Source of the DNA: Nitrosopumilus sp. Nsub
Lineage (GTDB): Archaea; Thermoproteota; Nitrososphaeria; Nitrososphaerales; Nitrosopumilaceae
Assembly (NCBI RefSeq): GCF_001541925.1
Contig: NZ_LQMW01000008.1
Span: forward strand, 62,001 to 126,000
Direction: 5' to 3'
DNA: 64,000 bases
Translations under genes and position numbers: made by a program
Notes under the pieces: generated by a model
What the model was told of the DNA's origin: nothing
Database searches by the model: none
What the model saw: only the letters and a program-made list of their open reading frames with translations
Part shown: piece after piece, positions 1 through 64,000 of the stretch
Numbering within the stretch: position 1 is the stretch's first letter
Layout of the letters: each line of letters opens with the position of its first letter

Positions 1-148
1 TGCAGCATTTGGTATTGATGAAACTACTAATGCAGAATCTGAGAAAATTTTACAAGAAGCATCTGCTGTTGCTGAAAGTTCAACTGGTGAAATGTTCCCA
101 TCTGTTCCATCTACTAGTAAAGAACAAACAAGTTCAAAATTTTTCTAA
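1..148 (+). CDS. CdvB-like (ESCRT-III) protein, C-terminal fragment
   Basis: This open frame enters from the left edge and stops at TAA 146-148, so only about 48 C-terminal residues are visible. They contain KILQEASAVAE followed by a short gap and FPSVPS. The same string appears in the complete CdvB-like protein at 22922-23575 (KILQEASAVAE, then KFPSVPSS), so this is the tail of a second ESCRT-III-type paralogue. In the family such tails hold the segment that meets the Vps4/CdvC ATPase during membrane scission. The Snf7 core lies outside the window. The last four bases overlap the convergent coiled-coil gene. Confidence 0.8.
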   Translation, partial: AAFGIDETTNAESEKILQEASAVAESSTGEMFPSVPSTSKEQTSSKFF

Positions 149-618
149 TTTTCTACAGAATCTCTACTTTCTTTAATTTGTCTAACTTTGTTACCTTCTT
201 CACCTACGATAGTATCAATACCTGAAAGTTTATCTCTTAAGTTATTGATAATTGTGGCAACCTCATCTGCTTCATTTTCTACTTTCATTCTTTTATCAGC
301 CAGTTCTTGAATTCCTCTATTCTCTTCATCAATGTATTCACTAACTTTTTCTAATTTTTCTTTAAGATTTTTGATATCTACTGACTCTTCCTCAATATCT
401 TTTTCAAGCATGGTTCTTTTATCCTTAAGATTTTTTATCATTAAACCAACATAGTCAATTGCCTCTTCTAATTTTGCACGTTTTCCCATTAATTCGCCAA
501 TTCCTATTGTAGATTCATTATTTGTTGATGTTTCTACTGACTCTTCTTCATTTACATTCTCTTCAATTCTTTCTTCCGTCATTTCTCCTCCTTTTTCTTC
601 TTTGAACTTATCAAACAT
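145..618 (-). CDS. Coiled-coil protein of unknown function
   Basis: A 157-residue, highly charged protein with an acidic N-terminal third and then almost continuous heptad-like Glu/Lys/Leu/Ile sequence from about residue 45 to the end, predicted coiled coil. No signal peptide, membrane segment or enzymatic motif is seen. The first ATG gives MFDKF. A second ATG at 580-582 has GGAGGAG immediately upstream and would give a 145-residue protein, so the start is open. It converges on, and overlaps by four bases, the CdvB-like tail. The coiled-coil build beside a division protein invites a link to division, but that is only inference from position. Confidence 0.55.
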   Translation of the reverse strand: MFDKFKEEKGGEMTEERIEENVNEEESVETSTNNESTIGIGELMGKRAKLEEAIDYVGLMIKNLKDKRTMLEKDIEEESVDIKNLKEKLEKVSEYIDEENRGIQELADKRMKVENEADEVATIINNLRDKLSGIDTIVGEEGNKVRQIKESRDSVEN

Positions 619-771
619 TTTATGATTTCTTATTGAAATTGGGAATAAAAAGTTATTACGAATCTCAAAGCTGACCTTGTGAATGAATTTTGATCCAATT
701 TTTTAGCCTCATTTATGATACAAATTTTGATAAAATTCTCATTTTTACCAAAAATGGGGGATTTTTTTCAG

Positions 772-812
772 TGAAACAGGTGTTCCGCTATGTGTTCCGC
801 TATAAAGTTTCA
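772..812 (+). promoter_or_regulatory. Candidate operator: tandem repeat inside an inverted repeat
   Basis: TGTTCCGCTA occurs twice, at 781-790 and 793-802, so the copies are offset by 12 bases, about one helical turn. They are bracketed by TGAAAC (772-777) and GTTTCA (807-812). The block ends about 40 bases before the start of a small winged-helix gene. Such geometry suits a dimeric DNA-binding protein, perhaps that gene's own product. Binding is inference. Confidence 0.35.
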
Positions 813-850
813 AAATGTTCCTCATTAACAACACCATTCTATACTAATGC

Positions 851-1138
851 ATGTCAAAACAACAGTATAGGTCCGAAATGGGCATAATGGGTGATATCCT
901 AGATGTTACTGCTAATGGTGGTCGTGAAGGAATCATTGTATCTGCAATCTCTCGAAAAGCCAACCTATCTCACTATGCAGTATTAGACAAATGTGAGAAA
1001 TTGGTAGACGCTGGCTTAGTAGAATCAGTCAAAAATGATAGAAATAGAGTCTTTCAAATAACTGAAAAAGGTCTAGGCTTTTTCCAAGAATTCAAAAGAT
1101 TCCAAAGTCTAGTAGAGAGCATGAATCTAAGGTATTGA
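851..1138 (+). CDS. Small winged-helix DNA-binding protein
   Basis: A 95-residue protein with the layout of the archaeal HTH_45-type winged helix: a helical segment (RSEMGIMGDIL), a turn with GGREG, a recognition-helix region (SRKANLSHYAVLDKCEKLV), a wing (GLVESVKNDRNRVFQIT), then a helix ending in a short tail. It probably acts as a transcriptional regulator in the cytoplasm. Residue Met8 or Met11 could be an alternative start. The upstream repeats at 772-812 are a plausible target for autoregulation. The next gene on the same strand also carries a winged helix. Confidence 0.75.
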   Translation: MSKQQYRSEMGIMGDILDVTANGGREGIIVSAISRKANLSHYAVLDKCEKLVDAGLVESVKNDRNRVFQITEKGLGFFQEFKRFQSLVESMNLRY

Positions 1139-1234
1139 TCCCTGTTGACCCTATTAATCGAACCAATCCAATCGAAAATATCTCTAGGAGAAGAGGGAAT
1201 ACTTTTTGTAAGGAATGATAGTATCTTTGACACG

Positions 1235-2179
1235 ATGGTCAAAGTACACCTTTTGGTAGCTAGTATGATAATTGTAGCATCCCTACTACCAATCCAGTCT
1301 TCCTTTAGTTCTCCTAGAGATCTTGATCTAATAATTTATCCAGATGGCTCAACTCACGTTTCAGCAGAAATTGATGTTGATCCATTTTTAACAGATTACG
1401 AAGTAAATCTTTTTGGAAGTACAATCGATAATTTAGTGGTTATAGGAGATAATGGATTTCTATTGGATGTTGATATCCTATATGATACGGCTTTAATCCA
1501 AACTTTTGGTTCATCTGAAATTACTATTGAATATGATATTCATGACTTAGTATCAAAACAAGGTAGATTGTGGACATTCTCTTTAGACTCTCCTTCTGAT
1601 TTTACATTACTATTGCCAAAAAATTCTGCTATTGTTGGAATGACTAACCTTCCATTGAATATGGAAATTATTAATGAACAAAACCAATTAACGTTATCTT
1701 CAGGTTCAACTGAAATAGATTATTTTTTTAGTGCTAATTCAATTTCAAATCCAATTGAAGAGATAAAAAACGAAGAAGATAATTCTTTGAATACAATTAT
1801 TGCTGGAATAGTTGGTGGAATTATTGCCATTGCTTTAGTTTCTATAATCATAATTGTTAGAAAAAGACAAAAAAACGTTGAAGTGATTGATAAAACAATA
1901 GATGAGATTGTAACAATTCAGAAAAATGATACTTTAGATCTTGAAACAATTTTTAAATTAAAACCTGATTTAAGAGAGGATGACAAAGAACTAGTCAAAT
2001 TTATTTTTGATAATAATGGTGAATCTCTCGAAAGTGAATTACGTAAGAATTTCTTACAACCTAGAACTACAATGTGGCGTGCAGTAAAACGATTAGAACG
2101 TGAAGGTATTATTGAAATAGAAAAGAAAGATTTACAAAATTTGGTAAAATTACGCAAGAATATGGAGGAAGATAATTGA
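1235..2179 (+). CDS. Membrane-anchored winged-helix regulator
   Basis: I place the start at ATG 1235 because the sequence after it (MVKVHLLVASMIIVASLLPI) is a good signal peptide or N-terminal anchor; the frame is open upstream to 1145. The protein of about 314 residues then has an extracytoplasmic beta-rich region, a single membrane helix (IIAGIVGGIIAIALVSIIII), a basic stop-transfer segment (RKRQK), and a cytoplasmic winged helix near the end (TMWRAVKRLEREGIIEIEKK). This is the architecture of a one-component membrane-bound regulator that could pass an outside signal directly to DNA. Its stop overlaps the start of the secreted coiled-coil gene by four bases, so the two are probably co-expressed. 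Ligand and target are unknown. Confidence 0.65.
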   Translation: MVKVHLLVASMIIVASLLPIQSSFSSPRDLDLIIYPDGSTHVSAEIDVDPFLTDYEVNLFGSTIDNLVVIGDNGFLLDVDILYDTALIQTFGSSEITIEYDIHDLVSKQGRLWTFSLDSPSDFTLLLPKNSAIVGMTNLPLNMEIINEQNQLTLSSGSTEIDYFFSANSISNPIEEIKNEEDNSLNTIIAGIVGGIIAIALVSIIIIVRKRQKNVEVIDKTIDEIVTIQKNDTLDLETIFKLKPDLREDDKELVKFIFDNNGESLESELRKNFLQPRTTMWRAVKRLEREGIIEIEKKDLQNLVKLRKNMEEDN

Positions 2180-3006
2180 AAAAATTAGCATTATTTGCAA
2201 TCATTGTTTTGATTTTTGGTACAATTTCTCCATCATTAGCTAATCAAGCATATGGACAAAACGATCCAAATATTCTCTTGCGTATTGCCATACAAGCAGA
2301 TAAACAAATTGTAAATCAATTAGATAAAAAATATGAAAATGAAATACCAAATAATATCAATATTTTATATGAAAAAGGTCATAGAGCAGTTGAATCCTTA
2401 GATAAATCATTATCATATAATGATATTGAAAAAGCTAAACAAGATTTCCTTTCAGCAATGAACTCATTTATGCAAATTTCTAGAATTATTTCACAATCTT
2501 CAGAAAAGGTAATTGTAGTAAATGTATCACAAAAATCTAATCAAAACTTGGAATCTAAACTTGATAGATTAGAAAAATATGTAAAAACTTTAGAATCAAT
2601 TTCTCAAAAACATAAAATCAAACAAAATGATGATAATTTCACTACAGTTTATTCACTAATTCAAGACATACGTAACCAAATCAAAATTGATGAAGATTCC
2701 TCAAAAAACCTCAATGAATTACAAGATCTTATAAAATCTATCAAGAATGAAATACGTAATTCTATAGCTGAAAAACAATCTAATGCTATCAAAATTTTCT
2801 TTAAAAAATTCCTAGTTCAAATTGATCAAAAATTAATGCAAGCAAAAGATCTGGGTAGAGATCAAATTGAAATTGATAATGCAAATGAATTAATTCTTGA
2901 AATTAGAGAATTACTTTCAAAAAATCAAATAAATGATGCAAAAAAAGTCTATTCTGAATTAAAAGTTGTTCTAAAAAATATTGGAATTTCAGTCAAGATA
3001 ACATAA
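2176..3006 (+). CDS. Secreted coiled-coil protein
   Basis: This 276-residue protein starts with TTG at 2176, overlapping the previous stop (TTGA). Residues 1-28 form a clear signal peptide (KKLALFAIIVLIFGTISPSL, then ANQAYGQ). The rest is polar, helical and rich in Lys, Asn, Gln and Glu, with a strong coiled-coil character, and no second membrane segment. It is likely exported and lodged in the pseudoperiplasm. The overlap with the membrane winged-helix gene suggests they work together, for example as a surface component and its sensor. No family is recognised. Confidence 0.6.
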   Translation: MKKLALFAIIVLIFGTISPSLANQAYGQNDPNILLRIAIQADKQIVNQLDKKYENEIPNNINILYEKGHRAVESLDKSLSYNDIEKAKQDFLSAMNSFMQISRIISQSSEKVIVVNVSQKSNQNLESKLDRLEKYVKTLESISQKHKIKQNDDNFTTVYSLIQDIRNQIKIDEDSSKNLNELQDLIKSIKNEIRNSIAEKQSNAIKIFFKKFLVQIDQKLMQAKDLGRDQIEIDNANELILEIRELLSKNQINDAKKVYSELKVVLKNIGISVKIT

Positions 3007-3037
3007 GCTTCATATACATTTTCTAAAGAGTTTCAAC

Positions 3038-3232
3038 ATGGTCTCAAAATCCATTATTGTTGGAGTAGGTATTCCAATGATTGTAGTTGGTGCTTTAATG
3101 GCTTGGTTATGGTCTCCAATGGGTGGAGAATTACAAAGTCAAGTTGAATTGATTGGTAGCACAATTGGGATTTTGGGTGTAGTCTTCTTTATTTCTGGAT
3201 TATTTTATACTAAAGAACCGAAAATTGTATAG
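3038..3232 (+). CDS. Small two-helix membrane protein
   Basis: A 64-residue protein made of two hydrophobic helices (about residues 5-25 and 37-57) joined by a short polar loop containing GGELQSQ, with a basic C-terminal tail. Two-helix hairpin membrane proteins of this size are common in thaumarchaeal genomes, but no function can be read from this one. ATG start at 3038 after a 31-base gap. Confidence 0.55.
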   Translation: MVSKSIIVGVGIPMIVVGALMAWLWSPMGGELQSQVELIGSTIGILGVVFFISGLFYTKEPKIV

Positions 3233-3276
3233 ATTAAACTCATTAAATAAATAATGAAAAAAATTAGTATTGTTAC

Positions 3277-3990
3277 TTGAAAGTAAGACTATTTGAAATA
3301 TTTACATCAGTTGAGGGAGAAGGTATTCTTTATGGAACAAAAACTCTTTTTGTAAGACTTGCTGGATGTCCTTTCACATGTTTTTACTGTGATACAAAAG
3401 AATCATTACCGCTTGATTCTGGTACGGAATATTCAATTGATGAAGCAACTAAATTAATTGATTCTAATTTACAAAATCAAACTTACAAAGTAAATTTTAC
3501 TGGAGGTGATCCTCTTATTCAACATCAAGCTGTTGCTCAATTAGCAAAACATATTCAGATGAAAAAAATTCCTACATATTTAGAATCATCCTGTTTTGAT
3601 ATTGATCGTTTTAATCATGTTTTGCCTTATTTTGATATAATAAAAATAGAATTTAAAACAAAAGATTCTGATTTTGTAGATTCAGAACATTATGAAAAAT
3701 TAATTTCTCATACAATGAAATGTCTTGAATCTTCTGTAAATTCCAAAAAAACAACTTTTATCAAAATAGTTGTTAGTTCTAAAACTCAACCAACTGAATT
3801 CAAAAAATTAATTGAAAATATTTTTGAAATTATTTCAAAAGAGAACATTGATGGATTTGTAATTCAGCCCACATATGGAATTTCTGAACCTTCACTGGAT
3901 TTATTGCTTAATTTCTATGACATAGTATTTCCATATTATATCGACGTAAAGGTGGTTCCTCAATTACATAAATTCATTGGAGCACCATAG
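3277..3990 (+). CDS. queE: 7-carboxy-7-deazaguanine synthase, radical SAM
   Basis: QueE converts 6-carboxytetrahydropterin to 7-carboxy-7-deazaguanine, on the way to preQ0 and archaeosine in tRNA. The radical SAM signature is Cys31-x3-Cys35-x2-Cys38 in GCPFTCFYCDT, which binds the 4Fe-4S cluster. The N-terminal FEIFTSVEGEG and the following NFTGGDPLIQ are typical of the family. Length (237) is normal. The start is TTG 3277; no in-frame ATG lies nearby. folE follows and queC lies 1.6 kb on, on the other strand, so three steps of the pathway are together. I did not see a queD in this window. Confidence 0.92.
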   Translation: MKVRLFEIFTSVEGEGILYGTKTLFVRLAGCPFTCFYCDTKESLPLDSGTEYSIDEATKLIDSNLQNQTYKVNFTGGDPLIQHQAVAQLAKHIQMKKIPTYLESSCFDIDRFNHVLPYFDIIKIEFKTKDSDFVDSEHYEKLISHTMKCLESSVNSKKTTFIKIVVSSKTQPTEFKKLIENIFEIISKENIDGFVIQPTYGISEPSLDLLLNFYDIVFPYYIDVKVVPQLHKFIGAP

Positions 3991-4054
3991 CATTAGCACC
4001 TGCTTAAAAATCAGATTAGGTTCAAATACTAGAAAAAATGGATAAAATTACAAA

Positions 4055-4612
4055 ATGGATGAAGAACGTGTAAAAAAACTCGTAAGAGAATTGATAATTG
4101 AAGTAGGTGAAGACCCCACCCGTGAAGGATTGAGAGAAACTCCTAAACGAATTGCAAATATGTATAAAGAAATTTTTGGTGGTTATGACTCAGATTCAGA
4201 ATTATCTGTACAATTTTCTGAGGATTCTGATGTAGTAATTGCACGAGATATTCAATTTTATTCAATGTGTGAACATCATATGTTGCCATTTTATGGTAAA
4301 ATTCACATTGCTTATTCTCCAAATGGAAGAGTTTTTGGAATCTCAAAATTAGTTAGATTAGTTGAAAAATACTCAAAAAGATTACAAATTCAAGAACGTA
4401 TAACTAAAAATATTGCCGATGAATTGTATGCCCAAGGTGTAAAAGGTGTAGCAATATTTGTTGATGCTGAACATCTTTGTATGAAAATGCGAGGCGTTAG
4501 AAATGATGCAACTCTTTCTTCATCAGCATTTAGAGGAATTTATGAAAATAAAGAAGAAAAAGAGGGTATTTTGGCACTAATTAGAAAACGCTCTTCAGAT
4601 TTACCATTTTAA
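4055..4612 (+). CDS. folE: GTP cyclohydrolase I
   Basis: FolE (type IA) opens GTP to 7,8-dihydroneopterin triphosphate, the first step to preQ0 here. The zinc ligands Cys72 and His75 sit in SMCEHHMLPF and the third, Cys142, in EHLCMKMRG. The RLQIQERIT segment is also typical. The length, 185 residues, fits the bacterial-type enzyme. It lies 64 bases downstream of queE on the same strand. A role in folate-like pterins is possible, but the queE/queC neighbours favour deazaguanine synthesis. Confidence 0.93.
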   Translation: MDEERVKKLVRELIIEVGEDPTREGLRETPKRIANMYKEIFGGYDSDSELSVQFSEDSDVVIARDIQFYSMCEHHMLPFYGKIHIAYSPNGRVFGISKLVRLVEKYSKRLQIQERITKNIADELYAQGVKGVAIFVDAEHLCMKMRGVRNDATLSSSAFRGIYENKEEKEGILALIRKRSSDLPF

Positions 4613-4653
4613 GAATCTCAAAAATTAAATAATCAAAATTTTTCATCATCAAT

Positions 4654-4899
4654 ATGGGTAAAGCAAATCCATATGTTCACATTCCGAAAGAGTCATTTCC
4701 AAGTTGGATTTGGTATGCTGCTGAATGCGTTGGTCTTATTGTAATTGCATTTCTATCAGCAGTATTCATTACTGATACATTTGAGGATTTAACTACAGAA
4801 CAACATAATTACATGATTACTGGAATTTTTGCATCATTCTTTTTAGTTTGGTATGTGATTATCAGAAGTTTAATTCTAAAAAAGAAAATTTTAAGATAA
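4654..4899 (+). CDS. Small two-helix membrane protein
   Basis: An 81-residue protein with two membrane helices (about residues 22-40 and 53-73) separated by an acidic/polar loop (DTFEDLTTEQHN) and ending in a basic tail (LKKKILR), which suggests both termini are cytoplasmic. The N-terminus has the aromatic stretch SFPSWIWYAAE. Function is not recognised. It ends five bases before the convergent queC. Confidence 0.55.
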   Translation: MGKANPYVHIPKESFPSWIWYAAECVGLIVIAFLSAVFITDTFEDLTTEQHNYMITGIFASFFLVWYVIIRSLILKKKILR

Positions 4900-4904
4900 T
4901 TTAA

Positions 4905-5579
4905 TTATTTTAGATATTTTGTTTTATCTGTAATTCCTGCTTTTTCAAATGCAATTTTTCTATTATTACAAGATTCACAAATCCCACAATGAGATTTTTT
5001 ATTAGCATAACAACTCCAAGTCTTAAAGATTGAATCACCCAAATTCTTTAAACCTGATTTTAACAAGTCACTCTTTGACAATCCCTTTCTATATGGTGAC
5101 CAAATTTCAATACTTTTTCGTAATTTTGAATTTATTCCATCTATTTCCCCTTCATTAAATGCATTTTCTAATTTTTTTGCAAATTTTGGACGACAATCCG
5201 GATAATTTGTGTCTCCAGTATGTGCACCATAAACTACTAGTGATGCATTAAGTGTAAATGCCCATGCAGATGCTATTGAAAGAAACACTGCATTTCTAAT
5301 TGGAACAACAATAGAATATTCAAATTTTGTAGGAATTTTTCTTTTTGTACTAGTTAAAACATTTGAATTTCCATAAAGATTTTTCATAAAATCTATATCA
5401 ATAATTTTATGTTCTTTTAAACCAAGTTTTTTTGCAAAAGATTTGGCAGCATTAATTTCCATATTTGCTTTTTGACCATATGAAAATGTAATTCCATATA
5501 GATCATATTTTGATTTTAATAATGATGCAACACATACTGAATCCACCCCACCACTAAACACAATTACTGCTTTTTTCAT
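4905..5579 (-). CDS. queC: 7-cyano-7-deazaguanine (preQ0) synthase
   Basis: QueC uses ATP and ammonia to turn 7-carboxy-7-deazaguanine into preQ0, the base inserted into archaeal tRNA. The PP-loop SGGVDS is at residues 9-14. The zinc site is Cys190, Cys198, Cys201 and Cys204 (HCGICESC). SYGQKA and GAHTGD also match the family. Length 224 is normal. It is transcribed away from the homoserine kinase group on the same strand, 14 bases downstream of that gene. Confidence 0.94.
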   Translation of the reverse strand: MKKAVIVFSGGVDSVCVASLLKSKYDLYGITFSYGQKANMEINAAKSFAKKLGLKEHKIIDIDFMKNLYGNSNVLTSTKRKIPTKFEYSIVVPIRNAVFLSIASAWAFTLNASLVVYGAHTGDTNYPDCRPKFAKKLENAFNEGEIDGINSKLRKSIEIWSPYRKGLSKSDLLKSGLKNLGDSIFKTWSCYANKKSHCGICESCNNRKIAFEKAGITDKTKYLK

Positions 5580-5593
5580 ATTCCCTCATCTGA

Positions 5594-6517
5594 TTATTTT
5601 TTTTGGTGAATTGCACCCTTACTTGGTTTACAGATTATTGTTTGACAATCAATATTTTTTGATTTAAAGCCCCTTGACATTGCCGAACTAATTTTCTTTA
5701 AATCAAATGAATTTTTTGAAAATGCAATTACTGAAGGACCTGCTCCACTAATCGTTACACCATATGCACCTGCTTTTAGCGCATTTTGTTTCACTTTGTC
5801 GAATCCTGGAATCATATGTTTTCTTGCTGGTTCTACAACTACATCTTGAATCGAATTTCCAATTAACTCTGAATCTTTATTCAAAAATCCTGCAACTATA
5901 GCAGATGCATTTGCTAAATTTTGTACAGAATCTGTTAATTTTACTTTTTTAGGAATAACTCCTCTTGAAACTTTAGTTTTCTTTTTAGGAACACCAATTT
6001 TTGGAACAGCAACACACATTCTAAGATTAGTTGGTGAATTGATTGAAATAACATTTAATGGATTTGTTTTAACAATAACAAATCCTCCTAAAACTGATGC
6101 TGCAACGTTATCATAATGAATTGTTCCTGCACTAGCTTTTTCGCCAAACCCTGCAAATTCTACTAATTCATTTGAACTTAATTTAAGATTGAATAATTTA
6201 CTAAATGCTACTGCAGTTGCAGCTGCAGAACCTGCACTGCTTCCCATTCCAAATCCAGCTGGAATTCCTTTTTTAATTTGAATTTCAACACCATTTTGAA
6301 TTTTTAATTTCTTTTTCATATTTTTTACAACCAATCCAGCTGTATTGTTTTCTGGATTTGTAGGAATGTTGTCATCTGTAACTATTGTAATCCCTTTTTT
6401 TGTTTTTGTTAGTGTAACTTCATCATAAAATGCATCTATAGCTAAACCAAATGTGTCAAATCCTGGACCTAAATTGGCCGTAGATGATGGTGCTTTAACT
6501 GTAATTTTTGATACCAA
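5594..6517 (-). CDS. thrB: Homoserine kinase (GHMP family)
   Basis: ThrB phosphorylates homoserine for threonine synthesis. The N-terminus has KAPSSTANLGPGFDTFG, typical of homoserine kinase within the GHMP superfamily. The ATP-binding glycine/serine loop is at residues 84-98 (GIPAGFGMGSSAGSA), and the third GHMP motif is near the C-terminus (VTISGAGPSVIAF). Length 307 is usual. It abuts the GPN GTPase upstream: that gene's stop is directly followed by this start. Confidence 0.9.
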   Translation of the reverse strand: MVSKITVKAPSSTANLGPGFDTFGLAIDAFYDEVTLTKTKKGITIVTDDNIPTNPENNTAGLVVKNMKKKLKIQNGVEIQIKKGIPAGFGMGSSAGSAAATAVAFSKLFNLKLSSNELVEFAGFGEKASAGTIHYDNVAASVLGGFVIVKTNPLNVISINSPTNLRMCVAVPKIGVPKKKTKVSRGVIPKKVKLTDSVQNLANASAIVAGFLNKDSELIGNSIQDVVVEPARKHMIPGFDKVKQNALKAGAYGVTISGAGPSVIAFSKNSFDLKKISSAMSRGFKSKNIDCQTIICKPSKGAIHQKK

Positions 6518-7276
6518 CTAATCTTCTACCTCCTCACCTAAATTAAGAATTCTGCTTAATGCACTCTCAAGATTTACAATTCCATCTCCAGTTAAATTGG
6601 AAATTGGAATTAATCCTTGTTCATATTCACTTAGATTTAATCCTCGTAGAATACTTGTAGTCAATGAATATGTTTCACCATCTGTATCATTAGATATTGC
6701 ATTTTCTAATGTATTCATATTTGTTGACCATTGTAAAATATCTTTTAATTTAGTATCTATTACATCTGTTTTTGTAATTGCATTAATTGTTGGTAAATTA
6801 AGTCGTAGTCTAATTGATGTTGCAAGAAGTGCAATTGATACAAAATTTACTGGAGTAGTAATAATTGAACCATCAAAAAGAAAAATACTTGCTTTTTCAT
6901 CAGATGTAATTTGATCTATAATGAATCTTCCACTAGAACGATATGCAAATAATTCAATTTGGCCTGGAGTATCGACAATAAGATAATCGGGATTGATATT
7001 ATTCACATCATTTTGAATCTCATCAATTTTTGATGCAATCAAATCATTTGCCATTACCAATCCTCCATTTGGTCCAAGATTGTATTCTTGCATAATTGAA
7101 ACATAATCTACATAATCTCTAACATCTACATCACAATTGTAAGGCATACTTTCAACACCTGGATCTAAATTTAATATTGCAGAAAAAGCACCATTTCTTG
7201 TATAATATTCATGTAATTTTGACACAAGTGATGATTTTCCTGAACCAGCCGTTCCAGTAACAAAAATTGTTTTCAA
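6518..7276 (-). CDS. GPN-loop GTPase
   Basis: The Walker A motif GTAGSGKSS is at residues 8-16, the diagnostic Gly68-Pro69-Asn70 loop is in YNLGPNGG, and the G3 motif is VDTPGQIELF. The base-specificity motif reads TKTD. Archaeal members (the PAB0955 type) are dimeric GTPases related to eukaryotic Gpn1-3, which help assemble RNA polymerase; the archaeal role is less clear. Length 252 is typical. It is head-to-tail with thrB with no spacer. The Met1 start puts the P-loop at the expected distance. Confidence 0.9.
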   Translation of the reverse strand: MKTIFVTGTAGSGKSSLVSKLHEYYTRNGAFSAILNLDPGVESMPYNCDVDVRDYVDYVSIMQEYNLGPNGGLVMANDLIASKIDEIQNDVNNINPDYLIVDTPGQIELFAYRSSGRFIIDQITSDEKASIFLFDGSIITTPVNFVSIALLATSIRLRLNLPTINAITKTDVIDTKLKDILQWSTNMNTLENAISNDTDGETYSLTTSILRGLNLSEYEQGLIPISNLTGDGIVNLESALSRILNLGEEVED

Positions 7277-7413
7277 TCTGTGTAGATTTCTCTTCTTTGC
7301 TTATATTTCAAACTAGATTATAATCAAAAAATTTTTTGAGCCTAGAATTAGGCACTATGATTTACTGCTTTTTTCATCAACTTTCATATTTGATTCCTTA
7401 AAAAAAAATTCAA

Positions 7414-8430
7414 ATGAACTGGAGACTAGTAGCTATACCTGTTACTTTAATCCCCATAATTCTAATTGCTATTCAATTTGATATTCAACCAGAAGATATT
7501 CTTGCAATTGGTGTATTTCCATTTATTGGCGCAATTATTGCAATGATGATAAAATTAGTTTTACAAGGAGTAAAATTTGCATATATTACAAAAAAATATC
7601 TTGGGGATACTGATTCATTTCTAAAATTAGTTGGTGTAAGAGTAGGTAGTGAATTCATTAAATTTACAACACCAATGTTTATTGGAGCAGAATTTATTGT
7701 AATTTATTACTTAAAGAAAAAAGGAATAGAACTTTCAAGAGCAACATGGATTGCACTTGTTGATATTGTTACTGAAGTACTTGCTGCAGGTATATTATCA
7801 ATGATAGCAGGAATTATTGCATTATTGAACGGTGCATATGTTGTTGGAATAGTAATTTTAGCTACTAGCATATCAATTACCACATTATGGATGGTCATGT
7901 TTATGTTATCTTCTAAACATACATTTCAAGTTCCAAATGTTTTACAATTACTTATTAAAAAATTGGCAAAACAAAAAGGTACAAAAATTGTTGATCAAGC
8001 AAATGACTGGATGGAAGAAACATGTACTATCATTAGAGAAAACTTTAGAAGACCAGAATCTAAAAAAATCTTCGCTGTTTCATTTCTAGTTTCAATTGTG
8101 TCTTGGTCATTTTATGGAATATCCTTTATGATTATTGCTATAGGAACTGGTTTAATCATAAATCCATTTGACTCAATAATGGCAGTAATGGGTGCAAATG
8201 CAATTGGTAATTTACCTATCACAATTGGCGGTTCAGGCTTGGCTGAATTTGGAATTATAGCCTATCTCAATAATCTAAATCCATTTGATTTTACTATCAC
8301 TGAAGGAATTCTAGGTTGGGATGCCGTAATCGGATGGAGAATCGCAACATATTATGTTCCAATAGCAATTACGTGGCTATTATTAGTAAAATTAGCCTTG
8401 AGCAAAATTCCAAAAACAGAAAATAAATAG
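7414..8430 (+). CDS. Flippase-like membrane protein (LPG synthase TM family)
   Basis: This 338-residue integral membrane protein has about eight hydrophobic helices and no large soluble domain. The late motif LPITIGGSGLAEFGIIAYL fits the lysylphosphatidylglycerol synthase TM region/UPF0104 family (PF03706), seen in archaea as stand-alone proteins. Some relatives are linked to lipid or lipid-linked sugar movement, but the substrate here cannot be read. It is divergent from the GPN GTPase across a 137-base AT-rich gap that should hold both promoters. Confidence 0.7.
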   Translation: MNWRLVAIPVTLIPIILIAIQFDIQPEDILAIGVFPFIGAIIAMMIKLVLQGVKFAYITKKYLGDTDSFLKLVGVRVGSEFIKFTTPMFIGAEFIVIYYLKKKGIELSRATWIALVDIVTEVLAAGILSMIAGIIALLNGAYVVGIVILATSISITTLWMVMFMLSSKHTFQVPNVLQLLIKKLAKQKGTKIVDQANDWMEETCTIIRENFRRPESKKIFAVSFLVSIVSWSFYGISFMIIAIGTGLIINPFDSIMAVMGANAIGNLPITIGGSGLAEFGIIAYLNNLNPFDFTITEGILGWDAVIGWRIATYYVPIAITWLLLVKLALSKIPKTENK

Positions 8431-8464
8431 AAACCACTTTATCATTAAACTATTTTTTTTATTT

Positions 8465-9265
8465 GTGGATTTTAAAAATAAAGTAGTTTTAATTACTGGA
8501 GCATCATCTGGGATTGGTAAACAAACTGCAATTGAATTTGCAAAATTGGGTTCAATTATAATTTTAGTTGCAAGAAGAAAAAATAAACTTGAAGAAGTAG
8601 AAAAAGAATTAAAAAAATTTAATGTAACTACATTGATTTGTGAATGTGATATTTCAAAAAAAGAACAAGTAGAAATTATGTCAAAAGAAGTAATTCAAAA
8701 ATTTAATTTTGTTGATATTTTAGTAAATAATGCTGGTTTTGCAATTTATGGTTCTGTTTCAGATTTATCAATAACTGACATTGAATCTCAAATGGAGACA
8801 AATTATTTTGGTATGATTTATTGTATCAAAAATTTTCTTCCATTAATGATTAAGAAACAATCTGGACATATTGTCAATGTTGCATCTGTGGCTGCAAGCT
8901 TTGGATTGCCTGGAATTGCATCTTATTGTGCTTCAAAATTCGCAATGCTGGGCTTTTCTGAAGGTCTTAAACATGAATTAAGCGGTAGTGGAGTTGGAAT
9001 AACTGTTGTAAGTCCTATAATGGTCAAAACTGATTTTTTTGAACACCCCTCATTTGAAAAAATGCCCAAATATTCTTCAGCATCTCTAAATGCTATAACA
9101 GTTGCAAAAGCAATTTTAAAAGCTGCAAATTCATCTAGGCTCGAAATTATTGTACCGTCTGTAGTTCGTGGTGCAGTATGGATGAAACATACATTTCCAT
9201 ATTTTATTAGCCCCATTTTGGGAAAATCCTTCCAAAAACAACTAGATTCTACTAAAGATAATTAA
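8465..9265 (+). CDS. Short-chain dehydrogenase/reductase
   Basis: A classical SDR of 266 residues with a GTG start at 8465. The cofactor motif TGASSGIG is at residues 11-18, NNAG at 88-91, and the catalytic triad is Ser141 (VNVASVAAS), Tyr154 and Lys158 (YCASK). ARRKNK after the second strand hints at NADP(H) preference. A hydrophobic C-terminal stretch (HTFPYFISPIL) could associate with membrane, as in lipid-acting SDRs. The substrate is unknown. It ends six bases before the convergent 132-residue gene. Confidence 0.85.
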   Translation: MDFKNKVVLITGASSGIGKQTAIEFAKLGSIIILVARRKNKLEEVEKELKKFNVTTLICECDISKKEQVEIMSKEVIQKFNFVDILVNNAGFAIYGSVSDLSITDIESQMETNYFGMIYCIKNFLPLMIKKQSGHIVNVASVAASFGLPGIASYCASKFAMLGFSEGLKHELSGSGVGITVVSPIMVKTDFFEHPSFEKMPKYSSASLNAITVAKAILKAANSSRLEIIVPSVVRGAVWMKHTFPYFISPILGKSFQKQLDSTKDN

Positions 9266-9270
9266 TTTAA

Positions 9271-9669
9271 TTATTTAATATCGTCTTCAGAAGATTGATT
9301 GGATCCACCTTCATCAATTAATTTAATTGATTTTAGATCAAATTGATATATTGCGTTCATTTCAATCTCTTTTTCTTTTTCTAAATATTCTGAAACTTTT
9401 TTACTTAATGGAGCCTTATGCTGATCAAAAGTAAATTCATACACAACTCCTTTTTCTAATTCTTTAATTTCAATCTCTTTTGATACATCCATTGTAACAA
9501 TTTGTCTTCCATCTTCTAAAGCATCATACAATTGAACATCAATTTTATCATCATCATAATAAAGTTCTAAAACATATCCTGAAATTCTTAATTCTTTAGG
9601 TTTTTTGAATTTAGCATTTTGAATTTCATCAGTTACCCAATCAGGAATATCGTCTTTCTTTTTTGCCAT
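9271..9669 (-). CDS. Conserved-looking hypothetical protein
   Basis: A 132-residue soluble, acidic protein. The N-terminus (MAKKKDDIPDWVTDEI) is followed by several predicted short beta strands (ELRISGYVLELYYDDDKIDV), which could form a small barrel, and a Ser/Asp/Glu-rich tail. No catalytic or metal motif is visible. It lies 12 bases downstream of the zinc-ribbon gene and is probably co-transcribed with it. I do not recognise the family. Confidence 0.5.
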   Translation of the reverse strand: MAKKKDDIPDWVTDEIQNAKFKKPKELRISGYVLELYYDDDKIDVQLYDALEDGRQIVTMDVSKEIEIKELEKGVVYEFTFDQHKAPLSKKVSEYLEKEKEIEMNAIYQFDLKSIKLIDEGGSNQSSEDDIK

Positions 9670-9681
9670 TTTAAAATTCCA

Positions 9682-10101
9682 CTAATTATCTAGATTTTTA
9701 TCTTTTTTACTTTTATTCCACCATTCAAGATAATCATCACTTTTATCATCACGTGTTCTTTCCTTTTGATTTAATTTGTATCGAATATCTGAAATTTGTT
9801 CTCTTGTTGCATATAATCCACATTTTTTACAAATAAAATTTTTAGTATTTTTATCCATTTCCATTGGTATATCAACTTCATCGTATAATTTGTAAAGATC
9901 TTGTCTATCTCTATCTTCTTCAGGAACTTCTTCTTCGTATTTAGTTAGAATTTTCTTTTTTGCTCTTGCTGTACATTCTGGACAAACAACCAATGAAATT
10001 CTGATTAATTTTTTCCATAAAAGCGTTCGCACTAGAAAATTGATCGATTTTTTATCTGACACGCGGATTTTTTCATCATCCCTTGCGGTCCGTTCGCCCA
10101 T
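9682..10101 (-). CDS. Zinc-ribbon protein of unknown function
   Basis: A 139-residue basic protein with two separated CxxC pairs: CPECTAR around residue 40 and ICKKCGL around residue 92. Together they would form a zinc ribbon interrupted by a charged helix (EEEVPEEDRDRQDLYKLYDE). The Lys/Arg-rich C-terminus suggests nucleic-acid or ribosome contact, which is inference. The start codon region sits inside a GC-rich inverted repeat (10054-10121) that in RNA would enclose the AUG, unusual for this AT-rich genome. The downstream 132-residue gene is probably in the same transcript. Confidence 0.55.
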   Translation of the reverse strand: MGERTARDDEKIRVSDKKSINFLVRTLLWKKLIRISLVVCPECTARAKKKILTKYEEEVPEEDRDRQDLYKLYDEVDIPMEMDKNTKNFICKKCGLYATREQISDIRYKLNQKERTRDDKSDDYLEWWNKSKKDKNLDN

Positions 10102-10121
10102 CGAAATCCCGCGTGCCAGAT
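10054..10121 (-). repeat. GC-rich inverted repeat enclosing a start codon
   Basis: Arms 10054-10066 (ATCTGACACGCGG) and 10109-10121 (CCGCGTGCCAGAT) are complementary over 13 positions, except one pair (10059/10116) that becomes G-U in the minus-strand RNA. The 42-base loop contains the AUG at 10099-10101. The block is far richer in G and C than its surroundings. It could form an RNA stem that controls translation of the zinc-ribbon gene, or act as DNA. Confidence 0.5.
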
Positions 10122-10145
10122 GAGAATTTTTAAAAAAATAATCTA

Positions 10146-11381
10146 TTATCTCTTTTCTTCTAAAATTTCAGATGCAATTTCTGCTGAATTTTCAGCTCCG
10201 TTAGGAATAAAATTCTTCGAAAAATCTTTCAAATTATCTTCATATTCATCATAATTTTCTTTAATTTTTACAATTGAATCTACCACATGTTTAGTTTTGA
10301 TGGCTAAAACTCCAAGATTTTTTTCTTGTGCCCATTTGATATTGTTAGTATGTTCATCGTATATGGGAATTCCAATAATTGGTTTTGATTTTCCTCCCAT
10401 TATTTCCCCCATTACCGTATGTGAACCATTAACTACTACATATTTACATAAATTCAAAACTGTATCTTTTTCTTGTTCAGTGAGAAATCCAATATCAATC
10501 TGAATCCAATCAATTTTTTTCTCAAAAGCATCTGAAATTGAATATTTTTTCCCATCTTTTCCAATTACTGAATCTATATTTGGTTCATTCCTTGCATGCG
10601 AAATAATCCTTTTCTCATTTCTCATTTCATTTTGTTTAAATACATTTTCATATCTTTGACCTGTTCCATCATTTGTAGATTTATTTCCTGTTCTCATCCA
10701 ATAACCAAAATCATTATTTTCAACTAATTTTTCTAAATCTGTTTTAGTTTTATTTTCAATTTTTTTACCGTTTGTAAAATGGCCAACATATTCTACTTTA
10801 TGCTCTGCCTCTTTTATGAAATTTAAATTATATTCACACATAGTATATGGAGGTGGTGAATCTGCAACAAGAATTTTTGTTGCTTTATTGATTTGTTTTG
10901 CAATAAAAATTAATGATGGATACAGATATGATCTTGAATTATATAATTTTGGTCTAAATTGATTTGTAACAAACAAACTTGGAATATTCCTATTATTTGC
11001 TAAAATATTTGAACCCATATCTCCATCATTAATCACCAAATCAAATTTTTCTTTGTTGTAGAGTTTTCTTTCTTCTCTCAAATAATTAATTATTTGTCTG
11101 ATTAATGATGGATTATTTGAAATTGGTAATAGAATATTCATTAATGATTTTGAAACACTTGGTCCAAATTTTCCATCAATAGGAGTTGGCATTAAAATTT
11201 CATGAATTTTATCTTTTTCATTTGGAAATTTTTTCAATAATTTTTCAATTACATGATCTTTACTAGAAAAATGAACTTCTATCTCATCTTTGATTTTAAT
11301 TGATAATGCATCGTTTAATCTCATCATTCGAGAATAATGACCACTTCCCCATGGGTAGATAAATTCGCCTATTTTGAGCAC
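10146..11381 (-). CDS. GT-B fold glycosyltransferase-like protein
   Basis: A 411-residue soluble protein with the MurG/GT28-like plan. The N-terminal domain opens with IGEFIYPWGSGHYSRMMRLN, where GSGH resembles the loop of GT-B enzymes. The C-terminal domain carries YVVVNGSHTVMGEIMGGKSK, then PIIGIPIYDEHTNN, similar to the sugar-nucleotide binding segment. No membrane segment is present. Substrate and acceptor are unknown; in archaea such proteins serve protein N-glycosylation, lipids or surface sugars. It lies 30 bases downstream of the ThiI-like gene. Confidence 0.65.
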   Translation of the reverse strand: MLKIGEFIYPWGSGHYSRMMRLNDALSIKIKDEIEVHFSSKDHVIEKLLKKFPNEKDKIHEILMPTPIDGKFGPSVSKSLMNILLPISNNPSLIRQIINYLREERKLYNKEKFDLVINDGDMGSNILANNRNIPSLFVTNQFRPKLYNSRSYLYPSLIFIAKQINKATKILVADSPPPYTMCEYNLNFIKEAEHKVEYVGHFTNGKKIENKTKTDLEKLVENNDFGYWMRTGNKSTNDGTGQRYENVFKQNEMRNEKRIISHARNEPNIDSVIGKDGKKYSISDAFEKKIDWIQIDIGFLTEQEKDTVLNLCKYVVVNGSHTVMGEIMGGKSKPIIGIPIYDEHTNNIKWAQEKNLGVLAIKTKHVVDSIVKIKENYDEYEDNLKDFSKNFIPNGAENSAEIASEILEEKR

Positions 11382-11411
11382 AATTTCTAATTAAATATGG
11401 TGTTTAAATTC

Positions 11412-12527
11412 TCAATGATCTTCATTTAATGAATCTAAAATATCATGAACATTATTTACTCCTAATTTAACAGAAATTTCTTTTTTTGTCTTCAAGGCAA
11501 ATTCTATATCTGTTTTTGAAATTTTAGGCACATCATTTGATCTAATACTGATCATTTTTTCCAATTTGCTTATACTTCGCTCTAATCCCATCTCTTTTAC
11601 TTCTAAAAATAATTGATTATCTACACCTGTTAGTGGTATTATTGGAATTTTCTTTTTACTAAATATGTGATATAATACACTATCAATAAAATTTCCAGAA
11701 AAAATTAGTGGTGACAAAGATAATGATATTCTTTTGTTTGAAAAACTTAATAGAATTTCTATGATGGAATTTACATAAATTAAATAATTTTTATTTCCTT
11801 TTGGATTAATTTTTAAATTATAAAATTCTATTTTAATTTCTTCTTGTACTAATCTTGGAATTATTTGGTTAATCATTTTTACCAAATTCATTAATTCAGA
11901 TTCTTGTCTAAAACAAACAATGATTTTTGTATCATATCCTTGCTTAATTGTTTCATAACAAGATACTGCTGAAATTTCATCATAGACTGCACAAATTGTT
12001 TGTTGTTTTTTTGATTCATATGGAATTCCACCTTTACCAATATCTGAAAAAATGCAAATGTATGCATAGTTTTTTGTTAAAAAAGTATAAAGTAATTTAT
12101 CAAAATTTTCATCAGTACCTGGATGAGCACCTAAATTAGATTTTTTTTCTATAATGTTAGATGTTGCAGCTATTTCTACATCTTTAACCAAAAATCCTTT
12201 TGATATTCCTTCAACTTTAACCAAAAATTTTTCTCCTTTTAATAATAAATTACCTCCTATAGTTGTAATTTCTGAAACTATATTTTGAAAATCATTTTTT
12301 ACTTGTCTTGCAATTGCAATTTTTTCTATACCAAAAAGTAAATTGATAGCCGATGATGCAAATACAGGATCATCTGCATCAACTAAAATAATGTCTCCAT
12401 CACGTTTTACAGAATTATATTTTTGATTTTTAATTTTAAGAATTTTTTTGATATTTTTAATTAATTGAGGAATTTTATTTTTAGAAAATATATTTGGAAA
12501 TACTACTACATATGATATTTCATTCAT
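11412..12527 (-). CDS. ThiI-like THUMP protein with a lost PP-loop
   Basis: The N-terminal half resembles the ferredoxin-like/THUMP part of ThiI, the tRNA 4-thiouridine synthetase. A stretch beginning GKGGIPYESKKQQ then aligns with the segment ahead of the ThiI PP-loop, but where ThiI has SGGxDS this protein reads CAVYDEIS, so the ATP-pyrophosphatase motif is gone. The end (TGVDNQLFLEVKEMGLERSI) still resembles the family. I place the start at ATG 12525-12527 (MNEISYVVV); upstream in-frame ATGs add only a basic leader. It is divergent from the sulfate-activation genes. It may bind tRNA without catalysis. Function is unproven. Confidence 0.6.
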   Translation of the reverse strand: MNEISYVVVFPNIFSKNKIPQLIKNIKKILKIKNQKYNSVKRDGDIILVDADDPVFASSAINLLFGIEKIAIARQVKNDFQNIVSEITTIGGNLLLKGEKFLVKVEGISKGFLVKDVEIAATSNIIEKKSNLGAHPGTDENFDKLLYTFLTKNYAYICIFSDIGKGGIPYESKKQQTICAVYDEISAVSCYETIKQGYDTKIIVCFRQESELMNLVKMINQIIPRLVQEEIKIEFYNLKINPKGNKNYLIYVNSIIEILLSFSNKRISLSLSPLIFSGNFIDSVLYHIFSKKKIPIIPLTGVDNQLFLEVKEMGLERSISKLEKMISIRSNDVPKISKTDIEFALKTKKEISVKLGVNNVHDILDSLNEDH

Positions 12528-12584
12528 CTTTTCTCTTTTCATTTTTACTTGTTTATAATTCAGCATAAATTTTTGGGTAATCAA

Positions 12585-12592
12585 TATAAAAG
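12585..12592 (+). promoter_or_regulatory. TATA box for the APS/PAPS reductase gene
   Basis: TATAAAAG lies 20-27 bases upstream of the GTG at 12612, the normal distance from an archaeal TATA box to the transcription start, which would make this a leaderless transcript beginning at or next to the GTG. This argues against the ATG at 12549, which lies upstream of the box. Confidence 0.55.
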
Positions 12593-12611
12593 AAATATTT
12601 TAAATGAAAAT

Positions 12612-13328
12612 GTGACAAAATTTACACAAGATCAAGTCGACAATCTTAATTCAACAATTAAAACAACCGAAGAAGCTTTACAATGGGTATCTGATAATTT
12701 ACATCCTAAAGTTGCAAAAGCATCAAGTTTTGGTGCTGAAGATGCTGTTGTAATGGATATAATGTTAAAAATTAATCCAAAATTTCGATTTTTTACTCTT
12801 GATACTGGTAGGCTTCCACAAGAAACTTATGATATTATGGATATTGTTAGAAAAAAATACAATATTTCAATTGAAGTATTATTTCCAGATACTAAAGAAG
12901 TAGAAGAAATGGTAAAAGAAAAGGGATTGAATCTTTTCTATGAAAGTGTAGATAATAGAAAACTCTGTTGTGAAATTCGAAAAGTTCATCCAATGAATAA
13001 AATGTTGAGTGCTTTAGATGGTTGGATAACAGGATTAAGACGTGATCAAACAAAAAATCGGGAAGATGTTAAAATTTTCCAATTGGATCATGGTCATGAT
13101 GATATTTTAAAAATTAATCCAATTGTTGATTGGACATGGGAACAAATTCAAGAATATATTAAAAAAAATAATTTACCATACAATTGTCTTTTAGACAAAG
13201 GTTTTCCAAGTATTGGATGTGAACCTTGTACTAGAGCGATCAAACCTGGTGAGGATATACGTGCAGGTAGATGGTGGTGGGAACAAGGTGGTAACAAAGA
13301 GTGTGGCCTTCATATAGACCATAAATAG
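12612..13328 (+). CDS. cysH: APS/PAPS reductase, iron-sulfur type
   Basis: CysH reduces adenylyl sulfate or its 3'-phosphate form to sulfite in assimilatory sulfate reduction. I choose GTG 12612, giving 238 residues, because of the TATA box just upstream. The PP-loop region reads [13 protein letters not shown]. Cys119-Cys120 (KLCCEIRK) and Cys203-x2-Cys206 (GCEPCTRA) are the four 4Fe-4S ligands found in APS-type reductases, and Cys231 in the C-terminal ECGLH is the catalytic cysteine. The cluster ligands suggest APS as substrate. sat follows after 10 bases, so this is a sulfate assimilation operon; no APS kinase is seen. Confidence 0.9.
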
Positions 13329-13338
13329 AGGGTCAGAT

Positions 13339-14481
13339 ATGTCTGAAAATAATTCAATTAAAGCACACGGTGGAGTATTAATTAACAGAATTACTAATGT
13401 GGATACTACAGGATTATTTTCAATAACTATTTCTGAAGATTTAGCAAATGATGTAGAAAATATTGCTGATGGAATTTTTAGTCCTTTAGAAGGATTTTTG
13501 GGACAACAAGACTTTGAAAGTGTTGTTTCTCGTGGTAGACTTGCAAATGATTTAGCATGGACTATTCCAATTGTACTTGATGTAGATGAAGAAACTGCTT
13601 CAAAAATGAAAGAAGCTGGAAATGTTTTATTGAAAAACCCTGATGATATTGGAATTGCAGTATTACATGTAGACGAAACATTTACTTTTGATAAGGAGAA
13701 AACAGCTCAAGGAGTGTACGGTACTACCGATTCGTCACATCCTGGTGTTGCATATACAATGTCAATGAAAGATTTTCTAGTTAGTGGGAAAATTGATTTT
13801 GTCCAAAGACCAAATGACACTGAAATTCGAAATAATAGATTAACACCAATTCAAACCAGAGAATCTTTTGCAAAAGCAGGATGGAAAACAATTTGTGCTT
13901 TTCAAACAAGAAATCCACCACACGTAGCTCATGAAATGCTACAAAAAACATCTATTACAACTCGTGATGGTGTTTTTGTTAATCCTGTAATAGGTAAGAA
14001 AAAATCTGGTGATTTTGTTGATGAAGTAATTGTAAAATGTTATGAAACTATGATAAAATTATACTATCCTGAAAATAGATGTCAACTTGGTACATTACAT
14101 ACTCAAATGAAATATGCTGGACCAAAGGAAGCAATTCATCATGCAATAATGAGACAAAACTATGGTTGTACTCATATCATTATAGGACGTGATCATGCTG
14201 GTGTTGGTAAATTCTATGATCCAATGGCTGCACAAAAAATCTTTGATGATTATCCTGAATTAGAAATTTCTCCAGTGTTTTTCCCACCTTTCTTCTATTG
14301 TAAGAAATGTCTGACATATACAACTCCAAAGGCATGCCCTCATGATAATGATGTAAAGGAGCAAATTAGTGGAACTGCACTTCGAGAAATGATTCAAAAT
14401 GGCCAAGCACCATCTGAATTTATTTTAAGACCTGAAGTAGCACAAGTAATTCTAGATCATCCAAAACCTTTTGTTGATTAG
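13339..14481 (+). CDS. sat: Sulfate adenylyltransferase (ATP sulfurylase)
   Basis: Sat makes adenylyl sulfate from ATP and sulfate. The motifs [11 protein letters not shown] and [12 protein letters not shown] are the ATP/sulfate-binding signatures of the homo-oligomeric type. Near the C-terminus [16 protein letters not shown] has the zinc-like cysteine pattern seen in many bacterial and archaeal members. The length, 380 residues, indicates no fused APS kinase. It lies 10 bases after cysH and supplies its substrate. Confidence 0.93.
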
Positions 14482-14511
14482 ATATTTATTCAAACGAATT
14501 TACATAAGCTC

Positions 14512-15177
14512 ATGAAGTATCTATTTTTAGGAATTTTGTTTCTCGGATTTTTAATTACTCCTGTATTTGCTCAAGAACAAACAAATCCATCACTGATACT
14601 TGAAAATCTTGAAATTCCTTCTGAAGAATTTAACACAATATTACGAAATGCACCTATAATTCCACTTGATAATCTTCATACTACAAGTTGGCAAGTTACA
14701 ATTGACAATAATTTACTTTATGCAAATCCAAATGGAAATGCAGTTTTTCGAATATATGATAAAGAAGATAATAATGAATTCATTGAACTAGGAATGGGTT
14801 CTATTCCAGATCATAAATTCTGGGTTGCAGTTCAAACTCCTGATGAAGGATATGTTGTAATTCACAGAGATTTAGATAGAGGTTGGTATCCAGAAGCAAA
14901 ATCGATTATATCTTATACTGATAGAGCAGGTTTAACCGTAAATAATGGAGCTAGAATAGTAGTCACAAATTTGGATATTGGAAAATTTGAGGTTGAATCA
15001 TATTCAGTTCATGGAATGGAAGGAAGTACTGAACCACCTGCAATTAATTCTGGTGTAATGTTAGTTGAAGTTTTATCAGGAGATCCAGGAAAAAACATGT
15101 TTGCATTCTTTCCATTTGTTGTTGCAACAGGAGTTGGAATATTAGTTGGAACTTTATATCTGACTAAGAAACGTTGA
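14512..15177 (+). CDS. Exported, C-terminally anchored surface protein
   Basis: A 221-residue protein with an N-terminal signal peptide (KYLFLGILFLGFLITPVFAQ) and a single C-terminal membrane helix (FFPFVVATGVGILVGTLYL) followed by KKR. The roughly 170-residue outside domain is beta-rich and polar, without cysteines. This is a typical tail-anchored pseudoperiplasmic protein. Function is unknown; lying 30 bases after sat may reflect co-transcription only. The 3' end overlaps the convergent nth by 14 bases. Confidence 0.65.
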   Translation: MKYLFLGILFLGFLITPVFAQEQTNPSLILENLEIPSEEFNTILRNAPIIPLDNLHTTSWQVTIDNNLLYANPNGNAVFRIYDKEDNNEFIELGMGSIPDHKFWVAVQTPDEGYVVIHRDLDRGWYPEAKSIISYTDRAGLTVNNGARIVVTNLDIGKFEVESYSVHGMEGSTEPPAINSGVMLVEVLSGDPGKNMFAFFPFVVATGVGILVGTLYLTKKR

Positions 15178-15820
15178 GATTTTTATAATATTTGCAACTT
15201 TTCTTAATTTTACAAACATCACACATTGGTGAAATTGGTTTACAGATATTTTGACCATACATAACAAATGTATCATTGATATCTATCCAAAATTTTTTAT
15301 CAATCTTTTTCATTAATTCCTGTTCAGTTTCTTCTGGATTTTTTGTTTCAACTAAACCCAATCGATTTGAAATTCTATGAACGTGAATGTCTACTGGTAT
15401 AGCTGGTTTTTCAAATGCATATACTAAAACACAATTAGCAGTTTTTCTTCCAACACCTGGTAATTGTACTAATGTTTCAAGATCTTCTGGAACTTTGTCT
15501 TTGTATTTTTTATGTATTATTTTTGAAACTTCTATAATCCTTTTAGATTTGACATGAAAAAACCCAATCGATTTGATAATTTTTTCTACATCTTTGATTT
15601 TTGCATTTGCAAGATCTTTTGGATTTTTATATTTTGTAAATAATGCTTTTACTGCTTTTGTTGTTGTTTCATCTTTAGTTCTAGCTGATAGTATTGTTCC
15701 AATTAAAATACTAAATGGACCTGTTTCAGCATCATGTAAATCTCTTAATGCTGTTATTCTAGGTGGTTTTACAGAATTCATGGTATTTGTCATACCAGTT
15801 AGTATTTTTTTCATTTTCAA
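15164..15820 (-). CDS. nth: Endonuclease III (DNA glycosylase/AP lyase)
   Basis: Nth removes oxidised pyrimidines and nicks the resulting abasic site in base excision repair. The helix-hairpin-helix LPGVGRKTAN holds the catalytic Lys126, and Asp144 lies in VDIHVHRISNRLGL. The 4Fe-4S cluster ligands Cys193, Cys200, Cys203 and Cys209 show the standard C-x6-C-x2-C-x5-C spacing. Length 218 is typical. A second base-excision nuclease, endonuclease IV, is at 32975-33814. Confidence 0.94.
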   Translation of the reverse strand: MKMKKILTGMTNTMNSVKPPRITALRDLHDAETGPFSILIGTILSARTKDETTTKAVKALFTKYKNPKDLANAKIKDVEKIIKSIGFFHVKSKRIIEVSKIIHKKYKDKVPEDLETLVQLPGVGRKTANCVLVYAFEKPAIPVDIHVHRISNRLGLVETKNPEETEQELMKKIDKKFWIDINDTFVMYGQNICKPISPMCDVCKIKKSCKYYKNLNVS

Positions 15821-15868
15821 TTAGAATTTACGCACAAGTATTATAACTGTAATAATGATAATTTACCG

Positions 15869-17023
15869 TTGGAACTAACTCGAGAAGAAGAATCTGCACT
15901 AAAAGGTGAACAAGGTGAAATTATGCAAATGGCATATAGGATTTTAGTTGCAACTGGTGAGGCAACAGATGCTGAGAAATTAATTCCAATTGAGTGGGCT
16001 CATCTTTCTGGTGTAAATTATAATACAATTGGTGATGCAGGAGAAGAATTTCTTTCAACACTTAGTAAAGATGCACGAGTAACTGTAAAAACAACTTTGA
16101 ATCCAATGGGATTTGATATTGATAATGTATCTAATTACAAATTGGATGAAAATTTTATTTCAAAACAATTGTCGATTAGAAACTCATATGAAACAATGGG
16201 TGTGATTCCATCATTTTCTTGTATTCCATATGAAATTTTTGACATTCCAAAAAATGGAACACAAGTTGCATTTGCAGAAAGTAATGCAGCAATACATGCA
16301 AATTCTTATGATGATTTGAAAACCAATAAAGAAAGTGCATTTAGTGCATTAGCTAGTGCAATTGTTGGTAAAAGTCCTTATTCATCATTACGTAAAGAAG
16401 ATACTCCAAATATTACAATTGAAATGAAAGTAAAAAATCCAAATGAATTATCTTATGGAATGTTAGGTTTCTTTGCTGGAAAAGTAGGTGATACATCTGT
16501 AAATATTTCAGGTCTTGGTGAAATGGATCAAAGACAATGTAAAGCAATGTGTGGTGGAATGGGAACCTCTGGTACTTGTGCTAAATTTAATTTTAGTAAA
16601 GGAGATTCAAATACTGAAAAAATTGAATTTGATGAAAAAGAAATGAAAAATGTTTTTGATGAATTAAATACTTCTGAAAAAGGCGATTTGATTACATTAG
16701 GTAGCCCTCAATTAGGTTTAGATGAAATTTCAGATCTTACTGCCAAATTAAAAGGTCGTTCATTTGAAAAGAGATGTATGGTTTTCTTACCTAGAACAGT
16801 CAAAGAACAGGCACAAAAAATTGGATATATATCAGAACTTGAGCGTGCTGGATGTGAAATTCTTTCTGATTGTTGTACATGTCTTACTCCTTTGATCTGT
16901 AAAGATGATGTGGATGCAGTTACTACTAATAGCATTAAAGGTGCATTTTATCTAAAAAATTCAAATGGTGTGGGAATAAATTTAAAATCATTACAACAAA
17001 TTGTTGAAGATGAAACACGATGA
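15869..17023 (+). CDS. Aconitase-X large subunit (phosphomevalonate dehydratase)
   Basis: This 384-residue protein belongs to the AcnX catalytic family (DUF521). In archaea the two-subunit form dehydrates 5-phosphomevalonate in the modified mevalonate pathway that makes isoprenoid lipids. MVFLPRTVKEQA followed by CEILSDCCTCLTPLI corresponds to the segment holding an iron-sulfur ligand cysteine; a CKAMCGG motif lies in the middle. The start is TTG 15869. The stop overlaps the start of the small subunit in ATGA, strong evidence for a complex. The lipid role is inferred from the family. Confidence 0.87.
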   Translation: MELTREEESALKGEQGEIMQMAYRILVATGEATDAEKLIPIEWAHLSGVNYNTIGDAGEEFLSTLSKDARVTVKTTLNPMGFDIDNVSNYKLDENFISKQLSIRNSYETMGVIPSFSCIPYEIFDIPKNGTQVAFAESNAAIHANSYDDLKTNKESAFSALASAIVGKSPYSSLRKEDTPNITIEMKVKNPNELSYGMLGFFAGKVGDTSVNISGLGEMDQRQCKAMCGGMGTSGTCAKFNFSKGDSNTEKIEFDEKEMKNVFDELNTSEKGDLITLGSPQLGLDEISDLTAKLKGRSFEKRCMVFLPRTVKEQAQKIGYISELERAGCEILSDCCTCLTPLICKDDVDAVTTNSIKGAFYLKNSNGVGINLKSLQQIVEDETR

Positions 17024-17409
17024 ATAAAATTTTAGTTTCAGGAAAAGTTGAGGGAATTGTTTTAAAATCAAATGATCCAATTAATTTTTTAGGAACAGTT
17101 GATAAAAAAACTGGAATTATTAGCGATAAAGAACATTCCCTTTTTGAAAAATCTATTAAAAATTCAATTTTAGTATTTCCATCTGGAATTGGTAGTAGCG
17201 TTGGTGCATATACTATCTATTCTATAAAATCAAATAATACCGCACCAATTGCAATGATTTGCAAAAAAGCAGATCTAACAGTTGCTACAGGTTGCGCACT
17301 AGCAAATATTCCATTAATTACAATTACTGATGAAGAATTTGAATCAATTAAAACTGGAATGAAATTATCTCTTAACACTGATTCAACTACTCTAATTCAT
17401 TATCAGTAG
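17020..17409 (+). CDS. Aconitase-X small (swivel) subunit
   Basis: A 129-residue DUF126-type swivel domain that partners the large subunit encoded immediately upstream (ATGA overlap). The motif FPSGIGSSVGAYTIYSIK is typical of the phosphate-binding Ser-rich segment of this domain. Together the two subunits form phosphomevalonate dehydratase, presumably feeding ether-lipid synthesis. The 3' end overlaps the convergent Rqc2-like gene by 23 bases. Confidence 0.87.
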   Translation: MNKILVSGKVEGIVLKSNDPINFLGTVDKKTGIISDKEHSLFEKSIKNSILVFPSGIGSSVGAYTIYSIKSNNTAPIAMICKKADLTVATGCALANIPLITITDEEFESIKTGMKLSLNTDSTTLIHYQ

Positions 17410-19336
17410 AGATTTCTTTTTCTAAATCTCCTAAACTAATTTCTTTAATTTGACTTTTTCCAGCAGGTAAAGCACGAACAAATTCATCGATATTTATTTT
17501 TCTTGTAATGTCTTCAAATATTTTTAAAAATTCAATTCTTATTTTTTTTGCACATTCAGCCATTTCTAATCCATTTGGTTCAATTATTGCATAACAAATA
17601 GAATTTTTTTTAATTGGTTCTGGAGGTCCACATGTTAAAACATAATCATTATCTTCTAATTTTATTATTCCAACAGCTAATTTCAGAGTTTCAGATTTGA
17701 TAAAATTTCGTTGTCCTTCTATTGTAAATGAGCCTTTAGGCAAGAATTCTCCACTTGGAGCTGATTTTTTTACTTGATCTGGATGCACCCAGTAGGCACT
17801 AACTCCATACAACCCTTCTCTCCACGCTCTACTGAAACAGACTGTTGCAGAAGCAATTTCATTCATAGTTGTATCTGGTACATTTTCTGCATCCTTTAAA
17901 ATAAAAAATGGTGATCCAAAAATATCCCCATGAAAAACTTTATCATCTTTATCTAGGTGTTTTCTAATTACAGCAGAATTTGATGCTGCATCTCTTCCAC
18001 CAATTGTAAGAAATCCATCAGTAGTCATAAACCATCTATATCGTTCAAACCAATTTTTCTTTCTAATTTCTGAAACTACTTCTAAATTTCTCTCAGATTC
18101 AGTTTGATTTTGGAATTTCTTTAATTTCTTTTCTGTTTTTTCTTTAATTGCTTGAATTGAATTAATAGCACCTGATTGTTTTTTTGCTTGATTAAACAAA
18201 ACAGATGCAATTGATTGAAGTGGAGATTCTGTATTTATCTTAATTTTTTCATCTTCTACAATTATCATTGAAATCCCTTTTTCATTAATCAATTTTGCAT
18301 TATTTGTTGCCAAAATTTCTTGTGCTGAATCATTTGTTATTGAAATAATTCCCTTAGAAATCATTTCATAAAGTGAATTTGCTACATTTGTAATCTTTTT
18401 TGATTTTTCTTTTACTGTTGCGATTGCTTTTTCTTGTTCAGATATTTGAGTTTCTAAATCTTTAATTTTTTTGTCTGAACCACTAGTTTGAATTGATTTA
18501 CCTTTATCAACTATATTTTTTGTAAATACTGTATCTAATCCTTCAATAAATGTAGAAACATTTGTTATTTTACCTTCTAATTTACCTAATTTTACTGGAA
18601 GAACATCAATCTTTTCATTTTCAACTATTATTGGTTCATGATTTCCTGATACAATATCTGAAATAATATTTTTTGTAATTTCAAAAATTTTTGTAATTTC
18701 TTCTTTTGTTAATAAATTACCAATTTTTTTAGGATCGATATTTGTAATTTCAAATACTGATTCCACATATTTTTTTGGTAATCCTAATGTTCTTCCAAAC
18801 CATTTTGCAGCAATTAAATCAGAATTTTTTAAATCATCAAAATTTGATTCTGTTAAATTAAAAATATCTAAATTATTTTCCGGTGGTTGTACATAGTCTA
18901 ATCCTACACTAAGTTTTCTATGTCTAACTTCAATTGAATGCTGTAAGGCTAAAATTTTCATTTCATTATTACAAAGTAGAATATTTCCGTCCCCAAAAAA
19001 TTCTCCAACTAAAATGAATTCTTTTCCAAATCCCTCAAACGTAAAATATGCAATTCTTTCAGCACCTATTTGTTCAATTTTTTTTAATTTTAATCGAAGT
19101 AAATCACTTCTTAATCTTTTCAGCAATCTATTTGGTTCCATTTGATCAATCTTTACTTTAGTCAGCCAAACACCTGACGTTGAAATCATCATAAAGAGAT
19201 CGCTTTTTTCTGTATGATGAAGTTTGAATAGAATACTATCTTTTGTAATCCCGTAGATATTACTGATATAGTATCCTTGAACTTGTTCAGAAATTTGATT
19301 TACTAAATATCTTAATTCAATTCCAGCTAATGCCAT
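17387..19336 (-). CDS. Rqc2/NEMF family ribosome quality-control protein
   Basis: A 649-residue protein with the NFACT layout: an N-terminal FbpA-like NFACT-N domain (ELRYLVNQISEQVQGYYISN), helix-hairpin-helix and coiled-coil regions in the middle, and the C-terminal NFACT-R domain (MTTDGFLTIGGRDAASNSAV). Relatives (NEMF, Rqc2, RqcH) bind 60S/50S subunits blocked with peptidyl-tRNA and recruit alanyl-tRNA for tail addition. The archaeal protein is presumed to do the same. It is transcribed alone, convergent with the aconitase-X operon. A few bases after the start codon an AT-rich promoter region is shared with the divergent gene at 19441. Confidence 0.9.
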   Translation of the reverse strand: MALAGIELRYLVNQISEQVQGYYISNIYGITKDSILFKLHHTEKSDLFMMISTSGVWLTKVKIDQMEPNRLLKRLRSDLLRLKLKKIEQIGAERIAYFTFEGFGKEFILVGEFFGDGNILLCNNEMKILALQHSIEVRHRKLSVGLDYVQPPENNLDIFNLTESNFDDLKNSDLIAAKWFGRTLGLPKKYVESVFEITNIDPKKIGNLLTKEEITKIFEITKNIISDIVSGNHEPIIVENEKIDVLPVKLGKLEGKITNVSTFIEGLDTVFTKNIVDKGKSIQTSGSDKKIKDLETQISEQEKAIATVKEKSKKITNVANSLYEMISKGIISITNDSAQEILATNNAKLINEKGISMIIVEDEKIKINTESPLQSIASVLFNQAKKQSGAINSIQAIKEKTEKKLKKFQNQTESERNLEVVSEIRKKNWFERYRWFMTTDGFLTIGGRDAASNSAVIRKHLDKDDKVFHGDIFGSPFFILKDAENVPDTTMNEIASATVCFSRAWREGLYGVSAYWVHPDQVKKSAPSGEFLPKGSFTIEGQRNFIKSETLKLAVGIIKLEDNDYVLTCGPPEPIKKNSICYAIIEPNGLEMAECAKKIRIEFLKIFEDITRKINIDEFVRALPAGKSQIKEISLGDLEKEISTDNELE

Positions 19337-19440
19337 AATTATCGTGTTTAATCTCTAAAATTATACCCTTCCTATACTGTGCTCAAGTTTTTACCAAAGA
19401 TATTAAACATGGTTTGCTTGATTTACGCTAGAAATTTACT

Positions 19441-19923
19441 TTGGCCAAATTTAAAAAGAAAAAATCAGCACCTACGCCTGGAAATGATGATTCTAAACCT
19501 AAAATTGAAGAAAATATTGATACTCCTGAAACAGAAAAATCTCCTCCTACCACAAATAATTCTAAAGAGCCATCAAAAGATCCACCAATTAACGCTGCAG
19601 AAAAAAGTGAAAAAGATAAAAAATTATCTAAATTATTTTGGATGCGTATTGCTTTAGGAGTAATTGCAGGTATTGCAACTACTTTTATTTTTGAAGACAT
19701 TGAAGGTGAAGAAAGAAGATGGGCATCAATTGGATTTATGATAATAGTATTTTTCGGTTCAATTATAGTTGCCAAAGGAATGAATATGCAATTACCATCA
19801 TCAGATAGAAAAAAGATTGTTACACAAGGTATAGGTAGCTACGTATTTTTGTATTTGTTTACATGGATTGTAAGTTACACTTTGACACATCTTGGAGATG
19901 TATCTACAGGAATTAATTTATAA
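19441..19923 (+). CDS. Membrane protein with a charged N-terminal tail
   Basis: A 160-residue protein started by TTG at 19441. The first ~65 residues are Lys/Pro/Asp/Glu-rich and probably disordered (KKKKSAPTPGNDDSKPKIEE). Three hydrophobic helices follow (LGVIAGIATTFIF; IGFMIIVFFGSIIVA; GSYVFLYLFTWIVSY). No enzymatic motif is visible. It is 28 bases upstream of cbiT and may be co-transcribed with the corrin genes, but no functional tie is apparent. Confidence 0.55.
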   Translation: MAKFKKKKSAPTPGNDDSKPKIEENIDTPETEKSPPTTNNSKEPSKDPPINAAEKSEKDKKLSKLFWMRIALGVIAGIATTFIFEDIEGEERRWASIGFMIIVFFGSIIVAKGMNMQLPSSDRKKIVTQGIGSYVFLYLFTWIVSYTLTHLGDVSTGINL

Positions 19924-19951
19924 AAAAATTAAACAAGTAGGAATATAGATT

Positions 19952-20542
19952 ATGTGGAATTATAAAACACCTGGTATACCTGACGAACATTTTGATCGTG
20001 CTGAAAAAGTTCCAATTACTAAAGAAGAAGTAAGAACAATTCAACTTAGTAAAGCACGACTAAAACCTGGTCAAATTGTTTATGATATTGGTTGTGGTAG
20101 TGGTTCAATTTCTGTTGAAGCGGGAATTCAAATTGAATCTAGTGGTAAAGTTTTAGCAATTGACTATGATAAAAATGCTGTAGAATTAACTAAAAATAAT
20201 TTAAAAAAATTTAATCTTTCAAACGTTTCTGTAATTTTTGGTAATGCTAAAGAAAAACTTTCTGATTTAGAAATGGCTGATGTTATTTTTATTGGAGGAA
20301 CAGGTGGTGATACTGCTGAAATAGTCAAACTATCTAAAAATAAACTAAAATCTGGTGGTAGAATTGTAATAGGAATTATCTTAATTGAAACATTATATTC
20401 AGTTTTACAAATTCTTGATAGCCTAAAATTTGATTCTATTGATATTACACAAGTCACAATTTCTAAGAGTAGAAAAACAACTACTGGTACTATGATGTTA
20501 GCTAGAAATCCAGTCACAATAATATCTGCTACAAAAGTATAA
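19952..20542 (+). CDS. cbiT: Cobalt-precorrin C15-methyltransferase (decarboxylating)
   Basis: CbiT methylates C15 of the corrin ring and drives decarboxylation of the C12 acetate. The N-terminus (GIPDEHFDRAEKVPITKEEV) is diagnostic, followed by the SAM-binding DIGCGSGSISVEAG and IGGTGG. The length, 196 residues, is that of stand-alone CbiT, with no CbiE fused. cbiL and cbiF follow directly. CbiE, which methylates C5, is not present in this window. Confidence 0.92.
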   Translation: MWNYKTPGIPDEHFDRAEKVPITKEEVRTIQLSKARLKPGQIVYDIGCGSGSISVEAGIQIESSGKVLAIDYDKNAVELTKNNLKKFNLSNVSVIFGNAKEKLSDLEMADVIFIGGTGGDTAEIVKLSKNKLKSGGRIVIGIILIETLYSVLQILDSLKFDSIDITQVTISKSRKTTTGTMMLARNPVTIISATKV

Positions 20543-20578
20543 TCTAGGCTTTTAATTGGGGAAAAAGGCAATGAAATC

Positions 20579-21301
20579 ATGCCTGGATTGATCGGTATTG
20601 GTGTAGGTCCTGGAGACGTAGAACTCTTAACTGTAAAAGCAGTCAAGGCAATCCAAAATGCGGATATTATCATGTGTCCAGCTTCAAATGAAAATAGACC
20701 AAGTATTGCATTATCAGTTGTTTCATCAATAATAGATAAATCCAAAAATCAAGAAATTATTAAATTAATTTTTCCAATGACAAAGGATAAAGATATTCTA
20801 GAAGAATCATGGAAAAGAAATGCCAAAATAATGGCTGAAACTGTTTTGAAAGGAAAAAATGTTGTCTATCTTACAGTAGGTGATCCATATTTGTATAGTA
20901 CATGGATTTACATGCATAGAGATTTGAAAGAAAAATATCCTGAAATGAATATTAGTGTAATTCCAGGAATTGTATCCATATTTTCATTTGCATCTAAAGT
21001 TGGTGTGAGTGTTGCAGAAGGAGCTGAAAAGGTTGCAATCATTCCATCCTGTTATGATTTATCCAGTGTTAAAGAAATTGCGAGACATTCCGAATCAATG
21101 ATATTTCTAAAAGATGGTAGATACTTTGATCAAGTAATTGAAGTGTTAAAGGAATCTGGTTTTCCAAGTGATTCACTTTTTGCAATTGGACAAGATTTAG
21201 GAACAGAAAATGAAATTATAAGAACAATGAAATTAGGTGAAGTAAATGATGAAACTTTAACTACAAAATATTTTTCAATTTTGGTGGTAAAGCGTGTCTA
21301 A
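20579..21301 (+). CDS. cbiL: Cobalt-precorrin-2 C20-methyltransferase
   Basis: This 240-residue tetrapyrrole methylase begins with GIGVGPGDVELLTVKAV, the cofactor loop of the family, and continues with VVYLTVGDPYLYSTW, typical of the C20 enzymes (CbiL/CobI). It adds a methyl group from SAM at C20 of cobalt-precorrin-2. cbiT is 36 bases upstream, and the stop overlaps the start of cbiF by eight bases, indicating one operon. Confidence 0.9.
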   Translation: MPGLIGIGVGPGDVELLTVKAVKAIQNADIIMCPASNENRPSIALSVVSSIIDKSKNQEIIKLIFPMTKDKDILEESWKRNAKIMAETVLKGKNVVYLTVGDPYLYSTWIYMHRDLKEKYPEMNISVIPGIVSIFSFASKVGVSVAEGAEKVAIIPSCYDLSSVKEIARHSESMIFLKDGRYFDQVIEVLKESGFPSDSLFAIGQDLGTENEIIRTMKLGEVNDETLTTKYFSILVVKRV

Positions 21302-22058
21302 CGTATTTTTTGTTGGTTGTGGTCCTGGCGATCCTGAACTAATTACAGTTAAAGCAAAAAAATTAATTCAAAAAGCTGATGTTGTAGTTTATTCTGGTTC
21401 ATTGATTCCTGAACCCATTTTAAAATTATGTAAAAAAGGAAAGCTCTATGATGCTGCAAAATTAGTTAGAGAAGAAATTTTTGATCTGTTATACAAAAAT
21501 GCAAAAAAAGACAAATTGGTTGTAAGACTTCATGATGGCGATCCTGCAATTTATGGTGCAATTAGAGAACAGATTGACAATTTAGAGAAAAAAGGAATTC
21601 AATCTACTGTTGTGCCTGGCGTAACATCATTTTTAGCCTCAGCTGCTGCACTTGGAACTCAATTAACATTACCTGGTGTGACTCAAACAATGATAATTAC
21701 AAGAGCAGAAGCAAGAACAAAAGTTCCTAAAAGAGAACAAATTTCTGAACTTGCAAAACATCAAGCAACATTGATTTTTTACTTAAGTGTACATTTGTTA
21801 AATAAAATTTCAAAAGAAGCCATTGAAGGTGGATATAAAAAATCTACACCAGTAGCAGTTGTTTATAGAGCAAGTAGAAAAGATCAAAAAATAATTATTG
21901 GAACACTTGTTGATATTGCAAGTAAAGTAAAAGCTGAAAAAATTACAATGACAGCCATTGTAATTATTGGTGATGTAATAAAACCAAAATCATATGAATA
22001 CTCAAAACTTTATGATAAAACATTTACTCATGGTTTTAGAAAAGCTAAAACTAAATAG
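21294..22058 (+). CDS. cbiF: Cobalt-precorrin-4 C11-methyltransferase
   Basis: CbiF methylates C11 of the ring. It starts with GTG inside the end of cbiL and shows FVGCGPGDPELITVKAKKLI and VVYSGSLIPEPILKLCK, the latter characteristic of the CbiF/CobM subgroup. RLHDGDPAIYGAI is the second substrate/SAM loop. Length 254 is normal. Its 3' end overlaps the convergent racemase homologue by eight bases. Confidence 0.92.
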   Translation: MSNVFFVGCGPGDPELITVKAKKLIQKADVVVYSGSLIPEPILKLCKKGKLYDAAKLVREEIFDLLYKNAKKDKLVVRLHDGDPAIYGAIREQIDNLEKKGIQSTVVPGVTSFLASAAALGTQLTLPGVTQTMIITRAEARTKVPKREQISELAKHQATLIFYLSVHLLNKISKEAIEGGYKKSTPVAVVYRASRKDQKIIIGTLVDIASKVKAEKITMTAIVIIGDVIKPKSYEYSKLYDKTFTHGFRKAKTK

Positions 22059-22815
22059 ATAAATAATTTATTTTATTTTTAATACCCATTTTATTTAATT
22101 TATTTTTAAAATTTATTGTATTTCCTGATGTAAAAATTTTTAATGAATTTCTTTTTGATTTTTTATTTTTAATTTTTGAAAAAATTTTTTTTGCAACCAT
22201 ATTTCCTGGATCAATAAATTGTACTTCTGGAAATTCTTTTTGCAATAATTTTTTTAGAAATAATAAATGTGTACTTGATAATGTAATCGTATCTATTTTT
22301 TTTGCAATTATATGTTCTTCTAAACTTTTTTTAATTATTTTTTTACAATAATTTTTATTATTAAGAAATTTTCCTGATTCAACTAAATCTACAAGATTTG
22401 TTCCATTAATTTTAAAAATTTCATATGATTTTGGAATCTTATTCTCTTTAACATAGTTTTCAAGTCCTTTACTGTTAACAGATGATTTTGTTGCAAGTAT
22501 TCCTATCTTTTTTGATTTTGATTTTTTTTGTGCTAGTTTTAAAGGAGGTTTAACATCTATCATCTTCCCTTTTTGTAAATCTAACATTAGACTTGGTGTA
22601 TTTGATGCAACAACAATAATGTCAGGCGTAAACTTTTCTTCTAACATACTAGTTGTTTTTTTTATTATTGAGGCTATTTGAGCCTGAGACTTTGTTCCAT
22701 ATGGATAATTTTTTTGATCTGCAAAATACACAATATCTGATTTCATAATTTTTTGAATTTCTTTAATTATTGAAAGTGAGCCTAATCCTGAGTCAAAAAC
22801 AGCAATTTTTGCCAA
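22051..22815 (-). CDS. Glutamate racemase homologue lacking both catalytic cysteines
   Basis: The 254-residue protein follows the Asp/Glu racemase (MurI) fold: AVFDSGLGSLSIIKEI with the conserved Asp8, FADQKNYPYGTKS in the substrate loop, and two sites where the catalytic cysteines should be. Those sites read VVASNTPS (Ser71 instead of Cys in ACNT) and TLSSTHLL (Ser181 instead of Cys in GCTH). His183 remains. Standard cysteine acid-base racemisation is therefore unlikely. The protein may have another activity or only bind a ligand. It sits convergent to cbiF. Archaea here lack peptidoglycan, so a wall role is improbable. Confidence 0.75.
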   Translation of the reverse strand: MAKIAVFDSGLGSLSIIKEIQKIMKSDIVYFADQKNYPYGTKSQAQIASIIKKTTSMLEEKFTPDIIVVASNTPSLMLDLQKGKMIDVKPPLKLAQKKSKSKKIGILATKSSVNSKGLENYVKENKIPKSYEIFKINGTNLVDLVESGKFLNNKNYCKKIIKKSLEEHIIAKKIDTITLSSTHLLFLKKLLQKEFPEVQFIDPGNMVAKKIFSKIKNKKSKRNSLKIFTSGNTINFKNKLNKMGIKNKINYLSI

Positions 22816-22853
22816 TAATTTGTTTTGATAAATTGACCATTATAGTTTGTTAG

Positions 22854-22917
22854 CTAAATTTACTCAAAAACTGATCTAAATTTACACTGTTGATTAAGAC
22901 TAAATTTCTAAATTTAC
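22854..22917 (+). promoter_or_regulatory. Four CTAAATTT repeats before cdvB
   Basis: CTAAATTT occurs at 22854, 22876, 22900 and 22908, and three copies continue as CTAAATTTAC. The last copy ends five bases before the cdvB ATG. One or more copies may be TATA elements; the remaining ones could bind a regulator. All of this is inferred from repetition and position, with some discount because the region is AT-rich. Confidence 0.35.
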
Positions 22918-22921
22918 TATC

Positions 22922-23575
22922 ATGCCAAACTTCGACAGTACATGGGCTCGACAAGAGACCCAAAGTGTAACTGGCAAACTACGCGATGCAGTAAAGCCTC
23001 AAGGTGCATTAAAACCACGTATTCAAACAGCAGTTAACAAACTACAAGTCCAAATATCAAAAATGGACTCAATGTTAGGTAAATTGCAAGAAAGAGATGC
23101 GCAACTCTTTCAACGAGTCGTGACTGCAATGCAGCAACATGATACTAGCACAAGTAGAGTTTTGTCTAACGAATTAGCAGAAATTCGTAAAGTTACAAAG
23201 ATGCTCGGCAATGCAAGAATGTCTTTAGAACAAGTTCAACTAAGACTGACAACTATTCATGATCTTGGTGATGCTATGGTAGCAATTGGACCAGCTATGT
23301 CTACAATGAAGGGATTGAAGTCATCGCTAGGAAGATTCATGCCAGAAGCTGATTCAGAATTGAATAGTATGACCCAGACACTTAATGGACTTATGATGGA
23401 TTCACTTGCAGGAGACTCATTCAATATGGAGTCTGATGTTTCTAACGAAGAAACCGATAAGATTCTTCAAGAAGCATCTGCAGTAGCTGAGCAACAGATA
23501 GGAGATAAATTCCCATCTGTACCATCTTCAACAGGACTTTCGTCACAAACCTCTTCTACTTCTTCCTTTGAGTAG
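22922..23575 (+). CDS. cdvB: CdvB, ESCRT-III-like division protein
   Basis: A 217-residue Snf7-type protein: a basic N-terminal region (KLRDAVKPQGALKPRIQTAV), long amphipathic helices with Met/Gln-rich heptads (RDAQLFQRVVTAMQQHDTST), and an acidic linker ahead of a C-terminal segment (NEETDKILQEASAVAE). In thaumarchaea, Cdv proteins form the midcell division band together with CdvA and the CdvC ATPase. Neither cdvA nor cdvC is in the window. The tail closely matches the partial gene at 1-148, showing at least two paralogues. Which paralogue is the main division protein cannot be told. Confidence 0.88.
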   Translation: MPNFDSTWARQETQSVTGKLRDAVKPQGALKPRIQTAVNKLQVQISKMDSMLGKLQERDAQLFQRVVTAMQQHDTSTSRVLSNELAEIRKVTKMLGNARMSLEQVQLRLTTIHDLGDAMVAIGPAMSTMKGLKSSLGRFMPEADSELNSMTQTLNGLMMDSLAGDSFNMESDVSNEETDKILQEASAVAEQQIGDKFPSVPSSTGLSSQTSSTSSFE

Positions 23576-23749
23576 ACAGTTGTGTTAGACGATTGTTACT
23601 ATTTTTATTTATAATTAAAAAAATAATTTTTTATTGAATTTATAAAATCAGAAATAACTTGGTAAATTAAGTCAGTATTAGGAAAAATGTTAGTTATTTA
23701 ATAATCTCGATCAAGATTGGTTTTTTTACAACTATAATTGATTCAAGAT

Positions 23750-24394
23750 ATGGCAATGCCTGAAGGCTATGATGGATTAAGAACAGGTGATGAATCTGAA
23801 AGAACAGATGATCCTAATGAATACAAACGAACTTGTATTGATTTTATCGAAGACATTTCTCATGACTATGAAGCATGGGTTGATTATTACAAATTACCAG
23901 AAGATGAAGATAAACGAAGACGTGAAGGAATTAAGGCAACTATTGCTAGAACTAATGAGTGGTTAGCAAAAGTTGCACAATCAATCAAAGCAGTAGATGT
24001 TATAATGAATGATGGAATTCAAAAGATGGCAGAATCTACTGCAGGTAAACCTCTAGAAATTGGAGTTTTTGTAAACCAAAAATCTGGATATACTGAAACA
24101 AAGCCTGGAGTAATTGATGTTGTTGTTAAAGGCAATCCTAGAAAAAATAGAAAACTAAAACTGGGTTATCACTTCAAAGATGATCGATTTAGAATTGAAT
24201 CCACATGTGGTGCATATCTAGAAGAAACTAATTTACCTACTGAGGGATTTGATGAAATGGAAATTCATCTTAAACTACATGCAGAAAATGCAAAATCTCG
24301 AGATGTAATTTCATTTACTATTACTATTGGTGAATTTGAAAATGATGTTGAAATTGATAAACGTGGAATTTCAACTGTAGTGCATTTAGTTTGA
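23750..24394 (+). CDS. Hypothetical protein with helical and beta-rich halves
   Basis: I take ATG 23750 (MAMPEGYDGL) as start; a TTG 12 bases earlier is also open. The protein of about 214 residues has a helical, acidic first half (DFIEDISHDYEAWVDYYKL), and a beta-rich second half (RKLKLGYHFKDDRFRIES; VISFTITIGEFENDVEIDK) that might form a sandwich. No membrane segment or known motif is visible. It follows cdvB after about 175 bases of AT-rich sequence. I do not recognise the family. Confidence 0.55.
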   Translation: MAMPEGYDGLRTGDESERTDDPNEYKRTCIDFIEDISHDYEAWVDYYKLPEDEDKRRREGIKATIARTNEWLAKVAQSIKAVDVIMNDGIQKMAESTAGKPLEIGVFVNQKSGYTETKPGVIDVVVKGNPRKNRKLKLGYHFKDDRFRIESTCGAYLEETNLPTEGFDEMEIHLKLHAENAKSRDVISFTITIGEFENDVEIDKRGISTVVHLV

Positions 24395-24408
24395 TTTTGT
24401 TATTTCAA

Positions 24409-24528
24409 CTAGATGTAATCTGCAAATAAATACAATCCAATCAAAGTCATACCAATTGCTGCAAAACCTAATTTTATGAGAAAGACTTTGGATTTACTTA
24501 ATTGAGGGATAATTTTCTCTGCTTTCAT
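24409..24528 (-). CDS. Tiny single-helix membrane protein
   Basis: A 39-residue frame: a basic, soluble start (MKAEKIIPQLSKSK) and one membrane helix (KLGFAAIGMTLIGLYLF) ending ADYI. Its ATG overlaps the previous stop as ATGA (24525-24528), the usual mark of translational coupling, which supports it as a real gene despite its size. It is the last of three small genes behind the P-II gene. Function unknown. Confidence 0.5.
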   Translation of the reverse strand: MKAEKIIPQLSKSKVFLIKLGFAAIGMTLIGLYLFADYI

Positions 24529-24794
24529 TTTATGTCTATTAGGACTCTTTTTGTTCCTCTGTTTATAGTAATGTAAGCTTGTTTTGGTTTAGGAACAATC
24601 TCTTCAGTTTTTTCTAAATGTCTAGTTTGGGTTCCTCTATGAGATAAGGTGGTTGTTTTTCTTCTTTTTAATAACACATCATCTTTTCTTTTTTCTTGAA
24701 AGTTTTTAAATTCCACACCTGCCCAATTAGAATCTATTATTTCATCTGTAATTTTTTTATCTGTTCCTCTTTTTGTAATTAATAATAAACTCAT
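24525..24794 (-). CDS. Small basic protein of unknown function
   Basis: I choose ATG 24792-24794, preceded by GGAG, giving 89 residues; an in-frame TTG lies 27 bases upstream and would overlap the previous gene's end. The protein is rich in Lys, Arg and Thr, with a hydrophobic strand at the start (MSLLLITKRG), a central charged region (KRRKTTTLSHRG) and a final strand (QAYITINRGTKRVLIDI). It has no cysteines and no membrane helix. It is between two tiny membrane-protein genes in the P-II operon. Confidence 0.5.
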   Translation of the reverse strand: MSLLLITKRGTDKKITDEIIDSNWAGVEFKNFQEKRKDDVLLKRRKTTTLSHRGTQTRHLEKTEEIVPKPKQAYITINRGTKRVLIDIK

Positions 24795-24808
24795 TTCGTT
24801 TTCTCCTA

Positions 24809-24931
24809 TCACATTGACCAATAAGTCATAATGACTGGCGGAATTGTAATAATTGCTGCTATAACTGGAATTTTTAGGTAATCTTTTTTGGTTAATTTTG
24901 ATGATCTAATTTTCTCAAAAGATAATTTCAT
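24809..24931 (-). CDS. Tiny single-helix membrane protein behind P-II
   Basis: A 40-residue frame beginning exactly after the P-II stop (TAG directly followed by ATG). It has a basic cytoplasmic start (MKLSFEKIRSSKLTKKDYLK) and one hydrophobic helix (IPVIAAIITIPPVIMTYW). The exact junction argues for co-translation with P-II. Function is unknown; a link to ammonium uptake or to a membrane complex is inference from position. Confidence 0.5.
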   Translation of the reverse strand: MKLSFEKIRSSKLTKKDYLKIPVIAAIITIPPVIMTYWSM

Positions 24932-25261
24932 CTAAACTACCTCGTCACCTTCACTTCCAGTCTTAATATCTACTGCACGGAGCATTTGTGAAATGAAAAT
25001 TTTACCTTCACTAGAGTTTTTCTTAATAATCTCTACTGCTTTTTCTTCTTTTGCTTCAGGTATAACTACCATTAATCGATATTTGTCTGAAAAATGAGGA
25101 ACAAAAATCTCCATTCCTTTATGTGAATGAATTTCAGCTGCAGTTTTTGCACCTCTTCCTCTAACTTTTACTACGGTTAATCCTCCTATACCGATTTGTT
25201 TTAATCCTTCACTAATTTTCATTACATCGTTATTTGCAATTATTATTTCAAGTTTTAACAT
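24932..25261 (-). CDS. glnK: P-II family nitrogen regulatory protein
   Basis: A 109-residue P-II protein (GlnB/GlnK family), a trimeric sensor of ATP/ADP and 2-oxoglutarate that docks on ammonium channels. The first strand/helix (LKLEIIIANNDVMKISEGLK) leads to the T-loop region VKVRGRGAKTAAEIHSHKG, which lacks the tyrosine uridylylated in proteobacteria. KIFISQMLRAVDIKTGSEGD matches the C-terminal signature. It is divergent from the amt gene across 114 bases, so the pair probably shares control. The symbol is given by context with amt. Confidence 0.88.
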   Translation of the reverse strand: MLKLEIIIANNDVMKISEGLKQIGIGGLTVVKVRGRGAKTAAEIHSHKGMEIFVPHFSDKYRLMVVIPEAKEEKAVEIIKKNSSEGKIFISQMLRAVDIKTGSEGDEVV

Positions 25262-25375
25262 GTTTATTTTACTTAGTTAAAGTTAATAATAATTTAGAAA
25301 TTGATTATCTTTTGATTATCACAGACAATCAAATTGGAAAACTGTTAAATGTAAAATCTTGATTTCATTATAATT

Positions 25376-26662
25376 ATGATAGATACCGGTGATACCGCAT
25401 GGATGTTAATTGCAGGATGTTTAGTATTGTTAATGATTCCTGCACTTGGCTTGTTTGAATCTGGTTTATTGAGAAAAAAAAATACAGTTTCAATTTTCAT
25501 GCAAATATTTTTTGGAATGTCATTACTTAGTGTAATGTGGTTTGTATTCGGATTTAGTCTTTCGTTTGGTCCTTCAACAACTGGTATTATAGGAAATCTT
25601 GATTGGTCATTTTTGAAAGGCATTCCTTGGGATGCTCCATTAGAACAATATGCTCCTAGCATTCCTGGTGTACTCTTTGTAAAATTCCAGTTAATGTTTG
25701 CATGTATTACTCCATTATTATTAACAGGAACAATTGCTGAAAGAATGAAATTCAGTTCTTTCATTATTTTCATATCTGCATGGTCGATGCTCATCTACTA
25801 CCCAATCGTTAACATGGTTTGGGGTGGTGGATGGTTAGCACAACTTGGTGTTGTTGACTTTGCTGGTGGCATTGTAATTCACACTACTGTGGGAATGGCC
25901 GCACTCGCCGCTGCTTTGGTACTTGGAAAAAGACGAGGATTTGGTCCGGCAATCAACATTCCCCACAGCATTCCTCTTGCTGTATTAGGTTCTTCATTAT
26001 TATGGCTAGGTTGGTTTGGATTTAATGCAGGTAGTGCATTAGCTTCAGGTGGTGTTGCTGGTAATACTGTAATTGTTACTCACTTAGCATCTTCAGTATC
26101 TGCATTAATTTGGGCAGGTTTATCATGGATGCGAACTGGCAAACCATCAATTGTTGCAACCATTAATGGTGCAATTGCTGGACTTGCTGGAATCACTCCT
26201 GCATCAGGATACATTAGTGTAGAACACTCCTTTGTTCTTGCTATTGCAATTGGTATCTTGTCATATGGTGGTGTTGTACTAATTAGAGATAAATTAAAAA
26301 TTGATGATGCACTTGATGTAAGTTCTGTACACGGAATTGCAGGAATTGTTGGTGCACTTGGAATTGGTATCTTTGCAAGTACTATGATCAACCCATCTGG
26401 TGTTGACGGATTATTGTATGGTGACTATAATCAAATTTGGATTCAAGCAGTTGGTATTGGTGTAGCTGCAGTTATGGGCTTTGGTGGAACATGGATTTTA
26501 TTACAATTAATTAAACATCTAATTGGAATTCGTGTTGAGCCTGAAGAGGAAGACATTGGTTTAGATATTAGTGAACATGCTGAAGCAGCTTATTCTGATG
26601 AAGAAGAGTTCAAACTTCCATATGATGATTTTAAACAATCATCTAAGAAAAATAAAAAATAA
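25376..26662 (+). CDS. amt: Ammonium transporter (Amt/Mep/Rh family)
   Basis: Amt conducts ammonium across the membrane. The 428-residue protein has about eleven helices and the pore residues expected of the family: Asp161 and His169 (DFAGGIVIHTTVG) and His319 in VSSVHGIAGIVG, forming the twin-histidine pair. The first-helix motif reads GLFESGLLRKKN, where many relatives have FYGGL. The C-terminal tail is long and acidic and probably cytoplasmic. In an ammonia oxidiser it feeds assimilation or substrate supply. The P-II gene lies divergently upstream. Confidence 0.94.
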   Translation: MIDTGDTAWMLIAGCLVLLMIPALGLFESGLLRKKNTVSIFMQIFFGMSLLSVMWFVFGFSLSFGPSTTGIIGNLDWSFLKGIPWDAPLEQYAPSIPGVLFVKFQLMFACITPLLLTGTIAERMKFSSFIIFISAWSMLIYYPIVNMVWGGGWLAQLGVVDFAGGIVIHTTVGMAALAAALVLGKRRGFGPAINIPHSIPLAVLGSSLLWLGWFGFNAGSALASGGVAGNTVIVTHLASSVSALIWAGLSWMRTGKPSIVATINGAIAGLAGITPASGYISVEHSFVLAIAIGILSYGGVVLIRDKLKIDDALDVSSVHGIAGIVGALGIGIFASTMINPSGVDGLLYGDYNQIWIQAVGIGVAAVMGFGGTWILLQLIKHLIGIRVEPEEEDIGLDISEHAEAAYSDEEEFKLPYDDFKQSSKKNKK

Positions 26663-26710
26663 TTTTTGATTTTTTATGACTGATGAAAAAGAATATGAAG
26701 AGAGGCCTGA

Positions 26711-27103
26711 ATGGGAATGGTTGAAGAAGTAACAACAAAACCAAATTATGAAAAACTTTGTTCAAAAATTTTAAACTCTGGTGAACATATTAGATTCGCT
26801 GGATTCGTAAATGATAAATCAAAAATTTTACACAGTGAACAAAAAGATAATCTTGATCCTCTTTTATCAGATCATGAAATTGCAATGTCTATTCATTATA
26901 CATTAGAGAGATGGAGAAAAGCACAAAACTTTACATTTCGTTTAGGAAAAGAAAGACTAACTTTTACTGAATACGATCATGTAACATTAGTTACAATTCC
27001 GTTTAAAGGAACTTTATTGCTAGTAAGTACCGAACCTAGAATAAATTATGATCCTATTGTTGAAAAAATTAATTCTATCTTAACTGATTGGGAGAAAATT
27101 TAG
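26711..27103 (+). CDS. Small protein with a roadblock/profilin-like look
   Basis: A 130-residue soluble protein alternating helix and strand: KLCSKILNSGEHIRFAGFVN, a charged loop, then KERLTFTEYDHVTLVTIPFK and TLLLVSTEPRINYDPIVEKI. The pattern is reminiscent of roadblock/LC7 or profilin-like folds common as small sensors in archaea, but this assignment is weak. An ATG six bases further (MVEEV) is an alternative start. It lies one base before the FNR-type reductase gene, so they are probably co-transcribed. Confidence 0.55.
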   Translation: MGMVEEVTTKPNYEKLCSKILNSGEHIRFAGFVNDKSKILHSEQKDNLDPLLSDHEIAMSIHYTLERWRKAQNFTFRLGKERLTFTEYDHVTLVTIPFKGTLLLVSTEPRINYDPIVEKINSILTDWEKI

Positions 27104-27104
27104 T

Positions 27105-27926
27105 GTGGAAAATGGGACTATTAGTTACACTCAATTATTGAGAGAAGATTTAGGCATTTTTCGTGTTACACCTGATGACAAAGTTCCTGATTTTAAGGCA
27201 GGTCAATTTTTAACTCTTGGGTTACCTTTAGATAGTAAAATTGTAAATCGAGCTTATTCTATTACATCTTCGCCTCAAAACAAAAGTTTCTTTGAATTTG
27301 TTATTAGATGGGTTAGACGTCCTCTTCCTGGAAGGCTAACTACTTTATTATTTAATGCAAAAGAAGGTGATAAAATTAGTTGGGCAAAACCTGCAGGTAA
27401 TCTAACTATTAATGATACATTGCCAAACGGTGAAAAAGACAATAGAAGAATTGTCTGCATTGGCGGTGGAACAGGATTGGCACCTTTTGTCAGTTTTGCA
27501 CAACATCTTCATGACACAAACGACAAAAGAGAGATCGTTGTCTTGCATGGTGCAAGTTACGTTGATGAGTTAAATTACAAACAACTCTTAACTGATTTAG
27601 AAAATGAAAGTATTGATAGAGGTAAGGACAAATGGAATTTCAAATATAGAGCAGCAATCAGTAGACCTGATGAATGGACTAATCGTTCATGGATTGGTCA
27701 TAAAGGTAGAATTGAACAGTTTTTGAGACCTACTGATAGTGGTAAATCTGCTCTTGAAGAATTGGTGGGGGAAAAAATAACTAAAGAAAATACAATTTTC
27801 TATGTTTGTGGTTGGCAAGGAACCATTGATGGAACTATGGATTATCTAACAAACAAAAATTTTGTTACTGAAAAAAATAAGCGTGAAGACGGAAGTTTTG
27901 AAGTTAAATTCGAATCTTATGGATAA
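27105..27926 (+). CDS. Ferredoxin/flavodoxin-NADP+ reductase-type flavoprotein
   Basis: A 273-residue FNR-superfamily protein with a GTG start just after the preceding stop. The FAD-binding domain holds RAYSITSSP, and LPGRLTTLLFNAKEGDKI follows; the NAD(P) domain holds CIGGGTGLAPFVSF, and the C-terminal motif is FYVCGWQGTIDG. Such enzymes move electrons between NADPH and ferredoxin. Ammonia oxidisers need reverse flow to make NADPH, so that is a reasonable role, but direction and partner are inference. Confidence 0.85.
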   Translation: MENGTISYTQLLREDLGIFRVTPDDKVPDFKAGQFLTLGLPLDSKIVNRAYSITSSPQNKSFFEFVIRWVRRPLPGRLTTLLFNAKEGDKISWAKPAGNLTINDTLPNGEKDNRRIVCIGGGTGLAPFVSFAQHLHDTNDKREIVVLHGASYVDELNYKQLLTDLENESIDRGKDKWNFKYRAAISRPDEWTNRSWIGHKGRIEQFLRPTDSGKSALEELVGEKITKENTIFYVCGWQGTIDGTMDYLTNKNFVTEKNKREDGSFEVKFESYG

Positions 27927-27973
27927 ATTTTACAATTATTTGATTATCATTTCTATAATTGTAAAAAATCACT

Positions 27974-28591
27974 ATGTTTAAAAACATCTATGATTTTCAT
28001 CAAATTATGAAAAAAATTGAAGCTGTAATTAATCGAAAAAATTATCCTTCAATTCGTCAAAAATTAGATGCTTTAGGTATAGATATTATTGATAAACGAA
28101 ATTTAGAAGATAGTAAATTTGTAAGTCAATCAAAAGGTTCCAGAGTAGGTGGATCTTCTCTTAGATCTACAATGCTTGCAAAAATTGAATTGGCAATGAC
28201 TGATAAACAGGCAAGAAATGTAATAGACATAATTTCCAAAAATTCGGGACTCCCAAAATCTTCTCCAAGTAAAATTTTTGTCTTTGAAATGCAGGAATCT
28301 ATTGAACTCAATTCTCTTAAAGGTGAATCTGATGTTGAAATAGATAATGAAGAGGAAAAACAATTTTCTGTAGCCCCTAAATTTGTGACTAAACGTAATA
28401 GATTAGTTCCACTTCAAAAAAGAACTTTGTACAACTTAGAACAATACTATGACAAACATAGTGATGTTTTAGCATCTGATTATAGAATTCGTTCCTTTAG
28501 TGATTTTGTTAATTATTGTATTATGAAATATTTACCTACACTTGATAAACAACTAAAGAACCAATCAATTCTTTATGAAGATGTTTTATAA
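27974..28591 (+). CDS. Divergent P-II-like domain fused to a C-terminal domain
   Basis: Residues 12-115 follow the P-II plan: KKIEAVINRKN, a helix (YPSIRQKLDALGI), a strand (DIIDKRN), a short Ser/Gly loop in the T-loop position, MLAKIELAMTDKQARNVIDI, and KIFVFEMQESIEL. The usual GRG motif is missing. An acidic linker leads to a second region (residues ~135-205; LVPLQKRTLYNLEQYYDKH and RIRSFSDFVNYCIMKYL) that looks helical and is not part of P-II. The gene is 2.7 kb from glnK and 1.3 kb past amt. ATG 28007 (residue 12) is an alternative start. It may be a second nitrogen or energy sensor. Confidence 0.6.
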   Translation: MFKNIYDFHQIMKKIEAVINRKNYPSIRQKLDALGIDIIDKRNLEDSKFVSQSKGSRVGGSSLRSTMLAKIELAMTDKQARNVIDIISKNSGLPKSSPSKIFVFEMQESIELNSLKGESDVEIDNEEEKQFSVAPKFVTKRNRLVPLQKRTLYNLEQYYDKHSDVLASDYRIRSFSDFVNYCIMKYLPTLDKQLKNQSILYEDVL

Positions 28592-28618
28592 TTAAAAATT
28601 ATTTTTGCTTTTACTATC

Positions 28619-28957
28619 TTATTTTGTATTATTATCTAATGTAACTTCAATTGCTACTCTTTTTTCATTAGCTCTGTCTTCTCCTGGATATTTTAATTGA
28701 GAAATTTTTTCATTTAATTTTTCATCAGTTACACATGATGCTTTTCCAGTAAATTCCACGTTGTTATATTGAATTATCACTTCTGAGTTTGTAATTGCAT
28801 TTTGAAACCAATCCCCATCAGGGCGATGTCTTGAAAAATAGATTTTTTCATTATATTTTACAGCCCTTAACCATACTGAATGACGTTTACCTGTTTTTCT
28901 TCCTTTTGTAACTAAAATTGGTCGAAATCGTTCTTCATTGATTTCCATGCTAATCAT
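28619..28957 (-). CDS. Nitroreductase/F420-dependent reductase-like protein
   Basis: A 112-residue split-barrel protein. RPILVTKGRKTGKRHSVWLR resembles the TTGRKTGK segment of the deazaflavin (F420)-dependent nitroreductase family (DUF385/PNPOx-like), followed by the strand YNEKIYFSRH and the loop PDGDWFQNAITNSEVII. It probably binds F420 or flavin as a dimer. The substrate is unknown. ATG 28946-28948 (MEINEE) is an alternative start. It is convergent with the P-II-like fusion gene. Confidence 0.7.
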   Translation of the reverse strand: MISMEINEERFRPILVTKGRKTGKRHSVWLRAVKYNEKIYFSRHRPDGDWFQNAITNSEVIIQYNNVEFTGKASCVTDEKLNEKISQLKYPGEDRANEKRVAIEVTLDNNTK

Positions 28958-29035
28958 ACTCTGTCAAGTAATTTAACCCCATTGATAGAAATTTCTAATA
29001 TTTGATATGATAAGGAAATTTTGTAATTTAGAAGC

Positions 29036-29488
29036 ATGTCAGTGAAATTAGAAGGAATGCCTGAGAACATAGCCACAGCTGATACCTTTACTGGAAAAAA
29101 AGTAATTGATAGAGAAGGAATTCAATACGGAAAGGTTAAACACATACATATTCACCAAGACTCACTTTCTGTATCTGGTGTAACAATACATCAAGGATTC
29201 AACAAAGATTATTTCCTTTCTCATGATTACATCGATAAATTTTCTGATGAGCAACTACTTCTTAGTAGACCTCCTGTCAGAACTGGAATTCCAGTAGTAG
29301 ATATTGATAGTCATAAAATCGGAAAAGTCAAAAGATTACACAAACATCCAGACACCAATGAATTGGAATCAATCGAAGTTAGTCATGGTTTGATGCATTC
29401 AAAAATCTTATCCAAATCTGAAATTTGGGGAATAGGTGAAAAAATCATTTTAAGAATGACTAAAGAAGAATTCAAAAATCTTGAATAA
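29036..29488 (+). CDS. Tandem PRC-barrel domain protein
   Basis: A 150-residue protein of two PRC-barrel-like repeats. The first is FTGKKVIDREGIQYGKVKHI and the second GIPVVDIDSHKIGKVKRLHK; both share the pattern of a strand, a turn with a small residue, and GKVK. Single PRC barrels occur in RimM and photosynthetic reaction centres; archaeal stand-alone forms bind RNA or protein partners, mostly of unknown role. No membrane segment is present. Confidence 0.7.
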   Translation: MSVKLEGMPENIATADTFTGKKVIDREGIQYGKVKHIHIHQDSLSVSGVTIHQGFNKDYFLSHDYIDKFSDEQLLLSRPPVRTGIPVVDIDSHKIGKVKRLHKHPDTNELESIEVSHGLMHSKILSKSEIWGIGEKIILRMTKEEFKNLE

Positions 29489-29515
29489 TTCTTTAAAATT
29501 CTTTTTTATTATTTT

Positions 29516-29608
29516 CTATTTTTTTGCACATTTTTCACAAACAGGACTTCCATCCTTTAATGTGATTTCTACATTTGATGAGTGGCATTTTTGACATAAT
29601 CCTTTCAT
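29516..29608 (-). CDS. Thirty-residue zinc-ribbon mini-protein
   Basis: A short open frame from ATG 29606-29608 to TAG 29516-29518. Four cysteines are arranged as CQKC and CEKC about 18 residues apart, with a beta-like middle (NVEITLKDGSPV), a minimal zinc ribbon. The spacing and lack of any other explanation for this 200-base gap support it as a real gene. Role unknown; such mini-ribbons often bind RNA, DNA or a protein complex. Confidence 0.55.
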   Translation of the reverse strand: MKGLCQKCHSSNVEITLKDGSPVCEKCAKK

Positions 29609-29702
29609 AAGTCATATCCATCAAATACTCTTTTTAAATTTTGTATGATTTGTTCATGTTCTAATACTTAGCAATTTATAATTCCCACATGAGATCAGAT
29701 CG

Positions 29703-30701
29703 TTGTATTCAATAGAAACAAAATCACTAACAAAATCATTTGGAGATTTAGTAGCTGTGAATGATATTTCTTTTTCAGTTGAAAAAGGAGAAATTTTTGG
29801 ATTCTTGGGACCAAATGGAGCTGGTAAAAGTACTACTATGATGATCTTTACTACTTTACTAAAACCCACAAATGGAAATGCGTTTGTTGGAGGTTTTGAT
29901 GTAATAAAAAATTCTAAACAAGTTCGAGAAAATATTGGATTTGTACAACAAGAAACTACTGTTGATGAATATCTATCTGGGCGTGAAAATCTCTTATTAC
30001 AAGCAAAATTAAACCATATCCCAAAAAATGAAATCAATCAAAGGATTGATGAAGTTTTAGATTTGATTGAACTTTCAGATAAACAAGATGAATCTGTAGT
30101 TACATACTCTGGAGGAATGAGAAAGAGATTAGATATTGCTGGAGGTCTTTTACATCATCCAAGAGTTTTGTTTTTAGATGAACCTACTGTAGGATTAGAT
30201 ATTCAAACTAGAAGAAAAATTTGGCAATATATTAAAAAAATTCATACACAATTTGACATGACAATTTTTCTTACAACTCACTATATGGAAGAAGCAGATA
30301 GTCTATGTGATAGGATTGGAATTATAGATCATGGAAAAATCCAAGTAATTGATACTCCTAAAAATATGAAAAATGATCTTGGTAATGAAATAATCTCATT
30401 AGTCATTGAAAGTAATAGTAATTATGATTCATTTTTACAAGAACTTAAAAAAATTGAATTTATTAAAAAAATTAATGAGGCTGGTTCAAAATTAACTCTT
30501 TTCACTTCAAATGGCACTGAAGTAATTCCTAAAATTTTCCAAATATCTTCAGAACTTGGAATCAAAATCAAATCTATTTCTTTAACTCAACCAACACTTG
30601 ATGATGTCTTCATTTCTTATACTGGACATGAAATTCGAGATGATGATTCAAAATATAACAGAAGACGTGAACATGCAAAAATGAAGAGATTACGACAATG
30701 A
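29703..30701 (+). CDS. ABC-2 type exporter, ATP-binding protein
   Basis: A 332-residue ATPase of the DrrA/NodI type. Walker A is GPNGAGKST (in FGFLGPNGAGKSTTM), the signature is YSGGMRKRLDIAGGL, and Walker B is LFLDEPTVGLD, followed by the switch histidine in FLTTHYMEEAD. A C-terminal regulatory region extends past residue 230. The start is TTG 29703. The stop overlaps the permease start by four bases (ATGA). Substrates may be lipids, sugars or drugs; none can be read. Confidence 0.9.
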   Translation: MYSIETKSLTKSFGDLVAVNDISFSVEKGEIFGFLGPNGAGKSTTMMIFTTLLKPTNGNAFVGGFDVIKNSKQVRENIGFVQQETTVDEYLSGRENLLLQAKLNHIPKNEINQRIDEVLDLIELSDKQDESVVTYSGGMRKRLDIAGGLLHHPRVLFLDEPTVGLDIQTRRKIWQYIKKIHTQFDMTIFLTTHYMEEADSLCDRIGIIDHGKIQVIDTPKNMKNDLGNEIISLVIESNSNYDSFLQELKKIEFIKKINEAGSKLTLFTSNGTEVIPKIFQISSELGIKIKSISLTQPTLDDVFISYTGHEIRDDDSKYNRRREHAKMKRLRQ

Positions 30702-31483
30702 ACACAATAGCATATGATGCATACACTATTTTTTGGAGAGAGTTAAAGAGATACAAAAAATCTCGAAGTGGAGTTTTAATCCGATTAATTCAACCTGCAA
30801 TTTGGATTATTGTTGTTGGAAATATTTTTTCAGAAACTCAGCCTCTAATTCAATCTGTAGGATTTGAAGGTGAATATATTGAATTTATGGCGCCTGGTGT
30901 AATTATTCTAACTGCTATTTTTACTAGTATTTTTGGTGGTGTGAATACTCTGTGGGATAGAAGATATGGTTTTATGAATAAGGCATTGACTTCTCCAATT
31001 TCACGATCAGCAATTGCAATTGGAAAAATGTCTGCAATTTCTTTAATTGCAGCTTTACAAGCAAGTTTGATTATTGGAATAGCATTAGCAATCGGTGTAA
31101 CTTTTCCAAATCCTTTGATGATAATTCCTATTATGGGGATTGTAATTTTATTTTCATTAGGATTTTCTGGAATTTCTGTAACATTAGCAGCCACTGCAAA
31201 ATCACAAGAAACGTTTTGGGGAATGATCAATTTACTTGGTATGCCGTTATTCATGTTGAGTCCCGCATTATTCCCATTGGAATTATTGCCTGATTGGCTT
31301 GCAGTAGTAGCAAAACTAAATCCTGTCACTTATACTATTTTGTTAGTTAGAGAATTAATGACAGGAGTTTCTGAGGGTGGTGTTCCTATACTGATTAGTG
31401 TTGGTGTAATTTTTGCATTTGTTGTTGCAATGGTTGGTATTGCAAGTTATGTTTTCACTAGGGAAGTAAACAAACCATTTTAG
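30698..31483 (+). CDS. ABC-2 type exporter, permease
   Basis: A 261-residue permease with six predicted helices, starting in the last bases of the ATPase gene. The N-terminal FWRELKRYKKSRSGVLIRLI contains the cytoplasmic coupling stretch, and LFPLELLPDWLAVVAKLNPV, then TYTILLVRE, is the ABC-2 permease signature. With the preceding gene it forms a homodimeric exporter. A similar ATPase/permease pair occurs at 54953-56642. Confidence 0.88.
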   Translation: MNTIAYDAYTIFWRELKRYKKSRSGVLIRLIQPAIWIIVVGNIFSETQPLIQSVGFEGEYIEFMAPGVIILTAIFTSIFGGVNTLWDRRYGFMNKALTSPISRSAIAIGKMSAISLIAALQASLIIGIALAIGVTFPNPLMIIPIMGIVILFSLGFSGISVTLAATAKSQETFWGMINLLGMPLFMLSPALFPLELLPDWLAVVAKLNPVTYTILLVRELMTGVSEGGVPILISVGVIFAFVVAMVGIASYVFTREVNKPF

Positions 31484-31485
31484 AA

Positions 31486-32943
31486 TTAAGGAAATCCTAT
31501 AGATTCTAACAAAATTGAATCAATTTTAGAAATATCTACTCTACTTTGTTCCATAGAATCTCTTTTTCTAATTGTTACTGTATTGTCTTCTAATGTTTGA
31601 TGATCAACTGTGATTGCAAAAGGAGCACCAATTTCATCTAATCTTCTATATCTTCTACCAATTGCACCTGAATGATCCAAAAATGCGTCACATTTTCTTT
31701 TAATGTTAAGAAAAATTTCATCTGTTTTTTCTTTTAATCCATCTTTTTTAACTAATGATAAGATTCCAACATGAACTGGAGATAAATATGGTTTTAATGA
31801 TAAAACCATACGTTCGTGTTCTTCATCATTTTTTAATGAATGTTCTAAAATTGTATATAGACTCCTATCAATTCCCATAGAAATTTCAAATACATGTGGT
31901 AAAACTTTTTCATCATTATCCATCACTTCAAATTTTTCTTTACTCATATTTGCATGGCTGGACAAGTCATAATCTGATCTATAATTACATGCTACAAGTT
32001 CAAGCCAACCAATTGTTGTTTCAACTTCAAAATCAAATGCAACTTCAGCATAGAAAGCTTTTTCCTTATTTCCTAATTTTCTAAATCTACTTTTTGAAAT
32101 ATCAATTCCTGTTTTTTCATAAAATTCAGTTAAAATTCCTAAATAATATGCCACAAATTTATTCGGAACAGTACCTGATTCTAAAGCCTCTTTACAAGTC
32201 ATAGAAATTGGTTTGTCATCTGTTTGAACTCTAATTACTGTTTTTTCTACTTCTGCAAATTTCTCAACACTATCTAATTTAGTTGGGTTACAAAATACTT
32301 CGATTTCTGCTTGATAAAATTCTCTTAAACGAAGTAAGCTCTGTCTAGGTGCAATTTCATTTCTAAAACTTTTTCCAACTTGAGCAATTCCTAACGGCAG
32401 TTTTCCTCTCATAGTTTTGAAAAGTCTAGGGAAATCAACAAATATTGATTGACATGTTTCAGGTCTGAGATATGCTTCTTCTTCTTGAGGACCAATACCA
32501 ACTTTAAACATCATATTGAATTTTTTTGTTGAACTAAAATCACCTTTACATTTTGGGCATTGTATTTTATTTTCTTTAATTGCATTATCAAATTCAATTA
32601 AATCTGCACTTTCAGGAATCTCAATACCTGCAATTTCAGCAATTGTTCTATCTGCTCTAAATGTTGAATTACATTTTGTACATTTTATTATCGGATCTGC
32701 AAAATTACCTAAATGACCTGATGCCTCAAAAACTGATTTAGACATAATTTGTGAACCATCAATTTCCATCATTCCATCCCTTCGGATTAATTCTCTTCTC
32801 CATAATTCAAGAAATTTATTTTTTAAACTAACGCCGGATGGTCCATATTCCCAAAAACCAGCATTTGCATCTGAATAAACTTCACAGCTTGGAAAATAAA
32901 ATCCTCGTTCAAGTGCTAATTTCATAACTTCTTCATAATTCAT
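31486..32943 (-). CDS. glyS: Glycyl-tRNA synthetase (dimeric type)
   Basis: GlyRS charges tRNA-Gly. This 485-residue protein is the alpha2 archaeal/eukaryotic type: the N-terminal motif 1 region follows FYFPSCEVYSDANAGFWEYG, motif 2 is RNEIAPRQSLLRLREFYQAE, and motif 3 lies at FEISMGIDRSLYTILEH. An inserted zinc-ribbon-like region has CTKCNSTF and CPKCKGDF. The anticodon-binding domain is at the C-terminus. One tRNA-Gly gene lies at 40497-40570. Confidence 0.94.
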   Translation of the reverse strand: MNYEEVMKLALERGFYFPSCEVYSDANAGFWEYGPSGVSLKNKFLELWRRELIRRDGMMEIDGSQIMSKSVFEASGHLGNFADPIIKCTKCNSTFRADRTIAEIAGIEIPESADLIEFDNAIKENKIQCPKCKGDFSSTKKFNMMFKVGIGPQEEEAYLRPETCQSIFVDFPRLFKTMRGKLPLGIAQVGKSFRNEIAPRQSLLRLREFYQAEIEVFCNPTKLDSVEKFAEVEKTVIRVQTDDKPISMTCKEALESGTVPNKFVAYYLGILTEFYEKTGIDISKSRFRKLGNKEKAFYAEVAFDFEVETTIGWLELVACNYRSDYDLSSHANMSKEKFEVMDNDEKVLPHVFEISMGIDRSLYTILEHSLKNDEEHERMVLSLKPYLSPVHVGILSLVKKDGLKEKTDEIFLNIKRKCDAFLDHSGAIGRRYRRLDEIGAPFAITVDHQTLEDNTVTIRKRDSMEQSRVDISKIDSILLESIGFP

Positions 32944-32974
32944 TATTCATTTACCTCAATAATCGTATACATTT

Positions 32975-33814
32975 CTATGCATACCCTTTTGCTATTTTGA
33001 CATTCTCAAAATCATCTCTATCATCATCAATTGGTGTTTCTAAAATTATTGGAATTTTTTTCTTGTTTGCAAATTTAACAACAGATTTTATTCCTTCTTC
33101 ACCTATTCCTCCTAATCCTAAATGATAATGCCTGTCAAGATTGCATCCAATTTCTCCTCTTGCATCGTTTAAATGAAGAATTTTCAAATTTTTAACTCCA
33201 ACATGTTTGTCAAATTCTTTAAAAGTTTCTTTTACTTTGTCTTCTGTACGTAAATCATATCCTGCAACAAATGCATGACACGTATCTAGACAAACACCAA
33301 ATTTTTTTTCTGGTTTCAATTGTTTAAAAATTTCACCAAGCTGCTGAAAATCTGAACCAACAGAATTTTTTTGCCCTGCAGTATTTTCTAGTAAAATTTT
33401 AACATCATTTTTTGTTTGACCAGCTTTTGTTAGGGCTTTAACTAATTTTTTAATTCCAGCTTCTTCTCCAGTTCCTAAATGACTACCAAGATGTGTTACC
33501 AAATATGGTATTCCTAGTTGTGCACATCTTTCAACTTCATTAATCAATGTTTTAACTGATTTTTCAAACCCATCATCTTTTGGAGTAGCTAAATTTGGTA
33601 AATATGGCATATGTGCACATGTTGCCAATCTATCAATTTTACTTGCTTTTAGTTTTGATTTGAATAAGTCAATATCCTCTTTTGTTAGATCCTTTGCATG
33701 CCATCCTCTTGGATTTCTTGTAAAAATCTGAAATGCAGAACATTCTCTTTCAACTGCATTATCTACTGATTTATCTATTGAACCAGATATTGAGACATGG
33801 CAACCTACTTGCAT
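32975..33814 (-). CDS. nfo: Endonuclease IV (AP endonuclease)
   Basis: Nfo cuts 5' to abasic sites in base excision repair. The TIM-barrel protein of 279 residues starts with GCHVSISGSIDKSVDNA and contains QIFTRNPRGW, the zinc-ligand strings THLGSHLGTGEEAG, LLENTAGQKNSVGS, CLDTCHAFVAGYD and HLNDARGEIGCNLDRHYHLG, and the final ILETP. All the usual metal ligands appear present. It is 31 bases upstream of glyS on the same strand. Confidence 0.94.
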   Translation of the reverse strand: MQVGCHVSISGSIDKSVDNAVERECSAFQIFTRNPRGWHAKDLTKEDIDLFKSKLKASKIDRLATCAHMPYLPNLATPKDDGFEKSVKTLINEVERCAQLGIPYLVTHLGSHLGTGEEAGIKKLVKALTKAGQTKNDVKILLENTAGQKNSVGSDFQQLGEIFKQLKPEKKFGVCLDTCHAFVAGYDLRTEDKVKETFKEFDKHVGVKNLKILHLNDARGEIGCNLDRHYHLGLGGIGEEGIKSVVKFANKKKIPIILETPIDDDRDDFENVKIAKGYA

Positions 33815-33900
33815 ATTTAATTAATTTCTTAAAACATAATTTAAACCAGCGTTCAAAAATTAAGAACCAGATTTTTATGTAAATTATTCAATTAATAATC

Positions 33901-34929
33901 ATGCTAGTTCTTGGACAAGATGAAAAAGCAAAATATCCCTTTTTGGCTGATGCAGGAGAATATTTGAAAGATAAGGGCTTTTCTTTAACTCAATTTGGTA
34001 GCGATCCAGTTCTAAAATTATCAGTTGAAAAAGCACTACATAGAATTAAAGTTGCAGCAGCAGGTGAAGTGTATAAATCAGATTTGATTGATGGTCAAGC
34101 ATCAAAAGATTATGTTCTTGAAAGAGAAGTATTTTCTTTTCTTTTAGCAATAGTTTTGATTAAATTAACTGGCATGTCTACACTTGTCAAAAGATTTGCT
34201 TTAGCTGAAGCTAGAAGAGCAGAAAATTATTTGGAAAAGGATTTAGGCAATGCATCTAATAAATCAAAAATTGATTTAGCAACTAGAATTATTTATGATT
34301 TGTTCAATATTGAAATCATTAAAGAAAATGATTTTTTTGTAATGCCTGTATCTGATTACTTAAAACACTCAGTTACTTTTCACGAACGTGAATGGAAATT
34401 AATCAATAGACATGTTGAAAATGGAAAAGTATTCCTTACTCCTGATAAGACAGTTAGATTAATTCGAAAAGAATTAGGCAATTACATAAGTTCTAAAATC
34501 ACAAATGCACCTAAACCATCTATGATCCCTGGACTTGAAAAAATTGTTGATGAATTAATTACAATTTCTAAAAAACTCACACCAACTTATACAATTACTA
34601 CTGGTGAATATCCGCCATGTATCAAACATGCAATTGATGTACTTGAAAAGGGTGAAAATCTTCCACACTCAGGAAGATTCATGCTTGCAACTTTTCTTTT
34701 ATCTCGAGGACAAACAGTTCAACAAATTGCACCTTTATTCAAAAACGCACCTGATTACAATTCTCGAGTAACACTTTACCAACTAAATCATCTTGCAGGA
34801 ACTTCAGGTAGTGCAACAACATATGCTTGTCCTTCGTGTGAAAAATTAAAAACACAGGATCTCTGTTTTATTACAAAAGAATGTGATAATATCATTAATC
34901 CATCCCAATTTGGAAAAAAGAGAAAATAA
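33901..34929 (+). CDS. priL: DNA primase large subunit
   Basis: PriL supports the catalytic subunit in making RNA/DNA primers. The 342-residue protein has the helical N-terminal domain and a C-terminal iron-sulfur domain, with cysteines in EYPPCIKHAIDVL and near the end in ATTYACPSCEKLKTQDLCF, matching the four cluster ligands of the family. Its last base is shared with the start of priS (TAATG), so the two subunits are co-translated. Confidence 0.9.
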   Translation: MLVLGQDEKAKYPFLADAGEYLKDKGFSLTQFGSDPVLKLSVEKALHRIKVAAAGEVYKSDLIDGQASKDYVLEREVFSFLLAIVLIKLTGMSTLVKRFALAEARRAENYLEKDLGNASNKSKIDLATRIIYDLFNIEIIKENDFFVMPVSDYLKHSVTFHEREWKLINRHVENGKVFLTPDKTVRLIRKELGNYISSKITNAPKPSMIPGLEKIVDELITISKKLTPTYTITTGEYPPCIKHAIDVLEKGENLPHSGRFMLATFLLSRGQTVQQIAPLFKNAPDYNSRVTLYQLNHLAGTSGSATTYACPSCEKLKTQDLCFITKECDNIINPSQFGKKRK

Positions 34930-36053
34930 TGAATGAAATTAATATTAAATTTTTAGAGGATTCATTTAAAAAATATTATTTTAATCATTTTGAACTAATC
35001 CCTATACCTCAACGTACACCCGAAAGGGAATTTGGTTTTCAAAAATTCAATTCTAGTTTTTTTAATAGACACATTTCATTAAAAGATGGTAAAGAATTAC
35101 GTCTACTATTTATGCAAAATACTCCATCTGACGTTTATTGTTCAAATGCATATTATGCATTCCCAAATTCCCCAATGAATGAAAAAGATTGGAAAGAAGC
35201 TGATTTAATTTTTGATATTGATGCTAAAGATCTTGATTTACCCTGTAGGCCTAATCATACTGTATCTATTTGTAACCAATGTAGTGAAATTACAAAAAAT
35301 AATAATCAATGCACAAAATGTAATTCAAATAAATTAGAAAAAAAATCTTTACCCTGTAAAACTTGTATGAATGCATCAAAAGTTGAAGTTAAAAAATTAA
35401 CTGAAATTTTAATTAATGATCTAGGAATTGAAAAAGAAAATATTCAAATTTATTTTTCTGGTAATGAAGGATTTCATGTTTATGTTTTTAATTCACAATT
35501 TCAAAAACTTGGTTCAAAAGAAAGATCTGAACTTGTTGATTACATTATGTTTCGTGGAGCGATTCCGGAAACATTTGGAATGAAAAAATTTAAACCTAAT
35601 CGATCATCATTTCCAGATTTCAATCAAAATGGATGGAATGGAAGATTTTCTAAACAAGTTTTTGGTTCTAAATCAAAACGTTCAAAAATTATTTCAGAAT
35701 TACTTGAAAATGGTTATTCTTCATTTCAAAAAACACTTGAACATGTTTCAGAAGAAATTGGTGTCAAAATTGATCCTAATGTAACAATGGATATCCATAG
35801 AATTTTTAGATTGCCTGGTTCAATTAATAGCAAAAGTGGTTTAACTAAACTTCTTTGTACTGATATCACAAAATTTGATCCATACAATGATGCATGTTTT
35901 CTTAATGATGAACCTGTTGAAGTTTTAGCAACATGTCCAGTAGAATTTAAATTAAAAAATAAAAAATTTGGCCCATTTTTGAATGAAAAAATTTCAATAC
36001 CAACATATGCTGCAGCCTATTTAATTTGTAAAAAATTAGCAACAATTGCTTAA
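34929..36053 (+). CDS. priS: DNA primase small (catalytic) subunit
   Basis: PriS is the polymerising subunit of archaeal/eukaryotic primase. The catalytic acidic motif is LIFDIDAKDLDLP, and YFSGNEGFHVYVF holds the conserved SGxxGxH-type segment. VTMDIHRIFRLPGSINSKSG matches the later motif. A cysteine-rich insertion of about 35 residues (CNQC, CTKC, CKTC) follows the catalytic acids and probably binds zinc; it has three CxxC pairs, more than one simple zinc knuckle needs. Length 374 is usual. Confidence 0.9.
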   Translation: MNEINIKFLEDSFKKYYFNHFELIPIPQRTPEREFGFQKFNSSFFNRHISLKDGKELRLLFMQNTPSDVYCSNAYYAFPNSPMNEKDWKEADLIFDIDAKDLDLPCRPNHTVSICNQCSEITKNNNQCTKCNSNKLEKKSLPCKTCMNASKVEVKKLTEILINDLGIEKENIQIYFSGNEGFHVYVFNSQFQKLGSKERSELVDYIMFRGAIPETFGMKKFKPNRSSFPDFNQNGWNGRFSKQVFGSKSKRSKIISELLENGYSSFQKTLEHVSEEIGVKIDPNVTMDIHRIFRLPGSINSKSGLTKLLCTDITKFDPYNDACFLNDEPVEVLATCPVEFKLKNKKFGPFLNEKISIPTYAAAYLICKKLATIA

Positions 36054-36094
36054 TTTTGCTGGTAAGGCTTTAATTTAGTGAATCATGACTCAAT

Positions 36095-38956
36095 GTGATT
36101 TTGTATAGTGCCTCTACTGATAAGCAGACTCCGCCACCTGATACTGGGAAATTCATCAGGTTAGCCATAATTGCAGTTATAGGAATTGTAATTTTTGTAA
36201 TGGTCGGAAATCAAGCAGTAGTCTTATCAATGAATTTTACTGAATTTGGAGAACAATTCACAAAGCCGTTATACTATACCATTCTTTCAACTTTGATTTT
36301 ATCAGCAATTGCTCTTATTCGTGTAAATATTGCAGGTAGATCTTCCATTTTTTGGTATGGTATCAATACTGCAATAGGATTTATTGCTAGAGGTCCACAA
36401 CAATCTGTTTCAGCTGATGTTCAAAGTTTTAGAGATTACAAATTAACCTCTCCACAATTCATTCTTTGGCAAATAACTAAGGTTTTGCTATTTGGAGCAT
36501 TTTTTGCAAATATCATGTTTGGATTTGCAGCAATGTCCTTTATTGATGGAAATACTCTAGGTGTTGAAAATTTACCAAAATTATTCTCTTTACCATTTGT
36601 AACTCCTGATACAAATCCAAACTATGCATCTGAAGAAGTCGTTCCAATGATTCCTGCATTAGTTATTTTGATTCCTCCGATTCTTGCTGCAATTGGTTTA
36701 CGTTTAGTTTTGTACGTTGGTATTCATAGAATTATTGATGTTATTACAAGTTATTTGAAAGACTCTAAAGAAGGAAAACCACGTTTTCTAAATTATGTTT
36801 CTACTGTTGAAGGAATTTTTGGAATTGCAATTTTGTGGGTTGGAATAAATCTTTTCTTCACTGATCAAATTGATTATAATACAAGATATGTAATAGGTGG
36901 AACACTTGCAATTGGCGCAGCTTTAATTGCATTTTCAGTAATTGATAGAATTAGAGCACGTGTGTTAACTCACATGTTTAAGCGTGATGTAATTATTAGA
37001 TTTGCTACAATTCTTCTAATTGGGTTAATAGTTGGTGGTACTGTTGCAGTTAACAATAGTATTGCTGATGCAAAGAAAATTGAATTTTTAGGACCATATA
37101 CTGCTCAACAAATTGGTGTTAATAGATATCTGGGAGAATTAAACAATGTTCAAGAAAATATTCATGATGTTCAACTAACGTCAGTTTCTTCAAATAATAT
37201 TAAAAATTATGTTAAACAAAATAGCGATGTATTAGATGTAATTCGAGTTTGGGATTGGGAAGCTGCATTTGCCAAATTAAAACCTGAGATAGGACTAATT
37301 CCATATGTTGACTTTGAAGATAATGATATTCTTAGATTTAACAATACATTATATTGGACTGCTTCAATGAAACCAATTCTACCAACTTCAGTTAGTCTTG
37401 ATAATAGATGGTATAATGAACATCTTGTTTACACTCACGTTCCAGAAGGATTTTTGACTTTAGAAGCAACTGATGGTCAGATTGTTGATAGTGGTGATTT
37501 TTTCAAACAAAGAGAAATTTACTATGGTGAAGGTGGTTTATTTGAACAAACATGGTCTGGTTATCCCACTGGAAGAGGTGATACTAGCGCAGAATTAGGA
37601 GGTGTTTCTTATTCTGGAATTGGAGGTTTGGATGTTCCACCGCCATTAAGTTGGATTTTTGAACCAAACTTTTTGCTTTCATTCCCAGGCGAATCTGTTC
37701 ATATAATGAGATACAAGGATGTAAATGATAGAATGGAAACGTTATATCCGTACTTCTTGTATGATTTGTTTGGAAAAGAATTGGATTCTTTACCAGTAAC
37801 TGATGGTGAAAATTCTTATTGGCTTATACCATTAATCATTGGATTTGATACACGTGATGTTCCTTGGTCTGTTGGTAATCCGTATTTACGTTTAGTAGGT
37901 TATGCACTTGTTGATTCGTATAATGGTGATATTCAATTATTGAAAACTGGTGATGATTTCTTTTCAGAAATGTTTGCTAGTCAATACTCTGAACAATTCA
38001 AACCAATGCCAGCTTGGTTAGAAGAACAAATTAGATATCCAGTTGAATTATTCAATTGGAAAACTGAGATGTATAATATTTACCATGTAACAAATGTTGA
38101 AACATTCATCCAAGCAAATGAATTTTATGAAATTCCTAGAGGACTTGACACATATTATGTTGAAGCAAAACCACCTGGATTTGAACAAACATCATTTTTG
38201 GGATTACTTTCATTGGAATTGAAAGGCTCACAAGGAAGAAATCTTGCAGGTTACATGGTTGTTGAAAATGATCTTGCTAATTTAGGTCAATTACAATTTT
38301 ATGAAATTCCTTTAGACTCTGAAACTAAATTAATTGGACCTACTGCAGTAAGAGAAGCTCTTGATAGAGATCCTGAATTTGCTCAATTGAAAACATTATT
38401 GAGAAATCCAAGAATTGGTGATAATATTTTGTATCGTGTAGGTGACCATGATGTATACTTTATTCCTGTTTACACAGCAGGAGCAGGTGGAGTAGTAGCA
38501 CAATTAGGTACAATTGCAGCAGTTGGTGCAGCATTTAATGGAGAATATTTTGTAGGATTAGGTGATACTCAGGAAGAAGCATTTGAACAATATTTGAAGA
38601 AAGTATCTGGTGTGGCATCAACAACCACAACTGCTGATGATGATTATGTTGAATTACTAAAATCTGATAGGATTGATATTATAAAATCTGTATTTGAAAA
38701 TAATGAAATTGGAATTGCTGAACCAACATCAATTCAAATTCCGTTATCATTCAATGAAGGTGAATTATTCTTCTTTACTGAAGATGATCGTGCTGATACA
38801 GAGGAATTCTTAGCCAAATTCATAGATGACTTTGTAAAACCACGTAGTGATAGAGTATTCATGTGGGAAGAAGACACAATTCTCAATATTGGTACTGTGT
38901 ATGTAAAAGATGGATTACCTGAAATACATTATGTATCAATTGAGGTTGGTAACTAA
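36095..38956 (+). CDS. UPF0182 family large membrane protein
   Basis: A 953-residue protein with about seven membrane helices in the first 330 residues, then a very large region that is beta-rich and should face outward (YVDFEDNDILRFNNTLYWTA; WLIPLIIGFDTRDVPWSVGN). The layout and size fit the UPF0182 family of bacteria and archaea, whose function is unsettled. The start is GTG 36095. An amidotransferase gene begins at the base after its stop, suggesting one transcript. Confidence 0.8.
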   Translation: MILYSASTDKQTPPPDTGKFIRLAIIAVIGIVIFVMVGNQAVVLSMNFTEFGEQFTKPLYYTILSTLILSAIALIRVNIAGRSSIFWYGINTAIGFIARGPQQSVSADVQSFRDYKLTSPQFILWQITKVLLFGAFFANIMFGFAAMSFIDGNTLGVENLPKLFSLPFVTPDTNPNYASEEVVPMIPALVILIPPILAAIGLRLVLYVGIHRIIDVITSYLKDSKEGKPRFLNYVSTVEGIFGIAILWVGINLFFTDQIDYNTRYVIGGTLAIGAALIAFSVIDRIRARVLTHMFKRDVIIRFATILLIGLIVGGTVAVNNSIADAKKIEFLGPYTAQQIGVNRYLGELNNVQENIHDVQLTSVSSNNIKNYVKQNSDVLDVIRVWDWEAAFAKLKPEIGLIPYVDFEDNDILRFNNTLYWTASMKPILPTSVSLDNRWYNEHLVYTHVPEGFLTLEATDGQIVDSGDFFKQREIYYGEGGLFEQTWSGYPTGRGDTSAELGGVSYSGIGGLDVPPPLSWIFEPNFLLSFPGESVHIMRYKDVNDRMETLYPYFLYDLFGKELDSLPVTDGENSYWLIPLIIGFDTRDVPWSVGNPYLRLVGYALVDSYNGDIQLLKTGDDFFSEMFASQYSEQFKPMPAWLEEQIRYPVELFNWKTEMYNIYHVTNVETFIQANEFYEIPRGLDTYYVEAKPPGFEQTSFLGLLSLELKGSQGRNLAGYMVVENDLANLGQLQFYEIPLDSETKLIGPTAVREALDRDPEFAQLKTLLRNPRIGDNILYRVGDHDVYFIPVYTAGAGGVVAQLGTIAAVGAAFNGEYFVGLGDTQEEAFEQYLKKVSGVASTTTTADDDYVELLKSDRIDIIKSVFENNEIGIAEPTSIQIPLSFNEGELFFFTEDDRADTEEFLAKFIDDFVKPRSDRVFMWEEDTILNIGTVYVKDGLPEIHYVSIEVGN

Positions 38957-39499
38957 TTGCTTCTTGTTGTTGATAACGGATCTATCTATACAAACCAATT
39001 AACTGATTTCTTAAAGGAAAAAAAAATTATTTTTGAAAAGTTTACTCCTGAATCTTTTAATTTGAATTCATTAAAAAATTATGAATCAATAATTCTATCT
39101 GGAAGAAGAAAAAATAATAAAAAAATTAATGAAGTAAATTCAAAAATAATTAATTTTTCAATAAATCATAACAAAAAATTACTTGGGATATGTTACGGTG
39201 CAGAAATCTTGGCCCTTACACTAGGAGGTACTATAAGAAAATCCTCATCTATTCAAAAGGGTAATGAAATTATTGAAATTTTACAAAACAATTTGACTCC
39301 AAAAAAATTAATTAATGTTTTTGAGAGTCATGCTTTTGAAATTTCTAAATTACCTAATATGCTAGTTGTAACTGGCAAATCAAAAAATTGTAAATATGAA
39401 ATTATTCAACACAAAGAAAAACCGATTTTTGGAACTCAATTTCATCCTGAAATGAGTACTGATGGAAATAATTTAATTGAAAATTTTTGCTCACTTTGA
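38957..39499 (+). CDS. Class I glutamine amidotransferase domain protein
   Basis: A 180-residue stand-alone GATase. The nucleophile elbow is GICYGAEILALTLGG, and the His-Glu pair is in FGTQFHPEMS. The size and look resemble the glutaminase subunit of archaeal GMP synthetase or anthranilate synthase, which release ammonia from glutamine for a partner enzyme. Neither partner gene is in the window, so the pathway is undecided. The TTG start directly follows the UPF0182 stop with no spacer. Confidence 0.78.
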   Translation: MLLVVDNGSIYTNQLTDFLKEKKIIFEKFTPESFNLNSLKNYESIILSGRRKNNKKINEVNSKIINFSINHNKKLLGICYGAEILALTLGGTIRKSSSIQKGNEIIEILQNNLTPKKLINVFESHAFEISKLPNMLVVTGKSKNCKYEIIQHKEKPIFGTQFHPEMSTDGNNLIENFCSL

Positions 39500-39533
39500 T
39501 TGATATTAATAACTCTCAAAATTTCTTGTAAAT

Positions 39534-40496
39534 ATGGAAGAAGAGGATCATCAATTACTCTTACCTTTAGTTGAGAATGAGAATATTTGTCTTCCTTTAC
39601 CGATTAATGTTGTATCCAGATATTGGAATATTGAATTACCTATGGCTGAGGCTATTGATTCTGCAAAGAAATATTCTGATTTTAATGGAAGTATAATTAT
39701 TGAAGGAATTGAACTTGCTGAAAGACATGGATTATCTTGCAAAATTGTTCATTCATCCTTAAATGAATTAAAAAAAATTATTGATGCAGGAATACCTCCA
39801 ATAGTAATTCTTCCTGGAATTCCTGAAATTACACAACATGCTTCAGTAATTACTGGTTACAATGAAGATGAAAAAACAATTTTACATTATATTCAAAAAG
39901 GTAATCTAGAAGGAGAACAACAAGAGGGTGCAATACCTCAAGAAATTTTTGATAGAGAATGGTCTGAAGAAGGAAGACTGATGATAATTATCGCTCCTTC
40001 AGATATTTTATCAAAAATTACATTAGAAAATGATTCTAAAAATAGATCTAATCGGTTATGTTTTGATTCTGAAAAACAAAATATTTTACAAAACTATTCA
40101 GAAGCACTATCATCATTAAAGGAATCTATAGAACTTGATCCAAATAATTCTACTGCCTTGCATTTGTATGCAACAATGCTAAATCAACAAAACGTACCTG
40201 AATGTATTTCATTTTATGAACAAAGTTTCAAAATTAATACCAGATCATATTTAACATTTAATGGATTAGGAAATTTCTATTTAAAAACAAATGAGTTTGA
40301 AAAAGCAGAAAAGTTTTACAGTAAAGCAATTGAAATTAATCCAAAAAGATCAGCAAAAATTTACAAAAATCGTGCTTATCTACGTGAAAAATTAAATAAA
40401 AATTCTGACGCCAAGGAAGATCTTAAATCATATTTGAAATATTTTCCAAAAGCACATGATAGAGGAATAATAGAGCAAGCAATAAGAGAAATTTAA
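39534..40496 (+). CDS. Papain-like (C39-type) domain fused to TPR repeats
   Basis: Residues 1-150 resemble a C39-like papain fold: Cys19 in ENICLPLPINVVSRYWN sits where the nucleophile of such domains sits, and His102 in TQHASVITGYNEDEK where the catalytic histidine sits. No signal peptide is present. Residues ~190-320 form TPR-like helix pairs (YSEALSSLKESIELDPNNST; EFEKAEKFYSKAIEINPKRS), a protein-binding scaffold. The combination suggests a protease or peptide-binding adaptor; activity is inference. Its stop directly abuts the 3' end of tRNA-Gly on the other strand. Confidence 0.7.
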   Translation: MEEEDHQLLLPLVENENICLPLPINVVSRYWNIELPMAEAIDSAKKYSDFNGSIIIEGIELAERHGLSCKIVHSSLNELKKIIDAGIPPIVILPGIPEITQHASVITGYNEDEKTILHYIQKGNLEGEQQEGAIPQEIFDREWSEEGRLMIIIAPSDILSKITLENDSKNRSNRLCFDSEKQNILQNYSEALSSLKESIELDPNNSTALHLYATMLNQQNVPECISFYEQSFKINTRSYLTFNGLGNFYLKTNEFEKAEKFYSKAIEINPKRSAKIYKNRAYLREKLNKNSDAKEDLKSYLKYFPKAHDRGIIEQAIREI

Positions 40497-40570
40497 TGCG
40501 GAATACGGGATTTGAACCCGTGACCTTCAGCTTGGGAAGCTGACGTCATACCAGACTAAACTAATTCCGC
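40497..40570 (-). tRNA. tRNA-Gly (CCC)
   Basis: The minus strand folds as a tRNA with acceptor GCGGAAT/ATTCCGC, an anticodon arm TCAGC-TTCCCAA-GCTGA giving anticodon CCC, and a T arm ACGGG-TTCAAAT-CCCGT. The discriminator is A at 40497, and CCA is not encoded. No intron is apparent. Confidence 0.9.
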
Positions 40571-40622
40571 TTACTGAATGATTTTCAAATATGATTAAAT
40601 ATCTTAATTACAAATATTTTGT

Positions 40623-40796
40623 ATGGATGCAAAATGTCCTGAATGTGAAAGAGTTGCAATCTTAGATGATGATGTTACTAGTGTAAAGTGTCCTCATTGT
40701 AATTTTGAAGCAGATTATGATACGTATCTTGAGATAATGAAAGATCATGCTATGAATATGGCATCAGATTATATTCCAGATCGACCTGGAATGTGA
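40623..40796 (+). CDS. Zinc-ribbon mini-protein, 57 residues
   Basis: ATG 40623 opens a frame ending TGA 40794-40796. Two CxxC pairs (CPECERVA and CPHCNFEA) about 20 residues apart make a zinc ribbon, followed by an acidic helix (DYDTYLEIMKDHAMNM) and a short tail. The next gene, on the other strand, ends at the adjacent base. No function is recognised; the size fits thaumarchaeal nucleic-acid-binding or adaptor ribbons. Confidence 0.65.
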   Translation: MDAKCPECERVAILDDDVTSVKCPHCNFEADYDTYLEIMKDHAMNMASDYIPDRPGM

Positions 40797-40919
40797 TTAC
40801 CAATAATTCCCTTTATCTGAACAATCTAAATGGGCTCCACAATTTGAACAAAACATATGACATGCTTGCATGTCCACCATTTTGTTTTCACATCTTGGAC
40901 ATATGATCTCTTCACCCAT
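40797..40919 (-). CDS. Zinc-ribbon mini-protein, 40 residues
   Basis: From ATG 40917-40919 to TAA 40797-40799. The peptide has CPRC near the start and CSNCG in the second half, plus two extra cysteines and a histidine (ACHMF; HLDCSDKG), enough for one or two zinc sites. Its stop touches the stop of the preceding plus-strand gene, with no base between. The cysteine pattern makes a chance frame unlikely. Confidence 0.6.
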   Translation of the reverse strand: MGEEIICPRCENKMVDMQACHMFCSNCGAHLDCSDKGNYW

Positions 40920-40993
40920 GACTATCTTAGGAAATATTGATTTAAAAATAATGTCCAAAGGTTAATTAGTACTTCAACTTTTTTTTCGTATAC

Positions 40994-41392
40994 TTGGCAA
41001 ATTTCAAGATTACAGTATCCGATATTAAAGGAAAGTCTCTATCTAAGGAACTTAAAGATAGTGATGCAAATCCATTACTAGGATTACAATTAGGAAATGA
41101 AACAGATGCTACAGTTGTTGGTCTTAGTGGAAAATTAAAACTAACTGGTGGTAGTGATAAATCTGGAGTTCCTATGAGAGATGATGTTCATGGTTCAGCA
41201 AGAAAACGTGTTTTACTTTCCAAAGGTGTTGGATTGCAAGATGCAGAACATGGTGATCGAGTAAGAAAATTAATTCGTGGAAATACAATCTCTGAAGAAA
41301 TTTATCAAATAAATTGTAAATTTGATGGCGAATTACCAGTTGAAGCACCTGCTGAAGAATCAACTGAAAAAACTGAAGACAAGAAAGAATAA
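40994..41392 (+). CDS. rps6e: Ribosomal protein S6e
   Basis: A 132-residue small-subunit protein. KITVSDIKGKSLSKELKDSD and LKLTGGSDKSGVPMRDDVHG are diagnostic of S6e, the latter being the most conserved stretch. The C-terminus ends in an acidic/charged tail (ESTEKTEDKKE). The start is TTG 40994. It lies 31 bases before the aIF2 gamma gene, a neighbour pair common in archaea. Confidence 0.94.
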   Translation: MANFKITVSDIKGKSLSKELKDSDANPLLGLQLGNETDATVVGLSGKLKLTGGSDKSGVPMRDDVHGSARKRVLLSKGVGLQDAEHGDRVRKLIRGNTISEEIYQINCKFDGELPVEAPAEESTEKTEDKKE

Positions 41393-41423
41393 CTTAACAT
41401 ATACCGATTCTATATTTTGACTC

Positions 41424-42686
41424 ATGCATTGGCGAGAAACGCTTCCTGATTGGTACATTAAAAAATATGGTTATCAACCATGTGTCAATATAGGAACCTC
41501 TGGACATGTAGATCACGGAAAAACTAGTCTTATTCAAGCATTAACAGGTTCATGGACTAGTGTACATAGTCAAGAATTAAAACGTGGAATCACAATACGT
41601 GTTGGTTATTCTGATGCTGCTTTTTACAAATGTAAAAAATGTGAAGAACCATTGGGATACTCTACTACTCCAAAATGTAATAATTGTGGAGATGAAAGTG
41701 AATTATCTAGAGTTGTAAGTTTTGTAGATAGTCCTGGACACGAAAGTTTGATGGCAAACATGCTTTCAGGCTCTGCCTTAATGGATGGAGCATTATTGTT
41801 AGTTGCATCAAATGAACAAGTTCCTAGACCACAAACAAAGGAACATCTTTTAGCTCTTCAAACTCTAGGAATCAAACAAATAGTTATTCTTCAAAATAAA
41901 GTGGATTTACTTTCTCGTGATGAAGTATTAGCAAATTATAATGATATCATCAAATTCGTTAAGGGAACAAATGCAGCAAAATCACCAGTCATTCCAATTT
42001 CTGCTCAATCTGGTTTAAATCTTGATGCATTAATCGGTTTAATTGAATCTACAATTGAAACACCTGAACGAGATGAAAAAGCTGATCCAGTAATGCATGT
42101 TTTACGTTCTTTTGATGTTAACAAACCTGGAATTAAATTGAAAGATATCAAAGGAGGTGTAATTGGCGGAAGTTTAACTCAGGGAATTTTTAATGTTGGT
42201 GACGAAATTGAAATTAAACCTGGTCTAATTAATGAAAAAAAGAAATCATATGAACCAATTCTCACAGAAATTACATCATTAGGAACTGCTGCAGGAATTG
42301 TTGAATCAGTTAAACCTGGAGGCTTAGTTGCAATTGGTACCAAATTAGATCCATCCATGACTCGAAGTGATTCCTTTATTGGTTCGGTAATCGGCAAACC
42401 TGGAACACTTCCAGAAAATTCTACAAAACTAAAACTAAGTGTAAATTTATTTGATTCAGCTGTGGGAACTACTGAAGATATCAAAGTAAATCCTATTCAA
42501 AATGGTGAATTACTTCGATTAAACATTGGAACTGCTCCTGTTTTAGGTAAAGTCACAAAAGTCAAATCATCTAATGTAGAAATTGAACTTAGACGACCTG
42601 CTTGCATCTTTGAAGATGGACATGTCGCAATAAGTAGAAGAATTGCTGAAAGATGGAGATTGATTGGTGCAGGTATAGTTGGTTGA
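41424..42686 (+). CDS. Translation initiation factor aIF2 gamma
   Basis: The GTPase subunit of aIF2, which brings initiator Met-tRNA to the ribosome. G1 is GHVDHGKTS, G3 is DSPGHES, and the NKVD motif is in LQNKVDLL. A zinc knuckle between them has CKKC and CNNC. Domains II and III follow, with VGDEIEIKPG. Length 420 is normal. aIF2 alpha is encoded 1 kb away on the other strand. The stop overlaps the PIN-domain gene by eight bases. Confidence 0.95.
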   Translation: MHWRETLPDWYIKKYGYQPCVNIGTSGHVDHGKTSLIQALTGSWTSVHSQELKRGITIRVGYSDAAFYKCKKCEEPLGYSTTPKCNNCGDESELSRVVSFVDSPGHESLMANMLSGSALMDGALLLVASNEQVPRPQTKEHLLALQTLGIKQIVILQNKVDLLSRDEVLANYNDIIKFVKGTNAAKSPVIPISAQSGLNLDALIGLIESTIETPERDEKADPVMHVLRSFDVNKPGIKLKDIKGGVIGGSLTQGIFNVGDEIEIKPGLINEKKKSYEPILTEITSLGTAAGIVESVKPGGLVAIGTKLDPSMTRSDSFIGSVIGKPGTLPENSTKLKLSVNLFDSAVGTTEDIKVNPIQNGELLRLNIGTAPVLGKVTKVKSSNVEIELRRPACIFEDGHVAISRRIAERWRLIGAGIVG

Positions 42687-43047
42687 AGTAATCTGTGATA
42701 CCAATTTTTTAATTCATTTAGCAACTAGAAGAATCAAAAATATTGATAATTTAGATACAGAAATAGGCTCGATCTCTTTTACTGTTCCAAAAGTTGTTAA
42801 AAATGAATTAAATAGATTACAACAAATTCCAGAAAAAAATAAAGAAATTACAATTACATTAAATTTTATAAAAAATTTTAAAATTATTTCAATAAATGGA
42901 ATTTATGCAGATCAAGAATTAATTAATTATGTAAAAAATAATCGTAGTATAATCGGCACAATGGATAAAGGTCTTAAAAATAAAATCAAAAAACTTGATA
43001 GTTCTATTTTATCAATTCATAATGATAAGATAGTTCTTGAAAGTTAG
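42679..43047 (+). CDS. PIN-domain ribonuclease, FCF1/VapC9-like
   Basis: A 122-residue PIN domain with the acidic residues expected of the fold: Asp in VICDTNFLIH, Glu in KNELNRLQQI, and Asp in GTMDKGLKNK. The start is TTG 42679, inside the end of aIF2 gamma. Stand-alone PIN proteins next to aIF2 gamma occur in many archaea and resemble the rRNA-processing nuclease Fcf1/Utp24, so a role in ribosome maturation is more likely than a toxin; no antitoxin gene is seen. Confidence 0.8.
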   Translation: MVEVICDTNFLIHLATRRIKNIDNLDTEIGSISFTVPKVVKNELNRLQQIPEKNKEITITLNFIKNFKIISINGIYADQELINYVKNNRSIIGTMDKGLKNKIKKLDSSILSIHNDKIVLES

Positions 43048-43081
43048 AAAACTTTATTTTTAAAATAATTTATTGAATTTT

Positions 43082-43510
43082 ATGTCTGAATTTACTATAA
43101 CTAGTTCTGATTTTAATGATGGGGATGAAATTCCAAACAAATTTGGGTATAAATTTGAAAATAAAGAACCAAAACTGGATTTTAAAAATATTCCAGATGG
43201 TACTAAAAGTATTGGATTAATTATGGATGATCCTGATGCAATGGCTGCAGTTGGAAAAGTCTGGGTACATTGGTTACAATATTTTGACTATCCTTCAAAA
43301 AATTTGATTGTTGAAGGAAAAACTGATTTTGATGAAATTGGATATGGCGGACCAGCACCACCTAATGGACGTCACACATACATCTTCAAAGGATATGCTC
43401 TTGATACCTCATTAGATTTGAAAGAAGGTTATTCCAAACAAGAACTAGAAGATTTGATGAATGGTCATGTTATTGCAGAAGCACAATTAACAGGAACTTT
43501 TGCACCTTAA
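43082..43510 (+). CDS. YbhB/YbcL-type phosphatidylethanolamine-binding protein
   Basis: I use ATG 43082 (MSEFTITSSDF), preferred to the TTG nine bases before. The protein of about 142 residues shows the PEBP signatures GLIMDDPDAMAAVGKVWVHW and YGGPAPPNGRHTYIFKGYAL, and is cytoplasmic. Bacterial and archaeal members bind small anionic ligands or inhibit proteases, but their role is generally unclear. It follows the PIN gene. Confidence 0.85.
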   Translation: MSEFTITSSDFNDGDEIPNKFGYKFENKEPKLDFKNIPDGTKSIGLIMDDPDAMAAVGKVWVHWLQYFDYPSKNLIVEGKTDFDEIGYGGPAPPNGRHTYIFKGYALDTSLDLKEGYSKQELEDLMNGHVIAEAQLTGTFAP

Positions 43511-43519
43511 TCTTATTTT

Positions 43520-43675
43520 TTAGGAATATCTTTCTGCTAATCTATATCTCATGTATTTGTCATCTGGTGAAAATTTAGCTGGATGTACAGATTTTGTATC
43601 TTCACCACATTTTGGACACTTATTTTTTAACGTATAGTGATTACATTTTGAGCATTTTCTTAATTGAAATCTCAT
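43520..43675 (-). CDS. nop10: Nop10, H/ACA ribonucleoprotein subunit
   Basis: A 51-residue protein from ATG 43673-43675 to TAA 43520-43522. [20 protein letters not shown] has the four zinc cysteines of archaeal Nop10, and [15 protein letters not shown] is the family's conserved tail. Nop10 joins Cbf5, Gar1 and L7Ae in guide-RNA directed pseudouridylation. It begins one base after the aIF2 alpha stop, a pairing common in archaea. Confidence 0.93.
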
Positions 43676-43676
43676 T

Positions 43677-44468
43677 TTAATTTTCTCTTGTTTTTTTAGA
43701 ATCTTCTCTTGTAAATTTGAATGAACCTTTTTTCTTTTCTATATTAGTTTGAATTTCTTGAATTATGGGTTTTAATGATTTTTCAGCAGATTTGAAGTCT
43801 TCAGATGTTATTGATATTCGGTATTTTGGTGCACCCAAATATGTGATATCTAATGTTGAATCCTTTTTAATTACATCTAACAATGTTTTCTTAATTATTT
43901 CAACTCCGTCTGATTTATTATTTGTAATTTCCATTATTCCTCTAATTTCTACGGATGGTAATTTTATTTTTGAACAAATATCTTCTATTGCAGTTGTAGT
44001 CTTTTTTGTTAATTTTAATTCTTTAATTGTAACAATTCCATTTCTGGCAATTTCCATAAATGCATCATAAACTGAATCAAATTTTGTGTAAATTTTATCT
44101 TCAATTTCTTCAATTTCTTCATCAGATAGTTTTGTTTTATCTTGAACATTTTGTAACAATGTTTTTCCTTTTTCAAATTTTTTGACTTCTTTTAATTTCC
44201 GCTTTTTTTGATCTTTAGAGACTTGTTTTAATGATAAATCTATATCGCCTGCTTTTACTTTTTTTACCAGTAAAACTTTCTTTTCTCCATCTTTTACAAA
44301 TCGATTAACTGATCTAATCCAACCTGGAGCAATTTCGGAAATATGTAAAAATCCTTGAATATCGTCATATTCGTCTAACGTGACATATGCTCCATGATCC
44401 ATCACTTTAGTCACTGTGGCTAGAATGATTTCACCTTGTTCAGGCATTTCTTGAATTTCAGTCGACAA
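43677..44468 (-). CDS. Translation initiation factor aIF2 alpha
   Basis: This 263-residue subunit of aIF2 has an N-terminal S1 domain ([20 protein letters not shown], then [18 protein letters not shown]), a helical middle, and a C-terminal alpha-beta domain ([20 protein letters not shown]). Its strand and position, with Nop10 directly behind it, match the archaeal arrangement. It binds aIF2 gamma, encoded nearby on the other strand. Confidence 0.94.
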
Positions 44469-44508
44469 TTCTTCTAAAAATTTCCAATCTGTAAATTAAT
44501 GTTGCTCG

Positions 44509-45042
44509 TTAGAAGTCAATTCCTTCTTTTGCTTTTATACCCTTTTGAAATGGATGCTTAATTTCTTTCATTTCTGTTACTAGATCTGCTGCCTCAATTA
44601 CTTCTTCTTTGGCATAATTTCCTGTTAACACTAGATCCACATTCTGTGGTTTTGATTTTATTAAATCTAAAACATCTGTGAGAGAAATTAAATTAAGATT
44701 CACTGCATAATTTACTTCATCTAAAATTATTATATCGTATTTTCCTGATTGGATCTTTTCATTACTGATTTTAATTGCTTCTTTTGCAATTTTTTGATGA
44801 TCTTCTTTTGGATTTTTATCGTCTATTATTCCAACAAATCCTTTACCTATGGCAACCATTTCAAATTCTGGTTCTAATCGTTTTGATGATTCCATTTCCC
44901 CATAATGCCAGGAACCTTTGATAAATTGAATCATACCTATTTTCTTTTTATATCCAGTTGCTCTTAATGCAATTCCTAATGCAGCAGTTGTTTTCCCTTT
45001 ACCTTTTCCAGTATAAACAATTGTTAATCCATTCTTACTCAT
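44509..45042 (-). CDS. cobO: Corrinoid adenosyltransferase (CobA/CobO type)
   Basis: This 177-residue ATP:cob(I)alamin adenosyltransferase adds the adenosyl ligand to cobalt. The P-loop is YTGKGKGKTTAALG, followed by MIQFIKGSWHYGE and IILDEVNYAVNL, typical of the CobO/BtuR family. It is divergent from cbiA across 84 bases, so both may share a control region. Confidence 0.92.
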   Translation of the reverse strand: MSKNGLTIVYTGKGKGKTTAALGIALRATGYKKKIGMIQFIKGSWHYGEMESSKRLEPEFEMVAIGKGFVGIIDDKNPKEDHQKIAKEAIKISNEKIQSGKYDIIILDEVNYAVNLNLISLTDVLDLIKSKPQNVDLVLTGNYAKEEVIEAADLVTEMKEIKHPFQKGIKAKEGIDF

Positions 45043-45126
45043 AATTATTAGTAAATTTTTATCAGTAAAAACATTCGTTATTTTTACAAGGTATCAATTT
45101 AAATAAAAAAAAATTCTACACATACA

Positions 45127-46482
45127 TTGAAAATACCAAGAATTGTTTTAGCAGGAGCAACTAGTGGGGTTGGAAAGACATCGATCACATGTTCAATAAT
45201 TTATGCTTTACAAAAAAGAGGTTTTTCAGTTCAACCATTTAAAGTCGGTCCTGATTATATTGATCCCAGTTATTTGTCAACTATTTCAAAAAATGAAACG
45301 TACAATCTTGATGTATGGTTAATGGGTAAAAAACAAGTTTTAGAAAGTTTTGTAACTCATTCAAATTCAGATATTTCAATTATTGAGGGTGTAATGGGAT
45401 ATTATGATGGATTTGAAGGAAATTCTAATCATGCCAGTACTCATCATATTGCATCCATAACTAAATCTCCTGTAATTTTAATTTTAGATGCAAGTAAAAC
45501 TGCTCGTTCAATTGCTGCAACAGCTTTAGGATTTCAAAAATTTCATAAAAATTCTAGAATTGTTGGAATTATTTTGAATAAAATTGGAAGCAAAAAACAT
45601 GAAATTTTGTGTAGAGATGCTTTAGAAAAAACAAAACTACCTATTATAGGAGTAATTCCAAAAAATCCAATTTTAAATTTAGAATCTAGGCATCTTGGAT
45701 TAATTTCTACGTATGATAATAAAATTTTAAAAAATAAATTAGAAAAGATTACAAAAATAATTTCAGAGTCATTAGATGTAGATGAAATTTTAAAAATTAT
45801 TAAAAATCCAATATCTATTCCCAAAAATAAAATTAAAACTAATAAAAAATCCCAAGTTAAAATTGCAGTTGCTTTAGATAATTCTTTTAATTTCTATTAT
45901 GATGATAATTTGAATGCATTAAGACGTAATGGTGCATCATTAACATTCTTTAGTCCAATTAAAAACAAAAAAATTCCAAAATGTGATGGATTGTATATTG
46001 GTGGAGGATTTCCTGAAATATTAGGAAATGATTTATCAAAAAACCAACAAATGAAAAAATCAATTAAAAAATTGTCTGAAAATGATTTTCCTATTTATGC
46101 AGAATGTGGTGGATTGATGTATCTAACTAAATCTATTACAAATGATAAAAAAAAATACAAAATGGTTGGTTTGATAGATGCTGAAACAATTATGACAAAA
46201 AAAATGAGACTAAATTATACTAAAGGGAAATTATCTTGTAAAAATATTCTATCAAATACTTTACATAGATTTCAAGGTCATGAATTTCACTATTCTCAAT
46301 TGAAATCAGTTGCATCTGATTCAAAATTTGCTTTTGATTTAGAAATTGGAGAAGGAATTCAAAACCATAGAGATGGAATTATACAAAATAATACTCTTGC
46401 TTCATATGGTCATCTGTATTTTGATAGTTCTAATTATGCTCAAATTTTTGTAAATAACTGTATGAATAATTCACGTAAGTAG
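45127..46482 (+). CDS. cbiA: Cobyrinate a,c-diamide synthase
   Basis: CbiA amidates the a and c acetate side chains of cobyrinate with ATP and glutamine. The N-terminal ATP-binding motif is GATSGVGKTSI, with KVGPDYIDPSYL and VEGVMG-type segment (IIEGVMGYYDG) after it. The C-terminal glutaminase domain has YAECGGLMYL and the histidine in QGHEFHYSQL. Length 451 is usual. The start is TTG 45127. The 3' end faces the cbiC operon across a 201-base gap. Confidence 0.93.
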   Translation: MKIPRIVLAGATSGVGKTSITCSIIYALQKRGFSVQPFKVGPDYIDPSYLSTISKNETYNLDVWLMGKKQVLESFVTHSNSDISIIEGVMGYYDGFEGNSNHASTHHIASITKSPVILILDASKTARSIAATALGFQKFHKNSRIVGIILNKIGSKKHEILCRDALEKTKLPIIGVIPKNPILNLESRHLGLISTYDNKILKNKLEKITKIISESLDVDEILKIIKNPISIPKNKIKTNKKSQVKIAVALDNSFNFYYDDNLNALRRNGASLTFFSPIKNKKIPKCDGLYIGGGFPEILGNDLSKNQQMKKSIKKLSENDFPIYAECGGLMYLTKSITNDKKKYKMVGLIDAETIMTKKMRLNYTKGKLSCKNILSNTLHRFQGHEFHYSQLKSVASDSKFAFDLEIGEGIQNHRDGIIQNNTLASYGHLYFDSSNYAQIFVNNCMNNSRK

Positions 46483-46683
46483 ATTTCATGTTGAGATAAA
46501 AATGGAAACTTCCTTTCCGGCAAAAACATGGAGAGCTCTATGATTTCTATTTGTTTGTGTATAACAGAATTCACTACTCATTTTATTAAAACATCATCAA
46601 AATTTGAACCTAGTGATAATTCAATTTAGGTTATCGCAAAACTAATTTTTTTTATATTATTTTCAATTTTTTTTAAATCGTTT

Positions 46684-47325
46684 CTAATTTGTTGATTCTG
46701 CTCTAATTAATTTAAAAATTGCATTAATTATTGCTGAAGCTGAAGAACTTCCTCCTTTTCTTCCTAAATTAGTAATGAACGGTGTTCCTTCTAATTTTGA
46801 TAATTCTTCTTTTGATTCTGGTGCACAGATAAATCCAACTGGAATTCCTATGATTAATGCAGGTTTTACTATTCCTTCTTTTACCATTTCAATTACTTCC
46901 ATTAAAGCAGTTGGTGCATTTCCTATGGCGACTATTCCGCCATCGATATCATCTTTTGCAACTCTCATTGAAACTTGAGAACGTGTTTTTCCTTCATCTT
47001 TAGCTTGTTGCATAATTTCTGGTTTTGAAATATTACAAACAATTTCATTTCCAAAATCTTTTGGATTTTGTTTATTTAGTCCACCAATTACTCCATTTAC
47101 ATCAACTACTATACTACATCCATTTTTTAGAGCATTCATCCCACTTTCTATCGCATCTTTTTGAAAAATGAGCCTATTTTTATCAGCAAAATCAAAATCA
47201 GCAGTAGAATGAATAATTCTTCTTACAATAGGCCATTCTTTTTCATTATAATTGTGTGAGCCTATTTCATCTTCAATCATTTTCATGCTGGCATCTTCAA
47301 TTGATTGGCCTTTCTTAGTTTGCAT
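46684..47325 (-). CDS. cbiC: Cobalt-precorrin-8 methylmutase
   Basis: CbiC moves the methyl group from C11 to C12 to form cobyrinic acid. The 213-residue protein has RRIIHSTADFDFADKNRL, with the catalytic histidine in IHSTAD, and IVAIGNAPTALMEVIEM and VGFICAPESKEEL, all typical. It is the last gene of a four-gene group (cbiD, cbiG, cbiX, cbiC) and overlaps cbiX by 11 bases. Confidence 0.93.
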   Translation of the reverse strand: MQTKKGQSIEDASMKMIEDEIGSHNYNEKEWPIVRRIIHSTADFDFADKNRLIFQKDAIESGMNALKNGCSIVVDVNGVIGGLNKQNPKDFGNEIVCNISKPEIMQQAKDEGKTRSQVSMRVAKDDIDGGIVAIGNAPTALMEVIEMVKEGIVKPALIIGIPVGFICAPESKEELSKLEGTPFITNLGRKGGSSSASAIINAIFKLIRAESTN

Positions 47326-48067
47326 TTTCTACTTCCTTTGCTCTTTCTAATATTAAATCTACCATTTTCTGATCTGTTCCAATATGTTTTGTTATATAGC
47401 TTTTTTGAATAGTAGAATTTTCTAATGCTGGAATCAAATCATTATTAATATCTGTTTTAACATGTGCTCCTTCATGAAGAAAATAAAATACATTTACTAG
47501 AACATTTGGATTATTTTTTTCACAATTTTTGATTCCTTCAAAAATATCTGGTTGTTCTATTTCTAACCATACTCTACTTACATTTCTATAATTATCTTTT
47601 AATTCATTTACAATATAATCAAGTGATCTTTGTGCATTTGGATCTACACTTCCATGACCAATAATCATTACATCTACATCTTTATTTTCTAAAGTAATTC
47701 CATTTTCTTTTAATGTTGAGTTTATTCTACTTTGAACTATTTCTATCAAAGTTTTATGCATAATCATTGGTTTGGTAACAAGAAATTTTACTTTAGTATC
47801 TTTTTGTAATTTCATAACATCTGAAACTGCATTTTTTACTTTTTTTCCTGGATATAGAAAATATGGAACTATTGTTAATGAGTCGATGTCTTGCTTAAGA
47901 GATTTTTCAATTCCATCTTCAATGTATGGTGGTTCCACTTCTAAAAAACAAAAATCAACAAAAGAATATTCTCCTTTATTTCTAATTCCTTCACAAATCA
48001 CTTCTAATTCTTCAGATGCTTCTCTTTGTCTGCTTCCTCTATCTATTAGTAATAATCCTCGTTTCAT
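47315..48067 (-). CDS. cbiX: Sirohydrochlorin cobaltochelatase, two CbiX halves
   Basis: CbiX inserts cobalt at the start of the anaerobic corrin route. The 250-residue protein is a tandem of two CbiX domains. The C-terminal half carries both metal-binding histidines, His138 (IGHGS) and His198 with His202 nearby (FLHEGAHV). The N-terminal half has lost them: it reads IDRGSR, with Arg10 for His, and FLYPGKKV, with Tyr72 and Lys76 for the two His. So only the second half should bind metal. It overlaps cbiG by four bases. Confidence 0.85.
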   Translation of the reverse strand: MKRGLLLIDRGSRQREASEELEVICEGIRNKGEYSFVDFCFLEVEPPYIEDGIEKSLKQDIDSLTIVPYFLYPGKKVKNAVSDVMKLQKDTKVKFLVTKPMIMHKTLIEIVQSRINSTLKENGITLENKDVDVMIIGHGSVDPNAQRSLDYIVNELKDNYRNVSRVWLEIEQPDIFEGIKNCEKNNPNVLVNVFYFLHEGAHVKTDINNDLIPALENSTIQKSYITKHIGTDQKMVDLILERAKEVENAN

Positions 48068-49122
48068 TCCATTTTTCTCGCTATTGCCACGGTTAAATTT
48101 GGTGGGAATTTCTGTTTTTCTACAATTAATTCTCCTTTTGATACTTTAATTGCAGCAGCTTCAGAAACACTTGCTGTCCCTTCAAATGCTTTAACTGTAG
48201 TTGAAGGATTTGGAGTAATTATTTCGGCAAGTTCTTCTCTATCTACGTATTCTACAGGAATTTTCATTTCTTCTCCAAGTTCAATTAATCCTTTAACATC
48301 TTCAGGTTTTTTTATTGAAACTAGCTTAGCAATAGATTTAGAACTCAAATTGAATTTATCTAAACAATATTCTATTCCTTCTTTGATTGTTTCTTTAGTC
48401 GTATCCCAATGTAATCCAATTCCAATAACTAAACTTTCGGGACGATAAATTACAGATTCCTGAGATAATTTATTATCAATTACTCTATCTGAAATTATTA
48501 AATGTGCTTTAGAATTTGATTTTTTTAATTCATCTAAACTGTCATAAATTTTAACATTTTTTGGTAATTGTTTATACCACTCTTTGTTGCCCACTTGTTG
48601 ATAAACACCTATGGACTCTTCATTCACCATATGTGCACTAATTTTTGTTACTGTTGTTTCATCATCAATCTTCCAACCAAACTCCTTACCAACCAAATCT
48701 ACTGCAATTGTTTTGTTTACATCTGCAGCAGTTGTAATTACTGGTAAAGCATTTAATTTTTCAGCAATTTCCTGAGTTAATTCATTGGCTCCTCCAATAT
48801 GACCTGATAAAACGCTAATTACAAAATTTGTTTTATCATCAATTACAATTACTGCAGGATCTATTTTTTTATCTTTTAAATGAGGTGCAACTAATCTAAT
48901 TACTGCACCTAATGAAAAAAGGCAAATTAATGCATTAGAGTTTTTAAAAAGTTCAATTATTTTATTTGTTGTACCCTCCGAATACCATGTGATTTCATTA
49001 TTTTTGTTAGTTAATTTTTCTGGTGCAAAAACATCCCAATTAGGAAATAATCCCTTTAGTTTTTCTCCAATTATAATGCCGTTTTTTGTAATTGCAAGAA
49101 CTGATACCTTGTGCATAATCAA
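48064..49122 (-). CDS. cbiG: Cobalt-precorrin-5A hydrolase
   Basis: CbiG opens the delta-lactone of cobalt-precorrin-5A and releases the C2 fragment as acetaldehyde. The 352-residue protein contains LICLFSLGAVIRLVAPHLKD and FVISVLSGHIGGANELTQEI, then the C-terminal domain with VIGIGLHWDTTKETI. It overlaps cbiX at the 3' end and starts 25 bases after the cbiD stop. Length is normal for stand-alone CbiG. Confidence 0.91.
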   Translation of the reverse strand: MIMHKVSVLAITKNGIIIGEKLKGLFPNWDVFAPEKLTNKNNEITWYSEGTTNKIIELFKNSNALICLFSLGAVIRLVAPHLKDKKIDPAVIVIDDKTNFVISVLSGHIGGANELTQEIAEKLNALPVITTAADVNKTIAVDLVGKEFGWKIDDETTVTKISAHMVNEESIGVYQQVGNKEWYKQLPKNVKIYDSLDELKKSNSKAHLIISDRVIDNKLSQESVIYRPESLVIGIGLHWDTTKETIKEGIEYCLDKFNLSSKSIAKLVSIKKPEDVKGLIELGEEMKIPVEYVDREELAEIITPNPSTTVKAFEGTASVSEAAAIKVSKGELIVEKQKFPPNLTVAIARKME

Positions 49123-49147
49123 AAATTTCCAACTTTAATAAAATACC

Positions 49148-50251
49148 TTACTCTTGTGATTTTCTAGCAAGGATTTGTCCTTCAAAATCAAATAATATTA
49201 CCTCTATTGGAACTTTTTCTTCTGAATGTTTTCTCATATGCCTATATGTTTCACTACAAATTAGTTCAAAAAATCCAGTAATGTTGTTTTCTTTGATTAT
49301 TTCTGAAACATGTCTTGCTGTATTTGCTTTCTTAATATTTTGAATTACTTCTTCACTTGCATTTGATTTTTTTGCTAATTCTGATAAAAAATTCATATCT
49401 ACTTTTGATCCTTTCACATGAGTTTGTTTTATGCCAGCAGCCATTTTTGCAAGTTTTCCAATAAATCCTACAACATATGCTTTTTTGATGTTTTTTCTAC
49501 CACATTGCTGTATTGTATATCCTGAAAAATCTCCCATTTGTACAAAACAGTGAATTGGTAAATCAACAATTTTTTTTGCATATTCTTCACTTCTTCCACC
49601 TGTTGTTAATACTACAATTTCATTTCCTGCAGCAATTGCTACATCCAAATTTTGTCTAATTGATGCTGCATATGATGCTGTAGAAAATGGAATTACAATT
49701 CCACTTGTACCTAAAATTGAAATTCCATCTTTAATTCCTAATCTTGGATTGTCAGTTTTTGGTGCTAATTCTTTTCCTTTTGGTACTGAAATTACAACTC
49801 TAATTCCTTTTTTCTCAAGAATTTCTTTTCCAATATCTCTTAAATTTTCACGAATCATTTTTTTTGGTACAGGATTAATTGCAGGCTTACCAATTTCCAA
49901 ACCTAAACCTGGTTTTGTAACAATTCCTACGCCCTCACCACCACCAATTTCAATTTCATCAATTTTTTCTGTTAATGATAATTCAACAATTATCTCTGCA
50001 CCATGTGTAACATCTGGATCATCACCTCCATTTTTTATTACCGTACATTTTGCTTTCTCACTTTCAAATTCACAAAATTTTACTGGGATTTGAATTGAGG
50101 AACCTCTTGGTAAAATTATATCTATAGAATCAATTTTTTTTTGATTAATTATGGATAATAATGCAGATTTTGCTGCAGCTGTAGCAGAACTTCCAGTAGT
50201 GTAACCTGTTCTTAGTTCTATTTTTTTATTTGACATATCTCTTAGATTCAT
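49148..50251 (-). CDS. cbiD: Cobalt-precorrin-5B C1-methyltransferase
   Basis: CbiD transfers a methyl group from SAM to C1 of the ring. The 367-residue protein begins LRTGYTTGSSATAAAKSAL and carries GGDDPDVTHGAEI, GVGIVTKPGLGLEIGKPAIN and the GTSGIVIPFS segment, all strongly conserved in CbiD. It is the first gene of the cbiD-cbiG-cbiX-cbiC group, so its upstream region should hold the promoter, shared with the divergent epimerase gene. Met6 is an alternative start. Confidence 0.93.
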   Translation of the reverse strand: MNLRDMSNKKIELRTGYTTGSSATAAAKSALLSIINQKKIDSIDIILPRGSSIQIPVKFCEFESEKAKCTVIKNGGDDPDVTHGAEIIVELSLTEKIDEIEIGGGEGVGIVTKPGLGLEIGKPAINPVPKKMIRENLRDIGKEILEKKGIRVVISVPKGKELAPKTDNPRLGIKDGISILGTSGIVIPFSTASYAASIRQNLDVAIAAGNEIVVLTTGGRSEEYAKKIVDLPIHCFVQMGDFSGYTIQQCGRKNIKKAYVVGFIGKLAKMAAGIKQTHVKGSKVDMNFLSELAKKSNASEEVIQNIKKANTARHVSEIIKENNITGFFELICSETYRHMRKHSEEKVPIEVILFDFEGQILARKSQE

Positions 50252-50329
50252 TTTCTAGTATTAACTCTTATTTCATTAATCTTGAAATTTACAGTATAGA
50301 TTTAAAATTAAAAGTCAATTTAGATAATT

Positions 50330-51199
50330 ATGGTTAAACCAATCCAAGTAGTTATTACTGGTGCAAGTGGATTCGTAGCAAAAAATCTTAGAAAATATTT
50401 GTCTGAAAATAATATTAATTTAATTTCAATCTCAAGAAATGATTTTAGAACATATGAAAATGAACAAAAAATTATTTCTAAAGATTACAAAGAAAAGCTC
50501 ATTATCAATAAAATTAAAAATTCTGATGCGTTAATTCATCTTGTAGGAATCGGAAAACAATCTATAGACATTGATTATGAAATGATTAATGTTGAATTAA
50601 CTAAGCATGTTGTAAATTTAGCAAAGAAAGCCAAAATTAAAAAAATTGTTTATAATAGCGGTCTAGGAGTTTCAAGTAAAACTTCTGTAGGATATTTTAT
50701 TTCTAAATACAAAGCTGAAAAAATCATTGAAAATTCAGGCTTGAACTATACTATTTTTAGACCCTCGTATATTGTAGGAAAAGATGATTTGTTTACAAAA
50801 TTCTTAAAAAAACAGATTAAAATAAAAACAATTGAAATACCTGGTTCTGGCAAATATTCTATTCAACCTATTTTTATAAATGATGTAGTAAAAATTATCT
50901 TTCAATCTTTTACTGAAAAAAAATTTAGAAATAAAATAATTGATCTTGTTGGACCTGAATATTTAACATTTGAAAAATATGTGAAACTTTTTTCTAAAGG
51001 AACAAAAATAAAAATTAAAAAAATTAATTTAGAAAATGCATATTATAATGCAATTAATAATAAAAAATCTAATTTTGGAATTGATGATCTAAATATTCTA
51101 GTTGGTGATTTTAAAGGAAATTTTCATCAATTAGAAAAAATTTCACAAATAAAATTTGAATCTATTGTCGAATTATTAAAGTCCGGCAGATTGCTTTAG
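50330..51199 (+). CDS. NAD-dependent epimerase/NDUFA9-like protein
   Basis: A 289-residue atypical short-chain dehydrogenase. The Rossmann start is [18 protein letters not shown] and the later motif is [20 protein letters not shown], where Tyr and Lys are in the YxxxK position. [13 protein letters not shown] then matches the extended SDR/NDUFA9-like proteins. Some relatives handle nucleotide sugars and others assist complex I or lipid steps, so the substrate is open. It overlaps the convergent metK by 24 bases. Confidence 0.72.
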
Positions 51200-52342
51200 A
51201 ATTTCTGCTTTGTCAGTTTTTTCCCAACTAAATTCTGGTTCATTTCTTCCAAAATGACCATATGCTGCTGTTTTTTTGTAAATTGGTCTTTTCAAATCTA
51301 GTTCTGAAATAATGCCTGATGGTTTCATATCAAAATTCTTTCTAACTAATTCTTCTATTTGATTTTCTGGAATTTTATTGGTGCCAAAGGTATTCACATA
51401 AAGTGATACTGGTTCTGCAACACCTATTGCATATGCAAGTTGAACTTCACATCTATCTGCAAATTTTGCTGCAACAAGATTTTTTGCAATGTATCTGCAC
51501 ATGTAACAAGCAGATCTATCTACTTTAGATGGATCTTTTCCTGAAAAAGCTCCGCCACCATGTCTTCCAAATCCACCGTAACTATCAACAATAATTTTTC
51601 TTCCAGTTAAGCCTGCATCTCCATGAGGTCCACCAATAACAAATTTTCCTGTAGGGTTTATGTGAATTTTAATTTCATCATTCCAAAGATTTCCTAAAAC
51701 AGGTTTGATTACTTTGTCGATTATTTCTGTTGCTATATCTTCTTGAGATATTTCAGGTGCATGTTGTGTTGAAATTACAACTGTTTCAATTCCAATTGGC
51801 TTGTTATCTTCATATTTTACTGAAACTTGAGACTTACCATCTGGTCTAACCCATGGCAATGTATTGTTTCTTCTAACTTCTGATAATTTTTGAATTAATT
51901 TATGAGCTAATAAAATTGGCATAGGCATTAATTCTTCAGTTTCATTTGTTGCATAACCAAACATTAGTCCTTGATCACCTGCACCTTGTTCTTTTTCTTC
52001 AGTTGCTGTAACTCCTTGACTAATATCTGGACTTTGTGAATGTAATCTTAAATCAACTTTACATGTATCACCGTCAAACATCAATTCTTTATCATTATAT
52101 CCAATTTCTTTGATTGTTTTTCTAACTAATTCTTCTTGTGATTTTTTATCAAAAACTGCTTTTGATGTCACTTCACCTGAAACTACTACAAAATCTGTAG
52201 TAACCATTGTTTCAACTGCGACTCTTGAATTTGGATCTTGTTTTAGATATTCGTCTAAAAATGCATCTGAAATATTATCGCATACTTTGTCTGGATGACC
52301 TTCTGTCACTGATTCTGATGTAAATAGAAAAGTATTGGTCAT
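51176..52342 (-). CDS. metK: S-adenosylmethionine synthetase, bacterial type
   Basis: MetK makes SAM from methionine and ATP. The 388-residue protein is the bacterial/eukaryotic form: [20 protein letters not shown] at the start, [12 protein letters not shown] in the middle, and [20 protein letters not shown] and [20 protein letters not shown] later. Many archaea instead use an unrelated-looking archaeal-type enzyme, so this gene was probably acquired from bacteria by an ancestor. It lies 18 bases after the LSm gene. SAM feeds the six corrin methylation enzymes' cluster here. Confidence 0.94.
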
Positions 52343-52360
52343 AAAACCACCTTAATTTAA

Positions 52361-52627
52361 CTAAAGTTCATTTTCTAATTTGATAAATAATACGTTGTTT
52401 CCTCTAACGATTACTCTACCATAGTTTGCAATGGTTTTACTATCGTGGATTTCTTCCGCATCAGTCATTATCAAATTCATATATGAATCAACATTGTCCA
52501 TTTTACCTTTGTATTCGACTTCGTTCTTTAATCTAACGGTAACTTTCTTTTTTGTACTTTTTTGTAGTATTGTTAATGGTCTTTTTGCACTATTTGATTG
52601 GGACACTAAATGTTCACTTAATTTCAA
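52361..52627 (-). CDS. LSm (Sm-like) RNA-binding protein
   Basis: An 88-residue Sm-like protein forming a ring that binds uridine-rich RNA. LTILQKSTKKKVTVRLKNEV and EYKGKMDNVDSYMNLIMTDA make Sm motif 1; YGRVIVRGNNVLFIKLE is Sm motif 2. Residues 1-15 are an extra N-terminal extension. It is co-directional with metK, 18 bases upstream of it, so the two may be co-transcribed. Confidence 0.92.
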   Translation of the reverse strand: MKLSEHLVSQSNSAKRPLTILQKSTKKKVTVRLKNEVEYKGKMDNVDSYMNLIMTDAEEIHDSKTIANYGRVIVRGNNVLFIKLENEL

Positions 52628-52705
52628 AAATCTCTGTCCAGCATAAAAGCCTTGCCACGATTGTAATTCTTTAAATTTTTTCTTATTTTTCTATAAATCA
52701 TACAA

Positions 52706-53359
52706 ATGATCTCAACTGGTTTAAAAAAAATAGATAATTTTCTATCTGGAGGAATTCCTGATGGTATAATTGTAGATATTTTTGGAGGAAATGGAACAGG
52801 GAAGACTCAACTATTATTACAATTATCAATTAATTCAATAAAAAATGGCGGCAAAGTTTTATTTTTAGATACCACTGGAGGATTTAGACCTGAAAGAATA
52901 TTAGAAATTCAAAAAAAATCTAACTCAAACATTAATTTCCTTAACAATATCTTAGTCTCTAGAATTACAAATACTTCTGAACAAATTAATTCAATAAAAA
53001 TTTTTGAAGAGAATACTTTTTCCTTAATTGTAATTGATAATATTACTGATTTATTTTCTTATGAGTATAAAAATAATCAATCGATCTTTAAAAAAAATTC
53101 TTTGTTTATGAAATATATGCATGAATTATCTTCATTTGCAGTCACTCATAAAATTCCTATTGTAATTACTAATATGATTAGAAATTCAAACGAACAAGAA
53201 GTTGAAAATATGTCTACTGCAATAGATCTTTTTACACATATCAAAATCCATCTTTTTAAAAATTCATCTGTTTACAACGGTGAAATATCTTCTCCATTCA
53301 ATAAAGAAAATTTCTCTTACACAATTACGTCTGCCGGTTTGTGTGATGATGATTTTTAA
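52706..53359 (+). CDS. RadB/RecA-like ATPase
   Basis: A 217-residue RecA-fold protein without the N-terminal domain of RadA. GLKKIDNFLSGGIPDGIIVD leads to Walker A GGNGTGKTQ; LFLDTTGGFRPERILEI follows, and Walker B is SLIVIDNITDLF. The layout fits RadB, a recombination mediator paralogue, more than a full recombinase. The stop overlaps by four bases the stop of the convergent RPA-like gene, and both proteins would act on single-stranded DNA. Confidence 0.8.
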   Translation: MISTGLKKIDNFLSGGIPDGIIVDIFGGNGTGKTQLLLQLSINSIKNGGKVLFLDTTGGFRPERILEIQKKSNSNINFLNNILVSRITNTSEQINSIKIFEENTFSLIVIDNITDLFSYEYKNNQSIFKKNSLFMKYMHELSSFAVTHKIPIVITNMIRNSNEQEVENMSTAIDLFTHIKIHLFKNSSVYNGEISSPFNKENFSYTITSAGLCDDDF

Positions 53360-54759
53360 TTTTTCTTAATAATTTTTGAATGTGCTGTTAAAAATAGCTC
53401 TATTCTGCCTTCGCCAAAATTATTTGCCTTGGCATTTAATCCAGTTATGGAAATTATTTCTCCTAATTCGCATTTATCAATTAATTTTGCTTGATTTCTC
53501 CAACCTTTTACCCAGATTTGTCCTGTATCATCTTCAACAAACATCTCTGATAGAGAAATTGATTCACCTGATTTAGTTTGTATTTCTTTTCTTTCAGGAA
53601 CTTTTAGCACTATAGATTCAATACAATATGTTTCATCTACTTTTACATCACTAATCTTTGTTCGAATTTTTGATAATGATGGAATTGTTTCATCATTATC
53701 TAATTTTCTTACAAATGAATTTTCATCTAATGTAACTGAATTTCCATAAACTTTTGATGGCATGCATTCAATGACATCTCCTTCAACACAAATGCTAGTT
53801 GAATTTGAAAAATCATTGATATTGTAGATATTTTTTTGATTATCTGTTGCTATTATCATATTTTTTCCACTTTCAGTTGTTACCATTGACAAAATTCTTG
53901 CAATAATGGGTTCAGCTTCTTTCCCGCCCTCGATTTCAATAATTGTTGCTTCATTACCATGAATTTCTAATCCTTGATTTCCAGATTTCACCCTTACTCC
54001 TAACAACTTTACATTTGCTGATTGTGAAATCATATTTGGAATCAGTGATTCGTCTTTACCCCATAAAACAACTCTCATTGCAGATCCATCTTTACCTTTC
54101 AATCTCATTCTGAGTGCAGTTCCAGGCTGACCTCTTGAATTTGTAAATTTCATTCCACTAATGATTCCATCAATTGTTCCTGAGATCACTAGATCCTTTT
54201 GTCCTTCTTGTAATTCACTTACATCTTTTGTAATTTTATCAATCATTGGAATTTGACTTTCTGTTTCAACAGTTTGGATATTTGATCCTGAACCAATATT
54301 GATAGTAGGTGAACCATCTAAATCTGATTTTACATATGCTTTAATGATTTTAATTAGATCTCCTGGTTTAAGATTTTCAATTCCCGGTAAATTTGCTTTT
54401 TCATCCCACAACTTTACACTTGCCGTAGAACCTGAATCATATACTGTCATTGTTCTTAAATCAAACGTAGAACCATCTTTTCTTGAAAATTGTTTTGTTG
54501 GTGAAAAATTTAAAACTCTAGTTTCTAATGAAATTTCTTTTGCACCTGCATACAGATCCTTTAAACTAATTTCTGTTTTTGATATTTCATCAAGTTTGAC
54601 ATTATAATCTGATGCAATTAGGAATATTGCCCCTTCATCAGTAAGATATCCTGAACCAATTTTCTCTTTTTTTTCTGAAATTTTTTGATCGATTACATCT
54701 TTTGTTAATTCAGGTTTTAATTGTAGTAATTTATCAATTAGATTTTGTGATTCTGACAT
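53356..54759 (-). CDS. RPA-like single-stranded DNA-binding protein
   Basis: A 467-residue protein with several OB folds: EISLETRVLNFSPTKQFSRK and GSTASVKLWDEKANLPGIEN in the first, MRVVLWGKDESLIPNM in the second, and EMFVEDDTGQIWVKGWRNQA in the last, plus a middle one. The N-terminal region (residues 1-50) is helical and charged. It should coat single-stranded DNA in replication and repair. No CxxC zinc finger is seen at the C-terminus. About 190 bases of AT-rich DNA, shared with the divergent ABC gene, lie upstream. Confidence 0.88.
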   Translation of the reverse strand: MSESQNLIDKLLQLKPELTKDVIDQKISEKKEKIGSGYLTDEGAIFLIASDYNVKLDEISKTEISLKDLYAGAKEISLETRVLNFSPTKQFSRKDGSTFDLRTMTVYDSGSTASVKLWDEKANLPGIENLKPGDLIKIIKAYVKSDLDGSPTINIGSGSNIQTVETESQIPMIDKITKDVSELQEGQKDLVISGTIDGIISGMKFTNSRGQPGTALRMRLKGKDGSAMRVVLWGKDESLIPNMISQSANVKLLGVRVKSGNQGLEIHGNEATIIEIEGGKEAEPIIARILSMVTTESGKNMIIATDNQKNIYNINDFSNSTSICVEGDVIECMPSKVYGNSVTLDENSFVRKLDNDETIPSLSKIRTKISDVKVDETYCIESIVLKVPERKEIQTKSGESISLSEMFVEDDTGQIWVKGWRNQAKLIDKCELGEIISITGLNAKANNFGEGRIELFLTAHSKIIKKN

Positions 54760-54952
54760 TCAGTTTCCATAAACGAGATGTATTAATAAAAATTTCATTG
54801 AGTTTTTAATTAATCTCATCAAAATAAGAGAGAATCAGTTGAATAATTTATTTAAAATCATTTTTTTATCTGAACACATTTAGGATTTATTCAATTTATT
54901 TAATAATTCTATAATTTGATCTCATTACCTAAATTAAGAGGAAGATCGCAGT

Positions 54953-55897
54953 TTGATTGTGTCATGTATTAATGTAGAACATTTATCCAAATCATATGGA
55001 TCAATTAAGGCTGTTAATGATCTAATTCTATCTATCAAAAAAGGTCAAGTTTTTGGATTTTTAGGTCCAAACGGTGCAGGAAAATCTACCACAATTAAGT
55101 TGCTTACAACCTTGATTAAACCATCATCTGGTTCGTTATCGATTTTAGGAATTGATGCAATTTCAAACCCATTAAAAATTCGTAGTAAAATTGGTGTTGT
55201 TTTACAACAACCAAGTTATGAGCCTACTTTGTCTGTGGAAAAATCTCTTGATAAATATGGAATGATGTGGAATATTCCAAAAATTGAGCGTAAAAAAAGA
55301 ATGGAACAACTACTGAAGGATTTTGATCTGGTTGAAATTCGCAAGAAGCGAAATGAGGATCTTTCAATTGGTCAACGCAGGCGTGTACAAGTTGCACGTG
55401 AATTCATGCATGATATGGAATTATTATTTTTAGATGAACCTACTGTTGGATTAGATCCTGAAGCTCGTAGAAAATTATTAGACTATTTAAAAAATAAAAT
55501 TAAAACTGGTTTAACAATTTTTTACACAACTCATATTTTATCTGAAGCTGAATATCTTTGTGATGAAATAGCTATAATTGATAATGGAAAAATTCTTACT
55601 GTTGATTCTCCTGATGCTTTAAAAAATAGATTTGGAAAAGAAAAAACAATAAAAATTCATTTACAAAATAAGCAATCAAACATTTCTTCATTATTAAATG
55701 ACATACCTGACTTTGAAATTAATTTTGATACTGGTACAACAATAATAATTCATTCAGAACAATCAGAATTAATTTTACTTCGTGTTCTGAAAATACTTAA
55801 TGAAAATAATATTGAAATTGAAGATTTATCTGCAGTACCAACTAATCTTGAAGATGTATTTTTAAAAATGATGAGGGAAAATGCATCCAGTAATTAG
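54953..55897 (+). CDS. ABC-2 type exporter, ATP-binding protein (second copy)
   Basis: A 314-residue ATPase with Walker A GPNGAGKST, the signature LSIGQRRRVQVAREF and Walker B LLFLDEPTVGLDPEA; the switch segment is FYTTHILSEAEYL. A C-terminal domain follows. The signature differs from the first copy at 29703 (SGGMRKR there), so the two are distinct exporters. TTG 54953 and GTG 54959 are both possible starts. The permease start lies inside the end of this gene. Confidence 0.88.
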   Translation: MIVSCINVEHLSKSYGSIKAVNDLILSIKKGQVFGFLGPNGAGKSTTIKLLTTLIKPSSGSLSILGIDAISNPLKIRSKIGVVLQQPSYEPTLSVEKSLDKYGMMWNIPKIERKKRMEQLLKDFDLVEIRKKRNEDLSIGQRRRVQVAREFMHDMELLFLDEPTVGLDPEARRKLLDYLKNKIKTGLTIFYTTHILSEAEYLCDEIAIIDNGKILTVDSPDALKNRFGKEKTIKIHLQNKQSNISSLLNDIPDFEINFDTGTTIIIHSEQSELILLRVLKILNENNIEIEDLSAVPTNLEDVFLKMMRENASSN

Positions 55898-56642
55898 ACT
55901 TGTTAATAGAAATCTAACAATTTCACTTAATCCTGGATTTTTAATTTGGCAAATTATTTTTCCTTTAATCTATATTTTTGTGGCAGGTTTTGCTTATGGT
56001 CCATTAATCAATCAAGTTCCATTTGCTGGAAAGGATCTTGACTATCCTGCATTTTTAGCATCTGGTATGATTGGATTTAATATTATGAATAGTACATTAA
56101 TTTCTGGAATTTTAATCTGGAATGATCGACGACATGGAATGTTTGAACAAATCATGTCTGGCCCATTTACTCGCAGTCATTATATTTTGAGTAATATTTG
56201 TACAATTGGCATAATTGGATTAGTTAGTGCATCATTAATTGCAGTAGTTGGCTATCCAGTAATTTTCCAATCTGCTGAATTTTCACTAGTTACAATTCCA
56301 ATTCTGATTTTTGGTGCAGTAGTTGGCTCTATTCTGTTTGGCTCATTAGCCTCAATAATTTCTACTAGATTACGCTCAAGTGAAGGATTTAATGTAATTA
56401 TTAACACTGTATTCTTATTTTTTGCATTTGTCAGTTCAGCATTTTACCCCGCAGATACTGCACCTGAACCATTACGCTCAGCATTTTATCTTAATCCATT
56501 AACTTATCTTGTCGATATAATTAGGGCAGGGATTTTTGGAACTGTTTCAGAATTTATAATCATTGAAATGATTGTTCTTGTTGTATTGGCTAGTATTCTT
56601 TTTGTTATTGCCTCAAAACTACTAACAAGATTAGATTTTTAA
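55881..56642 (+). CDS. ABC-2 type exporter, permease (second copy)
   Basis: A 253-residue permease with six predicted helices, overlapping the ATPase gene by 17 bases. FLASGMIGFNIMNSTLISGI and LIWNDRRHGMFEQIMSGPFT match the cytoplasmic loop of ABC-2 permeases, and AFYLNPLTYLVDIIRAGIFG is the family signature. Substrate unknown. It ends ten bases before the convergent dehydrogenase-like gene. Confidence 0.87.
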   Translation: MHPVIRLVNRNLTISLNPGFLIWQIIFPLIYIFVAGFAYGPLINQVPFAGKDLDYPAFLASGMIGFNIMNSTLISGILIWNDRRHGMFEQIMSGPFTRSHYILSNICTIGIIGLVSASLIAVVGYPVIFQSAEFSLVTIPILIFGAVVGSILFGSLASIISTRLRSSEGFNVIINTVFLFFAFVSSAFYPADTAPEPLRSAFYLNPLTYLVDIIRAGIFGTVSEFIIIEMIVLVVLASILFVIASKLLTRLDF

Positions 56643-56651
56643 AAATTAATT

Positions 56652-57389
56652 TTATTTTTTAAATCCTTCAAACATTTCATTAATTTTCTTAATAATATCT
56701 AAATTTTCATATTCTATTAAATTCAAATTTGGTATTACACAATGTCCTCCAATAATACCTGGAAACATTTTTGGTCTATTTCCTAAATTTTCATGTATTT
56801 CATCCGCAAACTTCCACATTTCATCAAAATCAATTTTTTCTTTTTCACAAATCATTTTAGTTATTTGTGCATAGTTAATTAACCAACCATAATATGATGT
56901 ATCCACTAATATTTTTGCTAATTCAGCAGTTTTTGTTGTTGACATCCAATCTATTTTTTCAAATCTATTTTCTAAATCTGTTTTAATTTTTGAATCTATT
57001 TCTTTTTCATCAAATGAAATAAATTTTGTATATTTTTTAATATCATCTAAAAATCTTCTATGTACTCCACGAACTGGTGAAAATAAAACTGGTATTGGTA
57101 GTTTTTCTTGTACACTTTTTGTTGTTCCAGGTTTTACTGTTGAATGTATGATGACAACTTGTAAATCATTTATTTTATTCACCCAATTAACTACAACTTC
57201 CATAAATTTTTCTAATTCTCCTGGTAAACATACATGAAGATATTCTGGATTTTTAATTAATTCATTTTCAGAATAATTTTTACATTTTGAATTATCTGAA
57301 TCAATTCCAACACATTCAATTTTTCTATCTATGAGTAAATCAAATAATGTCTGTCCTACTTCACCCATTCCTAAGATAATATCTGTCAT
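56652..57389 (-). CDS. Short sugar-nucleotide dehydrogenase-like protein
   Basis: The N-terminal Rossmann motif is ILGMGEVGQTLFDLL. Later MFPGIIGGHCVIPNLNL resembles the GGHC active-site loop of UDP-glucose and UDP-ManNAc dehydrogenases, with the catalytic cysteine. The middle helices (TKTAELAKILVDTSYYGWLI) also match. The usual enzymes are about 400-450 residues long with a C-terminal sugar-binding domain; this one has 245 and lacks that domain. It may be a trimmed enzyme or work with a partner; tRNA-Gln lies just upstream. Confidence 0.6.
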   Translation of the reverse strand: MTDIILGMGEVGQTLFDLLIDRKIECVGIDSDNSKCKNYSENELIKNPEYLHVCLPGELEKFMEVVVNWVNKINDLQVVIIHSTVKPGTTKSVQEKLPIPVLFSPVRGVHRRFLDDIKKYTKFISFDEKEIDSKIKTDLENRFEKIDWMSTTKTAELAKILVDTSYYGWLINYAQITKMICEKEKIDFDEMWKFADEIHENLGNRPKMFPGIIGGHCVIPNLNLIEYENLDIIKKINEMFEGFKK

Positions 57390-57457
57390 TATGCCTATTT
57401 TGGGAATTATTGGTTATATTATGTTCATGTTTTAGCTTAGTTAATTATTAAATAGAG

Positions 57458-57530
57458 TAGCCCGGGCAAGACTCGAACTTGCGTCTCGGGCTTCAAAGGC
57501 CCAAATGCTTGACCGCTACACTACCGGGCT
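57458..57530 (-). tRNA. tRNA-Gln (UUG)
   Basis: On the minus strand AGCCCGG pairs with CCGGGCT, the anticodon arm is TGGGC-CTTTGAA-GCCCG with anticodon TTG, and the T arm is GCAAG-TTCGAGT-CTTGC. The discriminator is A at 57458; no CCA is encoded. The anticodon reads Gln CAA and, by wobble, CAG. Confidence 0.9.
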
Positions 57531-57603
57531 GCTACTAAATCGAGCACTTCTATTCCCTTAATGAACTTTTTATTCCAATTTAACCCTAAAAAGTAAATCA
57601 AAA

Positions 57604-58632
57604 TTAATTTTTGATAATTTTTTCTAGTTTTTGTATCGGATCTTCCATCTGTTTTACAACTTTTACAGCTCTTTTTTGATTTTGGTCACTTTTTCTTCTA
57701 AAAATTCTCTTAATCTCATTTGAAACTCTATTAGGATCTGTCTCTCTTTTTACTAGGGATTTTTTTACTAAGAAATTTTCGATAATATTGGGAACTGCAT
57801 TATATGATATTGTAGGAACGCCCATTAAAGCAGATTCTGCCGTCATAGTTCCTCCAGAACCTATGAAGATGTCTGATTTATTTAGTAAATATTTTCCATC
57901 AAATGACATTTTGATGACTTTTACTTTTTTTCCAACTGTTTTTTGTAAATTAATTATTTGTTGAGTGTATCTACCTAATACAACAATATTTTCATCTTTG
58001 TAATCCTTGGCAATTTTTTTAATCATTGGAATTATTTTACTTGATTTTGATGTATATGCTGCTTCTTCTTCTTCTACTCTAATCAAAATATTTTTTTTAT
58101 TGTTGTTTTTAAATGGAGAAGTTATATTTTCATTAATTTTTCTTTGCATAGTTACAACTGCATCAACTGCCTTGTATTGAACAATATCTTTTTGATTAAT
58201 TCCAAATTTTGAAAATTCTTTTTTAGGTATCACATATGGTATTAGGAGTTTTTGAATTAACGGTATTGTTAATCTCATTACTGCATTTGCGTGTGGTGAA
58301 TCACAAAACATAATGTGTTTAATCCCTAATCCAAATGATATTCTTGCTGCTTCTGGAGAACCAAAACTTATCACTACATCTGGTCCAAATTTCTTAATTT
58401 TTTTTGATAATTTTTCAATTCTATCAATACTTGCTTTGAGTTTACTTTCTTTATCTCCACCACCATGTTTTCCAACAAAAATTAGGTCAAAATCTCTTAT
58501 TTTTGCCAATTTTGATACTTCATTATATTCTCTTGACGTACACAAAATATCATTTTTTGGTCCTAGTTTCTCAATTATTGGTTCAGAGAACAATACTTGC
58601 TTTGGTGTCAGAATATCTATCCAAATTTTCAA
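57604..58632 (-). CDS. DUF354 family GT-B-like protein
   Basis: A 342-residue protein with two Rossmann-like halves. It begins KIWIDILTPKQVLFSEPIIE; DIFIGSGGTMTAESALMGVP, then TISYNAV, resembles the GT-B sugar-nucleotide loop of DUF354 proteins. CDSPHANAVMRLTIPLI and a lysine-rich C-terminus are other family marks. The activity of DUF354 proteins is not established; a role in surface glycans is likely. No membrane helix is seen. Confidence 0.75.
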   Translation of the reverse strand: MKIWIDILTPKQVLFSEPIIEKLGPKNDILCTSREYNEVSKLAKIRDFDLIFVGKHGGGDKESKLKASIDRIEKLSKKIKKFGPDVVISFGSPEAARISFGLGIKHIMFCDSPHANAVMRLTIPLIQKLLIPYVIPKKEFSKFGINQKDIVQYKAVDAVVTMQRKINENITSPFKNNNKKNILIRVEEEEAAYTSKSSKIIPMIKKIAKDYKDENIVVLGRYTQQIINLQKTVGKKVKVIKMSFDGKYLLNKSDIFIGSGGTMTAESALMGVPTISYNAVPNIIENFLVKKSLVKRETDPNRVSNEIKRIFRRKSDQNQKRAVKVVKQMEDPIQKLEKIIKN

Positions 58633-58693
58633 GTATTTCTGCTAATTACTATACTTCAATAAGTTTTTCTTAGTCGATTATCATCCTTTATTG

Positions 58694-59833
58694 ATGGCAG
58701 GAGCAAAAGTTGTTGTTTATGGCTTAAGTACTGAAGGTTATGCAATTGCATCTCAAATGGCTATTAAAGGTGCTGATGTTTCTATCATAGATGAATCTAC
58801 ACCTTCTGCAATTTCTCTTAAATCTGAAATTGCTAAGACCTACCCAAATGTTTCTTCATTAAAAGAGGATGAACCATTATTGGCAATGGAACCAATTGAT
58901 GTGGCAATTTCTAAAGCTCAATATCTTTTCTTTACTCCCCGAATTAGAAAAACTGGTCAAGATATTAAAACAGAAATTCATTCTAAATTCAAAGACGCAG
59001 TTACATCATTAAAGAAAAATAGTTCAGTAATTTTCACATTAGCTACAGGGTTTGGAGGAAACAACGAAAATATTTCATTATTAGAACACGTAACTGGACT
59101 TCAGGCTGGCAAAAATATTTCTTATTTTTATTATCCTTTAGAGGATCTCAATCAACAACCAAAAATCATTGGTTCATTTAATAGTAAAAAAGATCCAGTT
59201 TTAGTTGATTTACTTAGTAATACCAAAAAAGAAAAAGAATTTGTTGCAATTTCATCATCTGAACATTTTCATGCTATTGATATATTGTCAAGATTTTCCA
59301 GCCTTTGTAGTATTTTAGAAGTTTGTAAGTATGCACAAGATGAAATAACAAAAAATGATCTTTCATCAAATGATTTTCAAGAAATCTTTTTGGATAACAT
59401 GATAAATGGATTATTTGACTTAAAATCCCTGGGTTCTTCTTTTGAAGGTTCAAATTCATTAATGTATTTGATTAATGGAAGTGTTAAGGGAATTGACGGT
59501 TACATTAAAAGATTAATTGATGAAATTCGTGGTACATTAAAGAAAAATGATTTAAAAGCAAGTAGAACAAAAATAGCATTATCTTGGACACTTGATCAAC
59601 ATGCAATGCGTGGTGATAAAATTGAGGTGCTTCAAAATTTAACATCTAAACTACGTGATTATATTGGAGATGTTGAAGCTTACGAGGATCCCGATTTCAA
59701 TTTATTTCACAGTGATAAAACTACAATAATTGTAGCTTGTTCTCAATCTGATTTTAAAAATATTGAAAATACTAAAAAAGATTCTAATTTAATTATTGTA
59801 AAAGCAAATCCACTATGTGAAACTATTCAATAA
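58694..59833 (+). CDS. Rossmann-fold protein of unknown function
   Basis: ATG 58694 (MAGAKVVVYG) is preferred to the in-frame TTG just before it. Residues 1-100 look like an NAD-binding half, with VVVYGLSTEGYAIASQMAIK and a following acidic strand end (VSIIDES), as in sugar-nucleotide dehydrogenases, but the glycine motif is imperfect. A helical middle and a second alpha/beta region follow (KTTIIVACSQSDF). Length 379. It is 27 bases upstream of grpE, so it may be in the chaperone operon. I do not recognise a specific function. Confidence 0.6.
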   Translation: MAGAKVVVYGLSTEGYAIASQMAIKGADVSIIDESTPSAISLKSEIAKTYPNVSSLKEDEPLLAMEPIDVAISKAQYLFFTPRIRKTGQDIKTEIHSKFKDAVTSLKKNSSVIFTLATGFGGNNENISLLEHVTGLQAGKNISYFYYPLEDLNQQPKIIGSFNSKKDPVLVDLLSNTKKEKEFVAISSSEHFHAIDILSRFSSLCSILEVCKYAQDEITKNDLSSNDFQEIFLDNMINGLFDLKSLGSSFEGSNSLMYLINGSVKGIDGYIKRLIDEIRGTLKKNDLKASRTKIALSWTLDQHAMRGDKIEVLQNLTSKLRDYIGDVEAYEDPDFNLFHSDKTTIIVACSQSDFKNIENTKKDSNLIIVKANPLCETIQ

Positions 59834-59859
59834 TGGTATAAATTAGCTAAATAATTATT

Positions 59860-60459
59860 GTGTTTAAATTGTCTGATGAAAAAAAATCTGATGAAATTCC
59901 TGTCGAAGTAATTTCTGAAAATCAAACAGATTCTAATAATGGTAAAGAAGAATTAGAAAATGAAAATAATAATGATCAAACAACTGAAGATTTATCAAAA
60001 CTATTGGAATTAGAAAAACAAAAATCTTCTCAATTTGAAGAAAAATTAAAACATGTATTAGCAGATTTTCAAAATCTTAGTAGAAAAACTCAAAATGATA
60101 TTGAAACTGGCGTTAATTCTAAAATTAATGAATTTATGTTAGATTTTCTTAAAATCTATGATGATTTTCAACGTGCGAAAGATGTACTTTTTGAAAGTAA
60201 AATTAATGCAGATGGTTTAAATTCGATTTTAAAAAATATGGAATCATTAATGGAAAAATATAATGTAAAACCTATTGATGCTTTAGGAGAAATTTTTGAT
60301 CCTAATTTTCATGAAGCAATTTCTATTATATCTGATTCTACATTAGATGATAATACAATTACAAAAGAGATAAGAAAAGGCTATATTTCTCAAAAAGCAA
60401 TATTAAGACCTACATTGGTAGAAATTTCAAAAAAGGAGAATAATGATAAAAATGACTAA
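59860..60459 (+). CDS. grpE: GrpE, DnaK nucleotide exchange factor
   Basis: A 199-residue protein with an acidic, probably disordered N-terminus, a long coiled coil ([20 protein letters not shown]), and the conserved C-terminal beta region ([20 protein letters not shown], then the VLRP-like ILRPTLVEI). It releases ADP from DnaK. The GTG start is at 59860. The end overlaps the dnaK start by 17 bases. Bacterial-type grpE-dnaK-dnaJ in archaea is thought to come by transfer. Confidence 0.9.
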
Positions 60460-62380
60460 AATAATTGGAATTGATTTAGGAACAAGTAATTCTGCTGCTG
60501 CTGTAGTAATGGGCGGTAAACCAACTATAATTCCTGCAGCAGAAGGAGCAACCGTAGGTGGTAAAGCATTTCCATCAGTTGTAGCGTTTAGTAAAGAGGG
60601 TGAACTTTTAGTTGGTGAGCCTGCAAGAAGACAATCAGTAACTAATCCAGATAATACCATTGTTGCAGCAAAAAGAAAAATGGGTTCAGATGAAACTTTC
60701 AAAATTTTAGACAAAGAATACAAACCTCAACAAGTTTCTGCATTTATTCTTCAAAAAATAAAAAAAGATGCAGAAGCATTTGTTGGAGAACCTATTGAAA
60801 AAGTTGTAATTACAGTACCTGCATATTTTGATGATAATCAACGTCAAGCAACTAAAGATGCTGGAACTATTGCTGGTCTTGATGTTGTTAGAATCATTAA
60901 CGAACCAACTGCTGCATCTTTGGCATTTGGTTTAGATAAAGCAAAACAGGATATGAAAATACTTGTTTTTGATTTTGGTGGTGGTACTTTGGATGTAACC
61001 ATTATGGAAATGGGTGGTGGTGTCTTTGAAGTTCTAAGTACATCTGGAGATACAAAATTAGGTGGTACTGATATGGATAAAGTTTTGATTGATTATGTTT
61101 TAGATGAATTTAAGAAAAAAGAAGGAGTTGATTTGAGTTCTGATTCTACAGCAATGACAAGAATTAGAGAAGCATGTGAAAAAGCAAAGATTGAACTATC
61201 TACAGTTATGGAAACTGATATTAATTTACCATTTATTGCACACGATCCATCTGCAGGAGCAAAAAATCTTGAATTAAGAATTACACGAGCAAAATTAGAT
61301 GAATTAATTGGTCCAATTATAGATAGATGTAAGCCTTCAATTCTAAAAGCATTAGAAGATGCAAAATTATCAAATTCTGATATTAATAAAATTGTCATGG
61401 TAGGTGGACCAACTAGAATTCCATTAGTCAAAAAATTTGTAAGTGAAGTAATTGGTCAAGAAACTGAATCTGGTGTTGATCCAATGGAAGCTGTAGCCAT
61501 GGGTGCAGCAATTCAGGCAGGAATTATTGCTGGTGATGTAAGTAGCGATATTGTTTTACTTGATGTAACTCCACTAACATTAGGAATTGAAACATTAGGT
61601 GGTGTAAGAGAACCGTTAATTGAAAGAAATACTACTATCCCAACTTCTAAAGGTAAAGTTTTCACAACTGCAGCTGATAATCAAACAGCAGTAACAATTC
61701 ATGTTGTTCAAGGTGAAAGACCTATGGCAAATGATAATGTTTCATTAGGTAGTTTTAACCTCACTGATTTACCACCAGCTCCAAGAGGTGTACCACAAAT
61801 TGAAGTTAAATTCGATATTGATGCAAACGGAATCATTAATGTAACCGCAAAGGATCTTGGTACACAAAAAGAAGCTAAAATTACAATTGAATCTAATTCA
61901 AAACTTTCTCCAGAAGAAATTGAAAAATTAAAGGAAGATGCTGAAAAGTTTTCTGATGAGGATAAAGTTAAGAAAGAAAAAATTGATCTTAAAAATGAGG
62001 CCGAGAGTTATATCTATACAACTGAAAAATTAGTAAATGTAGATCTTAAAGATAAAATTTCACAAGAACAAGGAATTAAAATTACTGATGCTGTAAAAGA
62101 AGTTAAGGAAGTTTTAGATAAAGAGCCATCTGAATTAAAACCTAAACTTGAAGCATTACAAACTCTAGTTAATGAGGTAACAACAGAACTTTACAAAAAT
62201 GCAACACCTCCACCAGGTGCTGATGGACAACAAGGTGCTGATGGACAACAAGGTGCTGATGGACAACAAGGTGCTGATGGACAACAAGGTGCTGATGGAC
62301 AACAAGGTGCTGATGGACAACAAGGTGCTGATGGACAAACTTCTGATTCAAATACTTCTGAAGAAACAAAGTCCAACTAA
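60443..62380 (+). CDS. dnaK: DnaK (Hsp70) chaperone
   Basis: A 645-residue Hsp70 with [14 protein letters not shown], the phosphate loops ([10 protein letters not shown] and [11 protein letters not shown]), the linker region ([19 protein letters not shown]), and the peptide-binding domain. Two ATGs (60443 and 60452) are possible; GGAG lies close upstream. The C-terminal tail is unusual: after PPPG come seven near-perfect six-residue units GADGQQ instead of a simple acidic tail, then [12 protein letters not shown]. grpE precedes and dnaJ follows. Confidence 0.94.
62216..62341 (+). repeat. 18-base tandem repeat in the dnaK tail
   Basis: The unit GGTGCTGATGGACAACAA recurs without mismatch from 62216, six times, and a seventh copy ends in ACT instead of CAA. 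It encodes GADGQQ. The near-identity at codon level points to recent expansion by slippage or recombination; copy number could vary between strains. The GxxGxx periodicity also resembles collagen-like sequence. Confidence 0.9.
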
Positions 62381-62428
62381 TCGTCTGAATTAAATTATTT
62401 ATAGTGTAATCTTATGAAGGAATAACTT

Positions 62429-63484
62429 ATGGCTGCAAAACGTGACTATTATGAAGTTCTAGGAGTTTCTAAAACTTCTTCTCCAGATGAAATAAAAAAT
62501 CAATATAGAAAATTGGCACTAAAATTTCATCCTGATCGTAATCAATCAGCTGATGCTGCTGAACATTTTAAAGAAATTTCAGAAGCATATGGCGTACTTT
62601 CAGATTCTGAAAAAAAACAAACCTATGATCAATATGGGCATGATGGAGTAGATGGAAAATATTCTTCAGATGATATTTTTGGCCGCGGAGGTGGTGGCGG
62701 TGGTTTTAATGATATTTTTGAATCCATTTTTGGCCGCGGTGGTGGAGGATTTACTCAACAACAACGTGGTTCTGATATTCTATACCAAACTACTGTGACA
62801 TTAGATGACGTATTACATGGAAAAAAGATGGAGATAAATTTACAAAAACAAATCAAATGTGATAATTGTCATGGTTCTGGATGTAAACCTGGAACCAATA
62901 AAAAAACATGTACTTCATGTAATGGTCAAGGAGAAGTACGACAAACCCGTAATATGGGATTTGCTTCATTTGTAACAGCTGCACCATGTCCAACTTGTAG
63001 AGGTCAAGGTTCTATGATAGAAACACCTTGTAACAATTGTAAAGGACAAGGTCGAGTAAAAGGAACCAAGAAAGTTGATTTTGAAATTCCACCTGGAATT
63101 GATACAGGTGATTACATTGTTTCTAATGAAGGAAATGAAATTCCAGATGGAATAAATGGTGATTTAGTAATTCGAGTAAAAATCCAATCTCATTCAGATT
63201 TTAAAAGAGATGGAAAAGATATTTTTTATGATCAAGATGTTTCAATGATAGATGCTGCATTGGGTTGTGAATTAATGGTACCAACTTTACATGGAGAAGA
63301 AAAAATCAAAGTAGATTCTGGAAGTCAACCAAATACTATTATCAAATTAAAAGGAAAAGGAGTTTCTCATATCAATTCTAGAGGAACAGGTGACCAGTAC
63401 GTGCGAATAGTAGTAAATGTTCCTAAAAAACTCAATAAACATCAAAAAAATCTATTAAATGAATTTAAAGATACAACTGATTAA
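62429..63484 (+). CDS. dnaJ: DnaJ (Hsp40) co-chaperone
   Basis: The 351-residue type I DnaJ has a J domain (DYYEVLGVSKTSS; HPD within FHPDRNQ), a Gly/Phe-rich region (GRGGGGGGFNDIFESIFGRG), the four-repeat zinc-binding domain (CDNCHGSG, CTSCNGQG, CPTCRGQG, CNNCKGQG) and the client-binding C-terminus. It activates DnaK's ATPase and delivers substrates. It lies 48 bases after dnaK, completing the chaperone operon. Confidence 0.94.
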   Translation: MAAKRDYYEVLGVSKTSSPDEIKNQYRKLALKFHPDRNQSADAAEHFKEISEAYGVLSDSEKKQTYDQYGHDGVDGKYSSDDIFGRGGGGGGFNDIFESIFGRGGGGFTQQQRGSDILYQTTVTLDDVLHGKKMEINLQKQIKCDNCHGSGCKPGTNKKTCTSCNGQGEVRQTRNMGFASFVTAAPCPTCRGQGSMIETPCNNCKGQGRVKGTKKVDFEIPPGIDTGDYIVSNEGNEIPDGINGDLVIRVKIQSHSDFKRDGKDIFYDQDVSMIDAALGCELMVPTLHGEEKIKVDSGSQPNTIIKLKGKGVSHINSRGTGDQYVRIVVNVPKKLNKHQKNLLNEFKDTTD

Positions 63485-63492
63485 TCGATAAT

Positions 63493-64000
63493 ATGAAAAT
63501 TGCATTAGATGTAGATGGCGTACTTGCAGATGTCATCGTTTCGTGGTTGAATTATAGTAATTCCATAAGACCACCAATTTCTAAAAACCAAGTCACCGAT
63601 TGGGAATTTTGGAAAAATTTTAAAATTGATCCATTTGATTTCTATTCTGAATTAAGTTCTTGTTGGAAAAATTGGAAATCAATTCCAGTAACTGAAAAAA
63701 ATTTATCTTTAACTACAAAAAATCTTTCTAATTTTGCGCAAGTAGATATTGTCACTGCTAGAGAAATCTCTACTAATTCTTTTGTAAAAAATTGGTTAAA
63801 TCATCATGATATTTCATATGATAATTATGTGTCTGTAATTGATGGACCTATGAAAGCTGATTTAGATTATGATATTTTTATTGATGATTCTCCACTAAAT
63901 GCAGTTAAATTTCTTGAAAATAATAAAAAAGTAATCATATATTCACAACCATGGAATAAACATATTTCTATTAATCAATTATTTCGAATATCAAAACTTT
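63493..64000 (+). CDS. HAD-family 5'(3')-deoxyribonucleotidase-like, partial
   Basis: The frame opens at ATG 63493 and runs off the right edge without a stop, so the C-terminus is missing. ALDVDGVLADVIVSWLNY holds the HAD nucleophile Asp6 and general acid Asp8; VDIVTARE is the second motif, and YDIFIDDSPLNAVKF the acidic fourth. The layout fits NT5C-type deoxynucleotidases, which dephosphorylate nucleotides, though HAD substrates are hard to predict. It starts nine bases after dnaJ. Confidence 0.7.
   Translation, partial: MKIALDVDGVLADVIVSWLNYSNSIRPPISKNQVTDWEFWKNFKIDPFDFYSELSSCWKNWKSIPVTEKNLSLTTKNLSNFAQVDIVTAREISTNSFVKNWLNHHDISYDNYVSVIDGPMKADLDYDIFIDDSPLNAVKFLENNKKVIIYSQPWNKHISINQLFRISKL

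What the first reader, a model, noticed from the sequence alone, without database searches (positions are those of the whole stretch)
27974..28591. P-II-like domain fused to an unknown helical domain, close to amt and glnK
The first ~115 residues match the P-II strand/helix plan, including an ending KIFVFEMQESIEL, but lack the GRG motif and have a short Ser/Gly loop in place of the T-loop. A C-terminal region of ~70 residues, not part of P-II, follows an acidic linker and may bind DNA or a partner. This looks like a second sensor near the canonical P-II/Amt pair, possibly a distinct signalling module.
Basis: partly seen in the sequence, partly recalled or inferred. Interest (0 to 1): 0.62.

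Follow-up and report, generated by a model that had tools for sequence, protein, structure and literature searches.

The report
P-II protein fused to DNA-binding domain
In marine ammonia-oxidising archaea, a relative of the nitrogen-signalling protein P-II carries its own probable DNA-binding tail and appears to control the neighbouring ammonium transporter and GlnK genes through a repeated DNA site between them, a direct route from P-II to DNA that I found described nowhere.

Summary
The gene is real and conserved, but starts at 28007, not 27974 (194 aa). Residues 1-104 are a P-II domain (all 50 listed fold hits are P-II proteins) that has lost nearly all canonical ATP/2-oxoglutarate residues. 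A neutral acidic linker follows. The last ~65 residues are the most constrained part and are predicted, confidently, as a ribbon-helix-helix (RHH)-like domain: 19 of 20 PDB fold hits are RHH-type folds, though none is individually significant.

The strongest evidence is DNA. The glnK-amt intergenic region carries TGATWATCA palindromes, typically repeated every 11 bp, in 46 of 49 related loci (0.67 expected). In this genome the best copy of the tandem site is that region; a weaker copy lies in the fusion gene's own promoter. In two lineages where the fusion gene is unlinked, the site stays at amt/glnK; for one I predicted this beforehand and found it 240 kb from the fusion gene. Six genomes (one clade) keeping amt and glnK but lacking the fusion have no site. 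Twelve same-genus genomes lacking the fusion also lack this amt.

Best reading: a one-component P-II transcription regulator of amt1/glnK. Signal, direction of control and DNA binding itself are untested.

The parts
28007..28591 (+). P-II/RHH-like fusion gene, 194 aa plus stop (corrected start)
   Evidence: Conservation and start codons in 36 relatives; dN/dS
28007..28318 (+). P-II domain, residues 1-104; canonical ATP/2-oxoglutarate residues lost
   Evidence: Pfam, AlphaFold2, Foldseek PDB, residue mapping
28319..28387 (+). Acidic linker, residues 105-127, variable and evolving near neutrality
   Evidence: Low pLDDT; dN/dS about 0.5-1.5
28388..28588 (+). C-terminal RHH-like domain, residues 128-194, probable DNA-binding part
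   Evidence: AlphaFold2 of the domain pLDDT 86.6; 19 of 20 Foldseek hits of RHH type, each weak; strongest constraint
27977..27984 (+). TATA-like box of the fusion gene, about 30 nt before its start codon
   Evidence: Position and recurrence in relatives; inference
27930..27949 (.). Candidate operator in the fusion gene's own promoter; exact palindrome TGATTATCA at 27941-27949
25302..25331 (.). Candidate tandem operator between glnK and amt: TGATTATCT, TGATTATCA and a degenerate third unit
   Evidence: Best match of the tandem pattern in the whole genome; conserved in 46 of 49 relatives; coordinates
24932..25261 (-). glnK (P-II), probable target; itself lacks R38, Q39 and R101 equivalents
   Evidence: Pfam P-II 60.3 bits
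25376..26662 (+). amt ammonium transporter, probable target; probably the low-affinity type Amt1
   Evidence: Translation; synteny; Amt1 assignment by inference from PMC4836417 and PMC7490402

Best explanation
The gene encodes a one-component transcription regulator: a P-II-derived domain joined by a flexible acidic linker to an RHH-type DNA-binding domain. RHH dimers bind side by side to tandem TGATWATCA palindromes spaced one helical turn (11 bp) apart between the back-to-back promoters of glnK and amt1, and in part of the family also upstream of the regulator's own gene. The sites lie just upstream of both TATA regions, so I lean (about 55:45) to activation by helping TBP/TFB, rather than repression. 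The P-II part probably sets the oligomer and receives a nitrogen-related signal, either a ligand in a changed pocket or contact with GlnK. Shown by computation: the gene, the fold of part one, the constraint on both domains, the linkage, and the operator with its behaviour in trans. Inferred: RHH identity, DNA binding, oligomer, signal and direction.
For: P-II fold. C-terminal domain folds confidently and matches RHH-type folds in 19 of 20 hits; stand-alone relatives match RHH_1 above all 100 shuffled controls. glnK and amt adjacent in 28 of 28 full-flank loci. Tandem palindromes in 46 of 49 glnK-amt regions, 0.67 expected; best tandem site of the own genome is there, another in the fusion promoter, reversed control 0. 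Unlinked cases: G059 perfect sites at amt and at a P-II gene on other contigs; G021 prediction confirmed 240 kb from the fusion. No site in six g16 genomes with amt and glnK but no fusion. Fusion and this amt absent together in 12 same-genus genomes.
Against: No DNA binding was measured. Every Foldseek hit of the C-terminal domain has E above 1, and the fused-domain profile alone does not match RHH_1 better than shuffles. The no-fusion, no-operator contrast rests on one clade (g16). In most coastal Nitrosopumilus the fusion promoter has no site, so autoregulation is not general. The canonical ligand residues are lost, so what the P-II part senses is unknown.
Confidence: 0.74

Rival explanations
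1. The tandem palindromes are real operators of amt1/glnK, but another DNA-binding protein uses them, for example the widespread 131-138 aa RHH-like family of AOA; the fusion protein works by protein contact, for instance with GlnK or Amt.
For: That other family shares the domain and occurs in nearly all Nitrosopumilaceae searched. P-II proteins usually act by protein contact (general knowledge).
Against: The operator follows the fusion gene and not the other family: g16 genomes have the other family, amt1 and glnK but no operator. The C-terminal domain of the fusion is its most constrained part.
Confidence: 0.15
2. As in the best explanation, but a repressor: it blocks TBP/TFB at amt1 and glnK under low ammonia.
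For: Many RHH proteins are repressors (general knowledge). Amt1 expression falls at low ammonia in N. maritimus (PMC7490402, PMC11334935), which a repressor active at low ammonia would explain.
Against: The sites lie upstream of the TATA regions rather than over them or the start, the place more usual for archaeal activators (general knowledge). The evidence does not decide. This is a sub-case of the best explanation, so the two confidences overlap.
Confidence: 0.33
3. The C-terminal domain is a protein-interaction helical domain that only resembles RHH; linkage to amt is functional, but the repeats are unrelated promoter or DNA-bending elements.
For: No curated DNA-binding family matches it; individual fold hits are weak. 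The region is AT-rich, where palindromes are common.
Against: Dinucleotide shuffles do not reproduce the repeats; the reversed control pattern is nearly absent genome-wide; the site stays at amt/glnK when the fusion is unlinked and is absent when the fusion is absent.
Confidence: 0.1

Closest known systems
P-II signal proteins (GlnB/GlnK, Pfam PF00543)
   Same: Fold and sequence of residues 1-104; gene neighbourhood with amt.
   Different: Nearly all canonical ATP/2-oxoglutarate residues and the uridylylation tyrosine position lost; extra linker and RHH-like domain. Known P-II proteins reach DNA only through partners such as NtrB/NtrC or PipX/NtcA (general knowledge; PMC6243067 for PipX/NtcA).
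NikR (RHH plus C-terminal ferredoxin-like ACT domain)
   Same: Works alike in outline: RHH DNA-binding part joined to a ferredoxin-like regulatory part (general knowledge).
   Different: Domain order reversed and the regulatory part is P-II rather than ACT; no nickel site is claimed.
MetJ-type RHH repressors on tandem met boxes
   Same: Tandem short palindromes read by adjacent RHH dimers (general knowledge), comparable to the 11-bp repeats here.
   Different: MetJ boxes are 8 bp and the co-repressor is S-adenosylmethionine (general knowledge); no sequence relationship was found.
131-138 aa RHH-like proteins of Nitrosopumilaceae and 57-81 aa stand-alone relatives (L079, L080, L126-L128)
   Same: Homologous C-terminal domain; L080 and L079 are 34 and 47% identical over the domain.
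   Different: No P-II domain; L127/L128 carry another C-terminal part with cysteines.

Membership tests
P-II superfamily (PF00543) | Sequence match to the Pfam P-II profile above its cut-off | tested here: met
   27.6 bits for the domain alone, cut-off 25; 24.5 for the uncorrected whole frame; relatives 29.8-39.6
P-II superfamily (PF00543) | P-II ferredoxin-like fold | tested here: met
   AlphaFold2 core and Foldseek: 50 of 50 listed hits P-II, E 2.9e-6 to 4.2e-5
P-II superfamily (PF00543) | Canonical Mg-ATP/2-oxoglutarate residues (G37, R38, Q39, K58, G87, R101, R103) | tested here: not met
   All replaced in the window protein; K90 kept. So it is a P-II homologue, not a canonical GlnB/GlnK
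P-II superfamily (PF00543) | Homotrimer | not testable with these tools
   No multimer prediction offered
Ribbon-helix-helix (CopG/MetJ-type) | Match to a curated RHH profile above cut-off | tested here: not met
   No RHH profile listed for the fused domain; stand-alone relatives only E about 0.04
Ribbon-helix-helix (CopG/MetJ-type) | Fold: arm, helix A, helix B as in known RHH structures | tested here: inconclusive
   Domain pLDDT 86.6; 19 of 20 hits RHH-type but each E above 1; strand unpaired in the monomer model
Ribbon-helix-helix (CopG/MetJ-type) | Profile similarity through related sequences | tested here: inconclusive
   Stand-alone relatives beat 100 of 100 shuffles; fused domains alone do not
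Ribbon-helix-helix (CopG/MetJ-type) | Sequence-specific binding of a palindrome as a dimer | not testable with these tools
   Operator predicted; binding needs an experiment
NikR | N-terminal RHH followed by C-terminal ACT domain | tested here: not met
   Order reversed, regulatory part is P-II

The most novel reading that the evidence does not exclude
A P-II protein that is itself a transcription factor: P-II domains tether RHH dimers on an operator array of 11-bp repeats and switch amt1/glnK in ammonia-oxidising archaea, reading nitrogen state through a rebuilt ligand pocket or by forming mixed trimers with GlnK rather than through ATP/2-oxoglutarate.
Probability: 0.6. Interest if true: 0.82.

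Novelty: new variant of a known kind. Interest (0 to 1): 0.72.

Why it matters
Ammonia-oxidising archaea drive much of marine nitrification, yet how they set transcription of their ammonium transporters is not worked out in the papers I could read. This supplies a candidate regulator, its likely operator and its targets, all testable in vitro. It would also be the first P-II protein I know of with its own DNA-binding domain; the paper searches made here found no report of one, but the library lacks most subscription journals.

Tried and rejected
Pfam, NCBIfam, PHROGs and PDB sequence searches of the C-terminal domain gave nothing usable. A viral-contig scan for the C-terminal domain found no relative. 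A short T-loop was rejected by alignment; an early note of mine that the loop is two residues longer was also wrong. A merely disordered C-terminus was rejected. The first 11 codons as part of the protein were rejected. The fused-domain profile against RHH_1 by hhalign was uninformative on its own. Other tandem-like sites in the own genome with 2-3 mismatches (C7, C10, C12) showed no obvious nitrogen-transport genes and are treated as chance, several lying inside coding frames. The mismatch listing is cut, so I do not claim that every no-fusion genome lacks weak (2-mismatch) sites; several have one to three, and I did not map them.

Full report
OBSERVATION. The frame 27974-28591 (+) is open. 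Its true start is almost certainly 28007: in 36 aligned sequences conservation begins at an ATG, GTG or TTG followed by KKIEA, and TATA-like boxes lie about 30 nt upstream of that codon, suggesting a leaderless transcript. The protein then has 194 residues. Selection differs by region: against close relatives dN/dS is roughly 0.1-0.2 in the P-II part, 0.05-0.1 in the C-terminal part, and 0.5-1.5 in the linker. Both ends are functional and the linker is a spacer.

PART ONE, P-II. Pfam P-II is at its cut-off (24.5 bits whole frame, 27.6 domain) and rises to 29.8-39.6 bits in more distant family members. AlphaFold2 gives the P-II core at pLDDT about 90 in the strands and helices and lower in the loops, and all 50 listed PDB fold hits are P-II proteins, E 2.9e-6 to 4.2e-5. 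Mapping on E. coli GlnK shows replacement of the T29, G35, G37, R38, Q39, K58, G87, R101 and R103 equivalents, while K60, an acidic residue at 62, and K90 remain. The roles of these residues in other P-II proteins are general knowledge. Canonical Mg-ATP/2-oxoglutarate binding is therefore not expected. The T-loop stretch is not short: K59 here equals K60 of GlnK. It is strongly conserved (DKRNL-D-S...S-GSR-G), so it has some job.

PART TWO, THE C-TERMINAL DOMAIN. No curated family matches. Stand-alone relatives exist in other genomes of the phylum (L079, L080, L126) and as the N-terminal part of a widespread 131-138 aa protein (L127, L128). Their sequences (for example KTVTLREKVIEEIRDYY...YRVRSFSDFLNFILDQYL) read like ribbon-helix-helix. 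Aligned by hhalign with archaeal RHH_1 proteins, this group scores above all 100 column-shuffled controls in the expected register (E 6.4e-5); the fused domains alone do not. AlphaFold2 of the domain with these relatives reaches mean pLDDT 86.6, about 95-98 over residues 11-50 of the 69 modelled. Foldseek against PDB lists 20 hits, 19 of RHH type: plant TCP domains (RHH-like by general knowledge; the 7vp entries are titled only 'transcription factor and DNA complex' and are taken as TCP from memory), ParB of pCXC100 and ParD antitoxins. Each has E of 2.4 or more, so this is agreement among weak hits, not proof. Invariant K129, R130, R132 and K138 sit on the arm where RHH proteins touch DNA (position by inference).

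NEIGHBOURHOOD. In all 28 loci with at least 5 kb on both sides, the gene lies close to glnK and amt, which are divergent from each other. The linked amt is probably Amt1, the low-affinity type: P-II genes near low-affinity amt are reported for group 1.1a AOA (PMC4836417), and low-affinity amt is missing in deep-ocean AOA (PMC7490402). Matching this, 12 same-genus genomes without the fusion lack this amt too and have only a distant paralogue (about 38-46% identity).

THE OPERATOR. The glnK-amt intergenic region holds palindromes TGATWATCA at 11-bp spacing. An exact copy occurs in 46 of 49 distinct regions, against 0.67 expected from dinucleotide shuffles; distances between copies are mostly 11, 22, 33 and so on, with some at 10. 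One locus (L024) has 11 exact copies. I found the motif by reading these regions, so those counts describe it rather than test it independently. Further checks follow. (a) Own genome, 1.38 Mb: the tandem pattern with up to 3 mismatches occurs at 6 places, the best (1 mismatch) in the glnK-amt region and another (3 mismatches) in the fusion promoter; the reversed control pattern occurs nowhere. Within the 64-kb window alone the count of two such sites is not significant (13 of 100 shuffles reach it), so the weight lies on rank in the genome and on conservation. (b) G059, where the fusion stands alone on its contig: perfect sites lie on two other contigs, upstream of an amt and about 140 bp upstream of a P-II gene. 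(c) A prediction written before looking: in G021, where the fusion is near a different P-II gene and not near amt, sites should lie at amt1 and/or a P-II gene. The only site with at most one mismatch in 1.62 Mb lies exactly between amt1 and glnK, 240 kb away; the second site (2 mismatches) lies at unrelated genes, so the prediction held for the better of two. (d) Six genus-g16 genomes keep amt1 (70-75% identity) and glnK genes but lack the fusion, and have no TGATWATCA in 260 bp upstream of amt. They are one clade, hence one contrast.

MECHANISM. The palindromes sit between two back-to-back promoters, about 50 nt from each start codon and upstream of both TATA regions. The simplest model is adjacent RHH dimers on one face of the DNA, held by P-II domains through flexible linkers. 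Position slightly favours activation. Published expression (Amt1 falls at low ammonia; PMC7490402, PMC11334935) fits activation in ammonia-replete cells or repression in starved ones. In the window's clade and the pelagic relatives the fusion promoter also carries a full or weaker site, and the f2 genomes have weak ones; in other Nitrosopumilus it does not.

NOVELTY. Parts and logic are known (P-II; RHH; NikR as RHH plus a ferredoxin-like regulatory domain). The join is, to my knowledge, new, and paper searches found no P-II with a DNA-binding domain. I file it as a new variant of a known kind.

LIMITS. RHH identity rests on weak but concordant signals; DNA binding, oligomer, ligand and sign are untested; many genomes used are unnamed and metagenome-assembled; gene losses are counted per genome, not per evolutionary event.

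Noticed in passing
L127:1137-1532 (-), L128:1125-1520 (+): A 131-138 aa protein with an RHH-like N-terminus and a cysteine-containing C-terminal part, found in nearly all Nitrosopumilaceae searched and recognised by no Pfam or NCBIfam model.
   Followed up: partly
L079:3113-3322 (-): Stand-alone 70-aa relative of the C-terminal domain next to genes that look like phage portal and terminase genes, so the domain may travel with proviruses.
   Followed up: no
L024, glnK-amt intergenic region (about 7154-7361): The operator is expanded to 11 exact palindromes in tandem, a possible hypervariable promoter.
   Followed up: no
window 24932-25261 (-): The amt-linked GlnK itself lacks the R38, Q39 and R101 equivalents, so its own ATP/2-oxoglutarate binding may be unusual.
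   Followed up: no
L130:4906-5544 (-): G511 carries a strongly diverged second copy of the fusion (P-II 17.5 bits, RHH-like end kept), and its first copy has an internal stop in the aligned frame.
   Followed up: no
L081:7034-7387 (-), L083:4230-4586 (-): In f2 genomes a small P-II gene follows the fusion directly and matches its P-II part.
   Followed up: no
window 26711-27926 (+): A DUF6659 gene and a flavin/NAD oxidoreductase gene follow amt in the window's clade and the pelagic relatives; their role with amt is unknown.
   Followed up: no
G036:C1:130746-130765 and G111:C2:376175-376194: The same second near-operator site (TGATAATCATATGATTATAC) in two genomes of genus g11, a possible further target.
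   Followed up: no
window 22922-23575 (+): A 217-aa protein with a weak Snf7 match, possibly CdvB/ESCRT-III-like.
   Followed up: no
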